From Clostridiales bacterium (GTDB lineage: Bacteria > Bacillota > Clostridia > Christensenellales > Borkfalkiaceae), in contig SVHT01000010.1 in NCBI GenBank assembly GCA_015055615.1, positions 1-53,784 on the forward strand: a stretch of 53,784 bases of DNA. Direction: 5' to 3'. The notes under the pieces were generated by a model. That model did no database searches and was not told the origin of the DNA. It saw only the letters and a program-made list of their open reading frames with translations. Of this stretch, positions 1-53,784 are shown piece after piece. Position 1 is the first letter of the stretch; every line of letters begins with the position of its first letter. The position numbers were made by a program, and so were the translations under genes.

Positions 1-83
1 ATGACACCTTGACTTTTGCGAGCCTACGTTGTCTTTTACCCTATTCTTTTTTCTTTCCATAATCCTTTAGAAGTTTTTATCTT

Positions 84-104
84 GTTGACCTAAGTGTTGA
101 CCTA
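84..104. repeat. 9-bp tandem direct repeat GTTGACCTA x2
   Basis: GTTGACCTA occurs at 84-92 and again at 96-104 (12-bp period). It is followed by a small hairpin, GATGAA-AAAAG-TTCATC, at 105-121. The rest of 1-134 is AT-rich and shows no coding frame I can support. The function is unknown; it could be a protein-binding site or the edge of a feature that lies outside the window. Confidence 0.4.
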
Positions 105-134
105 GATGAAAAAAGTTCATCAAAAGTAAAAACA

Positions 135-170
135 AAAAAGCTCTGAATCCCTTTAGAATTCAGAGCTTTT
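135..170 (-). terminator. Intrinsic terminator downstream of tRNA-end element 1
   Basis: The stem GCTCTGAAT / ATTCAGAGC (140-148 with 158-166) is followed on the minus strand by a T-rich tail. It lies directly after the CCA-like end of the element at 174-332, so a minus-strand transcript crossing that element would stop here. Confidence 0.7.
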
Positions 171-173
171 CCG

Positions 174-332
174 TGGTTGAGGCGACGGGACTTGCGCCTT
201 TAGCGGCGCGCCCCGCCCCGACGTTATCAACGTCGGGCTTTGCCAACAAATTCCGCGTTTTTCTAAGTCTTGTAAGGCAAAGCGTTTTGCTCCCGCAAAA
301 CGGCTCCCACCCTCAAGCCCCGTCGCAACACC
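174..332 (-). repeat. Inverted-repeat element ending in a copy of the tRNA-Pro 3' end
   Basis: Positions 174-194 are identical over 21 nt to 377-397, the 3' end of the neighbouring tRNA including its CCA. Positions 314-332 are an imperfect inverted copy of that stretch (a 3-nt deletion and one substitution). Read on the minus strand, the two ends can form a long helix closed by a CCA-like tail. Inside are strong hairpins, such as the CCCGACGTT / AACGTCGGG type near 216-236 and a GTTTTGC / GCAAAAC one near 283-303. Small reading frames across it look like tRNA-derived artefacts. It could be a structured RNA, a miniature mobile element or the scar of tRNA-targeted integration. Confidence 0.6.
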
Positions 333-336
333 GAAA

Positions 337-376
337 CAAAAAAAAATACAGTACATCGTCGATGTGCTGTATTTTT
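337..376 (-). terminator. Intrinsic terminator of tRNA-Pro
   Basis: The stem AATACAGTACATC / GATGTGCTGTATT (345-357 with 361-373) is followed on the minus strand by a run of nine T. It lies immediately after the encoded CCA of the tRNA. Confidence 0.8.
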
Positions 377-453
377 TGGTTGAGGCGACGGGACTTGAAC
401 CCACGACCTTTTGGTCCCTAACCAAACGCGCTACCAAGCTGCGCTACGCCTCA
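377..453 (-). tRNA. tRNA-Pro, anticodon AGG
   Basis: A 77-nt cloverleaf on the minus strand. The acceptor TGAGGCG pairs with CGCCTCA, followed by A73 and an encoded CCA. The D-stem is GCGC/GCGC and the anticodon stem TTTGG/CCAAA. The loop TTAGGGA gives anticodon AGG. The T-arm is GTGGG-TTCAAGT-CCCGT with two wobble pairs. G35, G36 and A73 match proline identity elements. A34 is unusual, since bacterial tRNA-Pro normally has T, G or C at that position. The gene has its own promoter upstream and terminator downstream. Confidence 0.9.
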
Positions 454-486
454 ATGTATGCCGTCCGTTACCCGAACAGCATTACC

Positions 487-515
487 ATTATACCTATACT
501 TTCCCTTTTAGTCAA
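487..515 (-). promoter_or_regulatory. Promoter of tRNA-Pro
   Basis: On the minus strand, -35 TTGACT (510-515), a 17-bp spacer and -10 TATAAT (487-492), about 34 bp upstream of the mature tRNA 5' end. Confidence 0.75.
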
Positions 516-591
516 GCATTTTTTCACGCATTTTTGAACTTTTTTCAAAAAAATTCCGCGCCAATCATACTGCAAGCGTTTTTCCGCCTTT

Positions 592-3543
592 TTAGAATTT
601 CAGACGCAACCATCCCACGACTTTCGAAGCGAAAACTCCCGTCGGGTACACCATAAAGAACGCCACGAGCGCCACGCCAAGCACTATCCCCGCCCACGAA
701 ATAACGGGCGAGCATTTATCCAACAGTTTCGTCTTTTTAATCAGCAAAATCGCTCCCGCCAAAATCACGAGCGCCGCCACAATACCCGCGCCCGCATATT
801 TCACGTACGGCGAAGAATATTCAAAATGCACGACGTTTTCACCCTTTTCAAGCTTAACCATCAAAAAGTTGAGGTCGTTGTCCACAAGCGCCGCCTTTTT
901 GCCGTTTACCGTCACGGTATAGCCCTTGGACGCCACAAAACTGAGGAAGAGATACTCGTCCTCTTGCTCCGCCGTGACGGTCGCGATAATTTCGTTTTTA
1001 CCGACCTGCACGTCCGCGGCTTTTTCGTGCAACGCCTCGCTGAGCTCTTTCACCGATTTGAGCGGAATGTATTGATTGAAAGCGCCGTCCCCTTTCTTTG
1101 ACGCCCCGCGCACCGTATCCGTACCGCCCAAAAAGGCGTACAGAGCGTCCAAATTATCTCTGCGGTAAACGCCCTGATAGGTTTGCCCCGTCGGCATTAC
1201 GTTGGGGCTAGGTTGAACGAATTTATACGGATCGCCACTCACACGATACCCGAGCGGAAATACGTATTTGTTTTCGTAAACGTGGTACCCGCCCGATTGC
1301 AAATGCTTGGTTTTGCCGTTTTCGTCCACGACCATTACCTTTTTCATGTATCCCGTATCGACGTATTCTTCTTCAAAACGGATTTTCGTTTTAATCGCCT
1401 CGTCGCTCTGTTTTGCGTCGTTGTTGGGCACGTAGATATATTTATAGCCCATAAAGCAATCGGCAAAGAAATCAGCGCGATATAACGAGCCCAAATCATA
1501 CTGCCCTTTAAAGCTCGCCGCGCCCCCTTGATACCCGAATAAACGGCGCGTTGCGTAATTGTCCTCGTCGATAATGGACGAAAAGACCGTAAACGAATTG
1601 GTTCCGCCAGGGAAAGAAACGCACGCCGACCACATATCGGAATAGCGGAGCTGGTCCTTGTCGTTATAATACAGTTTGCCGTGGTCGCGCACACGATAAT
1701 AGCTATCGTCTTGTTCGTTAAGCACCGCCGACACCTTCTTGTAATGCTCCAATTTCGTATGCTGTGTAGAACGGTTGCCCTCTACCAACAACCCGCAGTT
1801 GAACACCGATTGTACGCACAATACCACCACGAGCAAAATGGAAAGCGTTTTAACGGAGAGCCGTCTGCTTGAAATCAGCCAACCGCCCAGCAGCAACATT
1901 GCCGCCACGACAAAGAAGGGAACGCAAATCAGCTCGGCTCCGCCCAACGAGTGAGCATAACCCGTCGGAAGGGTTCGTAAGAAGTACACGAGGTCCACGT
2001 GCTGGTATTTTTTATAGAACGCGTCGCCCGCGGGCGTATCGCTGTTGACAAACCAACTGACAAATGCGAGCGCCGCGACCACGCATACCGCCAACACGCC
2101 CACGCCAATCATAACCCCTTTCCAAATGCGAATTTCCCGCACGGAAACCTTTTTAGCGGGCGCCTTTACTTTCAGTAAATTCTCACTTGATTGCGATACG
2201 GGTATGGGGGTTTCATCTTTTTCTTCGCATTTTTGCGTTTTTTCGTACAAGGGCTTTCCGTCGTACGCGCAATTTTTCTTATGGCAGAGCTCGTCCAAGC
2301 AAAGACACGCCCCGCCCATAAAGAACACCGCGTTCAAGAACCCAAAGCGCAAGGCATAGGACAAATACGAGCCCATATTCAAGAGCAACATCGACTCGTC
2401 CACCAATACGGGGAGCAAGGTCAAAACCCCTGCCACAAGCATGAATTTTGCAATCGGTTTTTTAAAGCCGTTGCGGAAAAACCACGCGATTGTCAACGAA
2501 ACGAACGCCGCGTCCGCAATAATATACGAGCCCTTACGGTAAAAATAATCGGCAAAATTCCCCATATAGGTAACGGAATTGTTATTCGTCTTATTGGTAA
2601 ATTCCCAAGTATTTCTATCGTAGCCAATCCAGAAATTATCAAAAAGACCGCCACCGCGACTACTGCGCATAAACGCAAAGAGCGCAGGGAGCAACACGGG
2701 CAACGCCATCACGACCGCCAAGGCAATCGCCACGCAGGTCCGCGCAATAAATTTATGTCTGCGTTCCTTTTCCACGCAGAGCAAGCCGTAGGCAATCAGC
2801 GCGGGAAAAACGGTGAACAGCGCGAAACTCGCAATGGAAAAATGCGCGTAAATACAGCACGCCACCAAGATAGAAAACCGCCAAAAGTTATCCGTTTTTA
2901 CAAAGTGGCAGAACGCCCCTACGCAGAAGGGCACGTAGATAAGCAAATCGAGCCACGCAATAAAGGTACTAGCCACAAACGCGTATCCGCAGAACGCATA
3001 CAACAATCCAATCACCACGCAAAGGTATTGGGGGATATTCTTAAACAGCTTATGCGAAAACCAAGCGCCTGCAAACCCTATCGTCGCCAATTTGAAGGCA
3101 ATGACGAACGCCGACATATACACCACGTTGCCGGGGCCCGCGAATAAAAACAAGACGTTGAAGGGACTGACAAAGGTATACAAAAACATACCCGTGACGT
3201 CCGCGCCGCCCATAATCGCATAGGAATACGTCAGCGAGGATTTGCCTTTAAACACGTTGAACATATGCTCGAAAAACGGACAAATCTGCGCCGAATAATC
3301 GTAGCTCGCCGCCGTGTATTTATCGCCAAAGGGATATACGCCGTACACTTTCGAGACAAAAAAGTACAGAAACAACACAATCAAGGGCGTGAGGAAAAGC
3401 GCGAAATTTTTTTCAAAAAACGCGCTGAGTTTTTTTGCAAAAGTCACCTCTTCCTTTTGCACCTTTTCCGTTGTTTTCTCCGTTTCCGAGCCAGCCCTTT
3501 CTACGGGTTGTTCTCTTTCCGTTTGCGTATCCACGATATCCAT
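592..3543 (-). CDS. YfhO-family multi-pass membrane protein
   Basis: A 983-residue integral membrane protein of the YfhO family (PF09586). In Bacillus subtilis this family is linked to glycosylation of lipoteichoic acid by a GT-C-like fold that uses lipid-linked sugars. A charged cytoplasmic N-terminus (about 45 residues) precedes a first membrane helix, then roughly a dozen hydrophobic segments to about residue 600. A soluble extracellular region follows, with a last pair of helices near the C-terminus. A hydrophilic insertion near residues 420-470 probably faces the cytoplasm. The ATG at 3543 has no ribosome site and lies exactly 6 nt after its -10 box, so the mRNA may be leaderless. The role in this organism, glycosylating a wall or lipid polymer, is inferred from the family. 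Confidence 0.85.
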   Translation of the reverse strand: MDIVDTQTEREQPVERAGSETEKTTEKVQKEEVTFAKKLSAFFEKNFALFLTPLIVLFLYFFVSKVYGVYPFGDKYTAASYDYSAQICPFFEHMFNVFKGKSSLTYSYAIMGGADVTGMFLYTFVSPFNVLFLFAGPGNVVYMSAFVIAFKLATIGFAGAWFSHKLFKNIPQYLCVVIGLLYAFCGYAFVASTFIAWLDLLIYVPFCVGAFCHFVKTDNFWRFSILVACCIYAHFSIASFALFTVFPALIAYGLLCVEKERRHKFIARTCVAIALAVVMALPVLLPALFAFMRSSRGGGLFDNFWIGYDRNTWEFTNKTNNNSVTYMGNFADYFYRKGSYIIADAAFVSLTIAWFFRNGFKKPIAKFMLVAGVLTLLPVLVDESMLLLNMGSYLSYALRFGFLNAVFFMGGACLCLDELCHKKNCAYDGKPLYEKTQKCEEKDETPIPVSQSSENLLKVKAPAKKVSVREIRIWKGVMIGVGVLAVCVVAALAFVSWFVNSDTPAGDAFYKKYQHVDLVYFLRTLPTGYAHSLGGAELICVPFFVVAAMLLLGGWLISSRRLSVKTLSILLVVVLCVQSVFNCGLLVEGNRSTQHTKLEHYKKVSAVLNEQDDSYYRVRDHGKLYYNDKDQLRYSDMWSACVSFPGGTNSFTVFSSIIDEDNYATRRLFGYQGGAASFKGQYDLGSLYRADFFADCFMGYKYIYVPNNDAKQSDEAIKTKIRFEEEYVDTGYMKKVMVVDENGKTKHLQSGGYHVYENKYVFPLGYRVSGDPYKFVQPSPNVMPTGQTYQGVYRRDNLDALYAFLGGTDTVRGASKKGDGAFNQYIPLKSVKELSEALHEKAADVQVGKNEIIATVTAEQEDEYLFLSFVASKGYTVTVNGKKAALVDNDLNFLMVKLEKGENVVHFEYSSPYVKYAGAGIVAALVILAGAILLIKKTKLLDKCSPVISWAGIVLGVALVAFFMVYPTGVFASKVVGWLRLKF

Positions 3544-3549
3544 GCCCTT

Positions 3550-3578
3550 ATTTTACCATTTTTTCCCCTTTCTGTCAA
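3550..3578 (-). promoter_or_regulatory. Promoter of the YfhO gene, predicted leaderless
   Basis: -35 TTGACA (3573-3578), a 17-bp spacer and -10 TAAAAT (3550-3555), then 6 nt to the ATG at 3543. The expected start of transcription coincides with the start codon. Confidence 0.75.
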
Positions 3579-3592
3579 GAATATTCTTTGCC

Positions 3593-3628
3593 TATAAAAA
3601 ACAGAGCGAAAGATTTCCCTCGCTCTGT
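3593..3628 (-). terminator. Terminator after the split lipoprotein pair
   Basis: The stem ACAGAGCGA / TCGCTCTGT (3601-3609 with 3620-3628) is followed by a T-run on the minus strand, downstream of the stop at 3675. Confidence 0.8.
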
Positions 3629-3674
3629 CTTTTGCTTATTCTATTGTTATACCGTTAATCAGTTTGCAATCTTA

Positions 3675-4547
3675 CTAATTCCAAGTTTCAACCCTAACGT
3701 CATCGGGCAACGAAATTTCCTGTCCGTCATTGCTGAATTTTTCTGCATACGCAAGAACGTTTGCCGACATGCTCATCGCCTGACCTTGATAAGAAATGGA
3801 AACAGCCATATTGAAGGAATATTCAATACGCGTCGCCTTACCGTTTACTACCGTAACCGCAAAGCCCGTATCCAACGCGCCGATGTTAATACCTCTAACA
3901 ACGCTCGTTATTTCTTGGAGCGTCGCAACACCTTCAAGGCCAATCAAATCGCCCAGCGTCGTTTCGCTAAGGTATTCTTCAGCCATAGCAACAAAGCTTG
4001 CCAACGTCACGCCTTCTTCCCCTACGGCAAATTCCAACAAATCGTCTACCGTAAGCGAACCGTATTCAGTAAGGAGGTCTGCAATTTTTACGTTCTTTAC
4101 CATGTCCGCCGTTTCAGCGTCGAACTCTTCTACGAGTATATTATAAATATCCGTTTCCGCAAACAGCATATCCTTTACGTCCTGCAAATGCATTTCGCTT
4201 GCGTTGTAGATTACCGCATCCAACGTGGTAACGGCTTCGTTGACCGTATACGTACCCAAATCTTTAACGTCGTTTAAAATCGATTCCCACGTCAAGCCTT
4301 GTTCCACGCGACCCAACGCATAGTTGACCATAGAGCCGAGTTTGGTGTTGGTATTCAAACTGCTGATATAGCCGAGAATCTCAACCAGCTCGTCTCTCAA
4401 GTTGAGCGTGATACGAGTCGTGTTACCGCTCTGCACCATCGTGAATTCTTTGTTGATAAGCTCTTTGATAACTTCGATAACTTCCTCGGGAATCTCTACC
4501 TGGGGCATTTCCTGTTTAAAACTGCTGAAAATTTCTTCCAACGTCAT
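3675..4547 (-). CDS. Downstream half of a probable split lipoprotein
   Basis: A 290-residue protein I do not recognise. It is acidic and rich in short helices, with a beta-rich tail (about residues 225-290). It has no signal peptide. Its ATG (4547) overlaps the stop of the upstream lipoprotein by four bases (ATGA), which on its face is translational coupling. However, the upstream partner is an exported lipoprotein that ends abruptly, while this part begins mid-domain in the -1 frame. A single ancestral protein of about 450 residues broken by a frameshift is therefore at least as likely. A terminator follows at 3593-3628. Confidence 0.6.
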   Translation of the reverse strand: MTLEEIFSSFKQEMPQVEIPEEVIEVIKELINKEFTMVQSGNTTRITLNLRDELVEILGYISSLNTNTKLGSMVNYALGRVEQGLTWESILNDVKDLGTYTVNEAVTTLDAVIYNASEMHLQDVKDMLFAETDIYNILVEEFDAETADMVKNVKIADLLTEYGSLTVDDLLEFAVGEEGVTLASFVAMAEEYLSETTLGDLIGLEGVATLQEITSVVRGINIGALDTGFAVTVVNGKATRIEYSFNMAVSISYQGQAMSMSANVLAYAEKFSNDGQEISLPDDVRVETWN

Positions 4548-5029
4548 ACCGAATCCGCTTCAATCTCAGCAATCATATCCTCTATATCCGTCGTTTCCAT
4601 CTTTACGTAGGTTTTACCATCGTCGTCATAGGGAGCCGGTATATATTGATAGCCGTCAATCATGTAAATCGTAGTCGAACTTGATTCGCTCTCGCCAAGC
4701 GCGGGCATACCCGGAATGCTCATCGTCGATTTCGTCGAACTAGAAAATTTCCCGTCGATATGCTCTTCGCCAAAATTAAGCGTACCCTTGACTTCCATGC
4801 TGTTTGACGACGTCATATCCGGCATCGTTTCGCTTGCGGACGCGGAGAATCCAAATTCAAAAGATTTCGTTCCTTCCAACGATTCCACAACCTCTTCCCC
4901 AATCGAATACGCCTGCTCTGCCGTGATGTAGCTAACTGCGCCGTCCTCTTCGCCACCGCATGCGGTTACTGCAGAAAGGGTAAATGCCGCAGCCAACGTA
5001 CACACTGAAAGTTTCCAAATTTTCTTCAT
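4544..5029 (-). CDS. Lipoprotein, upstream half of a probable split gene
   Basis: 161 residues with a clear type II signal peptide and lipobox cysteine at about residue 24 (SAVTAC). The mature part resembles the start of an LppX/DUF-type lipid-binding or antigen-like lipoprotein: a helix, then beta strands with alternating Ser/Thr. It stops at a TGA overlapping the next reading frame. The -1 frame is open only from just before that stop, so a shift would have to occur in the roughly 16 nt between an upstream TGA and this stop. No classical slippery heptamer is visible there. A consensus promoter lies at 5065-5093. Confidence 0.6.
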   Translation of the reverse strand: MKKIWKLSVCTLAAAFTLSAVTACGGEEDGAVSYITAEQAYSIGEEVVESLEGTKSFEFGFSASASETMPDMTSSNSMEVKGTLNFGEEHIDGKFSSSTKSTMSIPGMPALGESESSSTTIYMIDGYQYIPAPYDDDGKTYVKMETTDIEDMIAEIEADSV

Positions 5030-5064
5030 AGCTTTTACCTCTCTTTTTTGATTTTTGTGCCGTC

Positions 5065-5093
5065 ATTATAACATTATATTTTTCTTTTGTCAA
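5065..5093 (-). promoter_or_regulatory. Promoter of the split lipoprotein genes
   Basis: -35 TTGACA (5088-5093), a 17-bp spacer and -10 TATAAT (5065-5070). A GAGAGGT ribosome site precedes the ATG at 5029. Confidence 0.8.
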
Positions 5094-5130
5094 TATGTTT
5101 CGCAAAAAAATATACGTATATTGTTATTAA

Positions 5131-5176
5131 AAAAGAATACTTCCCCATTTCGCTTGCCAAAATGAGGAAGTTCTTT
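5131..5176 (-). terminator. Terminator of nfnAB
   Basis: A long hairpin pairs GAACTTCCTCATTT with AAATGGGGAAGTATTC around the loop near 5150-5158. It is followed by a T-run on the minus strand, just after the nfnB stop. Confidence 0.75.
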
Positions 5177-5188
5177 CGTTCTTTTTTG

Positions 5189-6610
5189 TTATTTACTGCG
5201 GATATACTCGTCAATGGCTTTTGCCGCTACTCTGCCTGCACCCATCGCCTTGATGACCGTCGCCGCGCCCGTCGCCGCGTCGCCGCCGCAATATACCCCT
5301 TCGATAGAGGTTTTGCCGACTTCGTCCACCGCAATTTCACCACGACGCAAGGTTTCCAACCCCGGCGTCGTCGCTTTGAGCAAGGGGTTGGGGGAAGTAC
5401 CCAAGGACATAATCACGCTGTCCACGGGCAAAATAAACTCGCTCCCTTTCACCTCTTTAGGGGAACGGCGACCGCTCGCGTCCGCCTCGCCAAGCTCCAT
5501 ACGGATACATTCCATACCGCGCACCCAACCATAGGACGGATCCCGAGGGTCGGTCGTTTCCGTCGCCAAAATACGGACGGGATTGGTCAGCAAATCAAAG
5601 ATAATACCCTCTTCCTTGGCGTGTTCAATCTCTTCCTTACGGGCGGGCAATTCTTCCTCGCCACGGCGATATACGATATGCACCTCCGCACCCAAACGCT
5701 TTGCCGTACGCGCCGCGTCCATTGCCACGTTACCGCCACCCACGACCGCAACGCATTTCCCGCAATGTATGGGCGTATGGCTGTCCTTTTTATACGCTTT
5801 CATAAGGTTGGAACGGGTTAAAAATTCGTTTGCCGAATACACGCCCTTTAAGCTTTCGCCCGGGATATTCATAAACTTGGGCAAGCCCGCGCCGCTGCCG
5901 ATAAACACGGCGTCAAAGCCGTATTCTACCTTCAACTCCTCAATCGTGATTACCCTGCCGATAACCATGTTCGTTTCGATTTTTACACCCAACGCTTTGA
6001 GATTGTCCACTTCCTTTTGCACGATTGCCTTCGGCAAACGGAATTCGGGAATCCCGTACACAAGTACGCCGCCCGCGACGTGCAACGCCTCGAATACGGT
6101 GACGTCGTACCCCCATTTCGCCAAATCGCTCGCGCAAGCCAACCCTGCGGGACCGCTACCAATGACGGCAACCTTGTGTCCGTTTTGCGGGGCGGGAGTG
6201 GGTTGTTGCGCGCTATGCGCGTTATGCCAATCGGCAACGAAACGCTCCAATCTGCCAATCCCCACCGATTCGCACCCCGCTTTGATACCGCGCGTGCAAA
6301 CGCTCTCGCATTGTCTTTCTTGCGGGCACACTCTACCGCAAACCGCAGGCAGAGAGGAATCTTCTGCAATAATTTGATAGGCTCCCTCAAAATCCCCTTC
6401 CGCGACCTTCGCGATAAATTCGGGAATCTTTACCTTGACGGGACAACCCGCCACGCAGGGGCGGTGTTTGCAACGGATACAGCGTTTTGCCTCGCTGATT
6501 GCCTGTTCTTCCGTGTACCCGAGCGCCACTTCGTTAAAATTGCCGTTTCTTATCTGAGGGTCCTGCGTCGGCATAGGATTTTTCAACGGTTGCATATTGA
6601 ACGGAGGCAT
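5189..6610 (-). CDS. nfnB: NADH-dependent ferredoxin:NADP oxidoreductase, large subunit
   Basis: 473 residues, homologous to glutamate synthase small subunits and NfnB/SudA. In NfnAB this subunit carries the bifurcating FAD and two [4Fe-4S] clusters and exchanges electrons between ferredoxin, NADH and NADPH in the cytoplasm. Cluster cysteines are visible at C44, C47, C52, C56 and C91, C95, C101, C105. The FAD dinucleotide motif GSGPAGLA is at about 151-158, and a second nucleotide motif, GGGNVAMDAART, lies in the middle. The start at 6610 is set by an AAGGAGG ribosome site; a longer upstream frame exists but has none. The gene begins one base after the nfnA stop, so the two are coupled. If the partner were glutamate synthase large subunit it would be GltD, but none is nearby. 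Confidence 0.88.
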   Translation of the reverse strand: MPPFNMQPLKNPMPTQDPQIRNGNFNEVALGYTEEQAISEAKRCIRCKHRPCVAGCPVKVKIPEFIAKVAEGDFEGAYQIIAEDSSLPAVCGRVCPQERQCESVCTRGIKAGCESVGIGRLERFVADWHNAHSAQQPTPAPQNGHKVAVIGSGPAGLACASDLAKWGYDVTVFEALHVAGGVLVYGIPEFRLPKAIVQKEVDNLKALGVKIETNMVIGRVITIEELKVEYGFDAVFIGSGAGLPKFMNIPGESLKGVYSANEFLTRSNLMKAYKKDSHTPIHCGKCVAVVGGGNVAMDAARTAKRLGAEVHIVYRRGEEELPARKEEIEHAKEEGIIFDLLTNPVRILATETTDPRDPSYGWVRGMECIRMELGEADASGRRSPKEVKGSEFILPVDSVIMSLGTSPNPLLKATTPGLETLRRGEIAVDEVGKTSIEGVYCGGDAATGAATVIKAMGAGRVAAKAIDEYIRSK

Positions 6611-6611
6611 A

Positions 6612-7454
6612 TTACTCCACCTCCTTTTTAAACAAGTTGCACGCGTCTTCCCTTTCGTGCGTTTCAAAATCGGCATAGGAGCGGGAACGGCTCATCGCCT
6701 CGTCAAAATCGATTAAATGTCCGTCGAATTCGGGACCGTCTACGCAGGCGAATTTCATTTCGCCCCCCACCGTCAAACGACAGCATCCGCACATACCCGT
6801 TCCGTCTATCATCAAGGGGTTCATGCTCGCAATCGTTTTCACGCCGTATTCCTTGGTCGTCGCGCAGACGAATTTCATCATAATCAACGGACCGATCGTA
6901 ATCACTTCGTCAAAGCGTTCGCCCTTTTCCAAAAGCTCCTTTAAAGGCACGCATACGTTGCCCTGCTTTCCGTACGAGCCGTCGTCCGTCATCATGTGAA
7001 AATCGTTGGAATAGGACTTAAACTCGTCTTCCAAAATTACCAAATCCTTGTTTCTAAACCCTACGATTGCGGTAACGTCCGCGCCCGCCTCGTGCAGAGC
7101 GCGCGCCACGGGTAAGGCAATCGCGCAACCGACGCCGCCGCCGACCACGCACACCTTTTTCAGCCCCTCGATTTGGGTAGGTCGCCCCAAAGGTCCTACG
7201 AAATCGGGGATAAAATCCCCCTCGTTTTTGTGGTTAAGACACTCGGTCGTGCCACCGACGACCTGAAAAATAATCGTTACCGTACCCTTTTCACGGTCGT
7301 ACCCTGCTACGGTAAGCGGAATACGCTCCCCGTCCTCGCTCGCGCGTAAAATGATAAACTGCCCTGCGCGTGCCTTTTTCGCCACAAACGGCGCTAAAAT
7401 TTCCATCTGCGTGACCGTCGGGTTTAAGGATTTTTTACTAACGATGCGATACAT
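6612..7454 (-). CDS. nfnA: NADH-dependent ferredoxin:NADP oxidoreductase, small subunit
   Basis: 280 residues of the ferredoxin-NADP reductase type (NfnA/SudB, PyrK-like). It should hold FAD in an N-terminal barrel, NAD(H) in the central Rossmann domain (motif GGGVGCAIALPVA) and a [2Fe-2S] cluster in the C-terminal cysteine motif (GMCGCCR ... FACVDGPEF). Together with NfnB it balances reduced ferredoxin against NADPH in anaerobes. The ATG at 7454 follows AAGGAGAG at good spacing. The longer open frame upstream has no ribosome site and covers the leader, so I exclude it. The promoter is at 7564-7592, leaving a leader of about 100 nt in which I see no riboswitch. Confidence 0.87.
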   Translation of the reverse strand: MYRIVSKKSLNPTVTQMEILAPFVAKKARAGQFIILRASEDGERIPLTVAGYDREKGTVTIIFQVVGGTTECLNHKNEGDFIPDFVGPLGRPTQIEGLKKVCVVGGGVGCAIALPVARALHEAGADVTAIVGFRNKDLVILEDEFKSYSNDFHMMTDDGSYGKQGNVCVPLKELLEKGERFDEVITIGPLIMMKFVCATTKEYGVKTIASMNPLMIDGTGMCGCCRLTVGGEMKFACVDGPEFDGHLIDFDEAMSRSRSYADFETHEREDACNLFKKEVE

Positions 7455-7563
7455 ATATTCTCTCCTTTTTTGACAAAACGCGCATTGCTTTTCGGCGCGT
7501 GAAATCATCGTTTTCCTTGCATGCCTACTCGCCGTTTTGTTATCTTGCTCGTTATTGGCAATT

Positions 7564-7592
7564 ATTATACCGCAGACGAAAAAAAATGTCAA
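7564..7592 (-). promoter_or_regulatory. Promoter of nfnAB
   Basis: -35 TTGACA (7587-7592), a 17-bp spacer and -10 TATAAT (7564-7569). Confidence 0.85.
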
Positions 7593-7667
7593 CAAATGGC
7601 ATACGCCTTTTGCTCCCTTTTTTTAAAAATAATTTCACAAAATTTTCATTTTCTGGCACCCTTTTGT

Positions 7668-7696
7668 TTGCTTTTCGCATGCGCAAGTAGTATAAT
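7668..7696 (+). promoter_or_regulatory. Promoter of the CPA2 antiporter
   Basis: -35 TTGCTT (7668-7673), a 17-bp spacer and -10 TATAAT (7691-7696). It is divergent from the nfnAB promoter. Confidence 0.75.
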
Positions 7697-7738
7697 GTTT
7701 GTCGGTTAAACACGAATTCCCTCGTTTAGGAGCATTTT

Positions 7739-9154
7739 ATGGACAACTTATTGGCATTATCTATTGCATTGATTGCAGGCTTGCTGTTATCCCGCTTGGC
7801 AAAAGTTTTGAAATTGCCTGCCGTTACGGCATATCTCGTAGCGGGTATTCTCGTCGGGCCTTTCGTCTTGGGCAAGCTCGGTACGTTCATCGCCGAAAAA
7901 ACAATGGGATGGCAAACCCCTATCGTCGGCGTTGGCTTTATCAACGACAAATTTATTGAAAAATTCTCGATTTTAAGCGAAGTCGCGCTCGGGTTTATCG
8001 CCTTTTCCATCGGCAATGAATTCCGTTTGTCGCAACTGAAAAAAATCGGCAAGCAAGCGACCATCGTCGGTATTTTGCAGGCGGTCGTTACCACTTTGGT
8101 AGTAGACGCCGTACTCGTTATTCTGTATTTTGTTTTGCCCGACGGCATTTTGTCCTTGGAGGCGGCAATCGTTTTGGGCGCAATCGCGTCGGCAACCGCT
8201 CCCGCGGCAACGCTTATGGTTGTAAAACAGTACAAGGCAAAAGGCCCTTTGACGGACATTTTGTTGCCCGTTGTTGCCTTGGACGATGCCGTAGGCTTGA
8301 TTCTCTTCGCCATTTCTTTCGGCGTAGCAGGCGCCCTGAAAGCTGGCTCCCCCGATATAATAGGCATCGTGGTAGAACCCTTGCTCGAAATCGTTTGCTC
8401 GCTCGGCTTGGGCGCGCTGATGGGGTATTTGTTCAGCCTTTGCGAACGGTTCTTCCACTCCCGCTCTAAACGTCTTGCCATGTCCGTAGCGTTCGTTCTT
8501 TTGACGATCGCTTTGGCAATGATTGATTTCAAAATCGGCAAAGTACATATCGGGTTCTCCAACCTCCTCGTCTGCATGATGCTCGGTACGATTTTCTGCA
8601 ACGTATGCGATTTTTCCGAAGAGCTTATGGACAGAGTTGACCGTTGGACGGCTCCGCTGTTTATCATTTTCTTCGTTATCAGCGGCGCGGAATTGGATTT
8701 GACGGTATTCAAGAGCGGTTGGATTATCGTCATTGGGCTGGTATATATCCTCAGCCGTTCGGCGGGGAAATACAGTGGCGCGTTTGCGAGCGCAAAGCTT
8801 TCCAAATGCGATGACAACATCGTGAAATATCTCGGCGTTACCTTATTACCTCAGGCTGGCGTAGCCCTTGGTATGGCGCGTATGGCATCCAGTGATTTCG
8901 GCGCAGACGGCGCATTGATTTTGCAAATCACACTTTTCGCCGTTTTGGTATACGAGCTTATCGGTCCTATGCTGACCAAGATTGCCCTTACGAAAGCGGG
9001 CGACATCAACCCCGAAGGCAAAACGACCGCAAGAAACGAACACGCTAAAAACAAACACCGCCTCGGTTTCTTCCACCGCCACGGCAACGACCACGCCGTT
9101 GATACGGTGGTGCCCGTACAAACAAGCCCTACCGAACCGAACGATAAACAATAA
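7739..9154 (+). CDS. Cation:proton antiporter, CPA2 (KefB/NapA-like) family
   Basis: 471 residues with about 12-13 hydrophobic segments over the first 400 positions, typical of the CPA2 Na+/H+ or K+/H+ exchanger domain (PF00999). The N-terminus (LALSIALIAGLLLSRLAKVL ... AYLVAGILVGP) is the characteristic family opening. A charged central segment contains an ALDDAVGL motif in the position where these antiporters carry their ion-binding acidic pair. The C-terminal 60 residues are hydrophilic and lack a recognisable TrkA-N domain. A TTAGGAGC ribosome site precedes the ATG. It is monocistronic and shares a bidirectional terminator with the convergent lipoprotein gene. The ion exchanged cannot be read from the sequence. 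Confidence 0.88.
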   Translation: MDNLLALSIALIAGLLLSRLAKVLKLPAVTAYLVAGILVGPFVLGKLGTFIAEKTMGWQTPIVGVGFINDKFIEKFSILSEVALGFIAFSIGNEFRLSQLKKIGKQATIVGILQAVVTTLVVDAVLVILYFVLPDGILSLEAAIVLGAIASATAPAATLMVVKQYKAKGPLTDILLPVVALDDAVGLILFAISFGVAGALKAGSPDIIGIVVEPLLEIVCSLGLGALMGYLFSLCERFFHSRSKRLAMSVAFVLLTIALAMIDFKIGKVHIGFSNLLVCMMLGTIFCNVCDFSEELMDRVDRWTAPLFIIFFVISGAELDLTVFKSGWIIVIGLVYILSRSAGKYSGAFASAKLSKCDDNIVKYLGVTLLPQAGVALGMARMASSDFGADGALILQITLFAVLVYELIGPMLTKIALTKAGDINPEGKTTARNEHAKNKHRLGFFHRHGNDHAVDTVVPVQTSPTEPNDKQ

Positions 9155-9171
9155 CCCAAATAAAACGCAAG

Positions 9172-9205
9172 AAAGGCGAGCTTTTACAGCTCGCCTTTTC
9201 TTTAT
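9172..9205. terminator. Bidirectional terminator
   Basis: The stem AAAGGCGAGC / GCTCGCCTTT (9172-9181 with 9189-9198) has T-rich tails usable by the antiporter gene (plus) and the sialyltransferase-like gene (minus). Confidence 0.85.
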
Positions 9206-9226
9206 CCCGTTTTTTTGTCAAACCTC

Positions 9227-11131
9227 TTAAAGGTCCCACTCAGGCTTTGCAGGTCCACCCACTTCGCTGGGCTTTTCAAAGCCTTGCTCGTCAATATCCA
9301 ACCCCTCGGGGTATACTCTCTTCAACCATGCGCTGAACATCTTGCTATATTTAAGTTCGTTCGCATCGTCATCTAAACTCCGATAAATCTTTACAAGCGC
9401 TTTGCAAAGGTTCCCCGTATTGAAAAATACCGTTGTCTGCTCCTTCCCGTCTTTATCCGTATAACGAAGATTGCCCGCCTCGTAACGCTCGCTCACCTGC
9501 GAAACCGGCGTCTTTTCGGTGTCTACGCGATTGGTCCCTGCAATATCCTCGTCCGTTTCCGTCATAATGAACAGCACGTCAACGTCCGTATCATAGCCGT
9601 TGTAGGTGGAGGACGGCAAACCGCAGATTGCGATATCCGCGCCAAGGTATGCAAGGTTTTCCGCCGCCGTACCATACGGCACCATACCGATATATTTCCC
9701 TACGCTGTCTTTCGCATGGAAATTCAACAGCGCCGTATCCATCAGCTGATCGTATACGTAGGTCTGCTCTTCGCCGTAGCTTACCTTATAGCGGTTGCCC
9801 CATTCTTCCCAAGCGCCGATAACTTCGCGAGGGTGTCCTTTCATAATCAAATCGTAATCCGCGCCGTATTGCATATAGGTAAATTTCAGCGTATAGATAT
9901 AATCGAGATACACGTTAAAGCAAGCGATTTGCGCCTTTGCTTTTGCCTCCTCGTCCACGTCCTCAGCGTAATTGTCCGCGTTGTTTAACACTTCCAAGAA
10001 AGAGGTATAATCCTCTTCCGCGCCAAACAGCAAAGGCGTTTTGTACTTCTCGTCAAGCTCCGCATACGTCGCGGGAAGCGTTTCGCCCGTGAACGCGCCG
10101 ATACCGTACTCCTCTTTCGTTGCAAACTTCGGATAACCGTTGTGGCGCGCGCCGATAAACACGAGTTTCTTCGACGGAGCCTCTTCATCCGCGCGTTGCG
10201 TTCTCGTCAACGCTTCGTAGGTGTCTTGATAATACTGTCCGTACATCAACGTGAGGTAATCCGTTCTCTCCTCTTCCGACAACTTCGCAACGCCCTCGGA
10301 TATCTTTTGATATTTGAGATTCAAGGTCAAATCGACCGCTTGCTCATACCCGTCCACGCCAAAGCTAGAAAGCAATTTCGTCTTTACTGCGCCCGTGTTT
10401 TCCAAAATCCCGACAACGGTTGCTTCGTCCTGCAAATAATAGGTAAAGTTATCCAGCGCCGCCAAAGCAAACGCCTTGCCGATATTGTATTTGAACACGG
10501 CGTCGCCGTTGGCGTTGTCCGTCTTTTCCATAACCGTTTCAAATTCCGCCTTAGCAGAGGCAACCGCCGCCGCATAGCCGTCGTAAACTTCGTCTTTTTC
10601 CGCTGTCACCGCTTTGCCTTTTACGTAGACGTTATTCAACGCCGTGTACGCGCCCGTACCGTCTTCGCACATCCATATATGGAATTGATCCTCCGTCAAG
10701 CCTGCGTTTGCCGCAATCGCCGCGCCCTTGAGCGCCGTACCGTCTTGCACGTAGAAATTGAAATAAGCGTCCCCTTCCTCGTCGTTGAGCTCCTTGACCT
10801 TTTCAACCATTGCGTTAAACTCGGCGTTGGTAAAACCGTTGCTGAGGTTGTTCGCAGGATCAAAGCCCACGTTGTGGAAGTTTTCGATACTGTCGATACC
10901 GCTGTACGTCTTTCCGCGTTCAATAATGGCGTACGTTTCGTAACCGCTGTCGATACAGTCCATCGCCGCGAGCACGGGCGGAATCGTTGCCAACGCAAAA
11001 ATTACGTTGTAATTGGTCTTTTCCGTTTCAGGCGGATAGTAAACGCCTTTATTTTTATTGCAAGCCGTAAAAGCCGTTGTTCCCAACAGTAGCGACATAA
11101 CCAACACGAGCGCTCTTTTGATTTTTTTCAT
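9227..11131 (-). CDS. Lipoprotein resembling GT80 (PM0188-type) sialyltransferases
   Basis: 634 residues with a lipoprotein signal (TTAFTAC, C24). The mature part keeps the landmarks of GT80 alpha-sialyltransferases in order. An N-terminal strand NVIFALATIPPVLAAMD resembles the opening of Pasteurella PmST1. EDGTGAY (E156-D157-G158) stands where PmST1 has YDDGS with its catalytic Asp. LSEEERTDYLTLM (about 284-296) matches the LTPEQQAFYLTL region. KLVFIGARHNGYP follows. KGHPR (431-435) is the CMP-binding HP motif and GLPSST (504-509) the Ser-Ser motif. It should transfer sialic acid from CMP-sialate, yet it is anchored outside the membrane where no donor is expected. No sialic acid genes lie nearby. 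It is monocistronic. The comparison is from memory of the family, so activity is inferred. Confidence 0.7.
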   Translation of the reverse strand: MKKIKRALVLVMSLLLGTTAFTACNKNKGVYYPPETEKTNYNVIFALATIPPVLAAMDCIDSGYETYAIIERGKTYSGIDSIENFHNVGFDPANNLSNGFTNAEFNAMVEKVKELNDEEGDAYFNFYVQDGTALKGAAIAANAGLTEDQFHIWMCEDGTGAYTALNNVYVKGKAVTAEKDEVYDGYAAAVASAKAEFETVMEKTDNANGDAVFKYNIGKAFALAALDNFTYYLQDEATVVGILENTGAVKTKLLSSFGVDGYEQAVDLTLNLKYQKISEGVAKLSEEERTDYLTLMYGQYYQDTYEALTRTQRADEEAPSKKLVFIGARHNGYPKFATKEEYGIGAFTGETLPATYAELDEKYKTPLLFGAEEDYTSFLEVLNNADNYAEDVDEEAKAKAQIACFNVYLDYIYTLKFTYMQYGADYDLIMKGHPREVIGAWEEWGNRYKVSYGEEQTYVYDQLMDTALLNFHAKDSVGKYIGMVPYGTAAENLAYLGADIAICGLPSSTYNGYDTDVDVLFIMTETDEDIAGTNRVDTEKTPVSQVSERYEAGNLRYTDKDGKEQTTVFFNTGNLCKALVKIYRSLDDDANELKYSKMFSAWLKRVYPEGLDIDEQGFEKPSEVGGPAKPEWDL

Positions 11132-11180
11132 ATCTTACCCCTTTCTTTCGTTTTGTCACCTTGATAAAGTGCTCCCTTTC

Positions 11181-11209
11181 ATCATACCACGTTTTCTTTC
11201 ACCCGTCAA
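11181..11209 (-). promoter_or_regulatory. Promoter of the GT80-like lipoprotein gene
   Basis: -35 TTGACG (11204-11209), a 17-bp spacer and -10 TATGAT (11181-11186). A GGGGTAAG ribosome site precedes the ATG. Confidence 0.75.
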
Positions 11210-11226
11210 GACCTATCAAAAATTTT

Positions 11227-12435
11227 TTATATTTTTTTCTCCAACGCCAAAATCGCCAAGGCTGTCAACAGTCCCGCGCCAATCGGTAAAGCCCCCTCGT
11301 CAAACCGAGCCTTGGGATGATGCAACGGATAGGCGTACCCCTTATCCCGCTCCCCCGCGCAAAGCCCAATCATGACGGACGGAATTTCGTGGCTGATATA
11401 GGCGAAATCTTCCGAGCCTCCGCTCGACCTTTTTATCCCACCGTTAAGCTCTGCCGACGTAAACGCTCTGTCTTCGCCAAGCAACGCCTTTGCCGTTTTA
11501 TAGGCGAACTCGGAAACCTTTTTATCGTTGACGAGCGTGGGACAACCGCCCAAAAATTCTGTTTTCGCTTTTGCGCGGAAGGCTTTTGCTTGCGCGGTCG
11601 CCACCTGTTTGATACGCATTTTGATTTCCGCGCGCGTTTCTTCGTCAAAGGAACGCAACGTTCCCGCCAAAACCGCCGTATCCGCAATTACGTTCCCCGC
11701 CTTGCCCGCCGTTAAACTCCCCACCGTCAGCACCGTCCCTGCGCCATTTGGTATTTCACGCGCGGAAAGGGTTTGCAATCCCCACAGAATATGCGCCCCG
11801 ACGCTCAGCGCGTCCACCCCCTTCCACGGCGTTGAACCGTGACAGCCCTTGCCCTGCACGCTAATACGGAAAAAATCGGCGGCAGGCGCGCTTACCCCCG
11901 CCGAAGATATCACCGCCGTACCCGTTGGCATTGGCAAATCTGTCAATACGTGTAGCATTACGGCAAGGTCGGGTTTTAAAGGCTCTAAAACGCCGTTTTT
12001 TAAGCAATTTTCCGCTCCCTCGAGTGTTTCCTCGGCAGGCTGAAAAAGAAGTTTTATACACCCCTTTAAGCGCTTTTCGCGTCTTTTGAGCAGTTCCGAC
12101 GCCCCGAGCAACATCGCCGTATGCAAATCGTGTCCGCACGCGTGCATATTTCCCGTTTTGCAAGCGAACGGCTCGCCCGATTTTTCCCGCAAGGGCAGAC
12201 CGTCCATATCCGCGCGGAGCAATACGATAGGCTGTTGCTTTACATCGCCCACGGTGGCAATCAAGCCCCCTTTTCCACATTTTTCCGTCTTGCAACCAAG
12301 CTCTTGCAACGTCTTTTCCACGTAGGCGTAGGTCTTGGGCAAATCAAAACCGATTTCGGCGTTTTGATGCAAATACCGCCGATGCGTTACGAGTCTTTCC
12401 TTTAAGGCGTTTGCCTCTTTTAAAATCGTTTTCAT
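11227..12435 (-). CDS. M20-family amidohydrolase (hippurate/IAA-amino-acid hydrolase type)
   Basis: 402 residues, cytoplasmic. The family uses one or two metal ions to hydrolyse N-acyl amino acids or N-acetylated diaminopimelate. Metal-site landmarks are present: ADMDGLPL, HACGHDLH, FQPAEE with the catalytic glutamate, and a late HHPKARFDEG histidine. The dimerisation insert begins near SVQGKGCHGSTPW. I start at the ATG at 12435 rather than nine codons upstream. It has no Shine-Dalgarno and sits 6 nt after a TATACT -10 box, which suggests a leaderless message. Substrate is not determined; an N-acyl amino acid is the safest reading. Confidence 0.85.
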   Translation of the reverse strand: MKTILKEANALKERLVTHRRYLHQNAEIGFDLPKTYAYVEKTLQELGCKTEKCGKGGLIATVGDVKQQPIVLLRADMDGLPLREKSGEPFACKTGNMHACGHDLHTAMLLGASELLKRREKRLKGCIKLLFQPAEETLEGAENCLKNGVLEPLKPDLAVMLHVLTDLPMPTGTAVISSAGVSAPAADFFRISVQGKGCHGSTPWKGVDALSVGAHILWGLQTLSAREIPNGAGTVLTVGSLTAGKAGNVIADTAVLAGTLRSFDEETRAEIKMRIKQVATAQAKAFRAKAKTEFLGGCPTLVNDKKVSEFAYKTAKALLGEDRAFTSAELNGGIKRSSGGSEDFAYISHEIPSVMIGLCAGERDKGYAYPLHHPKARFDEGALPIGAGLLTALAILALEKKI

Positions 12436-12441
12436 ACCGAC

Positions 12442-12447
12442 AGTATA
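12442..12447 (-). promoter_or_regulatory. -10 box of the M20 gene, predicted leaderless
   Basis: TATACT lies exactly 6 nt upstream of the ATG. The -35 region overlaps the preceding terminator T-run and is weak. Confidence 0.5.
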
Positions 12448-12460
12448 CCCTTTACCACGC

Positions 12461-12490
12461 AAAAAAACGCCCCGAAAAGGCGTTTTTTTT
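12461..12490 (-). terminator. Terminator of the beta-mannosidase operon
   Basis: The inverted repeat AAAAACGCC / GGCGTTTTT around CCGAAAA has a long T-run on the minus strand, about 75 nt after the stop at 12567. The 12491-12566 gap is otherwise featureless. Confidence 0.8.
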
Positions 12491-12566
12491 ATTTTTTATT
12501 TCCGTTTTTCACAGTTTTCCCTTTGGAGGATATTTTTTTGGTACAGTTGTTCTCAATACCCCAACT

Positions 12567-14492
12567 TTATTTCACGATTCCAAGTTTTTTGTAGTAGTAG
12601 ATGGGAATTGCCGACCAGCCGTGGCAAAGACTGCCCGCATAATCGAACGCCGCCGCGCCTTCTATCGTTTCCCACGCCGCCGAATAACCGCTGTCTACCA
12701 TTAATTGGTAATCCTTGCGGATTTCCGCAAGCACCGTATCGCGGTATTTTTCTTCGTTCACTTTCAAAAGCGCGTCAAACTTAAAGCATTTCATACTCAA
12801 AGAGCAGGGCAAAAGTTCGCCGTTTGCAATCTTTTCGCAAATCATTTCCGCTCTTTCGCCCGAAACGATGCCGAACGCCACCGCCAACGCGTTGACGAGT
12901 TCTACGTATTCGTCTCCGCCGACCGACACCGTAAAGGCTTGCTTTTCTTCGTTGTAGAACGCCTTTACAATATTTTCGGCAAGCTCGTTATCCGCGTTGC
13001 CGTAGGGGTATTCCACGTTGCCGAGTTCGCAAATGCGCTTTAAGCAACGGAGCGCCATTACGCACAAAATATTGAGTTGCGCGTCGGCAATCACGGTATC
13101 CGCGCTACGAAGTGTGCCCTCGGAATATTCCGACCAATCGTAGAAATTCCAATTTTTCGCGCTCTCGAAACGATACAGCAAACCGTCCTTACGCCGTGCG
13201 AGCATTGCGTCCATAAACTGCAAAATGCGGGGATAAACTTCCTTTACAATCGTCGTATCGCCCGTGTGTTCGATATATTCCTTGACGGAGAGCGCGTAAT
13301 AGAGCGAGAAAGACGGAATACAAAATTCCAAACCGCAAGGGTAACAAATGGACATCAAGCCGTCTACGCCCTTATCTTTGCTCATGAGGAGCAAATTGGC
13401 GCGGGCGTACTCAAAATTGCCACCCTCGAAAGCGTAATATCCACACAAAATTTGGTTGCGGGAATCGAACGCATACAAGCATTGTTCGCGCCAAGGACAA
13501 TCGACGTAGTGCTCCATCATGCAAAGGCGCAAGCTGTTCAAGCACAGCTCGTATATCTTTTTGTCCTGTTCCGTCTTTGCCGTATACGGCTTGTACGTCG
13601 TCGGATATACCTGCGGAATCACGCTTGCAAAGCGGAGTTCAATCGGGCTTTCGCTCTCGATTTCCAAATATCTGCAACCCAAGCGGAGCATGTAGTTGGT
13701 ATATTCGTTTTCGCCTTTCTTCGCCACGTATTCCACGCTGAAATCGCGGTCGTGGATAAATCGGCTAACTCTGCCGTTTTTAATCAAATGTTCCCCGAAA
13801 GATATCGTGATTTTTTGTTGCGTTACGGAGTCAATCGCAAAGGACAGCAAGCCCACGACCTCTTCGCCCAGGTCGATTTGATAGAAAGTTTTGTCCTTTT
13901 GCTGAATAACCTTGCCTTGCACGGGCGTGCGCAATTCCCCCTTTTTAACGGGGCGGGGCACGAGATTGCAATTTTTATCCGCAATCACGGACGGCGTAAA
14001 GCCGTTAAGCTCGCCGTTTACCCAATCATCTTCCTTGGTTGCGTCGTACAAATAGCTGTATCCAAGCTGAGAGGTAACGTTTTTCTTTAAGCCGTTTTTA
14101 TAGGCTTTGCTATACCTTGAAAGGGTGTCTTTTCCGCTTTCAACGCGCACCGTCCCCCCCTCTTCAATCTCGTAGAGCAAGCCTGCGGGGGCTTTATAAT
14201 AGCGTTGCGTACTCGTCCCAAAATACCAAACCAAAATCGCAATCGAGTTCTTCCCCTTCTGCAAATACTTGGTGATATCCAAGCTGTCGTAGGACTTGTA
14301 CCACGCAAAGTCGCCGTATTGATTGCTGGCGACGTATTTACCGTTGATAAACAAAGTATAATCGCTGTCCGCCGAAATACGACAAACCGCCTTTTCGCCT
14401 TGCCAATCGAACTCGTTATAAAATTCGCCGTAGGTATCGGGCGCGTTTTCGCCGTCTACCCAAATCCATTTCGCCTTTTCAAAAACGTTCAT
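12567..14492 (-). CDS. Alpha-L-rhamnosidase-like protein (GH78-related)
   Basis: 641 residues with an (alpha/alpha)6-barrel hydrolase layout: an N-terminal beta-sandwich lectin-like domain (about 1-150), a second beta domain, then the helical barrel from about 290. The barrel contains DCPWREQCLYAFDSRNQ, the counterpart of the GH78 motif with its Asp/Glu pair, and ends with WETIEG ... HGWSAIP. The motif follows the DCPYYEQ-type subgroup rather than the classical DCPQRDER form, so rhamnose specificity is uncertain. There is no signal peptide, which points to intracellular action on imported oligosaccharides. I start at the ATG at 14492; the frame extends nine codons to a TTG. It is third in the operon after the beta-mannosidase and HAD genes. 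Confidence 0.78.
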   Translation of the reverse strand: MNVFEKAKWIWVDGENAPDTYGEFYNEFDWQGEKAVCRISADSDYTLFINGKYVASNQYGDFAWYKSYDSLDITKYLQKGKNSIAILVWYFGTSTQRYYKAPAGLLYEIEEGGTVRVESGKDTLSRYSKAYKNGLKKNVTSQLGYSYLYDATKEDDWVNGELNGFTPSVIADKNCNLVPRPVKKGELRTPVQGKVIQQKDKTFYQIDLGEEVVGLLSFAIDSVTQQKITISFGEHLIKNGRVSRFIHDRDFSVEYVAKKGENEYTNYMLRLGCRYLEIESESPIELRFASVIPQVYPTTYKPYTAKTEQDKKIYELCLNSLRLCMMEHYVDCPWREQCLYAFDSRNQILCGYYAFEGGNFEYARANLLLMSKDKGVDGLMSICYPCGLEFCIPSFSLYYALSVKEYIEHTGDTTIVKEVYPRILQFMDAMLARRKDGLLYRFESAKNWNFYDWSEYSEGTLRSADTVIADAQLNILCVMALRCLKRICELGNVEYPYGNADNELAENIVKAFYNEEKQAFTVSVGGDEYVELVNALAVAFGIVSGERAEMICEKIANGELLPCSLSMKCFKFDALLKVNEEKYRDTVLAEIRKDYQLMVDSGYSAAWETIEGAAAFDYAGSLCHGWSAIPIYYYKKLGIVK

Positions 14493-14543
14493 ACTTTTAC
14501 CTATTGTAACTTTTTTCAACCGAAAACGCCGTCTTGGTTACGC

Positions 14544-15413
14544 TTATTCGATTTCGTCCAAAATCTGTTGCAAGGTATCTACCTTTTTATAGCAAAGACA
14601 ATCCAAACCACTCTGCGTGATATTGCCTGCGTTAAGCCCAAACACGGGGAAACCTGCAAAACGGAGCGCCATAACGCCCGCCGCCGAATCCTCGATACCA
14701 ATCACGTTGTCGGGGTTTTTAATCTTCAAGCCCATATACGCCACTTCGGTATATACCCAAGGGTGGGGCTTTGCAGCGATTTCGCCGAGCGAACCGTATT
14801 CGTGCGTGTCCTTTCTGTGACCGCCCGTGATGATTGCGTCGTAGAATTTCAACGGGTCGCCCATGCCAAGCGTGCGGAATACCGCCACGATTTCGGGAAT
14901 TGCCTTATAATCAAGTCCGCTCGTGACCAAACCGATTTTGATACCGCGGCGTTTGAGTTCGTACAAGAAATCTTTCAAACCGTCCGTGGGCTTGAACGCC
15001 TCGACCTTGCCGCGCCCTTCCAAAATCTCGTCCAATTCCGCCTTGGCAACTTTGTGGTAAATCTCAATCGCCTTACCAAGGTCTTGGTCGGGATAGTATT
15101 TGTTGATACAGTATTGCAAATGGTCGGCGGTTGTAAAGCCCGACACAAAGGGCACGTCCGCCTCTTCCAATTTGAAATTTTTATCGCAAACGAGCTCTTG
15201 CATCGTGCGTTCGATTATGTAAATCCAAAACTCCTCACTCGTTACCGTCGTGCCGTCCAAATCCATCAAAACCGCCTCAACGGGTTTATGCAAAGTAACG
15301 GGTTTGACTTCGTACTCCATGGAAACGCTGCTGTTTTGCAGCTTACCGTACGTCTTTCCGTCCCGCTCGATAAACTCAACGTTGTTCAGTTTTTTGCCGA
15401 TTAACTCACGCAT
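14544..15413 (-). CDS. HAD-superfamily hydrolase, beta-phosphoglucomutase-like
   Basis: 289 residues. HAD motifs are visible: DLDGTT (D51, D53) as the nucleophile loop, VTSG as motif II, a lysine near AAKPHPW and GIEDSAAGV as motif IV, so it is a sugar-phosphate phosphatase or mutase. It differs from ordinary family members by about 45 extra residues before the first aspartate. The ATG at 15413 has AAGGAG seven bases upstream and overlaps the last codons of the beta-mannosidase gene by eight bases, so translation is coupled. The operon context suggests action on a phosphorylated mannose-derived sugar, but the substrate is not determined. Confidence 0.82.
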   Translation of the reverse strand: MRELIGKKLNNVEFIERDGKTYGKLQNSSVSMEYEVKPVTLHKPVEAVLMDLDGTTVTSEEFWIYIIERTMQELVCDKNFKLEEADVPFVSGFTTADHLQYCINKYYPDQDLGKAIEIYHKVAKAELDEILEGRGKVEAFKPTDGLKDFLYELKRRGIKIGLVTSGLDYKAIPEIVAVFRTLGMGDPLKFYDAIITGGHRKDTHEYGSLGEIAAKPHPWVYTEVAYMGLKIKNPDNVIGIEDSAAGVMALRFAGFPVFGLNAGNITQSGLDCLCYKKVDTLQQILDEIE

Positions 15414-17889
15414 GCGCAATCTCCTTTGCAAAATCGGTTACTTCTAAGCTTTCCGCCTTTGCGCCGTCGCCGCAGATATACACCGTCTTTTCTTCGCCCG
15501 CCTGCATATCGAAATAGTTGTCCGAATAGCTGTATTTATAATTGTCGGGCAGACGCAAGGTAACCGCTTTGACAAACGCGTTCGCCTTAATCGTCACCGC
15601 CAAACCGCAGCTCGTTTCCTTGACGGAGTAAGTATAATCGCTTGCAAATTGGCAGGTATGCCACATATCGTAGGAATAAACGTTTGCTATCTTTTCGCCG
15701 TTTACTACGCACTCTGCGTACAAATAGGTGTTGGGCATTGCGATTTCGCCACAAACTTCTATCTGCGCCACACCGTTTTCCCCAACGGAAAGGTCCACTT
15801 TCTTCGACCAAACGACTTCGCCTTGCAAGGTTTTTACGCCGTATTTTACGCAGGTATCGATTGCCTTGTAGGTGTCGTTAACCAGCGTCAACGCGGTCAC
15901 GCCCCCCTTCTTTTGCACAAAGGTGAGCAATACGGACGCATAGCTGTTCTTCATCTGATAATACGCTTGCTTGGGTTCGCAATAGTAATCGATAACCGAC
16001 CACGTTGCCGACGGCCAAATTTCCGAATACATCCAGTTCATAAACCCACCGCAACGAACCTTGTTAGCGCGCGCGTATTCGATTTCTGCGCGGAGCGCTT
16101 CGGCATGTACCGTCATGCCCTTTGCGATGAATTGACGGACGTTTGCGCTTTCGCCGTACAGCGTGCTCGCATAATAGTTTTCACGCTTTGCAAAGGTCAT
16201 CAAAATGGCCGCGTAAGGGTTATCCATCAATCTATCGTCCCAATATTCGTTCATGGGCCAGAGTTTATCTTCGGGGAAAATCTTGGACAAGCTTTCCTGC
16301 GAACAAGGTCCCATAATCGCGCATTCGGAAATAAACGGAACGTCCGTACCGCTGACGCACTCGCGATAGTTTTCAATACCCGCTTCAAGCGCCGCCTCAA
16401 AGCTACCCGCATGCGATTCGCCCGACGTCTTATCGTTGCCGATGTCGGTGAGCGCGCAAGGACTTTGACGGGCATAAGGGCGGGAATCGTCCAAATTCGT
16501 GACCAAACCGCGCAAAACGACGTCTACGAAATAGTCGCCGTGGCAGATTTGCAGACCGTACGTACCCGTTTTTTCATTACCGCCGCACCAATATACAATG
16601 GACGGATGATTTCTTAAACGCTTGATTTGATAGTTGATTTCCTTTTTCATGTTTTCCACGAAAGCGGGATCGTCTTCGGGAATATCCGCGCAAGCAAGCA
16701 TCAAGTCCTGCCATACCATCAAGCCCTTTTTATCGCAAAGGTCGTAGAATACGTCCTTTTCGTAAATACCGCCGCCCCAAACGCGGAGCATATTAAAGTT
16801 GCCCTCTACCGCTTGGTCGGTGAGTCTGTCGTATTTTTCGTCCGTAATCGCGCCGGTAAAACATTCCGCGGGCACCCAGTTAGAGCCTTTGACGAATACT
16901 TCCTTGCCGTTAATCACAAGTTTGTAGCCCATCGTGCGTTCGTCAACGGGTTTTTGGCTGAGTTCCACCGTTCTAAACGCCAAATTGCCGTGACGTTCGT
17001 CCACCGCCACGCCACCGCGGATAAGCTCTACCTTATAAGCGTACAAGGGGTGCTCGCCATAGCCCAAAGGCCACCAAAGCTGCGGGTTGTCGATACGGAT
17101 ATTGGCAAAATTCTTTCTGCCCGTAATCTTATATTCGTAAACTTTTCCGTTCGTTTCCGAGAGTTCCTCGTTGGGGCGAACCGCCACCGTGTAACGCAAA
17201 ATATCGTTTTCGCACTCTTTGTTGTGCTCTTTTACCGTCTTGCCGTTGAAATCGACCTGCGGACGGATACTGTAATTGAGCTCGGCAAAGAGCGAAACGT
17301 TGCCGTCGTTATAGGCTTTGTAGGAAACGTCCACCATACGGTTTTTCTTCACGCCTTTAACACGCACGTCTCCCCAAATGCCGTAACCGGGCATATCGGG
17401 CGCCCAGTCCCAACCAAAGTGGCATTGCGCTTTACGAATAAACAAACGCTTTACGTTGAACGTGCCAAAATAACCCCTATCGTCGATTTCGTCCATTTTC
17501 TTGGTCGTAGAAAGGAGTTTGACACGCAAAATATTTTTACCCGCCTTCGCGAGATTTTTTACAGAGTAAACGTACTGCAAGAACATATTGTCGCAGTAGC
17601 CAAGCAAGGTATCGTTGAAATAAATTTCCGCAAATGTGTCGATACCGTCGAATTCGAGCAAAATTTCTTCCGAAGAAAGAATTTCCTCGGGCAAAACGAA
17701 TTCGTTTTCGTACACGAAATCGCTGTCGGCAATCCAACGCAAATCGCGGTGATTGATACCGTAATACGGGTCTTTGATAAGCCCGTTATTATAAAAATCC
17801 AAGGTAACGTCACCAGGCACGTTTGCCGCCCACTTTTTACCTTGATATTGCATTGTCCAATTTTTGTTTAACGTTAAAACTGTGTTCAT
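15406..17889 (-). CDS. Beta-mannosidase, GH2
   Basis: 827 residues without signal peptide, close to the usual length of intracellular GH2 beta-mannosidases. A jelly-roll sugar-binding domain (about 1-180, with CHFGWDWAPDMPG typical of mannosidases) is followed by an Ig-like domain and the TIM barrel from about 310. Acid/base E439 lies in WCGGNEK and nucleophile E522 in FISECA. It should release beta-linked mannose from short beta-mannans or from the Man-beta-GlcNAc core of N-glycans. I start at the ATG at 17889, because the near promoter (17927-17955) would begin transcription inside the longer TTG frame. Two promoters lie upstream, one with the shared 21-bp AraC-type operator. Confidence 0.9.
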   Translation of the reverse strand: MNTVLTLNKNWTMQYQGKKWAANVPGDVTLDFYNNGLIKDPYYGINHRDLRWIADSDFVYENEFVLPEEILSSEEILLEFDGIDTFAEIYFNDTLLGYCDNMFLQYVYSVKNLAKAGKNILRVKLLSTTKKMDEIDDRGYFGTFNVKRLFIRKAQCHFGWDWAPDMPGYGIWGDVRVKGVKKNRMVDVSYKAYNDGNVSLFAELNYSIRPQVDFNGKTVKEHNKECENDILRYTVAVRPNEELSETNGKVYEYKITGRKNFANIRIDNPQLWWPLGYGEHPLYAYKVELIRGGVAVDERHGNLAFRTVELSQKPVDERTMGYKLVINGKEVFVKGSNWVPAECFTGAITDEKYDRLTDQAVEGNFNMLRVWGGGIYEKDVFYDLCDKKGLMVWQDLMLACADIPEDDPAFVENMKKEINYQIKRLRNHPSIVYWCGGNEKTGTYGLQICHGDYFVDVVLRGLVTNLDDSRPYARQSPCALTDIGNDKTSGESHAGSFEAALEAGIENYRECVSGTDVPFISECAIMGPCSQESLSKIFPEDKLWPMNEYWDDRLMDNPYAAILMTFAKRENYYASTLYGESANVRQFIAKGMTVHAEALRAEIEYARANKVRCGGFMNWMYSEIWPSATWSVIDYYCEPKQAYYQMKNSYASVLLTFVQKKGGVTALTLVNDTYKAIDTCVKYGVKTLQGEVVWSKKVDLSVGENGVAQIEVCGEIAMPNTYLYAECVVNGEKIANVYSYDMWHTCQFASDYTYSVKETSCGLAVTIKANAFVKAVTLRLPDNYKYSYSDNYFDMQAGEEKTVYICGDGAKAESLEVTDFAKEIAHA

Positions 17890-17926
17890 ATAAGCACAAA
17901 AATTCCTTTTGATTTTACTCAATATT

Positions 17927-17955
17927 ATTATAACATAAAAAAAGCGGATTGTAAA
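17927..17955 (-). promoter_or_regulatory. Proximal promoter of the beta-mannosidase operon
   Basis: -35 TTTACA (17950-17955), a 17-bp spacer and -10 TATAAT (17927-17932). Confidence 0.7.
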
Positions 17956-17993
17956 TGGTAAAATAAAAAGTTTTTCCTACCAATCCATATTAT

Positions 17994-18057
17994 ATTATAA
18001 CACGCTACGGTTATTTTGTCATTGAATAGAATTGCAATTATATGCTGTAAAATTGCA
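17994..18057 (-). promoter_or_regulatory. Distal promoter with AraC-type direct-repeat operator, site 1
   Basis: -10 TATAAT (17994-17999), 17-bp spacer, -35 ATGACA (18017-18022), then the operator at 18029-18057: half-sites GAATTGCA and AAATTGCA with 21-bp period and core ATATGCTG between them. The promoter has only GACA of the -35 consensus, so it should need an activator. The same design recurs at 34054-34118 and 37876-37940. Confidence 0.72.
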
Positions 18058-18156
18058 TTTACATAAAACAAAAAAACCACGAAGTTGTACGATTAGGCGC
18101 AACCCCTAGTTTTACCAAATCGAATTATTTACTTTTATTGCAATTTAACAAAATTT

Positions 18157-18180
18157 GGGGCGGAGTTTTCGCTCCGCCCC
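18157..18180 (-). terminator. Terminator-like hairpin at the end of the surface-protein operon
   Basis: The perfect stem GGGGCGGAG / CTCCGCCCC is followed on the minus strand by AAATTTTG, a weak U-tract. The 18058-18256 gap holds nothing else apparent. Confidence 0.6.
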
Positions 18181-18256
18181 TACCATAGCAAATCAACTAA
18201 ATACTTATTCGAATTGCTTTTGCATTTGTGTAAATTGCTTTACGCCGTTTGTTTAC

Positions 18257-21200
18257 TTACGCCTCTACAGAATCGTTGCCGTAGTTTGCAGTAGCATTAA
18301 AGTAAATCGTTACGGGGTTATCAGCTCTACCGTCAAACGTACTGATGTAAATGCCCATTTCACCCAAGCCAAGGTATGCGCGCAACGTATACAGCGTATT
18401 CGCCTTAAATCCCGTATTTTCGCTAAACGTATTACCCTCTGCGTCGAAAATCTGAAGTTTTCTTTCCACCGCACCTTTAGACGTACCGCCCAAGACGGTA
18501 ACGTCGTAATTACCTTCCACGCCGTCCCAGATGCAAAGCGTGGACATATCTCTCGATACGGAGAACTGGATGTCTACGTAATCAAAATTAGAAGAGGGAT
18601 TTACTCTTACACGGTTACCCCAAGCCGTAGTATTATCCGTTTCGGTCAAAACTACCGTCGTTCCTTCCGCAAAGCCAAGCGCCGTAACGTCGCCGTCATA
18701 TACGGGCAAATCAGCACCAGTATTTAAAACAACCGTCGTATCTTTCTTAACTACCTTTTCGAACGTAACGCCTTCGGGAAGAGTCGTCAACATTTGCGCC
18801 GTATTCTGCGCCCCGTCTGCAATTTCTTTACCAGAATAACCGATTGCCACGTAGCCTGCCGCTTTGATGGAAACGTTATTATACGTCGTCGTAGTAATGT
18901 CTGCGCCAAGCAACGTTTGCAAATCAAGATAGCTTGCGTCGATGGTAATATTGGAGTAGCTGGTATCGTCTTGCGCCTTAACAACCAACAAGCCTTCGTT
19001 CATTGCCCAGCTCATATTCTTGCTGTGCGCCGTTTTTACCGTAACGTTGATATTTTCAAAGGTACAGCCCCTTGCAAAATCCGCAAACAACGCGCAATAG
19101 TTACCCCAGAATCCGTCCGTACCCTGGTTATCATTGTAAACGACGTTGGTAACGTTGACGTTCTTCACCGTTGCTCTCTGCATACCGCCGAAGATACCGC
19201 CTGCGCCTACCGTGATGTTCTTAATCGTCTTGTTGTTTCCGTCAAATACGCCCGTAAAGAAGGATTTTTGATAGCTATAACCGCCCGCTACGATACCGTT
19301 ATTTTCCGTATAGGTGCTAAAATCAATATCGTCCGCAAGCATATAATAGCCCGCCTTATCGTTACCTGCTACGTCAGAATTACGATGCAACCCCGTATCT
19401 GCTTTACCGCCGACTGCCAATGCAACCAATTCTTCTGCGTTCGTAATGTACGTTACCGCAATTACGTTGCTGAACGAAATGATTTTGTCTGCGTTGCTAA
19501 GTACGACTTTCGCCTGATAGCTGCTAAGCGTTGCGGGGTCAATCGAAACGACCGCTTTACCTTCTTCGTTTACCGTGTACTCAACCGCTTCTTCGCCGTT
19601 GATAGAAACGGACCAAACGCTGCCTACCGTAAACGCTTCGTTTTCCAACGTAACGTTCTTATCGACATCCGTCTTGTATTCGGTCAAATCGAATGCTTTT
19701 TCGGGAGCCATAACGACTTCTTCATCGCCGAAGTACAGCTTGCCGTCTTCTACCTTCCAGAAACCGCCAAGCGAGGATACAACCGCGCCGTGCTTTTCGT
19801 CTGCAAGCAAATCTGCTACCGTTGCGAATTTCGCGCCCGTGTCGTTCGAATAATTGAAGTGCCAGAACGCCGTTGCGCCAGTACCTTGAGCAGCATCAAA
19901 TGCCGTCTTCGTTTCCGTCGTAAGATAATCTCTGTCGATTACGTAAATATTTTCCGATAAGTTATACGCAGAGTTCAAAAGGTATGCGTATTCAACGCCC
20001 GTAAAGACACAAGCCGTTACGTTTACAATAACGTTGGTTATCGTCGTATTACCGTGCTGCGTGATGACCTTCGTAGGTTCGCCTTGGCTTACACCGCTTT
20101 CAATCGATGCAAGGTCGACGTAAACGTTTTCTACAAAGCCGCCTCTGCCACCACGTTCAACAAGACCGGATCTTTGACCGAGCTTCAAGCCCGTGAACGC
20201 AATGTTCTTCAAGACGCCTTCTCTACCCATCGTGCCGATAAAGCCAGCGTATTGGCCATTGATTTCCATGCCTTTAATCGCATAGCCGTTACCGTCGAAT
20301 ACGCCACGGAAACCACCCTTGTCGCCTGCGCCCCAATCTTCTACGATTGCGCCGTCGACCATATTGTCAGCCGCGGGAGCAGTACCCGCTTTATACAGGC
20401 TTTGGTCTTTCCAAATGTTTATATTCTGGTAGCAAGCCGCCCAACGCGTACTGTATACGATATGCGACCAAAGCTTGTTGTATTCGATATCGGCGCCGAG
20501 CACGAAGTAACCGCTCTGTACAAAGCCCTTCTGCGCTTCGATATTCAAGCCAGCCTTCAATGCGTTATCCGCCGCAACGGTATACCATTGTTCAAGCTCT
20601 TCTGCGTTGTCGATAATCATCGTATAAACGCTGACGAACATTTCATATTTTGCTTCGTCCGTTTCAACCGTCATCAAAACGCCGTCGCCGAGGTCGGACA
20701 TCGCCGCGGGCATAGTGCCTACCGTAACCGTCGCGCCGTCGATACTGCCAAATCCTTTCGCCGCGTCGAATACTACGGTCGAACCGATTGCAATCTTCGA
20801 TACCGTGCCTTCTACCGCTTCGGGCAAGGTAATCGTGTTATTATTGTACACTTCCACCGTCATCGTAGCTTCAAGCTTGATGATTTGAGGAGCAACGGTG
20901 AATTCCTTTTCCGCTACTTTGCTACCGTCCATAAGCGACGTAGCCACTACCGTAAACGTATCGCCGATATTCGCGTCTGCCGCAATCGTTACAACGCCGT
21001 TTACAATCGAAACGCCCGCAACCTCTTCTTTCAAAGCAAACGTTACGAAAGCTTCGCTTACGTTCGTCGTAAGTTTAAGCGAGGTGTTTGCGTTCACAGA
21101 CGTTTCTTCGTTGGTGATTGCAACGTCAACGTCGTAGAAATCTTTAACCGACTGCATGGTGAGCATGCCGTTTTCGTTAACGTACCAAATAGCGCTGTCC

Positions 21201-23335
21201 CAAGCAGCGATAACTTCTGCAATTTCTTCGTTTGCAAACAATTCTGCCGTCGAACCGACTACCGCGCCGCTGTCGCCTGCGCCCGTATCAAGATTCCAGA
21301 ACGCACATGCCGCCGAACCGTCCTTCCACGAAATTCCCGTCAAAGGCAATCTTGCGTCGCCCACTACGTATACGTTGGTCGCATCTGCGCAAGCCATACC
21401 GCAAACGTAGGTGTATTCCTTGCTGAAAATATCTGCCTTAGATACGTCTACCACTACGTTATTCACGAAACGGCCGTCGCTTGCCGTGTCTCTGAAAAGA
21501 ACTGCTGTGATCTTCGGGTTATCGCCATCGGGAACACCGCTTGCAATCGAATCAAGCTGTACGTAAACGTTTTCAATCGTACCCTTACCGCGGTCTGCAA
21601 CCAAGCTCGCGCATGCGCCGATTTTTGCCTTCGTGAACGCTACGTCCTTAATCAAGCTACCAGCACCCATCGTAACGATGAACGAGGAGTAGTCGCCAGA
21701 CGTTTCCAGCCCTTCGATGTAATGACCTCTGCCATCGAACGTACCTTTAAAACCGCCGCTAAGGCCTGCGCCCCAGTCTTCCTGGAATGCGCCGTCTACA
21801 AGCGTGCCGTCCTTAACGCCGTCTACCCATATATTTGTGTTGTTATAACACAATGCCCAAAGCTCGCCGTATACCTTATACGGTCTCCACTGCTTGTTGT
21901 ATTGGATATCGTCGCCGAGCGCGAAGTAACCGCTGTATACCAAGCCCTTTTGCGCTTCGATACAAAGACCTTCTTTTACCGCATTTTCCGCAGCAACCTC
22001 TTGCCATTTGTCAAGTTCTTCTGCGTTGTTGATAATCATCGTGTAAACGTCGATGGGCTGCGAATAAATGAATTTATCCGTTTCAATCAACATAATCTTG
22101 CCTACGCCAAGGTCAGCCGCTTTGCAAGGCATACCTGCCTTATCTACGGTAACTACTGCCCCTTCGATACTACCAATGCCGTTTGCGCCGTCAAACAATA
22201 CGCCGCCTGCGATCGTTACCTTTTCAACGTTGGTCGACGCTTCTGCGGGGAGTTCAATCGTTTCCGTTGCCTCCGTTTCAATCGACATCGAGCCTTCCAA
22301 GGCTACCTGACCTTTTTCTACCGCTACGGTAAGGCTAATCGTAAGGTCCTTGCCACCGTACGCAGTCGTACCCGTCAAAACGCCTTCGCCTGCTTTTACA
22401 GCCGTAATCTTACCGTCCGCAATCGTGAATACGTCCGAATCCGTGTTCCACACAACCTCGAGCTCGTCTTCCTGCGGTTCGCCGTTCAATACGCCGTAAA
22501 TCGTACCGATTGCAAGCTCTTCGGTATCTACCGAACCAAACGTAAGCGTCGTCTTGTAGCCGTCTGTAACTGCCGAAATCTTTTCGTTGGGAATATCGAA
22601 ACCGTATTGGTTTTCCATAACCGTTACGGAAAACGTCTTTTCAATTTCATAACCGCGTACCGTCGTGGATACTTTATAAACAGCCGAGCCTACTGCGTTA
22701 CCTTCAAACGTCGCTTCCGCGCCGTCTACGGAAATCGTCGCAACGTCGTCGCCCGACACCTTTTCCCACGTATATTCAATACCGTATTCGTCGTCATCCA
22801 GCGTTTCGCCACCGAACACAACGCTCGCCAATACCGATTTCTGCGCGCCTGCGTAAACTTTAATTTCGGAAAGGTCGAATTCGATTTCGTGCAAAATATT
22901 CGTCTTTTCTATCGTCAGCTCGTGCGTTGCCGATTTGTCAGCGCCGCTTGCCGTGATGGTTACGGTACCCGCTTTATGCGCCGTTACCACACCGTTTGCG
23001 TCTACGGTTGCAATCGTTTCATCCGAAGATTCCCAAACGAGCGTGATTTCATCTTCCGAGCCCGTTACACTGCCGATAAGCGTCAACGTTTCAAATTCCT
23101 TCATCGTCGCGCTACCGTTAATCGTAATTACAATTTCGTCACCACCCAAATCAGGGGTATCCGAACTGTCGCCGGGCGTCACAGCCGAGCTGTCATCAAC
23201 CGATTCATTAGGCGTGGAAGAGGACGTGCCGCCACCGATGATGACGTTATCGTCTTTACCACAGGACGCCATTGCGCCAGAGAACGCAAGCGTTGCAATT
23301 ACGGACAAAATGAGCAATCTTGTTTTCTTTTTCAT
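18257..23335 (-). CDS. Giant surface lipoprotein with Big_2-like and beta-helix repeat modules
   Basis: 1692 residues with lipoprotein signal (GAMASC, C25) and a Ser/Thr/Asp-rich linker. A bacterial Ig-like domain (Big_2 type) lies at about 68-145, followed by further Ig-like strands to about 340. Then come large repeats: unit A about 345-740, unit B about 820-1205, and a diverged third about 1280-1500. Each has an AEEL-W/L-AA opening, a SGYF-LG-DI-YNK segment, a GxFDGxGxxIxGxE turn and stacked strands, as in right-handed beta-helix (GLUG-like) folds. It is probably a glycan-binding or degrading surface protein; no catalytic residue can be assigned. AAGGAG sets the ATG at 23335. It is the last gene of the ABC/surface operon. 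Confidence 0.72.
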   Translation of the reverse strand: MKKKTRLLILSVIATLAFSGAMASCGKDDNVIIGGGTSSSTPNESVDDSSAVTPGDSSDTPDLGGDEIVITINGSATMKEFETLTLIGSVTGSEDEITLVWESSDETIATVDANGVVTAHKAGTVTITASGADKSATHELTIEKTNILHEIEFDLSEIKVYAGAQKSVLASVVFGGETLDDDEYGIEYTWEKVSGDDVATISVDGAEATFEGNAVGSAVYKVSTTVRGYEIEKTFSVTVMENQYGFDIPNEKISAVTDGYKTTLTFGSVDTEELAIGTIYGVLNGEPQEDELEVVWNTDSDVFTIADGKITAVKAGEGVLTGTTAYGGKDLTISLTVAVEKGQVALEGSMSIETEATETIELPAEASTNVEKVTIAGGVLFDGANGIGSIEGAVVTVDKAGMPCKAADLGVGKIMLIETDKFIYSQPIDVYTMIINNAEELDKWQEVAAENAVKEGLCIEAQKGLVYSGYFALGDDIQYNKQWRPYKVYGELWALCYNNTNIWVDGVKDGTLVDGAFQEDWGAGLSGGFKGTFDGRGHYIEGLETSGDYSSFIVTMGAGSLIKDVAFTKAKIGACASLVADRGKGTIENVYVQLDSIASGVPDGDNPKITAVLFRDTASDGRFVNNVVVDVSKADIFSKEYTYVCGMACADATNVYVVGDARLPLTGISWKDGSAACAFWNLDTGAGDSGAVVGSTAELFANEEIAEVIAAWDSAIWYVNENGMLTMQSVKDFYDVDVAITNEETSVNANTSLKLTTNVSEAFVTFALKEEVAGVSIVNGVVTIAADANIGDTFTVVATSLMDGSKVAEKEFTVAPQIIKLEATMTVEVYNNNTITLPEAVEGTVSKIAIGSTVVFDAAKGFGSIDGATVTVGTMPAAMSDLGDGVLMTVETDEAKYEMFVSVYTMIIDNAEELEQWYTVAADNALKAGLNIEAQKGFVQSGYFVLGADIEYNKLWSHIVYSTRWAACYQNINIWKDQSLYKAGTAPAADNMVDGAIVEDWGAGDKGGFRGVFDGNGYAIKGMEINGQYAGFIGTMGREGVLKNIAFTGLKLGQRSGLVERGGRGGFVENVYVDLASIESGVSQGEPTKVITQHGNTTITNVIVNVTACVFTGVEYAYLLNSAYNLSENIYVIDRDYLTTETKTAFDAAQGTGATAFWHFNYSNDTGAKFATVADLLADEKHGAVVSSLGGFWKVEDGKLYFGDEEVVMAPEKAFDLTEYKTDVDKNVTLENEAFTVGSVWSVSINGEEAVEYTVNEEGKAVVSIDPATLSSYQAKVVLSNADKIISFSNVIAVTYITNAEELVALAVGGKADTGLHRNSDVAGNDKAGYYMLADDIDFSTYTENNGIVAGGYSYQKSFFTGVFDGNNKTIKNITVGAGGIFGGMQRATVKNVNVTNVVYNDNQGTDGFWGNYCALFADFARGCTFENINVTVKTAHSKNMSWAMNEGLLVVKAQDDTSYSNITIDASYLDLQTLLGADITTTTYNNVSIKAAGYVAIGYSGKEIADGAQNTAQMLTTLPEGVTFEKVVKKDTTVVLNTGADLPVYDGDVTALGFAEGTTVVLTETDNTTAWGNRVRVNPSSNFDYVDIQFSVSRDMSTLCIWDGVEGNYDVTVLGGTSKGAVERKLQIFDAEGNTFSENTGFKANTLYTLRAYLGLGEMGIYISTFDGRADNPVTIYFNATANYGNDSVEA

Positions 23336-23382
23336 ACATTTTCTCCTTATATATTTTTTAATCATTTTTGGAATTTTAGCTT

Positions 23383-23406
23383 TGGGGCGTTTTTAAAAAC
23401 GCCCCA
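23383..23406. other. 24-bp perfect palindrome between cistrons
   Basis: TGGGGCGTTTTT followed by its exact reverse complement. It lies between the DUF4838 gene and the giant lipoprotein gene, within one operon. Without a following T-run on the minus strand it fits an attenuator or mRNA-stabilising hairpin better than a full stop. Confidence 0.65.
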
Positions 23407-23433
23407 CGTTTTCTTTGTTTACTCGATATACGC

Positions 23434-25617
23434 TTAGTTTTTAAGCCACTTTTCAAACCAAGGTTTGATATCAATCCCTTCCGCGTGTTTAGTGTAATCA
23501 ATCAGCGCGCAATCAGCGATAAATTCTTCACGCATCTTATTTCTTTCCGTCGGCGTATAGTAACCCGAGTAATATTCGCACATCATATAACGAGGGAAAA
23601 TCGTTTCCGCAATGATATGCTTGTACAGAGATTCGTACAGTTCAGGATCGCTCGTCTTGTATTTCAAGATTGCCGTTTTCGCCTCTTCGCAAAGATCCAA
23701 CCAGTTTTGCAAGGTTGCATGAGGCCAGTACTTCGGTTCTTCCGAGTTCGAACGTCTTTGCGTATAGAAGATACCGGGATATTCTACCTGCAACTGTTCC
23801 ATGTGCGCTACGAGCATGCTGTGGAATTTTCTCATCGGCGCAGCCGCTTCGCGGAAGTAGTTTTCAAAGAATTTGTCTTTCAAAACACCTGCGTCAAGGT
23901 TTACTTCGTTCGACAGCGTATACGTCAAATACGTTCTCAACGTACCAAAGCCCGTGTAAATACCGTTTTCTCTGTCGCCCTGATTGAACAAGAACGTACC
24001 GCCCGCGTCTTTAAGGAAACGAATCGTATCGGGAATTGCGTCGTAGGAGTTATACGGTATAACGTATCTCGTGAAGTTCGTATCGTAAATCCAGCAATAC
24101 AATCTATCCGTGAGCAAGCCCCACTTTTCAAACGTTTCTTTGTGCTGTTTGTTTTCCGGATGATAGAAGGATTCTTCAAACGTTGCGTCGATAGGTGCGT
24201 AGAATACGCCGACGTGTTCGTTACATTCCAAACCGTCTTCATAGGTTCTGTGGAAAGGAAGTTCTACAATTTCCTCTTCGCCGTCGCCGTCACGGTCGTA
24301 TTGAAGAATATTTACCTTGTTACCGTCCGCGTCTTCAATGGCGTCCAAAGAGGGAACGGTGTACTCACCGTCCGTGCCTTCTACGGGCGCTTTTGACGTC
24401 TGTCTGTATGCAAAGAACAAAATCGTAACTTCACGCTTAGGCTTACCGGATTCTATTGCTTGACGTTCAAGTTCTGCCTGTACCATCGTATCCAAGTCGT
24501 TTACGAAGAACATGTACGTAACCGCAAGTGAATCGCTGAACGTTTTTTGCAACATCTTACACGTAGGACATATACAATGTCCAAAGTAGTCTTCACGCGT
24601 GAAGGTAATTACTGCTTCGTCGGGATAATTCTCAAGCGACTTCATAACCCCTTCAAACGCATACTGCAACATGGCGTCGTATTCTTCCTTGTTACCGTGC
24701 GCCGTATAGCAAAGCTGCAACATCGGTATCGCCGCTTCCCAAGCAAACCAGTCGGGATGCGCTTCGTATTCGGTTGTGGGAACGAAGTCGAAGGAATTGT
24801 GACAGAATTTATTGTTGATAAGCGCAAATACGTCTTCCTTGGTTATAGGCGAAGCCATATAGCTGGTGCTTGCCATCTTACCGCTGTTCCACGTCAAATC
24901 AAAGTCGGGTTTTTCCACGATGTCCATCGTAGGCAACGTCGCGCCGTCTTTCGTGTATACGATCGTGTCGTACGAATACCATTCGTAACCGACTACTTCA
25001 CGAAGAAATGCCTGCGCTACCTTTTGGTAACCGTAGAAAGAGTTTATCTTCATGAATACCGAGTCACCCATCGTCTTAATCATATAACCGCTATAATCAA
25101 GCTCGACGTCGTCTCTCCAAGTAATACCTGCTTCCTCTTCCAATTTCTCGTGCGATAACACGATATATTTGGTAGACGGTGTATACTCTAACAATCTGTT
25201 TGCAACCGATTCCGTATCGATTTCCAAGTTTTGATCCACGTCTACGAAAATCGACAAACCCGCGCCCGTTGCTTTCCTGATTTGCTGCGTAAGGAAGTTT
25301 GCAGCGTCCATTGCTCTCGAATCATTCGTTCCTAATACGATGATGTAATCGGTTTTCCCGTCTACGACAAAGGGTCTATCCGATGCGGTAACCTTTCTGT
25401 CGTGCAAAAGCTTTTCTTCGCTGACGTAATGTTCCGCGCCGTCGCTCATAGTTCCGCCGTCGATATAATCGCGGTCGTCGCTGGGCGTATCCACAGAGGA
25501 GCTAGAAGAATTGTCGCTGGGATAATTAACCACACCGCCATCGCTTTTACCGCAAGCTGCAAGACTCGTTGATACCAACAATGCAGCCAATAAAAGTGCT
25601 GAAAGTTTCTTTTTCAT
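23434..25617 (-). CDS. DUF4838-domain lipoprotein, putative glycoside hydrolase
   Basis: 727 residues with lipobox SLAAC (C22) and a Ser/Asp linker. The body matches DUF4838 proteins (PF16126): an N-terminal domain resembling those before GH67/GH20-type barrels (VLGTNDSRAMDAANFLTQQIRKATG) and a TIM-barrel-like central region. That region has HPDWFAWE, FTREDYFGHCICPTCKMLQ and a helical C-terminus. The family is tied to polysaccharide loci but no substrate is established. It is anchored outside the cell, so it probably trims the glycan before import. An AGGAGG ribosome site lies upstream, 11 nt after the stop of the preceding gene, indicating tight coupling. Confidence 0.8.
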   Translation of the reverse strand: MKKKLSALLLAALLVSTSLAACGKSDGGVVNYPSDNSSSSSVDTPSDDRDYIDGGTMSDGAEHYVSEEKLLHDRKVTASDRPFVVDGKTDYIIVLGTNDSRAMDAANFLTQQIRKATGAGLSIFVDVDQNLEIDTESVANRLLEYTPSTKYIVLSHEKLEEEAGITWRDDVELDYSGYMIKTMGDSVFMKINSFYGYQKVAQAFLREVVGYEWYSYDTIVYTKDGATLPTMDIVEKPDFDLTWNSGKMASTSYMASPITKEDVFALINNKFCHNSFDFVPTTEYEAHPDWFAWEAAIPMLQLCYTAHGNKEEYDAMLQYAFEGVMKSLENYPDEAVITFTREDYFGHCICPTCKMLQKTFSDSLAVTYMFFVNDLDTMVQAELERQAIESGKPKREVTILFFAYRQTSKAPVEGTDGEYTVPSLDAIEDADGNKVNILQYDRDGDGEEEIVELPFHRTYEDGLECNEHVGVFYAPIDATFEESFYHPENKQHKETFEKWGLLTDRLYCWIYDTNFTRYVIPYNSYDAIPDTIRFLKDAGGTFLFNQGDRENGIYTGFGTLRTYLTYTLSNEVNLDAGVLKDKFFENYFREAAAPMRKFHSMLVAHMEQLQVEYPGIFYTQRRSNSEEPKYWPHATLQNWLDLCEEAKTAILKYKTSDPELYESLYKHIIAETIFPRYMMCEYYSGYYTPTERNKMREEFIADCALIDYTKHAEGIDIKPWFEKWLKN

Positions 25618-25628
25618 CTTTATCCTCC

Positions 25629-28600
25629 TTATGCCTCTACCGTTACGGTGTATTCTACGATTCTTTGGTTGCCCGCCGCATCGTATACAACGTTAACGAA
25701 CGTGTACTTGCCTACGTTATTAAACGTGAAGCTGTATTTGTAATACGCAATCTTACCATTCGTTACAACGAAATCCTGTCCGAACGTAATCGCGTCGCCG
25801 TGAGGGTTGAATACGTATCTAAACACTTTCATTTCTTCCACCGACGAAGAGTCGTCCGAAATAGTAATTTCGGGAAGTACTACCGTATCGCCAAGCTTTG
25901 CCGTAGCGGACCAAGTACCCGTAATTGCCGCCTGAGGCAATCTCTGGTCAAACACGTTGATTGCGTAGCTCAAAGTACCCATTTTGTTGCCGAAGTCCGT
26001 AGCCGAATATTCAACCTTGTACTGACCGTAGCTCGTCAATTTAATATAGTAGTAGCGATCAGCAGGTACGTTTTCCATTGCAAGACCGTCTACGTCCTTG
26101 ATAATTTCGCCGTCCGGCGTTCTAATCGTTACGACTGCGGTAACGCTTGCGTCCACCGTATCGCTCGCGATTGCGGGCGCAACCGTATACGTACTGTTAA
26201 GCGTATGCATACCGCCGTATTCGTCGCTAACACCGATTCTGGGTTGCGTCGAATCCAAAGAGTTGGTATTGATAATTTGGTTGTCAATCTGTTTTACGTA
26301 ATAGCCCGAGTCCGCCGCTGCGTTCGTTGCTTCCACGCTGATATATACCTTACCGGAAGGGAATCCATTGAACGCGTTGCCATTATCGTCCGTCGTTACG
26401 CCAACCGCTAAGCTATCTACGTAGAATTTGCCTCTCTTAAAGCTAAACGCAAACGTATCCAAATCGAAACCGTTCGAGTCTTTACCAAGGTTAAAGCCCT
26501 TCGTAAGCTCACGGTTCAAGTCACCAAAGTTTACTCTCGCAAAGCCGTTTGCCTGATTTTCGATATTCATCGTTACGGCAATATTTTCATTTGCGTAGTC
26601 GGTAAAGGTAACCTTCAACGCGTCAAACTTACTGTTGCCCTGAATACCTTTGATGGTAACCGAAGAACCTTCCGCCGCTACTGCGTTTACGAATTCCCAG
26701 TTAAACGCGCCGTCTTCTTGCGCGAGGACTTTCATACCGTTCGATCTCAAAACTTCTGCCGAGAAATTTTCACCGACAAACATTTTAACGACGTCTATCA
26801 TCTTTCTGCCGTTCGCGTCCGTAACGGGCGTTACCACGGGAATCACTTTCTTGTATTCCGCGTCGCCCGACTTGAACGTCAAGGTAATAGATTCTTGACC
26901 TTCCGTTACGACAGGCGTAAACGCATCTCCTGCTTTATAGGTTACGTCGCCGTTTGCGTCACTCAAAACCATATCCGCAATTTTTTCTACTTTCGTACCG
27001 CTGGAATAGTCGTACGCCTTTACCGTAGGAACGTAGTACACAATATTCGAGATGATATATTTGGGAAGAAGAACTTCGTCAACGAATACGGGTTTCGTAC
27101 CCAACGAAATTTCCACCGTGTAGGAATCGGTCACCTTGACGCCTGCGAAATCTTTCGCTTCGTAGCTTACCGTCCAAGTACCGGTTTCTTCGGGAATGAA
27201 GTATCCGTTCGTTACGTCCAAAACGGTATCTCCGCAAGTAGCCGTAATTTTTACGTCTGCCTCGCTGCTGCCGCCCGTTACTTCATAGGAGGCAACCGCA
27301 ATCTTTTCACCGCATGCACCGCTGGTCGTTTCCTTTTCGCCAAGCGTGATTGTCAAGGGATTTTCCAAGCTCTTTACAGCGTTAATCCAATACAGTTTTT
27401 CCACGACGTTTCCCATAGCGTCCGTCGCTTTGTAAACGATGGTGTATTTACCCGCTCTGTCTACCTTAAACGTATTGTCTTTCTTAATGGAGCATTGTTC
27501 TCTGCCCGTTTCACTGCTATAATTGAAATATACCTTCGTATCTACTTTCAAGTTGCCCGAATAATTGTCGAACGCACTCGCAACAGGCACGGGATAATTA
27601 CCGCCTATTACTGCGGTAGGAATCATATTGTAAGCGCCGTTTTCATATTTAACGTATTTTTCGTCTACGTCTACCGAAATCTCAGGCGCTTCCGTTTCCA
27701 CGAACACGTTCTCCTCCGAAAAGTCGTAACCGAACACCTTAGAAATACAGAAACCCGCCGATTCGCCTGCGCACTCCTGCGCTTCTACGGTCATAAATAC
27801 CTTGTTGCTAGGGAAACCGTACCAAAGGGGTTCTTCTTCGTAGTACGTTCCGTTATCGTGATCTGCAATCCAAGTTTGGTTAATAGACGTCTTCACGTCG
27901 TTTATATCGTACGAAATCGTGAACGCGCATGCATCTGGCGAAGCGTCTTCCCAAGCACAACCGCCCGGATATTGACTGCCATACCAACCTATCTGCGAAT
28001 AGAAAGACGCATTCTGCGCGTGTCTACCGCGAATACCGTCGGGGTTGTCGGTTGCAAAACGGTTAGCGTTCGGGTCCCAACCACCGAGCGTTTGACCAGG
28101 GCCTGCGCTCGTCCAATAGCTTGCAAATCTTTGGTTGTTGGTCGAACTTCTGTTCCCGCGGATTGTCAACTTCTGCGTGGGATCGGTAACGTCCGTCAAC
28201 GTAATGACGAATTTATCGAATTCGTACATACCCGCTACAGGAGGATTGATAAACCCACTAAGCAACGCATCCTTCGCCTCAAGCGTACTCAAGTCAATGA
28301 TTCTGTTAAAGGACAATACGTCGTTTTTCGCAAGTCTTACCACCAAAGCGTTCGTCGAACCGACTTTGCCGTATTCAACCGTACTGTTGGGATTACCAAC
28401 GCTCCACAGCTTATCTTGTACCAAGAATTCCACTTCCTTGGTATAGCCCTGCGCCTCGTAAATCAAGGTATACTGTCCAGGTTGCGTCAAGGCAAAATCT
28501 CCACTCTCCACCATAGAAACCGCACCGTTGGGATATTTCATCTTGATGCTAGCGTCATACGTGTTACCGCCAATCGCAATCGACGCGTCGGGAATCGTCA

Positions 28601-28760
28601 ACGTATCATTACGCAGATATTCTTCCTGCAAGGTGATGTTTTCCCACGTCGGGATATCGTCTGCTTTACCAGACCATATCGCGCCCATAACGGGGGCCGT
28701 AATCGCGCCCATCGCCGCAACACACATGGAGGTGATAAGAATTTTCTTCATTCTCTTCAT
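25629..28760 (-). CDS. Large exported multi-domain beta-sandwich protein
   Basis: 1043 residues with an N-terminal signal peptide (MKRMKKILITSMCVAAMGAI) that lacks a lipobox, so it is secreted or retained by unknown means. It is built of immunoglobulin- or cadherin-like beta domains, with repeated phrases such as AGKYTIVYKATDAMGN and VGKYTFVNVVYDAAGN. A larger module occurs twice, marked by GFPSNKVFMTVEA (about 330) and GFPSGKVYISVEA (about 820). It is probably a carbohydrate-binding scaffold working with the ABC transporter. I start at 28760, downstream of AAGGAG; the frame extends 16 codons further without a ribosome site. Confidence 0.68.
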   Translation of the reverse strand: MKRMKKILITSMCVAAMGAITAPVMGAIWSGKADDIPTWENITLQEEYLRNDTLTIPDASIAIGGNTYDASIKMKYPNGAVSMVESGDFALTQPGQYTLIYEAQGYTKEVEFLVQDKLWSVGNPNSTVEYGKVGSTNALVVRLAKNDVLSFNRIIDLSTLEAKDALLSGFINPPVAGMYEFDKFVITLTDVTDPTQKLTIRGNRSSTNNQRFASYWTSAGPGQTLGGWDPNANRFATDNPDGIRGRHAQNASFYSQIGWYGSQYPGGCAWEDASPDACAFTISYDINDVKTSINQTWIADHDNGTYYEEEPLWYGFPSNKVFMTVEAQECAGESAGFCISKVFGYDFSEENVFVETEAPEISVDVDEKYVKYENGAYNMIPTAVIGGNYPVPVASAFDNYSGNLKVDTKVYFNYSSETGREQCSIKKDNTFKVDRAGKYTIVYKATDAMGNVVEKLYWINAVKSLENPLTITLGEKETTSGACGEKIAVASYEVTGGSSEADVKITATCGDTVLDVTNGYFIPEETGTWTVSYEAKDFAGVKVTDSYTVEISLGTKPVFVDEVLLPKYIISNIVYYVPTVKAYDYSSGTKVEKIADMVLSDANGDVTYKAGDAFTPVVTEGQESITLTFKSGDAEYKKVIPVVTPVTDANGRKMIDVVKMFVGENFSAEVLRSNGMKVLAQEDGAFNWEFVNAVAAEGSSVTIKGIQGNSKFDALKVTFTDYANENIAVTMNIENQANGFARVNFGDLNRELTKGFNLGKDSNGFDLDTFAFSFKRGKFYVDSLAVGVTTDDNGNAFNGFPSGKVYISVEATNAAADSGYYVKQIDNQIINTNSLDSTQPRIGVSDEYGGMHTLNSTYTVAPAIASDTVDASVTAVVTIRTPDGEIIKDVDGLAMENVPADRYYYIKLTSYGQYKVEYSATDFGNKMGTLSYAINVFDQRLPQAAITGTWSATAKLGDTVVLPEITISDDSSSVEEMKVFRYVFNPHGDAITFGQDFVVTNGKIAYYKYSFTFNNVGKYTFVNVVYDAAGNQRIVEYTVTVEA

Positions 28761-28838
28761 CTTATTTTTCTCCTTACTATATTTATTAACTAATATTTGG
28801 CTTGTCAATTCATATTTGGCTTTTTGGTTATCAGCATC

Positions 28839-28865
28839 ATACCGTAGCTGTTTGCGCTACGGTAT
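28839..28865. other. Strong hairpin between permease and exported-protein genes
   Basis: The stem ATACCGTAGC / GCTACGGTAT has a 7-nt loop. The T-run is on the plus-strand side, which is not transcribed here, so on the minus strand this looks like a processing or stability hairpin inside the operon. Confidence 0.6.
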
Positions 28866-28877
28866 AGCTGCTTTTTT

Positions 28878-29972
28878 TTAACCTTTGATACCGCCCATCG
28901 TAAGATTCCCGAGCAATCGTTTTTGGAATATTGCAAACAGGATACATACGGGCGCCGCCGTAAGTACTGCCGCCGCCATTCTCGACGGGGTAAACGTCAT
29001 ATCGAAAATACCCAACTTCGTAGACGGACCGCCGCCAGCGACACTCATAAGCTGGTTCAAGCCCATTGCAACCGTAGGGTAGCTAGGCGTATACAGCATC
29101 GGCGCTTGGTATTCGTTCCAGAATGCGATAAAGCGAATCAGGAATACGGTCATAAACGTATTTTTGATAAGTGGCATCGCAATCTTGAAGAAGATTTGGA
29201 AGTTGTTTGCGCCATCCATTTTCGCCGCTTCCGAGAAGGAAGTAGGCAACGCCTTGCAGATATCGTAGAACATGAGGAAATACAGCCCCAAGAAGTTCGC
29301 TCTCATTATCCACAAACAGTAGACGGTGTCAAAAATATGCAGATTGACCGCCATTTCAATTTCCGAAGGCTGACTGCCGACGATGGGAATCATCATGACG
29401 ATGATAACCGTGGTGTGCATAATGCGCGAGAACTTATAAGGGAAACGCGCACACGCATACGCCGCAATACAAGGCACGAACGTCGCCGCAAAGCCACAAC
29501 CGCCCGCATACAGAATACTGTTCAAATACAAACGCCCTAAGCGAACAACGTTGTCGTTCGTAACTGCGTACGAGAACACTCTAAACGCGTACTTATAGGT
29601 GTAGAAGGGTATCCATGCCCCCATTTCGCTCTGTATCGATTGGTATTGTCCAAGTCTTGCCTGGAATTCAGGCACCTGCTGTTCGGGTGCGTTTGCCAAA
29701 CCAAGACTAGCTTTTACACCCAAAAGCTTGTAGGTATCGACGTCTTTTGTCGTGTTTACAATAAGCATTTTGAGGTAGTCGTCATACTTTTCATAGCTAC
29801 TGAACAAGCGCGAAGGTTCCCATCTCAAAAAGTCGTTGTTTACCTTCATCGACGCGCAAATACCCCAAATCAATAAATAGAAGAAGGATATACAGTACAG
29901 CACCAAGACAACCAACAAAATGATTGTAAGCGGGGAAAACTTTTCTTTCTTTTCTTTCATTTTAATAGCCAT
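28878..29972 (-). CDS. ABC sugar transporter permease, MalG type (CUT1)
   Basis: 364 residues with six predicted membrane helices. The first is at about residues 18-40, and a long extracytoplasmic insertion follows it before the transport core. The EAA loop that docks the ATPase is visible as EAAKMDGANNFQIFFKIAMPL. It is paired with the MalF-type permease upstream and the solute-binding lipoprotein. No ATPase gene occurs in the window, so a shared MsmX-like ATPase is expected. The start at 29972 follows a GGGGGG-rich ribosome site; an earlier in-frame start lies within the upstream gene. Confidence 0.9.
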   Translation of the reverse strand: MAIKMKEKKEKFSPLTIILLVVLVLYCISFFYLLIWGICASMKVNNDFLRWEPSRLFSSYEKYDDYLKMLIVNTTKDVDTYKLLGVKASLGLANAPEQQVPEFQARLGQYQSIQSEMGAWIPFYTYKYAFRVFSYAVTNDNVVRLGRLYLNSILYAGGCGFAATFVPCIAAYACARFPYKFSRIMHTTVIIVMMIPIVGSQPSEIEMAVNLHIFDTVYCLWIMRANFLGLYFLMFYDICKALPTSFSEAAKMDGANNFQIFFKIAMPLIKNTFMTVFLIRFIAFWNEYQAPMLYTPSYPTVAMGLNQLMSVAGGGPSTKLGIFDMTFTPSRMAAAVLTAAPVCILFAIFQKRLLGNLTMGGIKG

Positions 29973-29985
29973 TTCTTCCCCCCTC

Positions 29986-30912
29986 TTACTCTTCGCTCGG
30001 TCCAAATTTTTCCAATGCCCAACGAATCGTAAGCGCAAACGGAATGGTAATGAACGTCAAGACAACACCCAACGCGGCATAACGGAAAAGTTCCGGTCTG
30101 TCCGTAGGATCTACTGCGCCTGCAACCAAACTTTTTACGTTTACGAAGAAATAGTACCCGATGCTCTTAACCGTGTGGTTTGCGTCGTGCGGGAACAATT
30201 CGTACGCGCCGTATTGGTTGACAAATATCTGCGAAACACCCGTAATAAAGAACACGGAGAACGTAGAATAGGTAAGCGGTAATACGATATGCCAGAATTC
30301 TTTAAGCCCCGTCGCGCCGTCCAAATGCGCCGATTCAACAATTTCCTCGGGAATACTCGACATCTTATTGGAATACATCAATACCGTCGTACCAAACCCA
30401 ATCCACATGATGTAGAACATCAATACGGGATAAGCGGTTTGCTCCATCCGTTCAACGGATAAAATATCGCCTATTGCGGGGAAGAGCGCCGGTACGTATT
30501 CCGCGATAAACCAACGGAAAATCAATGCGATAACCACGCCCGAAATAATTTGTGGCAAGAAAAGGATAACGCGGAACGCGCCCCAGCCGAACAGCTTTTT
30601 GTAAATGTAGTACGCAAAAAGCAAACCAAGCGGCACGGTGATAATCGTCGTAAGCGCGAAAGATTTCAAGGAAACCATCAGGTATTTACCAAATTCACCC
30701 GCCCCAATAAAATCTTTAAACACCCATTTGTATTGGTCCAAAGAGAACAGTTTCCCTTGATTCGATTTGAACGACATTAAAATCGAGTTAAAGTTTACGC
30801 CGATATAAAAGACCGCAAACTGCAACACGGGCCATGCCAAAAAGACGCAATAAAAGATCATATCACCTTTATTAATCTTCGGTTTTACTTTTTTCAGTTT
30901 TATTTCGTCCAT
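29986..30912 (-). CDS. ABC sugar transporter permease, MalF/UgpA type (CUT1)
   Basis: 308 residues with six membrane helices and the EAA loop ESAHLDGATGLKEFWHIVLPL. It forms the translocation channel with the MalG-type protein encoded 13 nt downstream. An AAAGGA ribosome site precedes the ATG. A strong hairpin separates it from the binding-protein gene, consistent with lower expression of the permeases. Confidence 0.9.
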   Translation of the reverse strand: MDEIKLKKVKPKINKGDMIFYCVFLAWPVLQFAVFYIGVNFNSILMSFKSNQGKLFSLDQYKWVFKDFIGAGEFGKYLMVSLKSFALTTIITVPLGLLFAYYIYKKLFGWGAFRVILFLPQIISGVVIALIFRWFIAEYVPALFPAIGDILSVERMEQTAYPVLMFYIMWIGFGTTVLMYSNKMSSIPEEIVESAHLDGATGLKEFWHIVLPLTYSTFSVFFITGVSQIFVNQYGAYELFPHDANHTVKSIGYYFFVNVKSLVAGAVDPTDRPELFRYAALGVVLTFITIPFALTIRWALEKFGPSEE

Positions 30913-30927
30913 ATTTCTTTCCTTTCA

Positions 30928-30957
30928 ACGTATCTCCGCCATGCGACGGAGATACGT
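30928..30957. other. Hairpin between binding-protein and permease genes
   Basis: The perfect 11-bp stem ACGTATCTCCG / CGGAGATACGT has an 8-nt loop. Such structures commonly protect the 3' end of solute-binding-protein mRNA. Confidence 0.7.
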
Positions 30958-31000
30958 CGTTATTTTTTATTGAAGATAGTTACGTTGCGCGCGTCTAAGA

Positions 31001-32794
31001 TTAGAATATTATGTATCTATCCCAAAGGTCTTTCTGGTTCGCAATCATACCGTTGAAGTACTTCGTTGCGCTAACGCCCTTCTTGAATTCGTCTACGCAA
31101 ACTTGTACCGTCTTACCGTCGTAAACAGCGTCGTAGAGAGTCTTGTAGTCAACGAATCTGGTTTCGTTCTTCTGATAGAAATCGTTTTCAGCGAAGGTGC
31201 AAACGATGTCTGCTTTTTCCTGCATATCCATGAGCGATCTGCCGTATGCGGACATTTTTGCCTTCTGCGAGTTCGTCATCTTGTACTGAACGGCTTTCGT
31301 CGTATCGGTAATGATAGAGAAGTCTGCAAGGGATTCGTCTGTGTATGCAAACTGAATAAAATCTTTTGCAATCGCGTATACGTCGTCGGATACTTGCTTA
31401 CCAATGAAGCAAAGCGAGTTGTGCGTATCCGTCAAGGTGTAACCCTTGCCACCAGCCTGAATGCTAGCCGCTCTTTCCGCAGCCGCTTCATCGTCGATAC
31501 AAGGCAAAGGCATCCAACGGAAGTTATCCTTAGGGTTCGTTACGCCGCCACCCTGTTTCAAGGAATCAAAGGACTCCTTCGATTCCATTTCCCACCAGCA
31601 ACCTTCGATAAGCATCGAAGCACGTTCACTCGTGTTGTCAACACCCATTACGAAATCTCTCTGCGCGTCCGTCTGTTCGTTGGTCTGCGAGAAAGAGGTT
31701 TCGGTATACCAGTTGTTGTCAACGATCGTTTCCAAGAAATCAAGCGCGTAATATTTACCACGCTGTTTTGCCAATTCGCTACCGTTAGCAGGCGTAATTG
31801 CAAGGTCTTCCAAAGGCGTTTCCGTTACGTTGCCTTCCGCGTCCTCGGTAACCGCAACCAAATTGGTCGCCGTACCGTCGTAGGTGTAGTTGAGCGATAT
31901 CTGCTGCAAACCTTCGTTGTTTGCGCTCAACGCCATCAAGAACCAGCTCAAATAACCGTGTCTGTGCTTACCGGACCAAGTAATGGGCTTGTTGCTACCT
32001 GCAATATATTCGCAAAGCGCATAGAATTCCGCATACGTCGTAGGCAAACCGTCGTCGTCCGTGAACTCAATACCGTCGGGACCGGGCGTACGGGGTTCGT
32101 CAAGGTTGCTTACAAAGCACCATGCAGGTTCCGTTTCCAATTTGTCTTTGTCGTAATCCTTTTTAAGATAGCACCAGTTGGAGTCGAACATCTGCTTGTT
32201 ATAAACGATACCTACGTAGCCTGCATAGTGAGGAACACCGTAATATTTACCGTCTCTTTCGTAATACGCTTTTTGTTCTTCCGACATTTTGCTTTCGAGC
32301 GTCTTACCGGGTTCATAGGGGTTTTCACTAGTCAATACGTCCGTCATATCGTGGAAGAGATCCCCTCTTGCAACGTACTGGTTGTAGTAAACCTGTTCCT
32401 GGAACCATACGTCGTACTGTTCGCCCGTACCAATCATAGACTCCAAAATGTGTTTTGCGTAGGTCTTATTAATGTGAATACCGTCGTACTTGATACCGTT
32501 TACCCAAATTTCATCGCCTGCGCGTTCTTTCTTATAACGCGTAATCAGGGATTCCATCCAGTCCGTACCGTAACCGCCGCTGAAGCTGTATACGTTCAAC
32601 GTGAAGGGGTTTACGGGAACGTAATCGGAATTATCATCCCCACCTTCATCAGGAGTGGATACGGAAGAAGAGCTCCCCTGTCCGCTACTGTTCGGAAGGC
32701 TGGGCACACCGCCGCCTCCGCCACCGCACGCTACCGCGCCAAACGTCATCATGAGCGCCATTGTGCTAACCAACAATTTTTTGATTTTTTTCAT
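31001..32794 (-). CDS. ABC transporter extracellular solute-binding lipoprotein (family 1, sugar)
   Basis: 597 residues with lipobox GAVAC (C23) followed by a glycine run and a Ser-rich linker. The mature part is a family 1 (CUT1) binding protein: a first lobe starting FTLNVYSFSGGYG, and a hinge and pocket rich in Trp and Tyr (WFQEQVYYN, WYTETSFSQ). It is longer than common maltose-type proteins, which is typical of binders of longer oligosaccharides (FusA/NPP1-like). It delivers the glycan to the two permeases downstream. GAGGAA precedes the ATG. The ligand is not determined. Confidence 0.88.
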   Translation of the reverse strand: MKKIKKLLVSTMALMMTFGAVACGGGGGGVPSLPNSSGQGSSSSVSTPDEGGDDNSDYVPVNPFTLNVYSFSGGYGTDWMESLITRYKKERAGDEIWVNGIKYDGIHINKTYAKHILESMIGTGEQYDVWFQEQVYYNQYVARGDLFHDMTDVLTSENPYEPGKTLESKMSEEQKAYYERDGKYYGVPHYAGYVGIVYNKQMFDSNWCYLKKDYDKDKLETEPAWCFVSNLDEPRTPGPDGIEFTDDDGLPTTYAEFYALCEYIAGSNKPITWSGKHRHGYLSWFLMALSANNEGLQQISLNYTYDGTATNLVAVTEDAEGNVTETPLEDLAITPANGSELAKQRGKYYALDFLETIVDNNWYTETSFSQTNEQTDAQRDFVMGVDNTSERASMLIEGCWWEMESKESFDSLKQGGGVTNPKDNFRWMPLPCIDDEAAAERAASIQAGGKGYTLTDTHNSLCFIGKQVSDDVYAIAKDFIQFAYTDESLADFSIITDTTKAVQYKMTNSQKAKMSAYGRSLMDMQEKADIVCTFAENDFYQKNETRFVDYKTLYDAVYDGKTVQVCVDEFKKGVSATKYFNGMIANQKDLWDRYIIF

Positions 32795-32853
32795 AGCATT
32801 TTTCCTCGTATAATATATTTTTGTTTTTTTTATTTCTCTGTTAAATATTCTTT

Positions 32854-32892
32854 TGTTTGTTGTCTATGGACAACAAACAGCCCCATGGGGCT
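32854..32892. other. Double palindrome upstream of the binding-protein gene
   Basis: TGTTTGTTGTC-TATG-GACAACAAACA (32854-32879) adjoins the perfect palindrome AGCCCCATGGGGCT (32879-32892). They fill the 141-nt gap between the DUF4434 gene and the binding-protein gene. They may act as an RNA processing signal, attenuator or operator. Confidence 0.6.
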
Positions 32893-32935
32893 ACGCTTTT
32901 ACGTCGGGCAACCGCCCTACCGTTCTGCTCTTTCG

Positions 32936-33844
32936 TTATTTTTTATTTTCGTAATAGTTACGATATAATCTGTTCAAATTATGCGCCGAAGGGAAAATCG
33001 ATTGTGGACTCAAAAAATGCGAAAACTCAAAGGTGATACATTTTTCTACGTATTGCTGTGCAATCTGTATCTTTCTGCGAAGAACGTCGAAGGGTATCGG
33101 GAAGAACATCGAGCGCACGTCTCTTTCAAACGTTTCTACGTTTGCCCAAAGACTGATTTTATGGTCGTCCGTCACCCGCTTAATCGCTTTTAAGTAATCG
33201 CCGTAATCACACAATCTCGTCGTGCCGTCTTGGAACGCGCAAATATCGATTTCTTTACCGCAGTCTTTCCAAATATTGTTCCACACGTCCGCCGTCAATT
33301 CGGGAGACATCGGATCGGGATGGAAGTTTTTCCCCCTGAAAAAAGGACTGATGAACACTTTCTTGTCCGGCGTTCTATCCTTGCACATTTTTGCAAGCCC
33401 GCCCATCGTTTCCTTGATGTTGAAAATGTTGCTCCCCGTTTCGTGGGGGATATACCAACCTTTGAATGCGGGCATATCCTTGTAGCGTTCCAAAACCTCA
33501 TCCATGTAGATTTTGTTCTGTTTCAGCTCGTATAGATAATCACCGCTGTTCCACGTCAGGTCTTTTATGTACATGCCTAGGAACACCTGCATATCCCGTT
33601 TTGCAGCCTCTTCCATAATGAACCCTGCAAAATCTTCGTCCTCTTCTTTCAACGTCGGGAAAATTTTCGACGGATAAATACATTTGTCGTAGAACACGCC
33701 ACGCATAATGATTACCGTGTCTATTCCCACCGCCTTCATGTGGTCGAGATCCGCAGCCCATTGCTCGTTCGTCCAGTTGGACGCGGGAATATCGTACGTA
33801 ATCTCGTCGATGAACGTGCCCGTTATCGGGTATCTTACTGTCAT
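32936..33844 (-). CDS. DUF4434 TIM-barrel protein, putative glycoside hydrolase
   Basis: 302 residues matching DUF4434 (PF14488), a TIM-barrel family placed near clan GH-A. It opens with PITGTFIDEITYDIPASNW, then has IMRGVFYDK, the acidic position in GWYIPHETGSN and late CAFQDGT and SLWANVETFE segments that could supply catalytic carboxylates. There is no signal peptide, so it would act inside the cell. It is the first gene of the transporter operon, driven by an operator-bearing promoter at 34054-34118. The ATG at 33844 is preferred over a TTG three codons upstream; AGGAG lies in front of both. Confidence 0.78.
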   Translation of the reverse strand: MTVRYPITGTFIDEITYDIPASNWTNEQWAADLDHMKAVGIDTVIIMRGVFYDKCIYPSKIFPTLKEEDEDFAGFIMEEAAKRDMQVFLGMYIKDLTWNSGDYLYELKQNKIYMDEVLERYKDMPAFKGWYIPHETGSNIFNIKETMGGLAKMCKDRTPDKKVFISPFFRGKNFHPDPMSPELTADVWNNIWKDCGKEIDICAFQDGTTRLCDYGDYLKAIKRVTDDHKISLWANVETFERDVRSMFFPIPFDVLRRKIQIAQQYVEKCITFEFSHFLSPQSIFPSAHNLNRLYRNYYENKK

Positions 33845-34053
33845 TTCTCTCAAATACTCCTATCTTTACGGTTTTTTATCGCCCTAACTTTTAGCGCTTG
33901 CGCCCTAAAAATCCGCTTTAACAATCTTTCTATTTGTCTCTTTCGTCTATGCGCACGGCGTCCTTTACTTGCGCGTATGCACGCATTATATAGACGACAA
34001 AATAGCGGCGTCCCACCTGCTTTCCCGTGGACGTCTTTCCGCTTGTTGGCTAT

Positions 34054-34118
34054 ATTATATCACAAAAACCTTGCCTTGTCACTACATATAAATTGCAAAA
34101 ATATGCTGTAAAATTGCA
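34054..34118 (-). promoter_or_regulatory. Promoter with AraC-type direct-repeat operator, site 2
   Basis: -10 TATAAT (34054-34059), 17-bp spacer, -35 GTGACA (34077-34082), then two exact AAATTGCA half-sites at 34090-34097 and 34111-34118 (21-bp period). The core ATATGCTG lies between them. It drives the DUF4434/ABC/surface-protein operon. The 33845-34053 stretch is an untranslated leader with nothing else I can name. Confidence 0.75.
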
Positions 34119-34217
34119 TTTTACTATGTAAAAATCAAAAATATGGGCGGGCTGGAAATTTCTGCACACCCGTCTTTTCCGTTTGCAATTTTACACATTA
34201 TTAAACAGTAAACAAAA

Positions 34218-34246
34218 AAACGACGGGCTTTTAGCTCGCCGTTTCA
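34218..34246 (-). terminator. Terminator of the murQ-murK operon
   Basis: An imperfect stem (ACGGCGAGC with GCCCGTCGT on the minus strand, one mismatch) is followed by a run of seven T. Confidence 0.65.
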
Positions 34247-34288
34247 TCGTTCTATTTCTGTTGTTTTCGCGCTTTTTTACAGCATTTT

Positions 34289-35206
34289 CTATACACGATA
34301 GCTCTCTAAAAACTTCTTCAAAAAGCCTTCGTCCATGCCACCGCGCGCCCGCTTTAACGCCCCGTATACAACGGGATATTCGGGTAATTTCAAACAAATT
34401 TTTTTCTTGGTTTCCTCGCTAAAAAGCACAGAAAGCTTTTGCACGCGCTTGTTCAAACCGCCAAACAGCGTAATTTCACACACCTGCTTACCGTACCGCC
34501 GATAAACGCCCTGTAAGAGGGTTTCCAATTCCGCAACCCGACGTCTTAAAATATTCTTTGCCACGAGATCGCCCCCGTCGTACGCCTCAAACGCAATCGG
34601 CGCAAACGACGCCACGTATGCCTTACCCTTGCTATACACCGTTTGAACAATTTCGTCTATCGACACCCCCGCCTTTTGGAGCACCAACGGCGTGATTGAC
34701 GTCTTTTCGCCCCTCCCATCCGTTTCCGAAAGCACCGCGTTCAGGACTTCGCGTCCTAAATCGTAGCCACTAAACGACGAGTCCACCATATATCCGCCAC
34801 CGCCAACCAACAGATGCTCGCCGTTTTTGCGAAGATATCCAACGCTACCCGTGCCCGTAATCACGATACACCCGTCGCCGTCGTACGCGGAATCGAGGGC
34901 AATTTGTACGTCGCTACATACGTCCACGTCGCCGACTTTATCCACCTTTTTCAGCGCGGAAATCAACTCGTCTTTGCCCCCTGAAAATTTCAAACCAGAC
35001 AAGCCCATACCCACGTCCATACGCTCGGCATCTATGGGCAAAATATCCCTCGCCAAATCGCAAAGCATGCCGACCATGTTCGATTTACCGATGTCGTTGG
35101 GGTTGGAACTGCCCACAATTTTCCGCGCGACAACACACCCGCTTTTATCCGTAACGACCGCTTCCGTTTTCGTGCCACCGCCGTCTACGCCAAGATAATA
35201 TCTCAT
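34289..35206 (-). CDS. murK: N-acetylmuramic acid/N-acetylglucosamine kinase (BadF/BadG family)
   Basis: 305 residues of the BadF/BadG/BcrA/BcrD ATPase family. The phosphate-1 motif is GVDGGGTKTEAV, the second ITGTGSVGY, and GGLNKRV lies toward the C-terminus. This family includes GlcNAc kinases and Clostridium MurK, which phosphorylates both MurNAc and GlcNAc. The gene overlaps murQ by four bases (ATGA), so the product is expected to feed MurNAc-6-phosphate to the etherase. This makes MurK the preferred reading over a GlcNAc-only kinase. Confidence 0.8.
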   Translation of the reverse strand: MRYYLGVDGGGTKTEAVVTDKSGCVVARKIVGSSNPNDIGKSNMVGMLCDLARDILPIDAERMDVGMGLSGLKFSGGKDELISALKKVDKVGDVDVCSDVQIALDSAYDGDGCIVITGTGSVGYLRKNGEHLLVGGGGYMVDSSFSGYDLGREVLNAVLSETDGRGEKTSITPLVLQKAGVSIDEIVQTVYSKGKAYVASFAPIAFEAYDGGDLVAKNILRRRVAELETLLQGVYRRYGKQVCEITLFGGLNKRVQKLSVLFSEETKKKICLKLPEYPVVYGALKRARGGMDEGFLKKFLESYRV

Positions 35207-36009
35207 TTTTCGTAATCCCCTACGATTTCTACGATAGAGCGCCCTTTTGCAAGCTCCGCTTTCGCCGCGTCCACGCCCATACCCGTCAGCGTGTCACAAA
35301 TACGCGCCGCGCGGTCGAACAGCTTGACGTTCGTCGGCGCTACGTTTACCATTAAATTTTCAATGACTTTTCCCGTCCGCACCATCGCCACCGTCGAGAG
35401 CATATTCAGTACCATCTTATGCGCCGTACCCGCCTTCAAACGAGTAGAACCCGTCAATGCCTCTGCGCCCGTATCCGTGACTATCGTTACCTTTGCCTGT
35501 TGAGAAATTCTATTTTCGGGATTCCCCGAAAGCGCAACGGTATGCGCGCCCATCGACTTGGCGTAAGCAAGCGCCTCGTAAATGTACGCCGCGTCCCCCG
35601 AAACGGAAATACCGACAACGGTATCCTTATCCGAAATATTGATATTTTTCATATCCAGCACGCCGTATTCCCCGCTGTCCTCTGCGCCTTCCGCCGCTTT
35701 AAACACCGCGTCCTTACCCCCTGCAATCACGCCGATTACCTGCTCGTAAGGCACGCCGAAGGTAGGCGGACATTCGCTTGCGTCCAAAACGCCTAACCGC
35801 CCGGACGTACCCGCGCCAACGTATATCAATCGACCACCCTTTTGAAAACTGTCCACGACAAGCTCGACCGCCTGCGCAATCTCGGGCAAAGCCTTTTCCA
35901 CGGCAAACGCAACCGTTTTATCCTCGTTGTTCATTGCCGTTACCGCCTCTAAAGCGGTCATTTTATCCAACCCCATCGTGTTGGGGTTTCTCTGTTCGGT
36001 ATGTTTCAT
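35203..36009 (-). CDS. murQ: N-acetylmuramic acid 6-phosphate etherase
   Basis: 268 residues, a little short for MurQ (about 300), with the sugar isomerase (SIS) domain. It removes D-lactate from MurNAc-6-P to give GlcNAc-6-P. Family signatures are clear: TEQRNPNT at the start, IYVGAGTSGRLGVLDASECPPTFG, GISVSGD, and the C-terminal LMVNVAPTNVKLFDRA. The shortfall is at the C-terminus, after the point where longer MurQ proteins have a helical tail. GAGGTG precedes the ATG. It lies 10 nt after the GH-A-type gene in the same operon. Confidence 0.9.
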   Translation of the reverse strand: MKHTEQRNPNTMGLDKMTALEAVTAMNNEDKTVAFAVEKALPEIAQAVELVVDSFQKGGRLIYVGAGTSGRLGVLDASECPPTFGVPYEQVIGVIAGGKDAVFKAAEGAEDSGEYGVLDMKNINISDKDTVVGISVSGDAAYIYEALAYAKSMGAHTVALSGNPENRISQQAKVTIVTDTGAEALTGSTRLKAGTAHKMVLNMLSTVAMVRTGKVIENLMVNVAPTNVKLFDRAARICDTLTGMGVDAAKAELAKGRSIVEIVGDYEK

Positions 36010-36019
36010 ACGCGCACCT

Positions 36020-37810
36020 CTATCCTATAATCTCAAACAGTTCCGTTTGATTGGTTTCCATATCGAAAACAAAATCCTTGCCCTCGTAAACTTTTTCGTC
36101 CGTAAACGCCTTGATTTTACAGACGAAAGGCATATTCAACGCGACACGTCCCCCTACCTTTGCTGTAATTGCCACAAAACGGGAGTTAGCGTACACGACG
36201 TTCCCTGCGCTGTAAATATGCGCGCCTATATTCTGCAAATATGCACGCAATTCGTCTATATCGAACGCGCCCTTTTTTTCCACGCGAACGCCGTTTTTTA
36301 GCGCCAACGTATTCCCTTTACTCGGCGAAGTTTGGTCGGCTATATACAATACGCCGTCGTATTGTTCCTTTTGCTCGTCCGTCATATCGCCGACAAGATA
36401 CAAATCGTACGGCGCGCCGAGATATCCAAGCTCTGCAAGCTGTGCAGAGGTCGTGCAAGCAAAATGCTCGTTGGATAGCCCAGCATACGCCCGTTCGTCC
36501 AACGCAACCGCCAAGCGACTTTTGCCCTCGATTTTTGCGTTCATCGCGACACGGTATACCCCTAATGCCTTTTTTACCAACGCCATCATCGACGGCGAAG
36601 CGTACCAACCGCCCCACATATCAAACCACCAAAAAGCGTTTTTGGAGCACAGCACCTTTGCAAAGGAGCGGAGCATCACCCAAAGACTTTCTCGCTCTGT
36701 GGACGGCCCTTTAAAAACGGGCGCGCGGTGATATTGCACCGTTTGTTCACCCGACATCAATTCGGGGTTGGTGTCGGCAAGATATTTTGTTTTATACGTA
36801 CGCACGTCCGCCTCTAAAAACCAGAGTTTCCCCGCAGCCGCCGCGCTGTTCATCGGCCCGTGATAATACCAATCCCTCGTTGTCTGCCGAGCGTCGGTAT
36901 ACGCAAACGGAGAAGCGAAAAAATCGATATTGCTATCATGTAAAAGCATAGACACCGCATGATGTCCGCAATCGCAAGCCGTCTGCCCCACGTATCCGTA
37001 AAAGGTCCCGACGAGCAAATCCCTATTGCAAGCCTCTTTCACGTGCGCAGAAAATTCTTGAATCGCGCGCGCAAAGCCTTCGCCATAAAAACGCATATAA
37101 TCGACAAAATACCGTTGTTTTTCTTCGTCCGCAAGGGGTTTTCGATCGTGCACACAGACAATTTCACGCGGGGGCATTGGCGCTACGTCAAAAGCTTTTC
37201 CATATTTTTTTTGCAACCACTTTCCAAACGCTTTTTGCGCAGGCAACGAATAATCCAACGCGCCCGTACCCGTGCGCATTGCAAGCCACTCTTCCGTCTG
37301 CATCCCCGCAATTTGCACGGCAATCACATTTTCGCTAAATGCAAAAGTACGCAGATATTGACACAGCCTCGATAAAAAGCTTTTGGCATCCGTTTTCCAT
37401 TTTTCGGAAAACACCGACTGCATATATCTTTTCCCATCGCTGTTTTCGGTAAGTTCCTCAGGATTTTCCTTGCGCCACCACATCGGCGTATTGAGATTGA
37501 CACGGAGCATAATATAAGCGTTCCGCGTACCGTCCCCCACAATTTTTCTCACGCTGTTATAAATGGGAGAAAAATCGTAGACGTCCCGCGCTTTCCATAT
37601 ATAATCCCCAAAAGGGCGCACCCCCGAAAACTCGTTAATCGGGCAATCCCCCATATAAACGCAAGCGCAAAACAATTCGTACCCAGCCTTTTGAAACCCA
37701 ACGTAATCGGCGTTGTCTTCCAAATAGCTCATATACGCCGCGGGAGCAATCGCCTCGCCGTTTGCCTCCAACCATAAATTGTCTTGCTTTTTAATCACTC
37801 TCGCCTTCAT
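36020..37810 (-). CDS. Clan GH-A glycoside hydrolase, GH42/beta-galactosidase-like
   Basis: 596 residues without signal peptide. A TIM-barrel region fills about 1-420, with GMQTEEW (E173/E174) where clan GH-A enzymes carry the acid/base and KLWFLEADVRT (E333) in the nucleophile position. A flavodoxin-like trimerisation-type domain follows (LAVALDERAYAGLS ... YLVGDMTDEQK) and a small beta domain ends the chain, as in GH42. Exact family membership is uncertain. It shares an operon with murQ and murK, which suggests an amino-sugar-containing substrate handled in the cytoplasm. A GGGGATAA ribosome site precedes the ATG; the promoter carries the shared operator. Confidence 0.72.
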   Translation of the reverse strand: MKARVIKKQDNLWLEANGEAIAPAAYMSYLEDNADYVGFQKAGYELFCACVYMGDCPINEFSGVRPFGDYIWKARDVYDFSPIYNSVRKIVGDGTRNAYIMLRVNLNTPMWWRKENPEELTENSDGKRYMQSVFSEKWKTDAKSFLSRLCQYLRTFAFSENVIAVQIAGMQTEEWLAMRTGTGALDYSLPAQKAFGKWLQKKYGKAFDVAPMPPREIVCVHDRKPLADEEKQRYFVDYMRFYGEGFARAIQEFSAHVKEACNRDLLVGTFYGYVGQTACDCGHHAVSMLLHDSNIDFFASPFAYTDARQTTRDWYYHGPMNSAAAAGKLWFLEADVRTYKTKYLADTNPELMSGEQTVQYHRAPVFKGPSTERESLWVMLRSFAKVLCSKNAFWWFDMWGGWYASPSMMALVKKALGVYRVAMNAKIEGKSRLAVALDERAYAGLSNEHFACTTSAQLAELGYLGAPYDLYLVGDMTDEQKEQYDGVLYIADQTSPSKGNTLALKNGVRVEKKGAFDIDELRAYLQNIGAHIYSAGNVVYANSRFVAITAKVGGRVALNMPFVCKIKAFTDEKVYEGKDFVFDMETNQTELFEIIG

Positions 37811-37875
37811 TTTATCCCCATAGTTTTCTTCTTTTTGGTATTCAAATCTAAAAAGCGCATACTTCTACATTTTCC

Positions 37876-37940
37876 ATTATAGCATAGTTTTTTTGTTCTG
37901 TCTGTACTCATAAATTGCAAAAATATGCTGAAAAATATCA
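37876..37940 (-). promoter_or_regulatory. Promoter with AraC-type direct-repeat operator, site 3
   Basis: -10 TATAAT (37876-37881), 17-bp spacer, -35 CAGACA (37899-37904). A 7-bp gap leads to operator half-sites AAATTGCA (37912-37919) and the degenerate AAATATCA (37933-37940), with the same ATATGCTG core. It is adjacent to the divergent AraC gene. The remainder, 37941-38160, is very AT-rich with no other feature I can support. Confidence 0.7.
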
Positions 37941-38167
37941 TCTTTTTCCAAAAAAATTGCTTTCCCCCGAAAATATCAGACATTGCTTTTTTATCACATA
38001 TATAAAAAATTCTTCCATTAAAAAAGTAAAAAATGTCTGATTTTTTAAGCATTTTAGCGTTTTTAGAACATTTCTCAAACTTTTTCCGAAAAATATTATT
38101 GCATTTTTTCTATTTGCATTTTTTTGAAAAAATTTTTTTCTGTCCTCAAAAATCTCAAAAAAGGGTA

Positions 38168-38196
38168 TTGACATTTTTATTTTTCAATGTTATAAT
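38168..38196 (+). promoter_or_regulatory. Consensus promoter of the AraC regulator, predicted leaderless
   Basis: A perfect TTGACA (38168-38173), 17-bp spacer and TATAAT (38191-38196), then exactly 6 nt to the ATG. No ribosome site is present. Confidence 0.8.
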
Positions 38197-38202
38197 AAGT
38201 TT

Positions 38203-39117
38203 ATGAACGAAAAAAAGACAGACAAAATTTATCCCTACGTCGGACACATTTCCGAAACGGAAGGGCCTATGGTCAGCACCTATGAGAACTGTTCGCCTTG
38301 GAAAAATGCGAACACGTCGTTCTATTGGGTAAACTTTGAGTATCCACTCTACCATAAGCAAACGCATTGGGAAGTGGCAATCGTACTTAACGACCATATT
38401 CTGCATCGTATCAACGGCGAGGAAAAAATGATGACTGCGGGTATGGCGTGTATTATCGGCCCGAAGGACCAGCATGCATTTTTCTACCCCAACCGCGTAA
38501 AAAATCAGTACCAAGCCATTTGTATCGCGGCGCAAGACCATTACGTGCGCGAACTTCTCAATATGTATTCGCCTACCCTTTACGACGAAATATCTTCTTC
38601 GCCGCAGTCTTTGTATTTCTCTTTGTCCCCAAGCTCCCTCGAAAAATTTACGAATATGTTTTTGGATATCCAAACGTTGGAAAACGAAAACACACCGTAT
38701 ACCGAGCAACAATGCAATATCATTTTTTCAACCATCTTGCTCAAATTCATCGAACAATGGCAAAAGGGACAAAATATCCCCTCCGTCTTAAAACCGCTGA
38801 TTCAACAGCTCAACAATCCGTTGATTACCAGCGAACAAATCAAAGCGGCGCAAAAGGATTTGCCGTACAGCTATCCACAGCTTACCCGTATCTTTAAAAA
38901 GTATATGCATTGCACGATTACACAGTACGTCAACCGCACCAAATTGCAATATGCAAAGGATTTGCTCTCCCTTACGGATATGACCTTGATGGAGATTACG
39001 AACGAATTGAACTTCGAATCCCCCTCGCATTTCCACAGCTTGTTTAAAAGATATTTTAATATCACGCCTGCGGAATACAGAAAGAACACTTCCGTACTAC
39101 ACTACGACGACGAATAA
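38203..39117 (+). CDS. AraC-family transcriptional regulator (cupin sensor)
   Basis: 304 residues. An N-terminal cupin-like sugar-sensing domain (about 35-130, with HWEVAIVLNDHILHRINGEE and IIGPKDQHAFFYPN) is joined by helices to a C-terminal double helix-turn-helix (about 205-300). The latter ends in the family signature FESPSHFHSLFKRYFNITPAEYRK. It lies divergent from the GH-A/murQ/murK operon beside operator site 3, so it is the best candidate for the activator of the three operator-bearing promoters. The gene has a perfect consensus promoter and probably a leaderless message. A hairpin terminator is shared with the convergent second AraC gene. Confidence 0.9.
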   Translation: MNEKKTDKIYPYVGHISETEGPMVSTYENCSPWKNANTSFYWVNFEYPLYHKQTHWEVAIVLNDHILHRINGEEKMMTAGMACIIGPKDQHAFFYPNRVKNQYQAICIAAQDHYVRELLNMYSPTLYDEISSSPQSLYFSLSPSSLEKFTNMFLDIQTLENENTPYTEQQCNIIFSTILLKFIEQWQKGQNIPSVLKPLIQQLNNPLITSEQIKAAQKDLPYSYPQLTRIFKKYMHCTITQYVNRTKLQYAKDLLSLTDMTLMEITNELNFESPSHFHSLFKRYFNITPAEYRKNTSVLHYDDE

Positions 39118-39139
39118 AATTATAAATACCGTATAACTC

Positions 39140-39177
39140 AGCCGTTACGAGCCTACGCCGTAGCGGCTTTTGTTTTT
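39140..39177. terminator. Bidirectional terminator between two AraC genes
   Basis: The stem AGCCGTTACG / CGTAGCGGCT (one wobble) is followed by TTTTGTTTTT on the plus strand. It serves the AraC gene at 38203 and probably also the convergent one. Confidence 0.7.
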
Positions 39178-40007
39178 CACTGTTTGCGCTTGCGGTATTG
39201 CAAGGGCGTAATTCCCGTCATTTTCTTAAATCGCTGAATAAAATTGTTATAATCGGCAAAGCCCGTCCGTTCGGCAACCGCCGTCACCGACAGATCGGTC
39301 GTCGAAAGGAGCTGTTTCGCCTTTGCTATTTTTCGCTCCAATACGTATTGCTTTACGGGCACGGCAAAATTTTCACGGAAAATCGCATACAACTGCTGAC
39401 GGCTTAAAAAGAAATTTTTGCAAAGATCTTCCGCCGTCAATCCCTCGTGCAAATTGTCGTCGATAAACGTTTTCAATCTCTCCGCAATCTCGTTTTCCTT
39501 TAACAAAATTGCCTCGGAAAGCCAAAATTGTAAAATGCACGATTGCAAAATTTCGCAAGTAGCGTGAACCTGCTCCTCGGTGAGCACCGTCAATTTTTCA
39601 TACGCCCGTTGCATAGCCTCCGCATCCATTTCATTTTCCATAGCGTACGCGCGAACGTCCTTTTCCGCGCCCACAATGCGGTATTCCCCAAAAAGTATAT
39701 ATCCGATAATCGTTTTTTCAAAGCGGATGGGCGTAATCGTTTCGCGAATCCCCGCGTGACAGAGATAGGAAAACGTACGGTTGGTCTGCTTGCAAAGGGC
39801 GCAAGACTTCTCGTCCGATTGACGGCATTTTTCCAAACGCTCTGGCGATTGACGGACCATACGGCAAAAATCGGTGAGATATCCCTCGGGCGGATAGGAG
39901 GTCAAAAATTGAAAATCTTTGTCGAAAATACTAATCGGCGTACGCAACAATTCATATACGTTCTTTAAAATTTCAGACAGCTTTTCTTTGTTATATTTAA
40001 TATCCAT
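39177..40007 (-). CDS. AraC-family regulator with PocR sensory domain
   Basis: 276 residues. The first ~165 form a PocR domain (PF10114), recognisable by its cysteine pattern (FCRMVRQSP ... CRQSDEKSCALCKQ ... YLCHAGIRETITPI) and GYILFGEYR. The C-terminal ~100 residues are a double helix-turn-helix ending FADYNNFIQRFKKMTGITPLQYRKRK. PocR domains bind small ligands such as diols or hydrocarbon derivatives. It is divergent from the DUF4432-cupin-hydrolase operon, which it probably controls through the inverted repeat at 40060-40080. The ATG is 6 nt after its -10 box without a ribosome site. Confidence 0.88.
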   Translation of the reverse strand: MDIKYNKEKLSEILKNVYELLRTPISIFDKDFQFLTSYPPEGYLTDFCRMVRQSPERLEKCRQSDEKSCALCKQTNRTFSYLCHAGIRETITPIRFEKTIIGYILFGEYRIVGAEKDVRAYAMENEMDAEAMQRAYEKLTVLTEEQVHATCEILQSCILQFWLSEAILLKENEIAERLKTFIDDNLHEGLTAEDLCKNFFLSRQQLYAIFRENFAVPVKQYVLERKIAKAKQLLSTTDLSVTAVAERTGFADYNNFIQRFKKMTGITPLQYRKRKQ

Positions 40008-40013
40008 AATCTT

Positions 40014-40042
40014 ATTTTATCATAAATTTTATACAAAAACAA
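40014..40042 (-). promoter_or_regulatory. Promoter of the PocR-AraC gene, predicted leaderless
   Basis: -35 TTGTTT (40037-40042), 17-bp spacer and -10 TAAAAT (40014-40019), then 6 nt to the ATG. Confidence 0.6.
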
Positions 40043-40059
40043 TGTTTTTGCTCATATTT

Positions 40060-40093
40060 TTATCTATTATTTATAGATAAGACGTGTTATACT
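40060..40093 (+). promoter_or_regulatory. Inverted-repeat operator and -10 box of the 40135-44248 operon
   Basis: The perfect inverted repeat TTATCTAT-N5-ATAGATAA (40060-40080) covers where the -35 box should be. It is followed by -10 TATACT (40088-40093). The -35 is poor, so regulated initiation is likely. Confidence 0.6.
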
Positions 40094-40134
40094 GACGAAA
40101 AAGCGGGGGTACTCGCGCCAAAAGAGGGGAAAAT

Positions 40135-41019
40135 ATGGACCAGAGAAAGGTGGCAAACGTAGCGCAAATCCGTTTTGCGCAGGATATCGTGATTGCGGAT
40201 AAGCGTTGCGTTTTGGTGCGCAACGGAGCTTTGGAGCTGTTATTCAACAAAGACAACGCCCTCGATATCGTTTGGGCGAATTTTAAGGGCGTCAATCTGT
40301 CCTTTTTGAGCAAGAACGGCCTCAACGACGGCACACGGGATTTTGTAGGCAATTTTGAAGGCGGGTTTTTATATACCTGCGGTATGGACAACGTATCGGG
40401 TTGCGTGGCGGATAAGCCCGTGCACGGGAGTCTGCATTACACCAAAACGAACAACGCATACCATTACGAAAAGGACGGCGTAATTTACGTTTGCGGTGAA
40501 GTAAAGGAAAGCGCGCTGTTTGGCAAAAACCTTGTTTTGCACCGCACCTATAAAATCACGGAAAGCAGTTTGGAAATCAACGATACGGTGGAAAACGCCG
40601 ATTTTAGAGAGAGTGAATACGTCCTTTTGTACCACGTCAACTACGGCTATCCGTTCTTGGACGAGTGCTTGCAGTTGGATATTCCCGCCGTCCAAAGCGA
40701 ACCTTTGACGGAGATTGCAAAAAAGCGTCAGGCGGAAATGCTGAACATCACCGCCCCTATCGACGGCAACGACGAGGACGTGTATTACCACACCCTTTCG
40801 CAAGGCAAAATCCGTCTGTATAACCCCGACGTAAACGTTACAATCGGTATGGAATACGACGTCGCCGATTTCCCCGTCACCTTGCAATGGAAAAGCATGA
40901 TTAGCGGGGATTACGCGCTGGGCATCGAGCCCGCGCTCACCCGTTTCGACCGCTTTGCCATGCGGAAAATAGCACCGAAAACAAGTAAATCTTATCAAAT
41001 AAAAATCAACTTTCAATAA
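40135..41019 (+). CDS. DUF4432 family protein (aldose 1-epimerase-like fold)
   Basis: 294 residues of the DUF4432 family (PF14486), which adopts the galactose-mutarotase-like beta-sandwich. Visible landmarks are GMDNVSGC with a nearby PVHGSLHYT, the YHVNYGYPFLD segment carrying the family histidine, and the late LGIEPALTRFDRF with a candidate catalytic glutamate. It is presumably cytoplasmic and may interconvert anomers of the sugar released by the hydrolase at 42218. GAGGGG precedes the ATG. It is first of three tightly spaced genes (8-nt gap to the next). Confidence 0.82.
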   Translation: MDQRKVANVAQIRFAQDIVIADKRCVLVRNGALELLFNKDNALDIVWANFKGVNLSFLSKNGLNDGTRDFVGNFEGGFLYTCGMDNVSGCVADKPVHGSLHYTKTNNAYHYEKDGVIYVCGEVKESALFGKNLVLHRTYKITESSLEINDTVENADFRESEYVLLYHVNYGYPFLDECLQLDIPAVQSEPLTEIAKKRQAEMLNITAPIDGNDEDVYYHTLSQGKIRLYNPDVNVTIGMEYDVADFPVTLQWKSMISGDYALGIEPALTRFDRFAMRKIAPKTSKSYQIKINFQ

Positions 41020-41027
41020 GGAGAACA

Positions 41028-42221
41028 ATGATGAAACTCAGCGAAAAATTGTTTAAAGAAGGCAACGGCATTTTACGTTTAAAACCCACGTGGGTACCCA
41101 GAGCGTTCTGTCGCCCCGGTAAACGTATTAAACTCCACCCCGACGATTATTACGTGTTGGGTCTTGAACGCGGGGGCATCGACGAAAGATGGTTCGCCTC
41201 CACGACTTGGGCGGAAAACGGCCCCGCCACCCCCGACGACGAAGGGTTGTCCTACGTCGTTTCCAAGGACGGTAGCGAACAAATGCTCCTCCGCGACGTT
41301 GTAGACGAGCTCAAAGACCAAGTGATTGGCGAGCTGTGGGATAAATACCACAAGTGGCCGATGTTCTCGAAATTCTTCGACAACGCAGGTCCTTTGCCCC
41401 ACCATATCCACCACCGCGACGAGCACGCAAAACGCGTTGGCGCGGAAGGTAAACCCGAAATGTATTTCTTCCCCGCGCAGGTGAACAACCACGGTGGCGA
41501 ATTCCCCTTTACGTTCTTTGGGCTCAACCCCGATTGCACGAAAGAGGAAATCAAAAAATGCCTTGAAAACTTCCATAAGGGCGATAATCATTTGCTCGAT
41601 TATTCGCAAGCGTACAAGATTGAGCTCGACACGGGTTGGGACGTCCCCCCCGGAGTATTGCACGCGCCCGCAAGCGTCTGCACGTACGAACCGCAGTTCG
41701 CGTCCGACGTTTACGCCATGTATCAATCGGTGCTCTACGGCGGTCAATGCGTTTCGGAAGACCTGCTTTGGAAGAACTGCCCCGAGGAAGAAAAGGGCAA
41801 TTTCGATTACCTTATGGACGTTATCGATTGGGATTTGAACGTCGACCCCGATTTCAAAAAGAACCGTTTCATGCGCCCTATCGTAGACCACGAGGACAAC
41901 GCGCATAAGGAAGAGTGGGTATGTTATAAGAGCAAGCTCGCTTGCGCAAAACGCCTTACCGTATACCCTGGGCAAAAGGTAACGATTAAGGACGGCGCGG
42001 CGTACGGTATGATTATGTTACAAGGACACGGCACGTTCGGCGGGCACGTTATCGAAACCCCCGCCCTTATCCGTTACGGTCAGCTCACCCACGACGAATA
42101 TTTTGTCAGCGCAGAAGCGGCAAAGAAGGGCGTTGTCATTGAAAACCTCAGCGAAAGCGATCCTATCGTGATGCTGAAACACTTTGCGGAAAACCCCGAT
42201 TTGGAGAAATTGAACAAATGA
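41028..42221 (+). CDS. Cupin-fold protein related to class I mannose-6-phosphate isomerase
   Basis: 397 residues. The central part has the metal-binding cupin arrangement of type I phosphomannose isomerases: LPHHIHHRDEHAKRVG, KPEMYFF, and DVPPGVLHAPASVCTYEPQ. A second jelly roll near 300-370 carries TVYPGQKVTIKDGAAYGMIMLQGHG. It may isomerise a keto/aldo sugar or sugar phosphate in the pathway, but specificity cannot be read. Two adjacent ATG codons follow AAGGAG; either could start. Its stop overlaps the next start (ATGA). Confidence 0.75.
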   Translation: MMKLSEKLFKEGNGILRLKPTWVPRAFCRPGKRIKLHPDDYYVLGLERGGIDERWFASTTWAENGPATPDDEGLSYVVSKDGSEQMLLRDVVDELKDQVIGELWDKYHKWPMFSKFFDNAGPLPHHIHHRDEHAKRVGAEGKPEMYFFPAQVNNHGGEFPFTFFGLNPDCTKEEIKKCLENFHKGDNHLLDYSQAYKIELDTGWDVPPGVLHAPASVCTYEPQFASDVYAMYQSVLYGGQCVSEDLLWKNCPEEEKGNFDYLMDVIDWDLNVDPDFKKNRFMRPIVDHEDNAHKEEWVCYKSKLACAKRLTVYPGQKVTIKDGAAYGMIMLQGHGTFGGHVIETPALIRYGQLTHDEYFVSAEAAKKGVVIENLSESDPIVMLKHFAENPDLEKLNK

Positions 42222-44248
42222 AAAAATGGTACGAGGGCGTATACCGTCGGCAGTTGACGGATATGCATATTCACGATTGCGACGATAAGTTTTTGTCGAA
42301 ATTTGACGCGGACGAGTATTACGAAAACCTCGTTCGCGCCAAAATCCAAAGCCCGATGATTTATCTGCAATCGCACGTGGGGCTTTGCAATTACCCCACC
42401 GAAACCGCGCGCACGCACGCTAAGTTTTTGCAGGGCGAAAATCAGATTAAAAAACTGATTGCAAAATGCAAAAACGGCGGTATGAAGGTCGTGGGCTATT
42501 ACAGCTTGATTTTCAATAATTGGGCAATCGAAAACCACCCCGAGTGGGAAATGCTGTACGCAGACGGCTCGACCTGGCGTGAGCATGGTCAACGGTACGG
42601 ACTTTGCTGTCCGAATAACCTTGCCTACCGCGAGTTTGTCAAAGTGCAAATCGATGAATTGGCGCGCGAGTTTAAAAATCTTGACGGCTTGTTCTTTGAT
42701 ATGCCCTATTGGGAAGTGGCGTGCCATTGCGAGGCTTGCCGTAAAAATTTCAAAGCAGAAACGGGTTACGATTTGCCCGAAAAAACCGATTGGAACGACC
42801 CCGTATGGCTCCGTTACGTCAAAGCACGCCAAGATTGGATGGTCGATTTCGTCCGTTTCGTCCGCGCGTATACCAACGAAAAAATGCCCGAAGTTACGGT
42901 GGAATTCAACTACGCCGCCGTTATCGGTTGCGATTGGCTGGGCGGTTCGACCGAGGGCATCAACGCCGAGTGCGAGTTCACGGGCGGAGATTTGTACGGC
43001 GATTTGTATTCCCACTCGTTTGCGGCGAAATACTACTACGGCGTGACCAACAATCAGCCTTTTGAGTACATGACCTGCCGTTGTGACAAAACCTTGCGCG
43101 AGCATACCATTACCAAACCGCAAAAGACGTTAGAGCGGGAAATTTTATTGACGGCGGCGCACCACGGCGCTTCGCTGATTATCGACGCGGTTGACCCCAT
43201 CGGTACGTTAGACAAGCGCGTTTACGAGCGCGTCGGCAACGCTTTTGCCCGCCAAATCCCCTTTGAACCGTACATGTCCAAGGGCAATTTGTACGCGGAA
43301 GTCGCCGTATATTTCGACAGCAAAACAATGTATGATAAAAAGGGCGGCGGAAAATATAACAAGACCTGCGCCGTCAATGCGGTACGCAGTCTTGTGGAGG
43401 CGCACGTGCCCACCGCCGTTATTTCCAACGGCAGTATGAAAAATTTGGACAAATACCAAATGATTATCGCGCCTTGTCTGCAAGATTTTGACAACGACGA
43501 GCCGTTGAAATTGATTGATTACGTCAAAAACGGCGGTACGCTGTATCTTTCGGGCAAGTCGGATTCCCGCCTTATCAAAGAATTTTTCGGCGGTAACATC
43601 GTGGGCGAAACCTACGGCGACGAACCCTACACAGGCGTACAGCTGGGCGCGCGCGTATATATGTCCCCGACGGAAAGCGCGGGCGATTTGTTTGGCGAAT
43701 TCAATGCCCAATACCCCATGCCCCTGACCTATTATCTGCCCCTTATGGAAGGCGCGCAAGGCGACGTAAAAGCGACGGTGGCTCTGCCCTATGCCGCCCC
43801 CGACAGCAATTACACCTTTGCCTCTATTCACTCCTGCCCTCCTTGGCAAAACACCGAATATCCCGCTTTTATCGAACGCAGTTACGGTAAGGGCAAGGTG
43901 ATTTGGTGCGCGGCGGAAATCGAATACGACGAACGCGAGGCGTTCAAAGCTCTGTTTAAGAAAATCGTAAACGATACTATCGTGAAAAAGTACGATTGCA
44001 ATGCGGGGCGCGCCATCGAGTGCGTTGTCTTTGAAGACAAGGATTGCACGCTCGTTTCCCTTTGCGATTTGCAATACGACGAAACCAAAACAAGCGGAAC
44101 TATCCCCTTCTCGTTTAAAGCGACAAGAAAGCCCAAGTCCATTAAAAACGTCGGCAGCGGTAAAAAATTGCGTTTTCGCTTTAAGGACGGGGTATGCTCG
44201 ACGAGCTTATCCGTGGACGATTTTGCGATGTTTGAAATCACGCTTTAA
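42218..44248 (+). CDS. Putative glycoside hydrolase (GHL6-like) with beta-galactosidase trimerisation-type domain
   Basis: 676 residues without a signal peptide. The N-terminal TIM barrel resembles the GHL6 family (PF14871): DMHIHDCDDKFLSKFD at the start, GYYSLIFNNWAIENHPEW, LFFDMPYWEVACHCEACRKNF with a plausible catalytic aspartate, and VEFNYAAVIGCDW. From about 360 there is a flavodoxin-like domain of the beta-galactosidase trimerisation type (VISNGSMKNLDKYQMIIAP ... YVKNGGTLYLSGKSD), then a C-terminal beta domain. It is the last gene of the operon and translationally coupled to the cupin gene. Related proteins occur with fucosidase/galactosidase loci, but the substrate is unknown. Confidence 0.75.
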   Translation: MKKWYEGVYRRQLTDMHIHDCDDKFLSKFDADEYYENLVRAKIQSPMIYLQSHVGLCNYPTETARTHAKFLQGENQIKKLIAKCKNGGMKVVGYYSLIFNNWAIENHPEWEMLYADGSTWREHGQRYGLCCPNNLAYREFVKVQIDELAREFKNLDGLFFDMPYWEVACHCEACRKNFKAETGYDLPEKTDWNDPVWLRYVKARQDWMVDFVRFVRAYTNEKMPEVTVEFNYAAVIGCDWLGGSTEGINAECEFTGGDLYGDLYSHSFAAKYYYGVTNNQPFEYMTCRCDKTLREHTITKPQKTLEREILLTAAHHGASLIIDAVDPIGTLDKRVYERVGNAFARQIPFEPYMSKGNLYAEVAVYFDSKTMYDKKGGGKYNKTCAVNAVRSLVEAHVPTAVISNGSMKNLDKYQMIIAPCLQDFDNDEPLKLIDYVKNGGTLYLSGKSDSRLIKEFFGGNIVGETYGDEPYTGVQLGARVYMSPTESAGDLFGEFNAQYPMPLTYYLPLMEGAQGDVKATVALPYAAPDSNYTFASIHSCPPWQNTEYPAFIERSYGKGKVIWCAAEIEYDEREAFKALFKKIVNDTIVKKYDCNAGRAIECVVFEDKDCTLVSLCDLQYDETKTSGTIPFSFKATRKPKSIKNVGSGKKLRFRFKDGVCSTSLSVDDFAMFEITL

Positions 44249-44272
44249 CCGTCAACAACGTTATAACCGCAT

Positions 44273-44303
44273 AAAAAAAGCACCTTTTTAGGTGCTTTTT
44301 CTT
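44273..44303. terminator. Bidirectional terminator
   Basis: The stem AAAAAGCACCT / AGGTGCTTTTT lies between convergent genes, with T-runs on both strands. Confidence 0.85.
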
Positions 44304-44305
44304 TT

Positions 44306-46414
44306 TTATTTTTGCAAGTGCACTTTTAGTTTTCCGCTCGATTTATACGTAACGGCAACTTCGCCGTTTTGATAACGGTATGCCACCCTAAGCGTACCGC
44401 TTGGCAAGCGCAGTTTCGCGCGGATAAACCCAATGCCGTCAATGTATTTTGGCGAGAGCGTGACGTTTGCAAAACCCGCGTCCGCCTGCAAACCGAGCAA
44501 GCCGTAAAAGAGTTGCTTTATACAAGCGCCAAACATGGGATGATTGTGCGAAACTTCCCCTTTCCACGTTTCCCAAAGCGTCGTTGCGCCTTGTTTGCGC
44601 ATGTACCCAAACGATGGATATTCTTCATGGGAAAGGAGTTTGTAAAGGAGCTGAACTTCGCCGATTTTTGCCAAATATTCCGTCAAAATATCCGTACCGA
44701 AAATCCCCGTATCAAACGCGCCGAGCTTTTCGTATTTTCGTAAAAGATTGGTTTTCGTTCTTTCGTCACCCAACCCGATAAGCAACGCAAATGCGTTTGC
44801 TCCCTGCACGTTTTCACAAAAATCCCCCGTAGCATGGTCGAAATACGCGCTTTTAAGGGCTAATTTCTTGCGCGCAATCTCTTCGCAAAAATCCGTTTTT
44901 TCGCCAATCAAACCGCCGATTTCTTGCGCAAGTTCCATACAACGAACGTAGTAGAAGGTATTGACGAACGGCTCGGGAAGGGCGACCTTATCCGGCGTAC
45001 ACCAATCCCCCAAGCACCAACCTTTTTCCCGCTCTTTGACGACTAAATCGCCCTCGCAGAAAGTTTCCATGCACCGCAAATACGCCAACATATTCGCGTA
45101 ATACTTTTTCAAAATCTTTTTATCGTTATAAACTTTATAATAAGCGTACGGCACGAGCACCATTGCTCCGCCCCACCCCCCGGGGCCACCGCCACCGCCA
45201 AAAAAGGGCGCTGTATGTTGTACGTGCCCGCTGTTTACGTCCTGGCAATCGGCAATATCCCGTATCCATTTTTCATAAAAGGAACGGCTATCAAACAGCA
45301 TCATCACGGTTTCCGCCGTCAACTGACCGTCACCCGTATACCCAAGCCGTTCTCTATGCGGACAATCGGAGGGCACGCCTCCGTGCATATTCCCCCGTTG
45401 CGTGCGGATAAAGGCGTCAAACAGCCAGTTGATATTCTCGTTTCCGCAGGTAAATTCCGCCGTCGCTTTCACTTTCGCGCAAACAAACCAAGCCTCCACG
45501 TTTTCCACTTCGCCAAAAATTTCAGCGTAGCGGAACCCCGCCCAAGTAAACCACGGATGCACAGCTCTCCCTTGCGCGTTTTTATATACGCAATCGGGAA
45601 CGAGCCAATCTCCACCCGTCGTGGAAAAATCGAGATTGCCGTTTTGGTCCAATACTTCGGCGTGACGCACCTTGACAAGGGAGGATTTTGCCGTAAAGCA
45701 AACGAACCCCGAAATATTTTCCCCAAAATCATACAAAGCGCTTTCGGCGGTTTTCCGTATCAATTTCGGCTGTATTATCTTATATACGCCGTCATTTTTA
45801 CTCCGCTGTTTTAAAAGCTTTGCTTTTGGCGACGCAACCACGCGCACGGACGAGCCTTTTTTTACACCCTTTCCGCTTTCCAAAAGCGCAAAATCAAACG
45901 CCGCGTAATCTTGTACTTCCCCAAAAAAGAGATTATTCTCTTCAATAAAGCTATGGAATACGCTCTCCGTTCCGTCCGAATATACTCTGCGCGTGTTCCC
46001 GTCCTCTTTTATCCGCAAATCGTAGCGGAGCAAAAGCTCTTCGCCAAACCACGTATTTCCCTCGCAATTTCGCTGTTTTTGGCGGTAAAAACCGTTGCCA
46101 AGGAGCACCGCCAACACGTTTTTGCCCTCTTTTAAATACGCCGTAATATCGTGGGTATTATAATAGATTGTGTGTGAAGTTTTATCGGGGAGCGGATAGG
46201 CAAATCCCGTAAAATCGCGGTCGGAATAATCGGAAACGGCAGGTTTGAAAAATTCATCTCCCACCCGTTTTCCGTTGATAAAAAGTTCGTAATACCCCAA
46301 ACCGCAAATATCGATAACCGCTTTTTGCGCCTTGTTCGCCGTAAACGTTTTTATGATTAGCGGCGCGGAAAATTCTTTCCCGCAACCGAGCCATTTTGCT
46401 TGTTTACAAAACAT
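44306..46414 (-). CDS. Alpha-L-rhamnosidase, GH78
   Basis: 702 residues, intracellular. A lectin-like N-terminal domain (GYYELFINGKRVGDEFFKP, typical of GH78) leads to further beta domains. The (alpha/alpha)6 barrel contains DCPHRERLGYTGDGQ (D350, E355, D362 as the expected catalytic region) and a later WETWKG. A C-terminal beta-sandwich follows (SGTLRVAYRYQNGEVAV). It should cleave terminal alpha-L-rhamnose. I start at the ATG at 46414, 19 codons inside the longest frame, because the promoter at 46450-46478 would begin transcription after the longer start. It is a single gene with its own strong promoter, convergent with the GHL6-like operon. Confidence 0.9.
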   Translation of the reverse strand: MFCKQAKWLGCGKEFSAPLIIKTFTANKAQKAVIDICGLGYYELFINGKRVGDEFFKPAVSDYSDRDFTGFAYPLPDKTSHTIYYNTHDITAYLKEGKNVLAVLLGNGFYRQKQRNCEGNTWFGEELLLRYDLRIKEDGNTRRVYSDGTESVFHSFIEENNLFFGEVQDYAAFDFALLESGKGVKKGSSVRVVASPKAKLLKQRSKNDGVYKIIQPKLIRKTAESALYDFGENISGFVCFTAKSSLVKVRHAEVLDQNGNLDFSTTGGDWLVPDCVYKNAQGRAVHPWFTWAGFRYAEIFGEVENVEAWFVCAKVKATAEFTCGNENINWLFDAFIRTQRGNMHGGVPSDCPHRERLGYTGDGQLTAETVMMLFDSRSFYEKWIRDIADCQDVNSGHVQHTAPFFGGGGGPGGWGGAMVLVPYAYYKVYNDKKILKKYYANMLAYLRCMETFCEGDLVVKEREKGWCLGDWCTPDKVALPEPFVNTFYYVRCMELAQEIGGLIGEKTDFCEEIARKKLALKSAYFDHATGDFCENVQGANAFALLIGLGDERTKTNLLRKYEKLGAFDTGIFGTDILTEYLAKIGEVQLLYKLLSHEEYPSFGYMRKQGATTLWETWKGEVSHNHPMFGACIKQLFYGLLGLQADAGFANVTLSPKYIDGIGFIRAKLRLPSGTLRVAYRYQNGEVAVTYKSSGKLKVHLQK

Positions 46415-46449
46415 TGTATTGTTCCCCACTCCGTGTTGATTATTGTCGA

Positions 46450-46478
46450 TATTATACCACACAAAAAACACAGTTGCA
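46450..46478 (-). promoter_or_regulatory. Promoter of the GH78 rhamnosidase gene
   Basis: -35 TTGCAA (46473-46478), a 17-bp spacer and -10 TATAAT (46450-46455). Confidence 0.8.
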
Positions 46479-46554
46479 ATATCTTTTTGAAAAATATTTT
46501 CACCTTTTTCTCAAACGTATCACGCGCGCAAACACCATACCCAAGGCATAAAAT

Positions 46555-46580
46555 AAAGTACTCTCAAAGGGAGTACTTTT
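46555..46580 (-). terminator. Terminator of the ribokinase operon
   Basis: The perfect stem AAAGTACTC / GAGTACTTT has a 7-nt loop and lies just after the ribokinase stop. Confidence 0.75.
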
Positions 46581-46584
46581 GCGC

Positions 46585-47457
46585 TTATTCGCTATATTTT
46601 TCCACCTCTTTTTCGGTAGGAATAGACGGTTGCGCGCCCTTCTTCGTACACGCAAGCGTTGCCGCTTTGCTACCGAACGCCGCTGCCGCTTCCACGCCGT
46701 CGCCATCAGCCAAACGCGCCGCCATACCGCCGCACAGCGTATCCCCCGCCGCCGTAGTATCTACGGCGGTTATTTGCATACACGGATATACACTTTCACC
46801 GTTTTTCGTGACGATTTTATACCCTTTTTCACCGAGCGTAACGATTAAATTCGCCTGCGTTTCCGCCAAAATTTTATCCGCGCCGCCAAGGATTTCCAGC
46901 TCCGTTTCGTTGGGGATAATCCAATCGCAATATTGCAAATATTCCAACACCGCCACGTTTGCGGGTGCGGGATTGAGCAAAACGAGCATACCTTTTTCCT
47001 TTGCCCTACGCAAGCCGTAGCCCACCACGTCTATCGGGTTTTCGAGCTGCGTTAAATACACGTCCCCCGCCCTTGCGTCCCGCAAAAAAACGTCGATATC
47101 CGTTTTCGTTAGACAAGCGTTCGCGCCCGCGTCCAGAATAATGCGGTTTTCCCCGCCCGTCACGACGATAACCGCCGTACCCGTAGACACGCCCGTCACC
47201 GTCCGCACATGCGAAACGTCCACGCCTTCCGCTTGGAACGCTTTTACGCTCTCCGTGCCGAACAAATCGTCGCCAACACAGCCACACATTTTAACGTTAC
47301 CGCCAAGACGGCTCGCCGCGACGGCTTGGTTCGCACCCTTACCACCCCGCGCCGTAAAAAAACCACTACCCGCCAGTGTTTCACCGCCCGACGGCATATA
47401 GGGCGCGGAAATTACGAAGTCCGTATTGATACTGCCAACAATAAAAATTCTTTTCAT
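46585..47457 (-). CDS. rbsK: Ribokinase (PfkB family)
   Basis: 290 residues. PfkB signatures: GSINTDFV at the start, GGKGANQAVAASRLGG (sugar-binding glycine motif), LNPAPAN, IIPNETE, and the anion-hole/catalytic motif TTAAGDTLCGG with the base aspartate just before (AVDTTAAGD). It phosphorylates ribose or a close pentose or nucleoside. The gene follows the XRE-ARH fusion after 33 nt. Ribose released from an ADP-ribose-type or nucleoside substrate is therefore the logical feed, although another pentose is possible. Confidence 0.87.
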   Translation of the reverse strand: MKRIFIVGSINTDFVISAPYMPSGGETLAGSGFFTARGGKGANQAVAASRLGGNVKMCGCVGDDLFGTESVKAFQAEGVDVSHVRTVTGVSTGTAVIVVTGGENRIILDAGANACLTKTDIDVFLRDARAGDVYLTQLENPIDVVGYGLRRAKEKGMLVLLNPAPANVAVLEYLQYCDWIIPNETELEILGGADKILAETQANLIVTLGEKGYKIVTKNGESVYPCMQITAVDTTAAGDTLCGGMAARLADGDGVEAAAAFGSKAATLACTKKGAQPSIPTEKEVEKYSE

Positions 47458-47490
47458 CCTTCACCTCTTATGCACCGTCGCGCGCGGAGT

Positions 47491-49068
47491 TTATTTTGCG
47501 TTGATATGCTCCATCGTCAATTTTGCTCTCTCCGAAATCTTCACCTTATCTATCCCGAAAATATTCGTATACAGCGTGTCATTGATAGGCTTTTTCCAAT
47601 ATTCGGGGATAGCATGAATTCCGTTCGCCATGCCTAGAACCGAGCCTACCGTCGCTCCGTTGCAATCGGTATCAAAGCCCGTTTCAACCGACATACAAAT
47701 CGACTTACCATATTCCCCTTTGCCATATAACAAAGACGCGACGACAATCATTGCGTTCGGATGCGTGTGACACCAATCGTTCGTGTATTCGTCGTAGCGT
47801 TCGTGAATCATAGCAAAACAATCCTTCTGCGAAACACCGCTACGGTACGCATCCACCACGCGCATAATTTCTTCGTAAAAGCGGGACGTATAGGGGATTT
47901 CCGCCAAACCGCCCAAAACAATCTGCTCGATGTCGTTGGTCGTAGCCGCTATCGCGAGCATTGCCGCCACGAACATTTCCCCGTAAATCCCGTTTTTAAC
48001 GTGGGAAATCGAAGCATCTCTAAACGCCATTTCCGCCGCCAATTCGGGGTTACCAGGATTGATATACCCAAAATAATCCCCTCGGATTTGCGCGCCTATC
48101 CACTCCCTATACGGGTTTTGGTAGATAGCCGATTCGGGGGGAGCAAAGCCTTTGACGAAGTTACAAAACGCCACGCGCTCCGCAGTACAATAGGCGTCCT
48201 TCGGTTGATATTTTAACCAAGCCGCCGCAACGTCGTACGACGTAAAATCCTTACCGCACGTACGGATAATTTCCTGCGCCAAAACCACGTAGTTCATATC
48301 GTCGTCCGCAGGCATACCGTCGATTTCGTCCGCGTACGGTCTGCTCTTGAAATTGAAAACGTATTTATCGAGGTCCTGCCCTTCCAAATCCGTTCTGTAC
48401 AGATAACGGTGCATAGGGTAATTGCCCGCATTTTGAAGGACGGGAACAAGCTCGTTCGTGCGCGCGGCTTCAACGGTTTTGCCAAGCATACAACCGCAGG
48501 TCCTGCCCATCCACGCCCCGTGAATTTTGTCTTCCAAACCCTTTTTATCATAGCTGTAAACGCGGTTGGCATTTTTACGCAGCGCCTTGATTTTGTCAAG
48601 CTCGGACGGCTCCGTGTACGGATACCCTTCTTTTTGCTTTGCCGAAACCACGATATCGAACAAAACGTCGCCCAGCTTTTTCTTGATTTCGCCCTTGGGC
48701 AGGCGGGACGCCGCGTAAAAAATCTCTTTGTAACGCTCCACGTCCAAACCTTCGGCAAGCGACTGCTCATATTCTATCGTTAAATCGGCGGGGTAAAATT
48801 CCCAATCCTGAATATTTTGATATTGCGGTTTTATCGGACGAAATTTACCCATTTCTTCGACGACGCGGTTGTCGTTGCCCAAAATCAGCGCGTCTAACGA
48901 CACGTCGAAATATTTGGAAATCGCAATGATTTTGTCCAAATCGGGAGTCGAAAGCCCGCTTTCCCACTTTTGCACCGCTTGCTGTGATACGCCGAAGACT
49001 TCTGAAAATTGCGCCTGCGTCAATTTTGCTTCGTTCCTGAGTCTGTTAATGATACGCCCTATTTCCAT
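47491..49068 (-). CDS. XRE-type DNA-binding domain fused to an ADP-ribosylglycohydrolase-family domain
   Basis: 525 residues. Residues 1-65 are a Cro/C1-type helix-turn-helix (LTQAQFSEVFGVSQQAVQKWESG). A linker of about 110 residues leads to an ADP-ribosylglycohydrolase domain (PF03747, about 180-510) with GAWMGRTCGCMLGK, ADDDMNYVVLAQE (metal-binding Asp cluster), NGIYGEMFVAA and GFDTDCNGATVGSVLG (second metal cluster). Both metal motifs look intact. The family removes ADP-ribose from proteins or cleaves related N-glycosides. Joined to a repressor-like domain, it could be a ligand-responsive or enzymatic regulator. A perfect 12-bp direct repeat flanks its own -10 box. GGGGGC precedes the ATG; rbsK follows. 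Confidence 0.85.
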   Translation of the reverse strand: MEIGRIINRLRNEAKLTQAQFSEVFGVSQQAVQKWESGLSTPDLDKIIAISKYFDVSLDALILGNDNRVVEEMGKFRPIKPQYQNIQDWEFYPADLTIEYEQSLAEGLDVERYKEIFYAASRLPKGEIKKKLGDVLFDIVVSAKQKEGYPYTEPSELDKIKALRKNANRVYSYDKKGLEDKIHGAWMGRTCGCMLGKTVEAARTNELVPVLQNAGNYPMHRYLYRTDLEGQDLDKYVFNFKSRPYADEIDGMPADDDMNYVVLAQEIIRTCGKDFTSYDVAAAWLKYQPKDAYCTAERVAFCNFVKGFAPPESAIYQNPYREWIGAQIRGDYFGYINPGNPELAAEMAFRDASISHVKNGIYGEMFVAAMLAIAATTNDIEQIVLGGLAEIPYTSRFYEEIMRVVDAYRSGVSQKDCFAMIHERYDEYTNDWCHTHPNAMIVVASLLYGKGEYGKSICMSVETGFDTDCNGATVGSVLGMANGIHAIPEYWKKPINDTLYTNIFGIDKVKISERAKLTMEHINAK

Positions 49069-49075
49069 AATAGCC

Positions 49076-49127
49076 CCCGTAAAAAATTGCTTTTTTCTAT
49101 TATATTTGCCTTCCCGTAAAAAATCAA
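49076..49127 (-). promoter_or_regulatory. Promoter with 12-bp direct-repeat operator of the XRE-ARH gene
   Basis: -35 TTGATT (49122-49127), 17-bp spacer, -10 TATAAT (49099-49104). CCCGTAAAAAAT occurs exactly at 49076-49087 and 49113-49124 (plus-strand reading, 37-bp period), one copy in the spacer/-35 and the other at the ribosome site. This fits autorepression by the encoded XRE domain. Confidence 0.7.
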
Positions 49128-49183
49128 GCGTTTCCTATTTGTTTTATATACAACCGCAGGTTGTTATGCGATTTGCTGCCATC

Positions 49184-49224
49184 CACGCGCAAAAACGCAC
49201 CCCGCCAAGGGGTGCGTTCGCGTG
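49184..49224 (-). terminator. Clamped terminator after the ASRT gene
   Basis: The inner stem ACGCACCCC / GGGGTGCGT (49195-49217) carries a TTTTT tail on the minus strand. An outer stem, CACGCG / CGCGTG, encloses it. A sister structure lies at 53599-53635. Confidence 0.7.
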
Positions 49225-49294
49225 TGTTGTATGACTTATCCTGACCCTTTATGGTTTTGAGTTTGAACTTGAACCCAACCAACCATGCAAGATA

Positions 49295-49660
49295 TTAAAA
49301 TCCGTATCCAGCAGGGCTATAATACGCCATATTCGTTTGTCTTACGTCTAAACGGCCAAAGCAAGCCACTACGGGTACGTCGGAAATAACGTGGATTGCA
49401 TATTGTCCATAAGGAATTTGATACCCCTCTTTGCCGATAGGCTTATCTAAACGCAAGCAAGTCGTGCGTTCTGCGTTTAAATCAATCGTAATATTGTCAT
49501 AGGGCGGTTTATCTTCAAACAAGATTTTAATGCGAATTTTTGCGTCCTTCTTGGAAACATTGGTAATCATCAACGCTTCATGACCAGGAAAGTCGGGATT
49601 ATCCCCCTTGGGAGGCAAATCACCATCACAAAAAACCCAATTCTTTTTGCCGTATTCCAT
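49295..49660 (-). CDS. ASRT-family protein (sensory rhodopsin transducer-like beta-sandwich)
   Basis: 121 residues, full length for the Anabaena sensory rhodopsin transducer family (PF07100). The family phrases are plain: KNWVFCDGDLPPKGDN, GHEALMITNVS, ILFEDKPPYDN, LNAERTTCLRLDKP, IPYGQYAIHVISDVPVVACFGRLD. These proteins form tetramers. Outside cyanobacteria they occur beside sugar-catabolic genes, where a ligand-binding regulatory role has been proposed. No rhodopsin gene is present, so the phototransduction role does not apply. AAAGGAG precedes the ATG; it is the last gene of the M81-M24-ASRT operon. Confidence 0.85.
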   Translation of the reverse strand: MEYGKKNWVFCDGDLPPKGDNPDFPGHEALMITNVSKKDAKIRIKILFEDKPPYDNITIDLNAERTTCLRLDKPIGKEGYQIPYGQYAIHVISDVPVVACFGRLDVRQTNMAYYSPAGYGF

Positions 49661-49681
49661 AATTTATTTCTCCTTTAATTT

Positions 49682-50854
49682 TTATTTTACATAATTGAAT
49701 AATTCTTCTTCAAATTCAGGACACAAGGGTTCCGCGCCGTTTTCCGTAATTACGTAGCAGGTTTCCACACGCAAACCGTGAAGCGTAGGATGCCCGAAGA
49801 AAGATACGTCTACGTTGACAATCATGTTCTTTTCCAACGCGTCGTCGCTGTTCGGTCCAAAGAAAGGTGCTTCCGCTTCCATAAGCCCCATCGTATGCGC
49901 GAAAGGACATACCAAATACTTCAAATAACCGCCCTTGTCGTAAAGCTCTCTGCCCACCTTGTCAATTTCTCTACCCGTGTTGCCGATTTTCAGCATACTC
50001 TTGGTGAGCTTCATAACCTCAATCATATCGATGAGGCACTTTCTCTGCTCGGGAGTATATTCGCCGCTTACGGGGACGGTATGGCCGAACGTACCCGCAT
50101 AGCCGTTGATGCGGGGCGCAATACCGAGCATTACCATTTCGCCGTTTTCCATAACCTTATTCGTTGCCGTAGGAACGACTGCGTTAGAACGGATACCGCT
50201 GCCGACAATCGTTCTGTATGCAAAGCTGTCCGCACCGTTTTCACGGCAAACCGCTTCACCCGCAGCCGCAACTTCGTATTCCTTATTGCCAGCCTTGACC
50301 TTTGCCGCCATTGCCTTATACGCCTTGCAAGCAAGCTGCGTAGCTTGACGCGCTTGTTCTACTTCCCAATCGCTCTTGACGTAACGGAATTTAAGGTAAT
50401 CGTCCGTCAAATCTACAATTTCGCAGCCCTCAAAGCCTGCAACCAAATCCTGATGTACCGCGTAAGGCATATCCGTCGTGCCGACAAGCCCTACTCTCTT
50501 TACGGGGAATTTTTGGGAAAGCTCCGCAAACAAATCGCTAAAGCTAATGATGGTCGCCAAAGGATATTCTTCATCGGGAACCATGAATACGGGGAAACAA
50601 CGAACGTCTGTGATTGCCGAGTCTTGCTTTGCGAAAGGTTCGCTTTCAGGTCCGCCGAGAAGCATCGTCGTTCCATCGCGGCCTACCAAAACCGCGCCCT
50701 TTTCAAACTGACCGCACCAGCCTGTCAAATACCAACCGTTTGCCACGTTCAATTCATCAAAATAGATAATTGCAATGTCTACGTCCTTCTCATTAAGAAG
50801 CTTCACCACTTTTGCAACTCTGTTTTCCGTTTCCTGTTTGTTGTAATAAGCCAT
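49682..50854 (-). CDS. M24 (pita-bread fold) peptidase-family protein with altered metal site
   Basis: 390 residues. An N-terminal creatinase/prolidase domain (about 10-160) precedes the C-terminal pita-bread domain. In active metallopeptidases the latter carries five ligands, D-D-H-E-E. Here the two aspartate positions read MLGIAPRINGYAGTFGHT (about 242-259), so both are lost, while H320 (FAHTMGL) and E364 (RVETC) remain and the first Glu position is VDV. That pattern is closer to metal-independent creatinase-type amidinohydrolases than to Xaa-Pro aminopeptidases. AGGAG precedes the ATG. It lies between the M81 and ASRT genes; a non-peptide C-N substrate is plausible. Confidence 0.8.
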   Translation of the reverse strand: MAYYNKQETENRVAKVVKLLNEKDVDIAIIYFDELNVANGWYLTGWCGQFEKGAVLVGRDGTTMLLGGPESEPFAKQDSAITDVRCFPVFMVPDEEYPLATIISFSDLFAELSQKFPVKRVGLVGTTDMPYAVHQDLVAGFEGCEIVDLTDDYLKFRYVKSDWEVEQARQATQLACKAYKAMAAKVKAGNKEYEVAAAGEAVCRENGADSFAYRTIVGSGIRSNAVVPTATNKVMENGEMVMLGIAPRINGYAGTFGHTVPVSGEYTPEQRKCLIDMIEVMKLTKSMLKIGNTGREIDKVGRELYDKGGYLKYLVCPFAHTMGLMEAEAPFFGPNSDDALEKNMIVNVDVSFFGHPTLHGLRVETCYVITENGAEPLCPEFEEELFNYVK

Positions 50855-50892
50855 TTTATATATCTCCTATTTTTTATTATTTCCTTTTTGTT

Positions 50893-52287
50893 TTAAGCTT
50901 CCCATTCAAAATCTTCAAGCGGGAACATCGGACGTACAATCCGTTGCAAATTCAAACGCGCTAACTCTACACAACTTGCGCCGTCGGAAAGAGCAAATAA
51001 TTCCCTATCCGCATAAGGTTTAAGTTCTGTAAACAAATATCCAAGCTTTACCACCACGATTTCATAGGAAAGTAAATCTACGTTTGCCTTATCAAAATTA
51101 CCTTTCTCAATAAACGCACTGCGAAGCTCTGTAAAAATAGCGTCTACGTTGCCAATCGATACGGTCAAACTTCTACCGATAATCTCTTTCGTCCACCCGA
51201 GAATTTCACCATGCGCTTTTACGGTTGCTTTTGCGCCGTTTAAAATAGGCAAGACAACTTCTTTCCCGTCGGATACAGTCCAAAAATCTTCTACAATATT
51301 TTGATTCGTAACACCGGCAACACACGTTTTTTTGGTGGGCTTTGCCTTTACAAGCAATTCCAGCAGTCCAAGCGTATCCCCTTCCGCGCCCGCCGTTGTA
51401 TTGTCGCCGCTATCGGTTATGAAAATACGCTTTTCTTTGCCCGCAATCGCACGTTTTACACATTCCTCGGGCAATTCCGCTTCACAAAGAAACTTATAGT
51501 CCCTGCGCGTCGCCCACAGTTTATTCGCCAAGTCTTTGGCAATGCTTTCGGCGCGCGCTTTCGTCGTCGCGCAAACGACCGTGGACGCGCTTGTGTTCGG
51601 CGCGTCTATCCAACAATGCCCCAAAAACAAGTTTGCCGTGAAAACGTCTTCTTGTTTTTCAAGCGAAAACGTTTCTTCAATTAAGCTCTTTAACGGCTCG
51701 TAAGCGGTCTGCAAGGTATCGTTTTTCAAGAGGAACGGAACGCGACACATATACGCCTGCGGTTGAATATTATTCTTTAAGCAATAACACAAGGCTTTTG
51801 CCGCGCGCTCTTGACATTCCTTTTGGTCAATATGCGGAACAGTTTTAAAACCGCTGATGATGTTCGCATACGTGGGTAGCTCGTCCGTGATGTTTGCGTG
51901 TGCGTCCAAAGATAAAGCGATTAGGCAATCCTTGCTGACAATTTCACGAATTTTCTTCAATAAATACAGCTCGCCGCTGCCGATTTCTTCCACTTCCATA
52001 CTGCCGTGGAAGAAGATATATACGCCCGCCGCGTCGGGGTTTTGGCGTACCGTTTCCAAAATTTGATTCGCGTAATAATGATAGGTAGCAAGCTCTACCG
52101 TGGCAGACGGCAAAGCCACCGCATAAACGGACGGAATAACTTCAAAGCCCTCTTTTTCAAAAATTTCTTTTACGATCAACTTTTTGAAAATGTCTTCGCC
52201 TTTGAAATATTCAAAATCCGATTTTTGCGGATGCAATTTTGCTTTACTATTCGATTCACATTGAAAAGAAGCAACCACAATTTTCAT
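50893..52287 (-). CDS. M81-family metallopeptidase (MlrC-like)
   Basis: 464 residues, near the usual MlrC length. MlrC is known from microcystin degradation, but most members lie in catabolic operons of unknown substrate. N-terminal M81 domain: VVASFQCESNSKAKLHP, GVYIFFHGSM and LSLDAHANITD with the expected zinc ligands. C-terminal MlrC domain: FITDSGDNTTAGAEGDTLGLLELL. The start at 52287 has GGAGG eight bases upstream; six more codons upstream lack one. It is the first gene of an operon with M24 and ASRT genes, divergent from an AraC regulator. The pairing suggests stepwise hydrolysis of an amide or N-linked compound. Confidence 0.85.
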   Translation of the reverse strand: MKIVVASFQCESNSKAKLHPQKSDFEYFKGEDIFKKLIVKEIFEKEGFEVIPSVYAVALPSATVELATYHYYANQILETVRQNPDAAGVYIFFHGSMEVEEIGSGELYLLKKIREIVSKDCLIALSLDAHANITDELPTYANIISGFKTVPHIDQKECQERAAKALCYCLKNNIQPQAYMCRVPFLLKNDTLQTAYEPLKSLIEETFSLEKQEDVFTANLFLGHCWIDAPNTSASTVVCATTKARAESIAKDLANKLWATRRDYKFLCEAELPEECVKRAIAGKEKRIFITDSGDNTTAGAEGDTLGLLELLVKAKPTKKTCVAGVTNQNIVEDFWTVSDGKEVVLPILNGAKATVKAHGEILGWTKEIIGRSLTVSIGNVDAIFTELRSAFIEKGNFDKANVDLLSYEIVVVKLGYLFTELKPYADRELFALSDGASCVELARLNLQRIVRPMFPLEDFEWEA

Positions 52288-52310
52288 ATTACACGCCTCC
52301 GTCATCGATG

Positions 52311-52361
52311 CCTTATATATAAGGTCTCCATAATTATATCATCACCCCCCATACTTTTCAA
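52311..52361 (-). promoter_or_regulatory. Promoter and palindromic operator of the M81 operon
   Basis: -35 TTGAAA (52356-52361), 17-bp spacer, -10 TATAAT (52333-52338). The 14-bp perfect palindrome CCTTATATATAAGG (52311-52324) lies just downstream at the expected start of transcription, fitting a repressor site. Confidence 0.7.
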
Positions 52362-52440
52362 GGTAAAAAATTATACTAAAATGGTAAAAAAAGAAACAAG
52401 ATTTCACCACTATTTATTTTTTACTCTATCGTGAAAATTC

Positions 52441-52469
52441 TTGCAAAAAAAAAGCGGTTATGCTATACT
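52441..52469 (+). promoter_or_regulatory. Promoter of the AraC gene at 52488
   Basis: -35 TTGCAA (52441-52446), 17-bp spacer and -10 TATACT (52464-52469). Confidence 0.75.
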
Positions 52470-52487
52470 AAATTTGGAGAATTTACT

Positions 52488-53348
52488 ATGAAACGATATT
52501 TTAACCATCAGGTCAATAAAGCCATTGTCATACAAAATTTGATTACAATCGAATCCTTGGACGCAACCAAAGATTTTACTTATCCCGAAGAAACGCACAC
52601 GTTTTATGAATTTGTTTACGTGGATAGTGGAAGCATCCATTGTCATTTGGAAGAAAAGGATATAGAGCTTGTACAAGGCGATTTTTTACTAATTCCGCCT
52701 CATAATCGACACTTTTATTATAATACTGAAAATTTTAGCGCCGCCTTGTTTATTGTTTGCTTCCGTTGCAGTTCGGAAATTTTATCTATTTTGGAACAAA
52801 AAATTGCGCTGTCAAAAGAATTAAAATTACTGCTTGCGGACATCGTACAGGAATCCAAAAATGCTTTTCAATTCCCCTTTAACCGTAAACTAAAACCGCT
52901 AAACAATCCTTTATACGCCTCTCAGCAATTAGTCGAAAATAATATCGAAAAGCTGTTAATCCATTTGGTTCGCAATGAAACCAATCAAAATGAGTCGATT
53001 AAATTCGTTATGGACAGCATAGAAAAAGAACACAATCTGATTGATGATATTCTTACTCTTTTAAACAACCATCTTTATTCGAGGATTACGTTAGAATACA
53101 TCAGTCAGCAAACGTATTATAGTAAGGCTTACTTAAACAATATTTTCAATAGGCATATGGGTACGTCCATTATGCAATATTATAATCATTTAAAAATAAA
53201 GGAAGCAAAAAAAATGTTACGCAACGAGCAATCTCCCTCGTCAATCGCACTTCAACTAGGTTTTGAAAGCGCAACCTATTTCACAAAAGCATTCAAAAAA
53301 CAAACAGGACTGACTCCTTCCGCATATAAAAAGCAAATCCTGAAATAA
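52488..53348 (+). CDS. AraC-family transcriptional regulator
   Basis: 286 residues. The N-terminal cupin domain (FYEFVYVDSGSIHCHLEEKD, LIPPHNRHFYYN) is followed by a helical linker and a C-terminal double helix-turn-helix ending FESATYFTKAFKKQTGLTPSAYKKQ. The start at 52488 is set by TTGGAG and by the promoter just upstream; a longer GTG frame lies before that promoter and is excluded. It is divergent from the M81-M24-ASRT operon and is its probable regulator. Its composition is more AT-rich than most of its neighbours, which could reflect recent acquisition. Confidence 0.9.
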   Translation: MKRYFNHQVNKAIVIQNLITIESLDATKDFTYPEETHTFYEFVYVDSGSIHCHLEEKDIELVQGDFLLIPPHNRHFYYNTENFSAALFIVCFRCSSEILSILEQKIALSKELKLLLADIVQESKNAFQFPFNRKLKPLNNPLYASQQLVENNIEKLLIHLVRNETNQNESIKFVMDSIEKEHNLIDDILTLLNNHLYSRITLEYISQQTYYSKAYLNNIFNRHMGTSIMQYYNHLKIKEAKKMLRNEQSPSSIALQLGFESATYFTKAFKKQTGLTPSAYKKQILK

Positions 53349-53400
53349 ACTTTTTAGGCTGACAGCCTACCGTCACTTTTATACTTTAAAAGCTAAAAAA

Positions 53401-53437
53401 CCCCGACAAATTTCTTATCGAAACTTGTCGGGGTTTG
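53401..53437. terminator. Terminator between the AraC gene and tRNA-end element 2
   Basis: The stem CCCCGACAA / TTGTCGGGG (53401-53409 with 53425-53433) has a six-T tail on the minus strand and a short one on the plus. It probably ends transcripts crossing 53442-53600 from the right. Confidence 0.75.
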
Positions 53438-53441
53438 CCGT

Positions 53442-53600
53442 TGGTGCGGATGAAGGGTATCTGCCGTTTCCGCTGCGCGGAGCCTCGGCAGGGCTTCCTC
53501 GCTCGTCAATATTCGCATTCTATCCAACAAACACACTTCTCGCTCGTCGCGTGAACCCATAATACATTATGTTTCTGCGTGCTTCCCTTCATCCGCACCA
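53442..53600 (-). repeat. Inverted-repeat element with tRNA-3'-end-like termini
   Basis: TGGTGCGGATGAAGGG (53442-53457) and its exact complement, CCCTTCATCCGCACCA (53585-53600), bound 127 bp. Either end reads as the last 16 nt of a tRNA (T-stem half, acceptor half, A73, CCA), probably a tRNA-Leu type, but no tRNA body is present. On the minus strand, ACGAGCGAG occurs twice inside, together with a GC-rich hairpin CCGCGCAGCGG. A terminator follows, exactly as in the element at 174-332. No coding frame within it is convincing. Confidence 0.6.
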
Positions 53601-53635
53601 CGCAAAAATGCACCCCAAAGGGGTGCGCCTGCGTG
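53599..53635 (-). terminator. Clamped terminator of the partial gene at the window end
   Basis: The inner stem GCACCCC / GGGGTGC (53610-53626) has an ATTTTT tail on the minus strand, enclosed by an outer CACGC / GCGTG stem. It is the same design as 49184-49224. Confidence 0.65.
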
Positions 53636-53693
53636 TCCGTTACGAACGATTATGCTATAAATCAGGTTTTAGTACTGATTTGAACTCAACGGG

Positions 53694-53784
53694 TTATTTG
53701 TTCCTAAATAAATCCTTAAATTCTTTCACCAACTTTTGGTCAGCAACTGAACCCGAAATCACACGGAAATCTTCCTTTTTAATT
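53694..53784 (-). CDS. 3' end of an unidentified gene (partial)
   Basis: The last 29 codons of a minus-strand gene that runs off the right edge, ending FRVISGSVADQKLVKEF followed by KDLFRNK and a TAA at 53694-53696. The frame is open to the window edge and a terminator follows. It is too short to name the family. The C-terminal amphipathic stretch is lysine- and phenylalanine-rich. Confidence 0.55.
   Translation of the reverse strand, partial: IKKEDFRVISGSVADQKLVKEFKDLFRNK

Follow-up and report, generated by a model that had tools for sequence, protein, structure and literature searches.

The question raised by this locus is why a Clostridia bacterium should export, as a lipoprotein, a protein that resembles GT80 sialyltransferases. 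Glycan synthesis relies heavily on GT80 enzymes, and the passages of the papers cited here give no explanation for the export signals on family members such as two marine sequences. An anchored branch in Clostridia, with some members linked to S-layer domains and at least one genome in which no sialic-acid pathway was detected, makes this export oddity testable. The choice lies between external CMP-dependent sialidases or trans-sialidases, transferases of other CMP-sugars, and lectins derived from enzymes. Either outcome bears on how bacteria read and edit external glycans, and could supply new starting enzymes for glycan synthesis.

We analysed a DNA stretch of 53,784 nucleotides (the window). 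The first-pass annotation had placed an ORF of 634 residues at 9227..11131 and left its strand unstated. The ORF, termed P0001 here, is present on the minus strand; the plus strand has stops. The gene and its predicted signals are as follows.

9227..11131, minus strand: P0001 coding sequence, 634 aa, a predicted exported GT80-like lipoprotein (ORF and homologues)
9512..11011, minus strand: GT80-like core, approximately residues 41-540, boundaries approximate (hhalign and profile A6)
11060..11131, minus strand: signal peptide with lipobox FTAC, Cys24 (sequence reading)
11181..11209, minus strand: promoter-like site, TTGACG-17-TATGAT, with TG before the second hexamer (consensus match, 10/12)
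9172..9198, minus strand: terminator-like hairpin of 11 pairs (consensus match)

The sequence AAAGGGG lies directly 5′ of the P0001 ATG. Consensus matching revealed 7 promoter-like sites in the whole window versus 2.4 in shuffles, and 3 terminator-like sites versus 3.1, i.e., no excess. dN/dS of P0001 was 0.114 relative to L002 and 0.135 relative to L004. The AAAGGGG sequence, the promoter- and terminator-like sites, and the low dN/dS values suggest that P0001 is a real gene, perhaps a single-gene unit. An M20 peptidase gene lies on one side of it and a Na/H exchanger gene on the other; also encoded nearby are enzymes resembling a rhamnosidase and a GH2 mannosidase, as well as other lipoproteins. 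An operon reading was rejected: the M20 peptidase and Na/H exchanger are common to three loci of the same genus and absent beside the other genera examined. No sialic-acid link was found in the neighbourhoods examined. Elsewhere on the minus strand of the window, two proteins of 1702 and 1059 aa (18260-23365 and 25632-28808) had Ig-like domains as their sole Pfam matches, that of the second scoring below cut-off; a DUF4838 lipoprotein (23437-25617) lies beside them.

GT80-like proteins had been described as not expected in a Clostridia-like genome. They occur in more than one such genome: relatives were found, patchily, in several families. Searching 398 genomes of the same family with a single sequence gave a match in 10, own genome counted. 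Profile A1, built from nine sequences (P0001 and the eight first relatives), gave a match in 15 of the same 398 genomes, or 14 after L027 (G271), phosphoesterase-like by eye, was discarded; L012 was dropped as unrelated. Profile A4, built from five distant relatives, matched 12 of the 396 genomes searched in the order, including three already known carriers of the P0001 type and one 133-aa fragment. Profile A6 was built from 13 distant relatives and contained no member of the P0001 clade. It matched 6 of 361 genomes in the class (own genome and five of one genus) and, across the phylum, 2 of 348 genomes (the own one and G1343, whose protein L076 has 353 aa and is of polysialyltransferase type by eye). 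One relative, L002, was confirmed in the genome_contigs collection, on the same contig as L003.

No match to P0001 was found in the phage and plasmid collections, no S-layer-type domain in the plasmid collection, and no L057 match in the phage collection. Among viral contigs, A1 gave 228 and A4 gave 10 pattern stretches, none of which was confirmed. A 30-row tree recovered each of these as one group: the P0001 clade (100/100), the S-layer group (100/99), and the GT80 references (100/100); it separated GT80 from all 25 Clostridia rows. Branching within the Clostridia part was not used because the tree program warns of long branches. Proteins anchored to the S-layer with a C-terminal GT80-like domain are encoded at L078:7344-12113 (G808) and L077:3319-6699 (G861); G808 has two tandem GT80-like domains that are identical over 400 residues. 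G190 carries a P0001-type gene with an internal TAG (L006/L021).

Searches with P0001 alone detected no relationship to GT80. Pfam returned 0 families (neither PF11477 nor PF07388), the best NCBIfam match was an unrelated aminopeptidase model (E 0.096), and no PDB sequence matched. PF11477 had no match in the P0001 genome, and A1 had no GT80 match in PDB. A6 matched 15 GT80 sequences in PDB (approximately five enzymes plus variants) at E 1.3e-12 to 1.7e-10; the next match was at 0.018. A6 also matched P0001 itself at E 9.8e-17, over model positions 3-189, mainly in the N-terminal half, unlike most of the GT80 matches, which covered positions ~200-360. When all domains were displayed (E for 8 sequences), the N-terminal half of P0001 matched at 7.9e-19 and the C-terminal half at 0.002; in close relatives the C-terminal half matched at 7e-7 (L010), 5e-6 (L007), and 7.6e-6 (L005).

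hhalign aligned the P0001 clade with the distant relatives over 339 columns in both halves (E 1.3e-18), and the distant relatives with five GT80 sequences over 328 columns (E 1.5e-16). Direct alignment of the P0001 clade with GT80 scored 37.9 over 75 columns (KGHP to SS), with a probability of only 30%; 100 column shuffles scored ≤26.2. Three reversed-profile controls scored 12.8-16.8 (E 0.38-0.8). Relative L026 matched PM0188 (E 0.003) as well as sequences of GT80 crystal structures (E 0.017-0.032), and relatives L043 (30.3 bits) and L039 (27.6 bits) passed the Pfam PM0188 cut-off of 25 bits. These comparisons show, at the level of profiles, a remote homology of P0001 to GT80 via intermediates, with the putative catalytic residues in equivalent columns. 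Because the sole structural model, built by AlphaFold2 from two rows (P0001 and L002), is poor (mean pLDDT 36), we infer a GT-B fold for P0001 rather than assign it. The GT80 resemblance noted earlier thus stands as a real remote homology with aligned catalytic residues, but P0001 itself falls below PF11477 detection.

Motifs were compared across 31 aligned rows: 8 close sequences, 13 distant ones, 5 S-layer-type sequences (from four genomes, two identical tandem domains included), and 5 GT80 sequences. The 133-aa fragment L047, L072 (G988), and L006/L021 with the internal TAG were left out of alignments. PmST1 numbering was taken as chain position + 24, which reproduces the published D141 and H311. 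The aligned features in P0001 are as follows.

10979..10990, minus strand: ATIP (residues 48-51), matching A(S/T)LP near the GT80 domain N-terminus; P in 26/31 rows, S in the five S-layer rows
10916..10918, minus strand: R72, aligned with PmST1 R63; 31/31 rows
10658..10666, minus strand: E156-D157-G158, D/E-D/E-G motif, D157 in the column of catalytic base D141; G in 31/31, D in 29/31
10244..10282, minus strand: LSEEERTDYLTLM block, residues 284-296, aligned by MAFFT with the EEQ block of relatives and GT80
9827..9841, minus strand: K431-G-H433-P434-R435, HP motif (PmST1 K309, H311, P312); K, H, and P in 31/31
9659..9661, minus strand: E491, aligned with PmST1 E338; 31/31
9608..9613, minus strand: S507-S508, SS motif (S355-S356); first S in 31/31, second position S in 23, T in 6, G in 2

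All motifs named in the first-pass annotation were present: EDG at 156-158, LSEEERTDYLTLM at 284-296, KGHPR at 431-435, and SS at 507-508. Motifs this short could arise by chance on their own; EDG, HP, and SS, however, occupy positions equivalent to those in GT80, in the same order, as judged from the 31-row alignment and the profile homology. MAFFT placed the LSEEER block on the L/F-x-EEQ block of GT80; hhalign places that block differently. E491 and R72 had been overlooked. In PmST1, residues D141, H311, E338, S355, and S356 are reported as important for catalysis in passages of PMC4202792, and all five are aligned in P0001 (D157, H433, E491, S507, and S508). Passages of PMC2169525 and PMC5517516 describe the HP and D/E-D/E-G motifs as functional in polysialyltransferases. 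The columns of PmST1 R63, G142, G266, K309, H311, P312, E338, G352, and S355 were invariant in 31/31 rows, counts that do not represent independent events because many rows are close relatives.

P0001 had been estimated to exceed PmST1 by about 200 residues, mostly between the catalytic motifs, which is partly correct. The D157-H433 interval is 276 residues versus 170 for D141-H311 of PmST1, an excess of 106; by aligned positions, ~31 further residues lie between HP and E491 and ~70 after SS, the last figure depending on the total length taken for PmST1. The acceptor-side residues H112 and W270 are not kept in P0001, which has A and N there; alignment confidence is lower in these regions, and H and W at these columns are also absent from 2 of the 5 GT80 rows. 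The CMP side therefore appears conserved and the acceptor side does not. One lineage has lost the base but retains the scaffold: in L008 (G060) and L009 (G061), from sister genomes, the base D is replaced by N (L008) or I (L009), and SS by SG. Both ORFs stay open. dN/dS of this pair was 0.376, versus 0.098-0.222 in five other pairs, which for this one closely related pair is consistent with relaxation following loss of catalysis.

The lipobox reported earlier at C24 was found; it reads FTAC and closes a typical signal peptide. A survey of lipobox-bearing homologues, proposed in the same annotation, revealed a lipobox in all 8 close-clade members examined (P0001 among them) and in 6 of 13 distant members. 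Four other distant members have a membrane anchor and no lipobox, L024 is ambiguous, and the N-termini of L044 and L046 were not resolved and are outside the signal counts. Three of the five S-layer-type carriers were read (L077-L079); these have a signal peptide, S-layer-type repeats, and a C-terminal GT80-like domain, with the S-layer domains confirmed by Pfam in L077 only and the L079 gene split across two ORFs. An export or anchor signal was present in 22/22 Clostridia members with a resolved N-terminus, P0001 counted; within this number, the signals of L026 (a lipobox, in L029) and L079 are on separate upstream ORFs.

A lipobox does not set P0001 apart. Two marine GT80 sequences share one: the Vibrio harveyi homologue L057 begins with lipobox ISGC, and the PDB sequence of Photobacterium enzyme 2z4t has LLTLILLTAC near its start. 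The localisation paradox is weaker because lipoboxes occur in at least part of GT80 itself. The L057 protein, annotated as hypothetical, is encoded at L057:3302-4516 on V. harveyi plasmid pvh5, which is typed as conjugative. Among the open-access papers listed for this subject, no title or abstract dealt with a GT80 lipoprotein from Clostridia, a result that does not establish novelty. In their passages, PMC6388019 and PMC2996176 say nothing about lipoprotein sialyltransferases, and those of PMC12797295 contain none of the residue names sought.

Genes for sialic acid and donor synthesis were sought in the carrier genomes. The P0001 genome gave no match for NeuB, NanE, or BNR_2 (PF13088), an absence that is not absolute because the genome is 94% complete; a benefit from sialic acid is therefore not evident. 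Its only PF02348 (CMP-sugar-synthetase-like) match is IspDF, not NeuA. Among 23 carrier genomes, 8 had a PF02348 match, none above 28.2 bits, and 6 had a NeuB match, none above 37.2 bits. Three of the eight PF02348 matches were looked at, namely the own-genome one and L051 and L053, both judged IspDF by eye; L054, the one scanned of seven NeuB places, is a DAHP synthase. The S-layer genus had a cytidylyltransferase match of 68-71 bits in 4/5 genomes, and the two scanned were PseF-like, below cut-off. A cytoplasmic CMP-sugar is possible in this genus and is not evident for P0001.

The distant relatives occur in varied contexts: two are near polysaccharide-type genes and one is between cytidylate-kinase-like genes. 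At L029:5180-13646 (G106), the GT80-like gene is near dTDP-sugar- and flippase-like genes (by eye) and an IspD-type cytidylyltransferase gene (Pfam); at L063:395-11439 (G504), glycosyltransferase-like genes (by eye) are beside it. At L030 (G057), similar cytidylate-kinase-like genes in opposite orientation (3583-4449 and 8269-9135) flank the GT80-like gene. A CMP-consuming partner there would be suggestive; the arrangement was seen in one genome only.

We tentatively favour the reading of P0001 as an exported, lipid-anchored GT-B enzyme that would bind CMP and act on external sialosides, by transfer or by CMP-assisted hydrolysis or trans-sialylation. By analogy with GT80 and GT38 enzymes, CMP would be held by E491, H433, and S507/S508; H433 would stabilise the CMP leaving group, and D157 would act as the base. 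Less certainly, sialic acid or another nonulosonic acid on extracellular glycans might be moved or removed outside the cell by means of the bound CMP. Stimulation of GT80 sialidase activity by CMP is described in passages of PMC4521712, and trans-sialidase and reverse reactions of GT80 in passages of PMC8512710. Because the chemistry is reversible and CMP-stimulated, no CMP-sialate from the own cell would be needed. The changed acceptor-side residues lead to the prediction of an acceptor other than lactose-type galactosides. A more specific proposal, which we consider unlikely as it stands, is that a surface GT-B sialyltransferase scaffold serves as a CMP-dependent trans-sialidase in a cell having no sialic-acid biosynthesis or catabolism of its own. 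With CMP acting as cofactor, sialic acid would then be removed from sialoglycans outside the cell and attached to other glycans. If true, a nucleotide-sugar transferase fold would here underlie a type of trans-sialidase, which would also give an in vivo reason for the lipobox-bearing marine GT80 enzymes.

The main rival to an active enzyme is a non-catalytic binder, in which the GT80 scaffold has been recruited as a surface lectin or as a CMP/sialoglycan sensor that performs no turnover. Surface anchoring fits this explanation, as do the Ig-like, leucine-rich-repeat, or S-layer domains present in some relatives, the tandem identical domain pair in G808, and the open ORFs of L008/L009, which lack the base and second Ser and have dN/dS 0.376. 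However, the base is kept in 29/31 rows and the H, E, and S residues in 31/31, leaving-group residues would be superfluous for a lectin, and the dN/dS of L008/L009, above that of the five other pairs, looks like local relaxation and not a rule. We consider a binder less likely than an active enzyme. Chance occurrence of the motifs in an unrelated exported family would explain why Pfam, NCBIfam, and PDB gave no related match to P0001 directly; this is disfavoured and very improbable, since the transitive profile homology was obtained with reversed and shuffled controls and the functional columns superpose.

An active GT-B transferase might also use another cytidine-activated donor, such as CMP-Kdo, CMP-pseudaminate/legionaminate, or a CDP-polyol, acting outside the membrane to modify surface polysaccharide of its own cell. 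The K-x-H-P / E / S-S core points to a CMP leaving group and not to sialic acid itself, the L029 and L063 genes are beside surface-polysaccharide-type genes, and 4/5 S-layer-type carriers have the 68-71 bit cytidylyltransferase. On the other hand, activated nucleotide sugars are cytoplasmic, the only PF02348 match in the P0001 genome is IspDF, and the neighbourhoods vary between genera; we judge this donor switch to be improbable. On the sequence comparisons, the export signal of P0001 and its remote kinship to GT80 are real, and its function may be that of an enzyme or of a binder.

Of the known systems, GT80 (PF11477; PmST1/PM0188 and the Photobacterium/Vibrio enzymes, PDB 2ex0, 2z4t, 2zwi, and 4r83) is linked to P0001 by profile homology via intermediates, with ATIP, R, DG, G, KxHP, E, and G..S(S/T) in the same order. 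P0001 differs from GT80 in being below PF11477 detection, in having 106 more residues from base to His and ~70 more at the C-terminus, and in that no CMP-sialate pathway was found. A reading as a TagF-type CDP-glycerol transferase was rejected: neither P0001 nor any of the relatives scanned with Pfam matched PF04464, the family of these enzymes. PF07388 (A-2_8-polyST) matched 9 of 13 distant relatives at E≤1, with L039 and L041 over cut-off; its proteins share the DG, K-x-HP, E, and SS motifs, and P0001 itself has no PF07388 match. GT38 and GT52 (poly)sialyltransferases likewise have D/E-D/E-G, HP, and a Ser-Ser/Thr phosphate site, according to passages of PMC2169525 and PMC5517516. No GT38 or GT52 structure was among the A6 matches in PDB at E≤1, and PF07922 (GT52) touched 1 of 13 distant members, at E 0.1 only. 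With GH33-type trans-sialidases (BNR/Asp-box), P0001 may share the end result, the transfer of external sialic acid with no CMP-sialate made by the cell itself. Unlike these, P0001 has no Pfam domain and its genome no PF13088 match, and a GT-B fold and a CMP cofactor would be expected.
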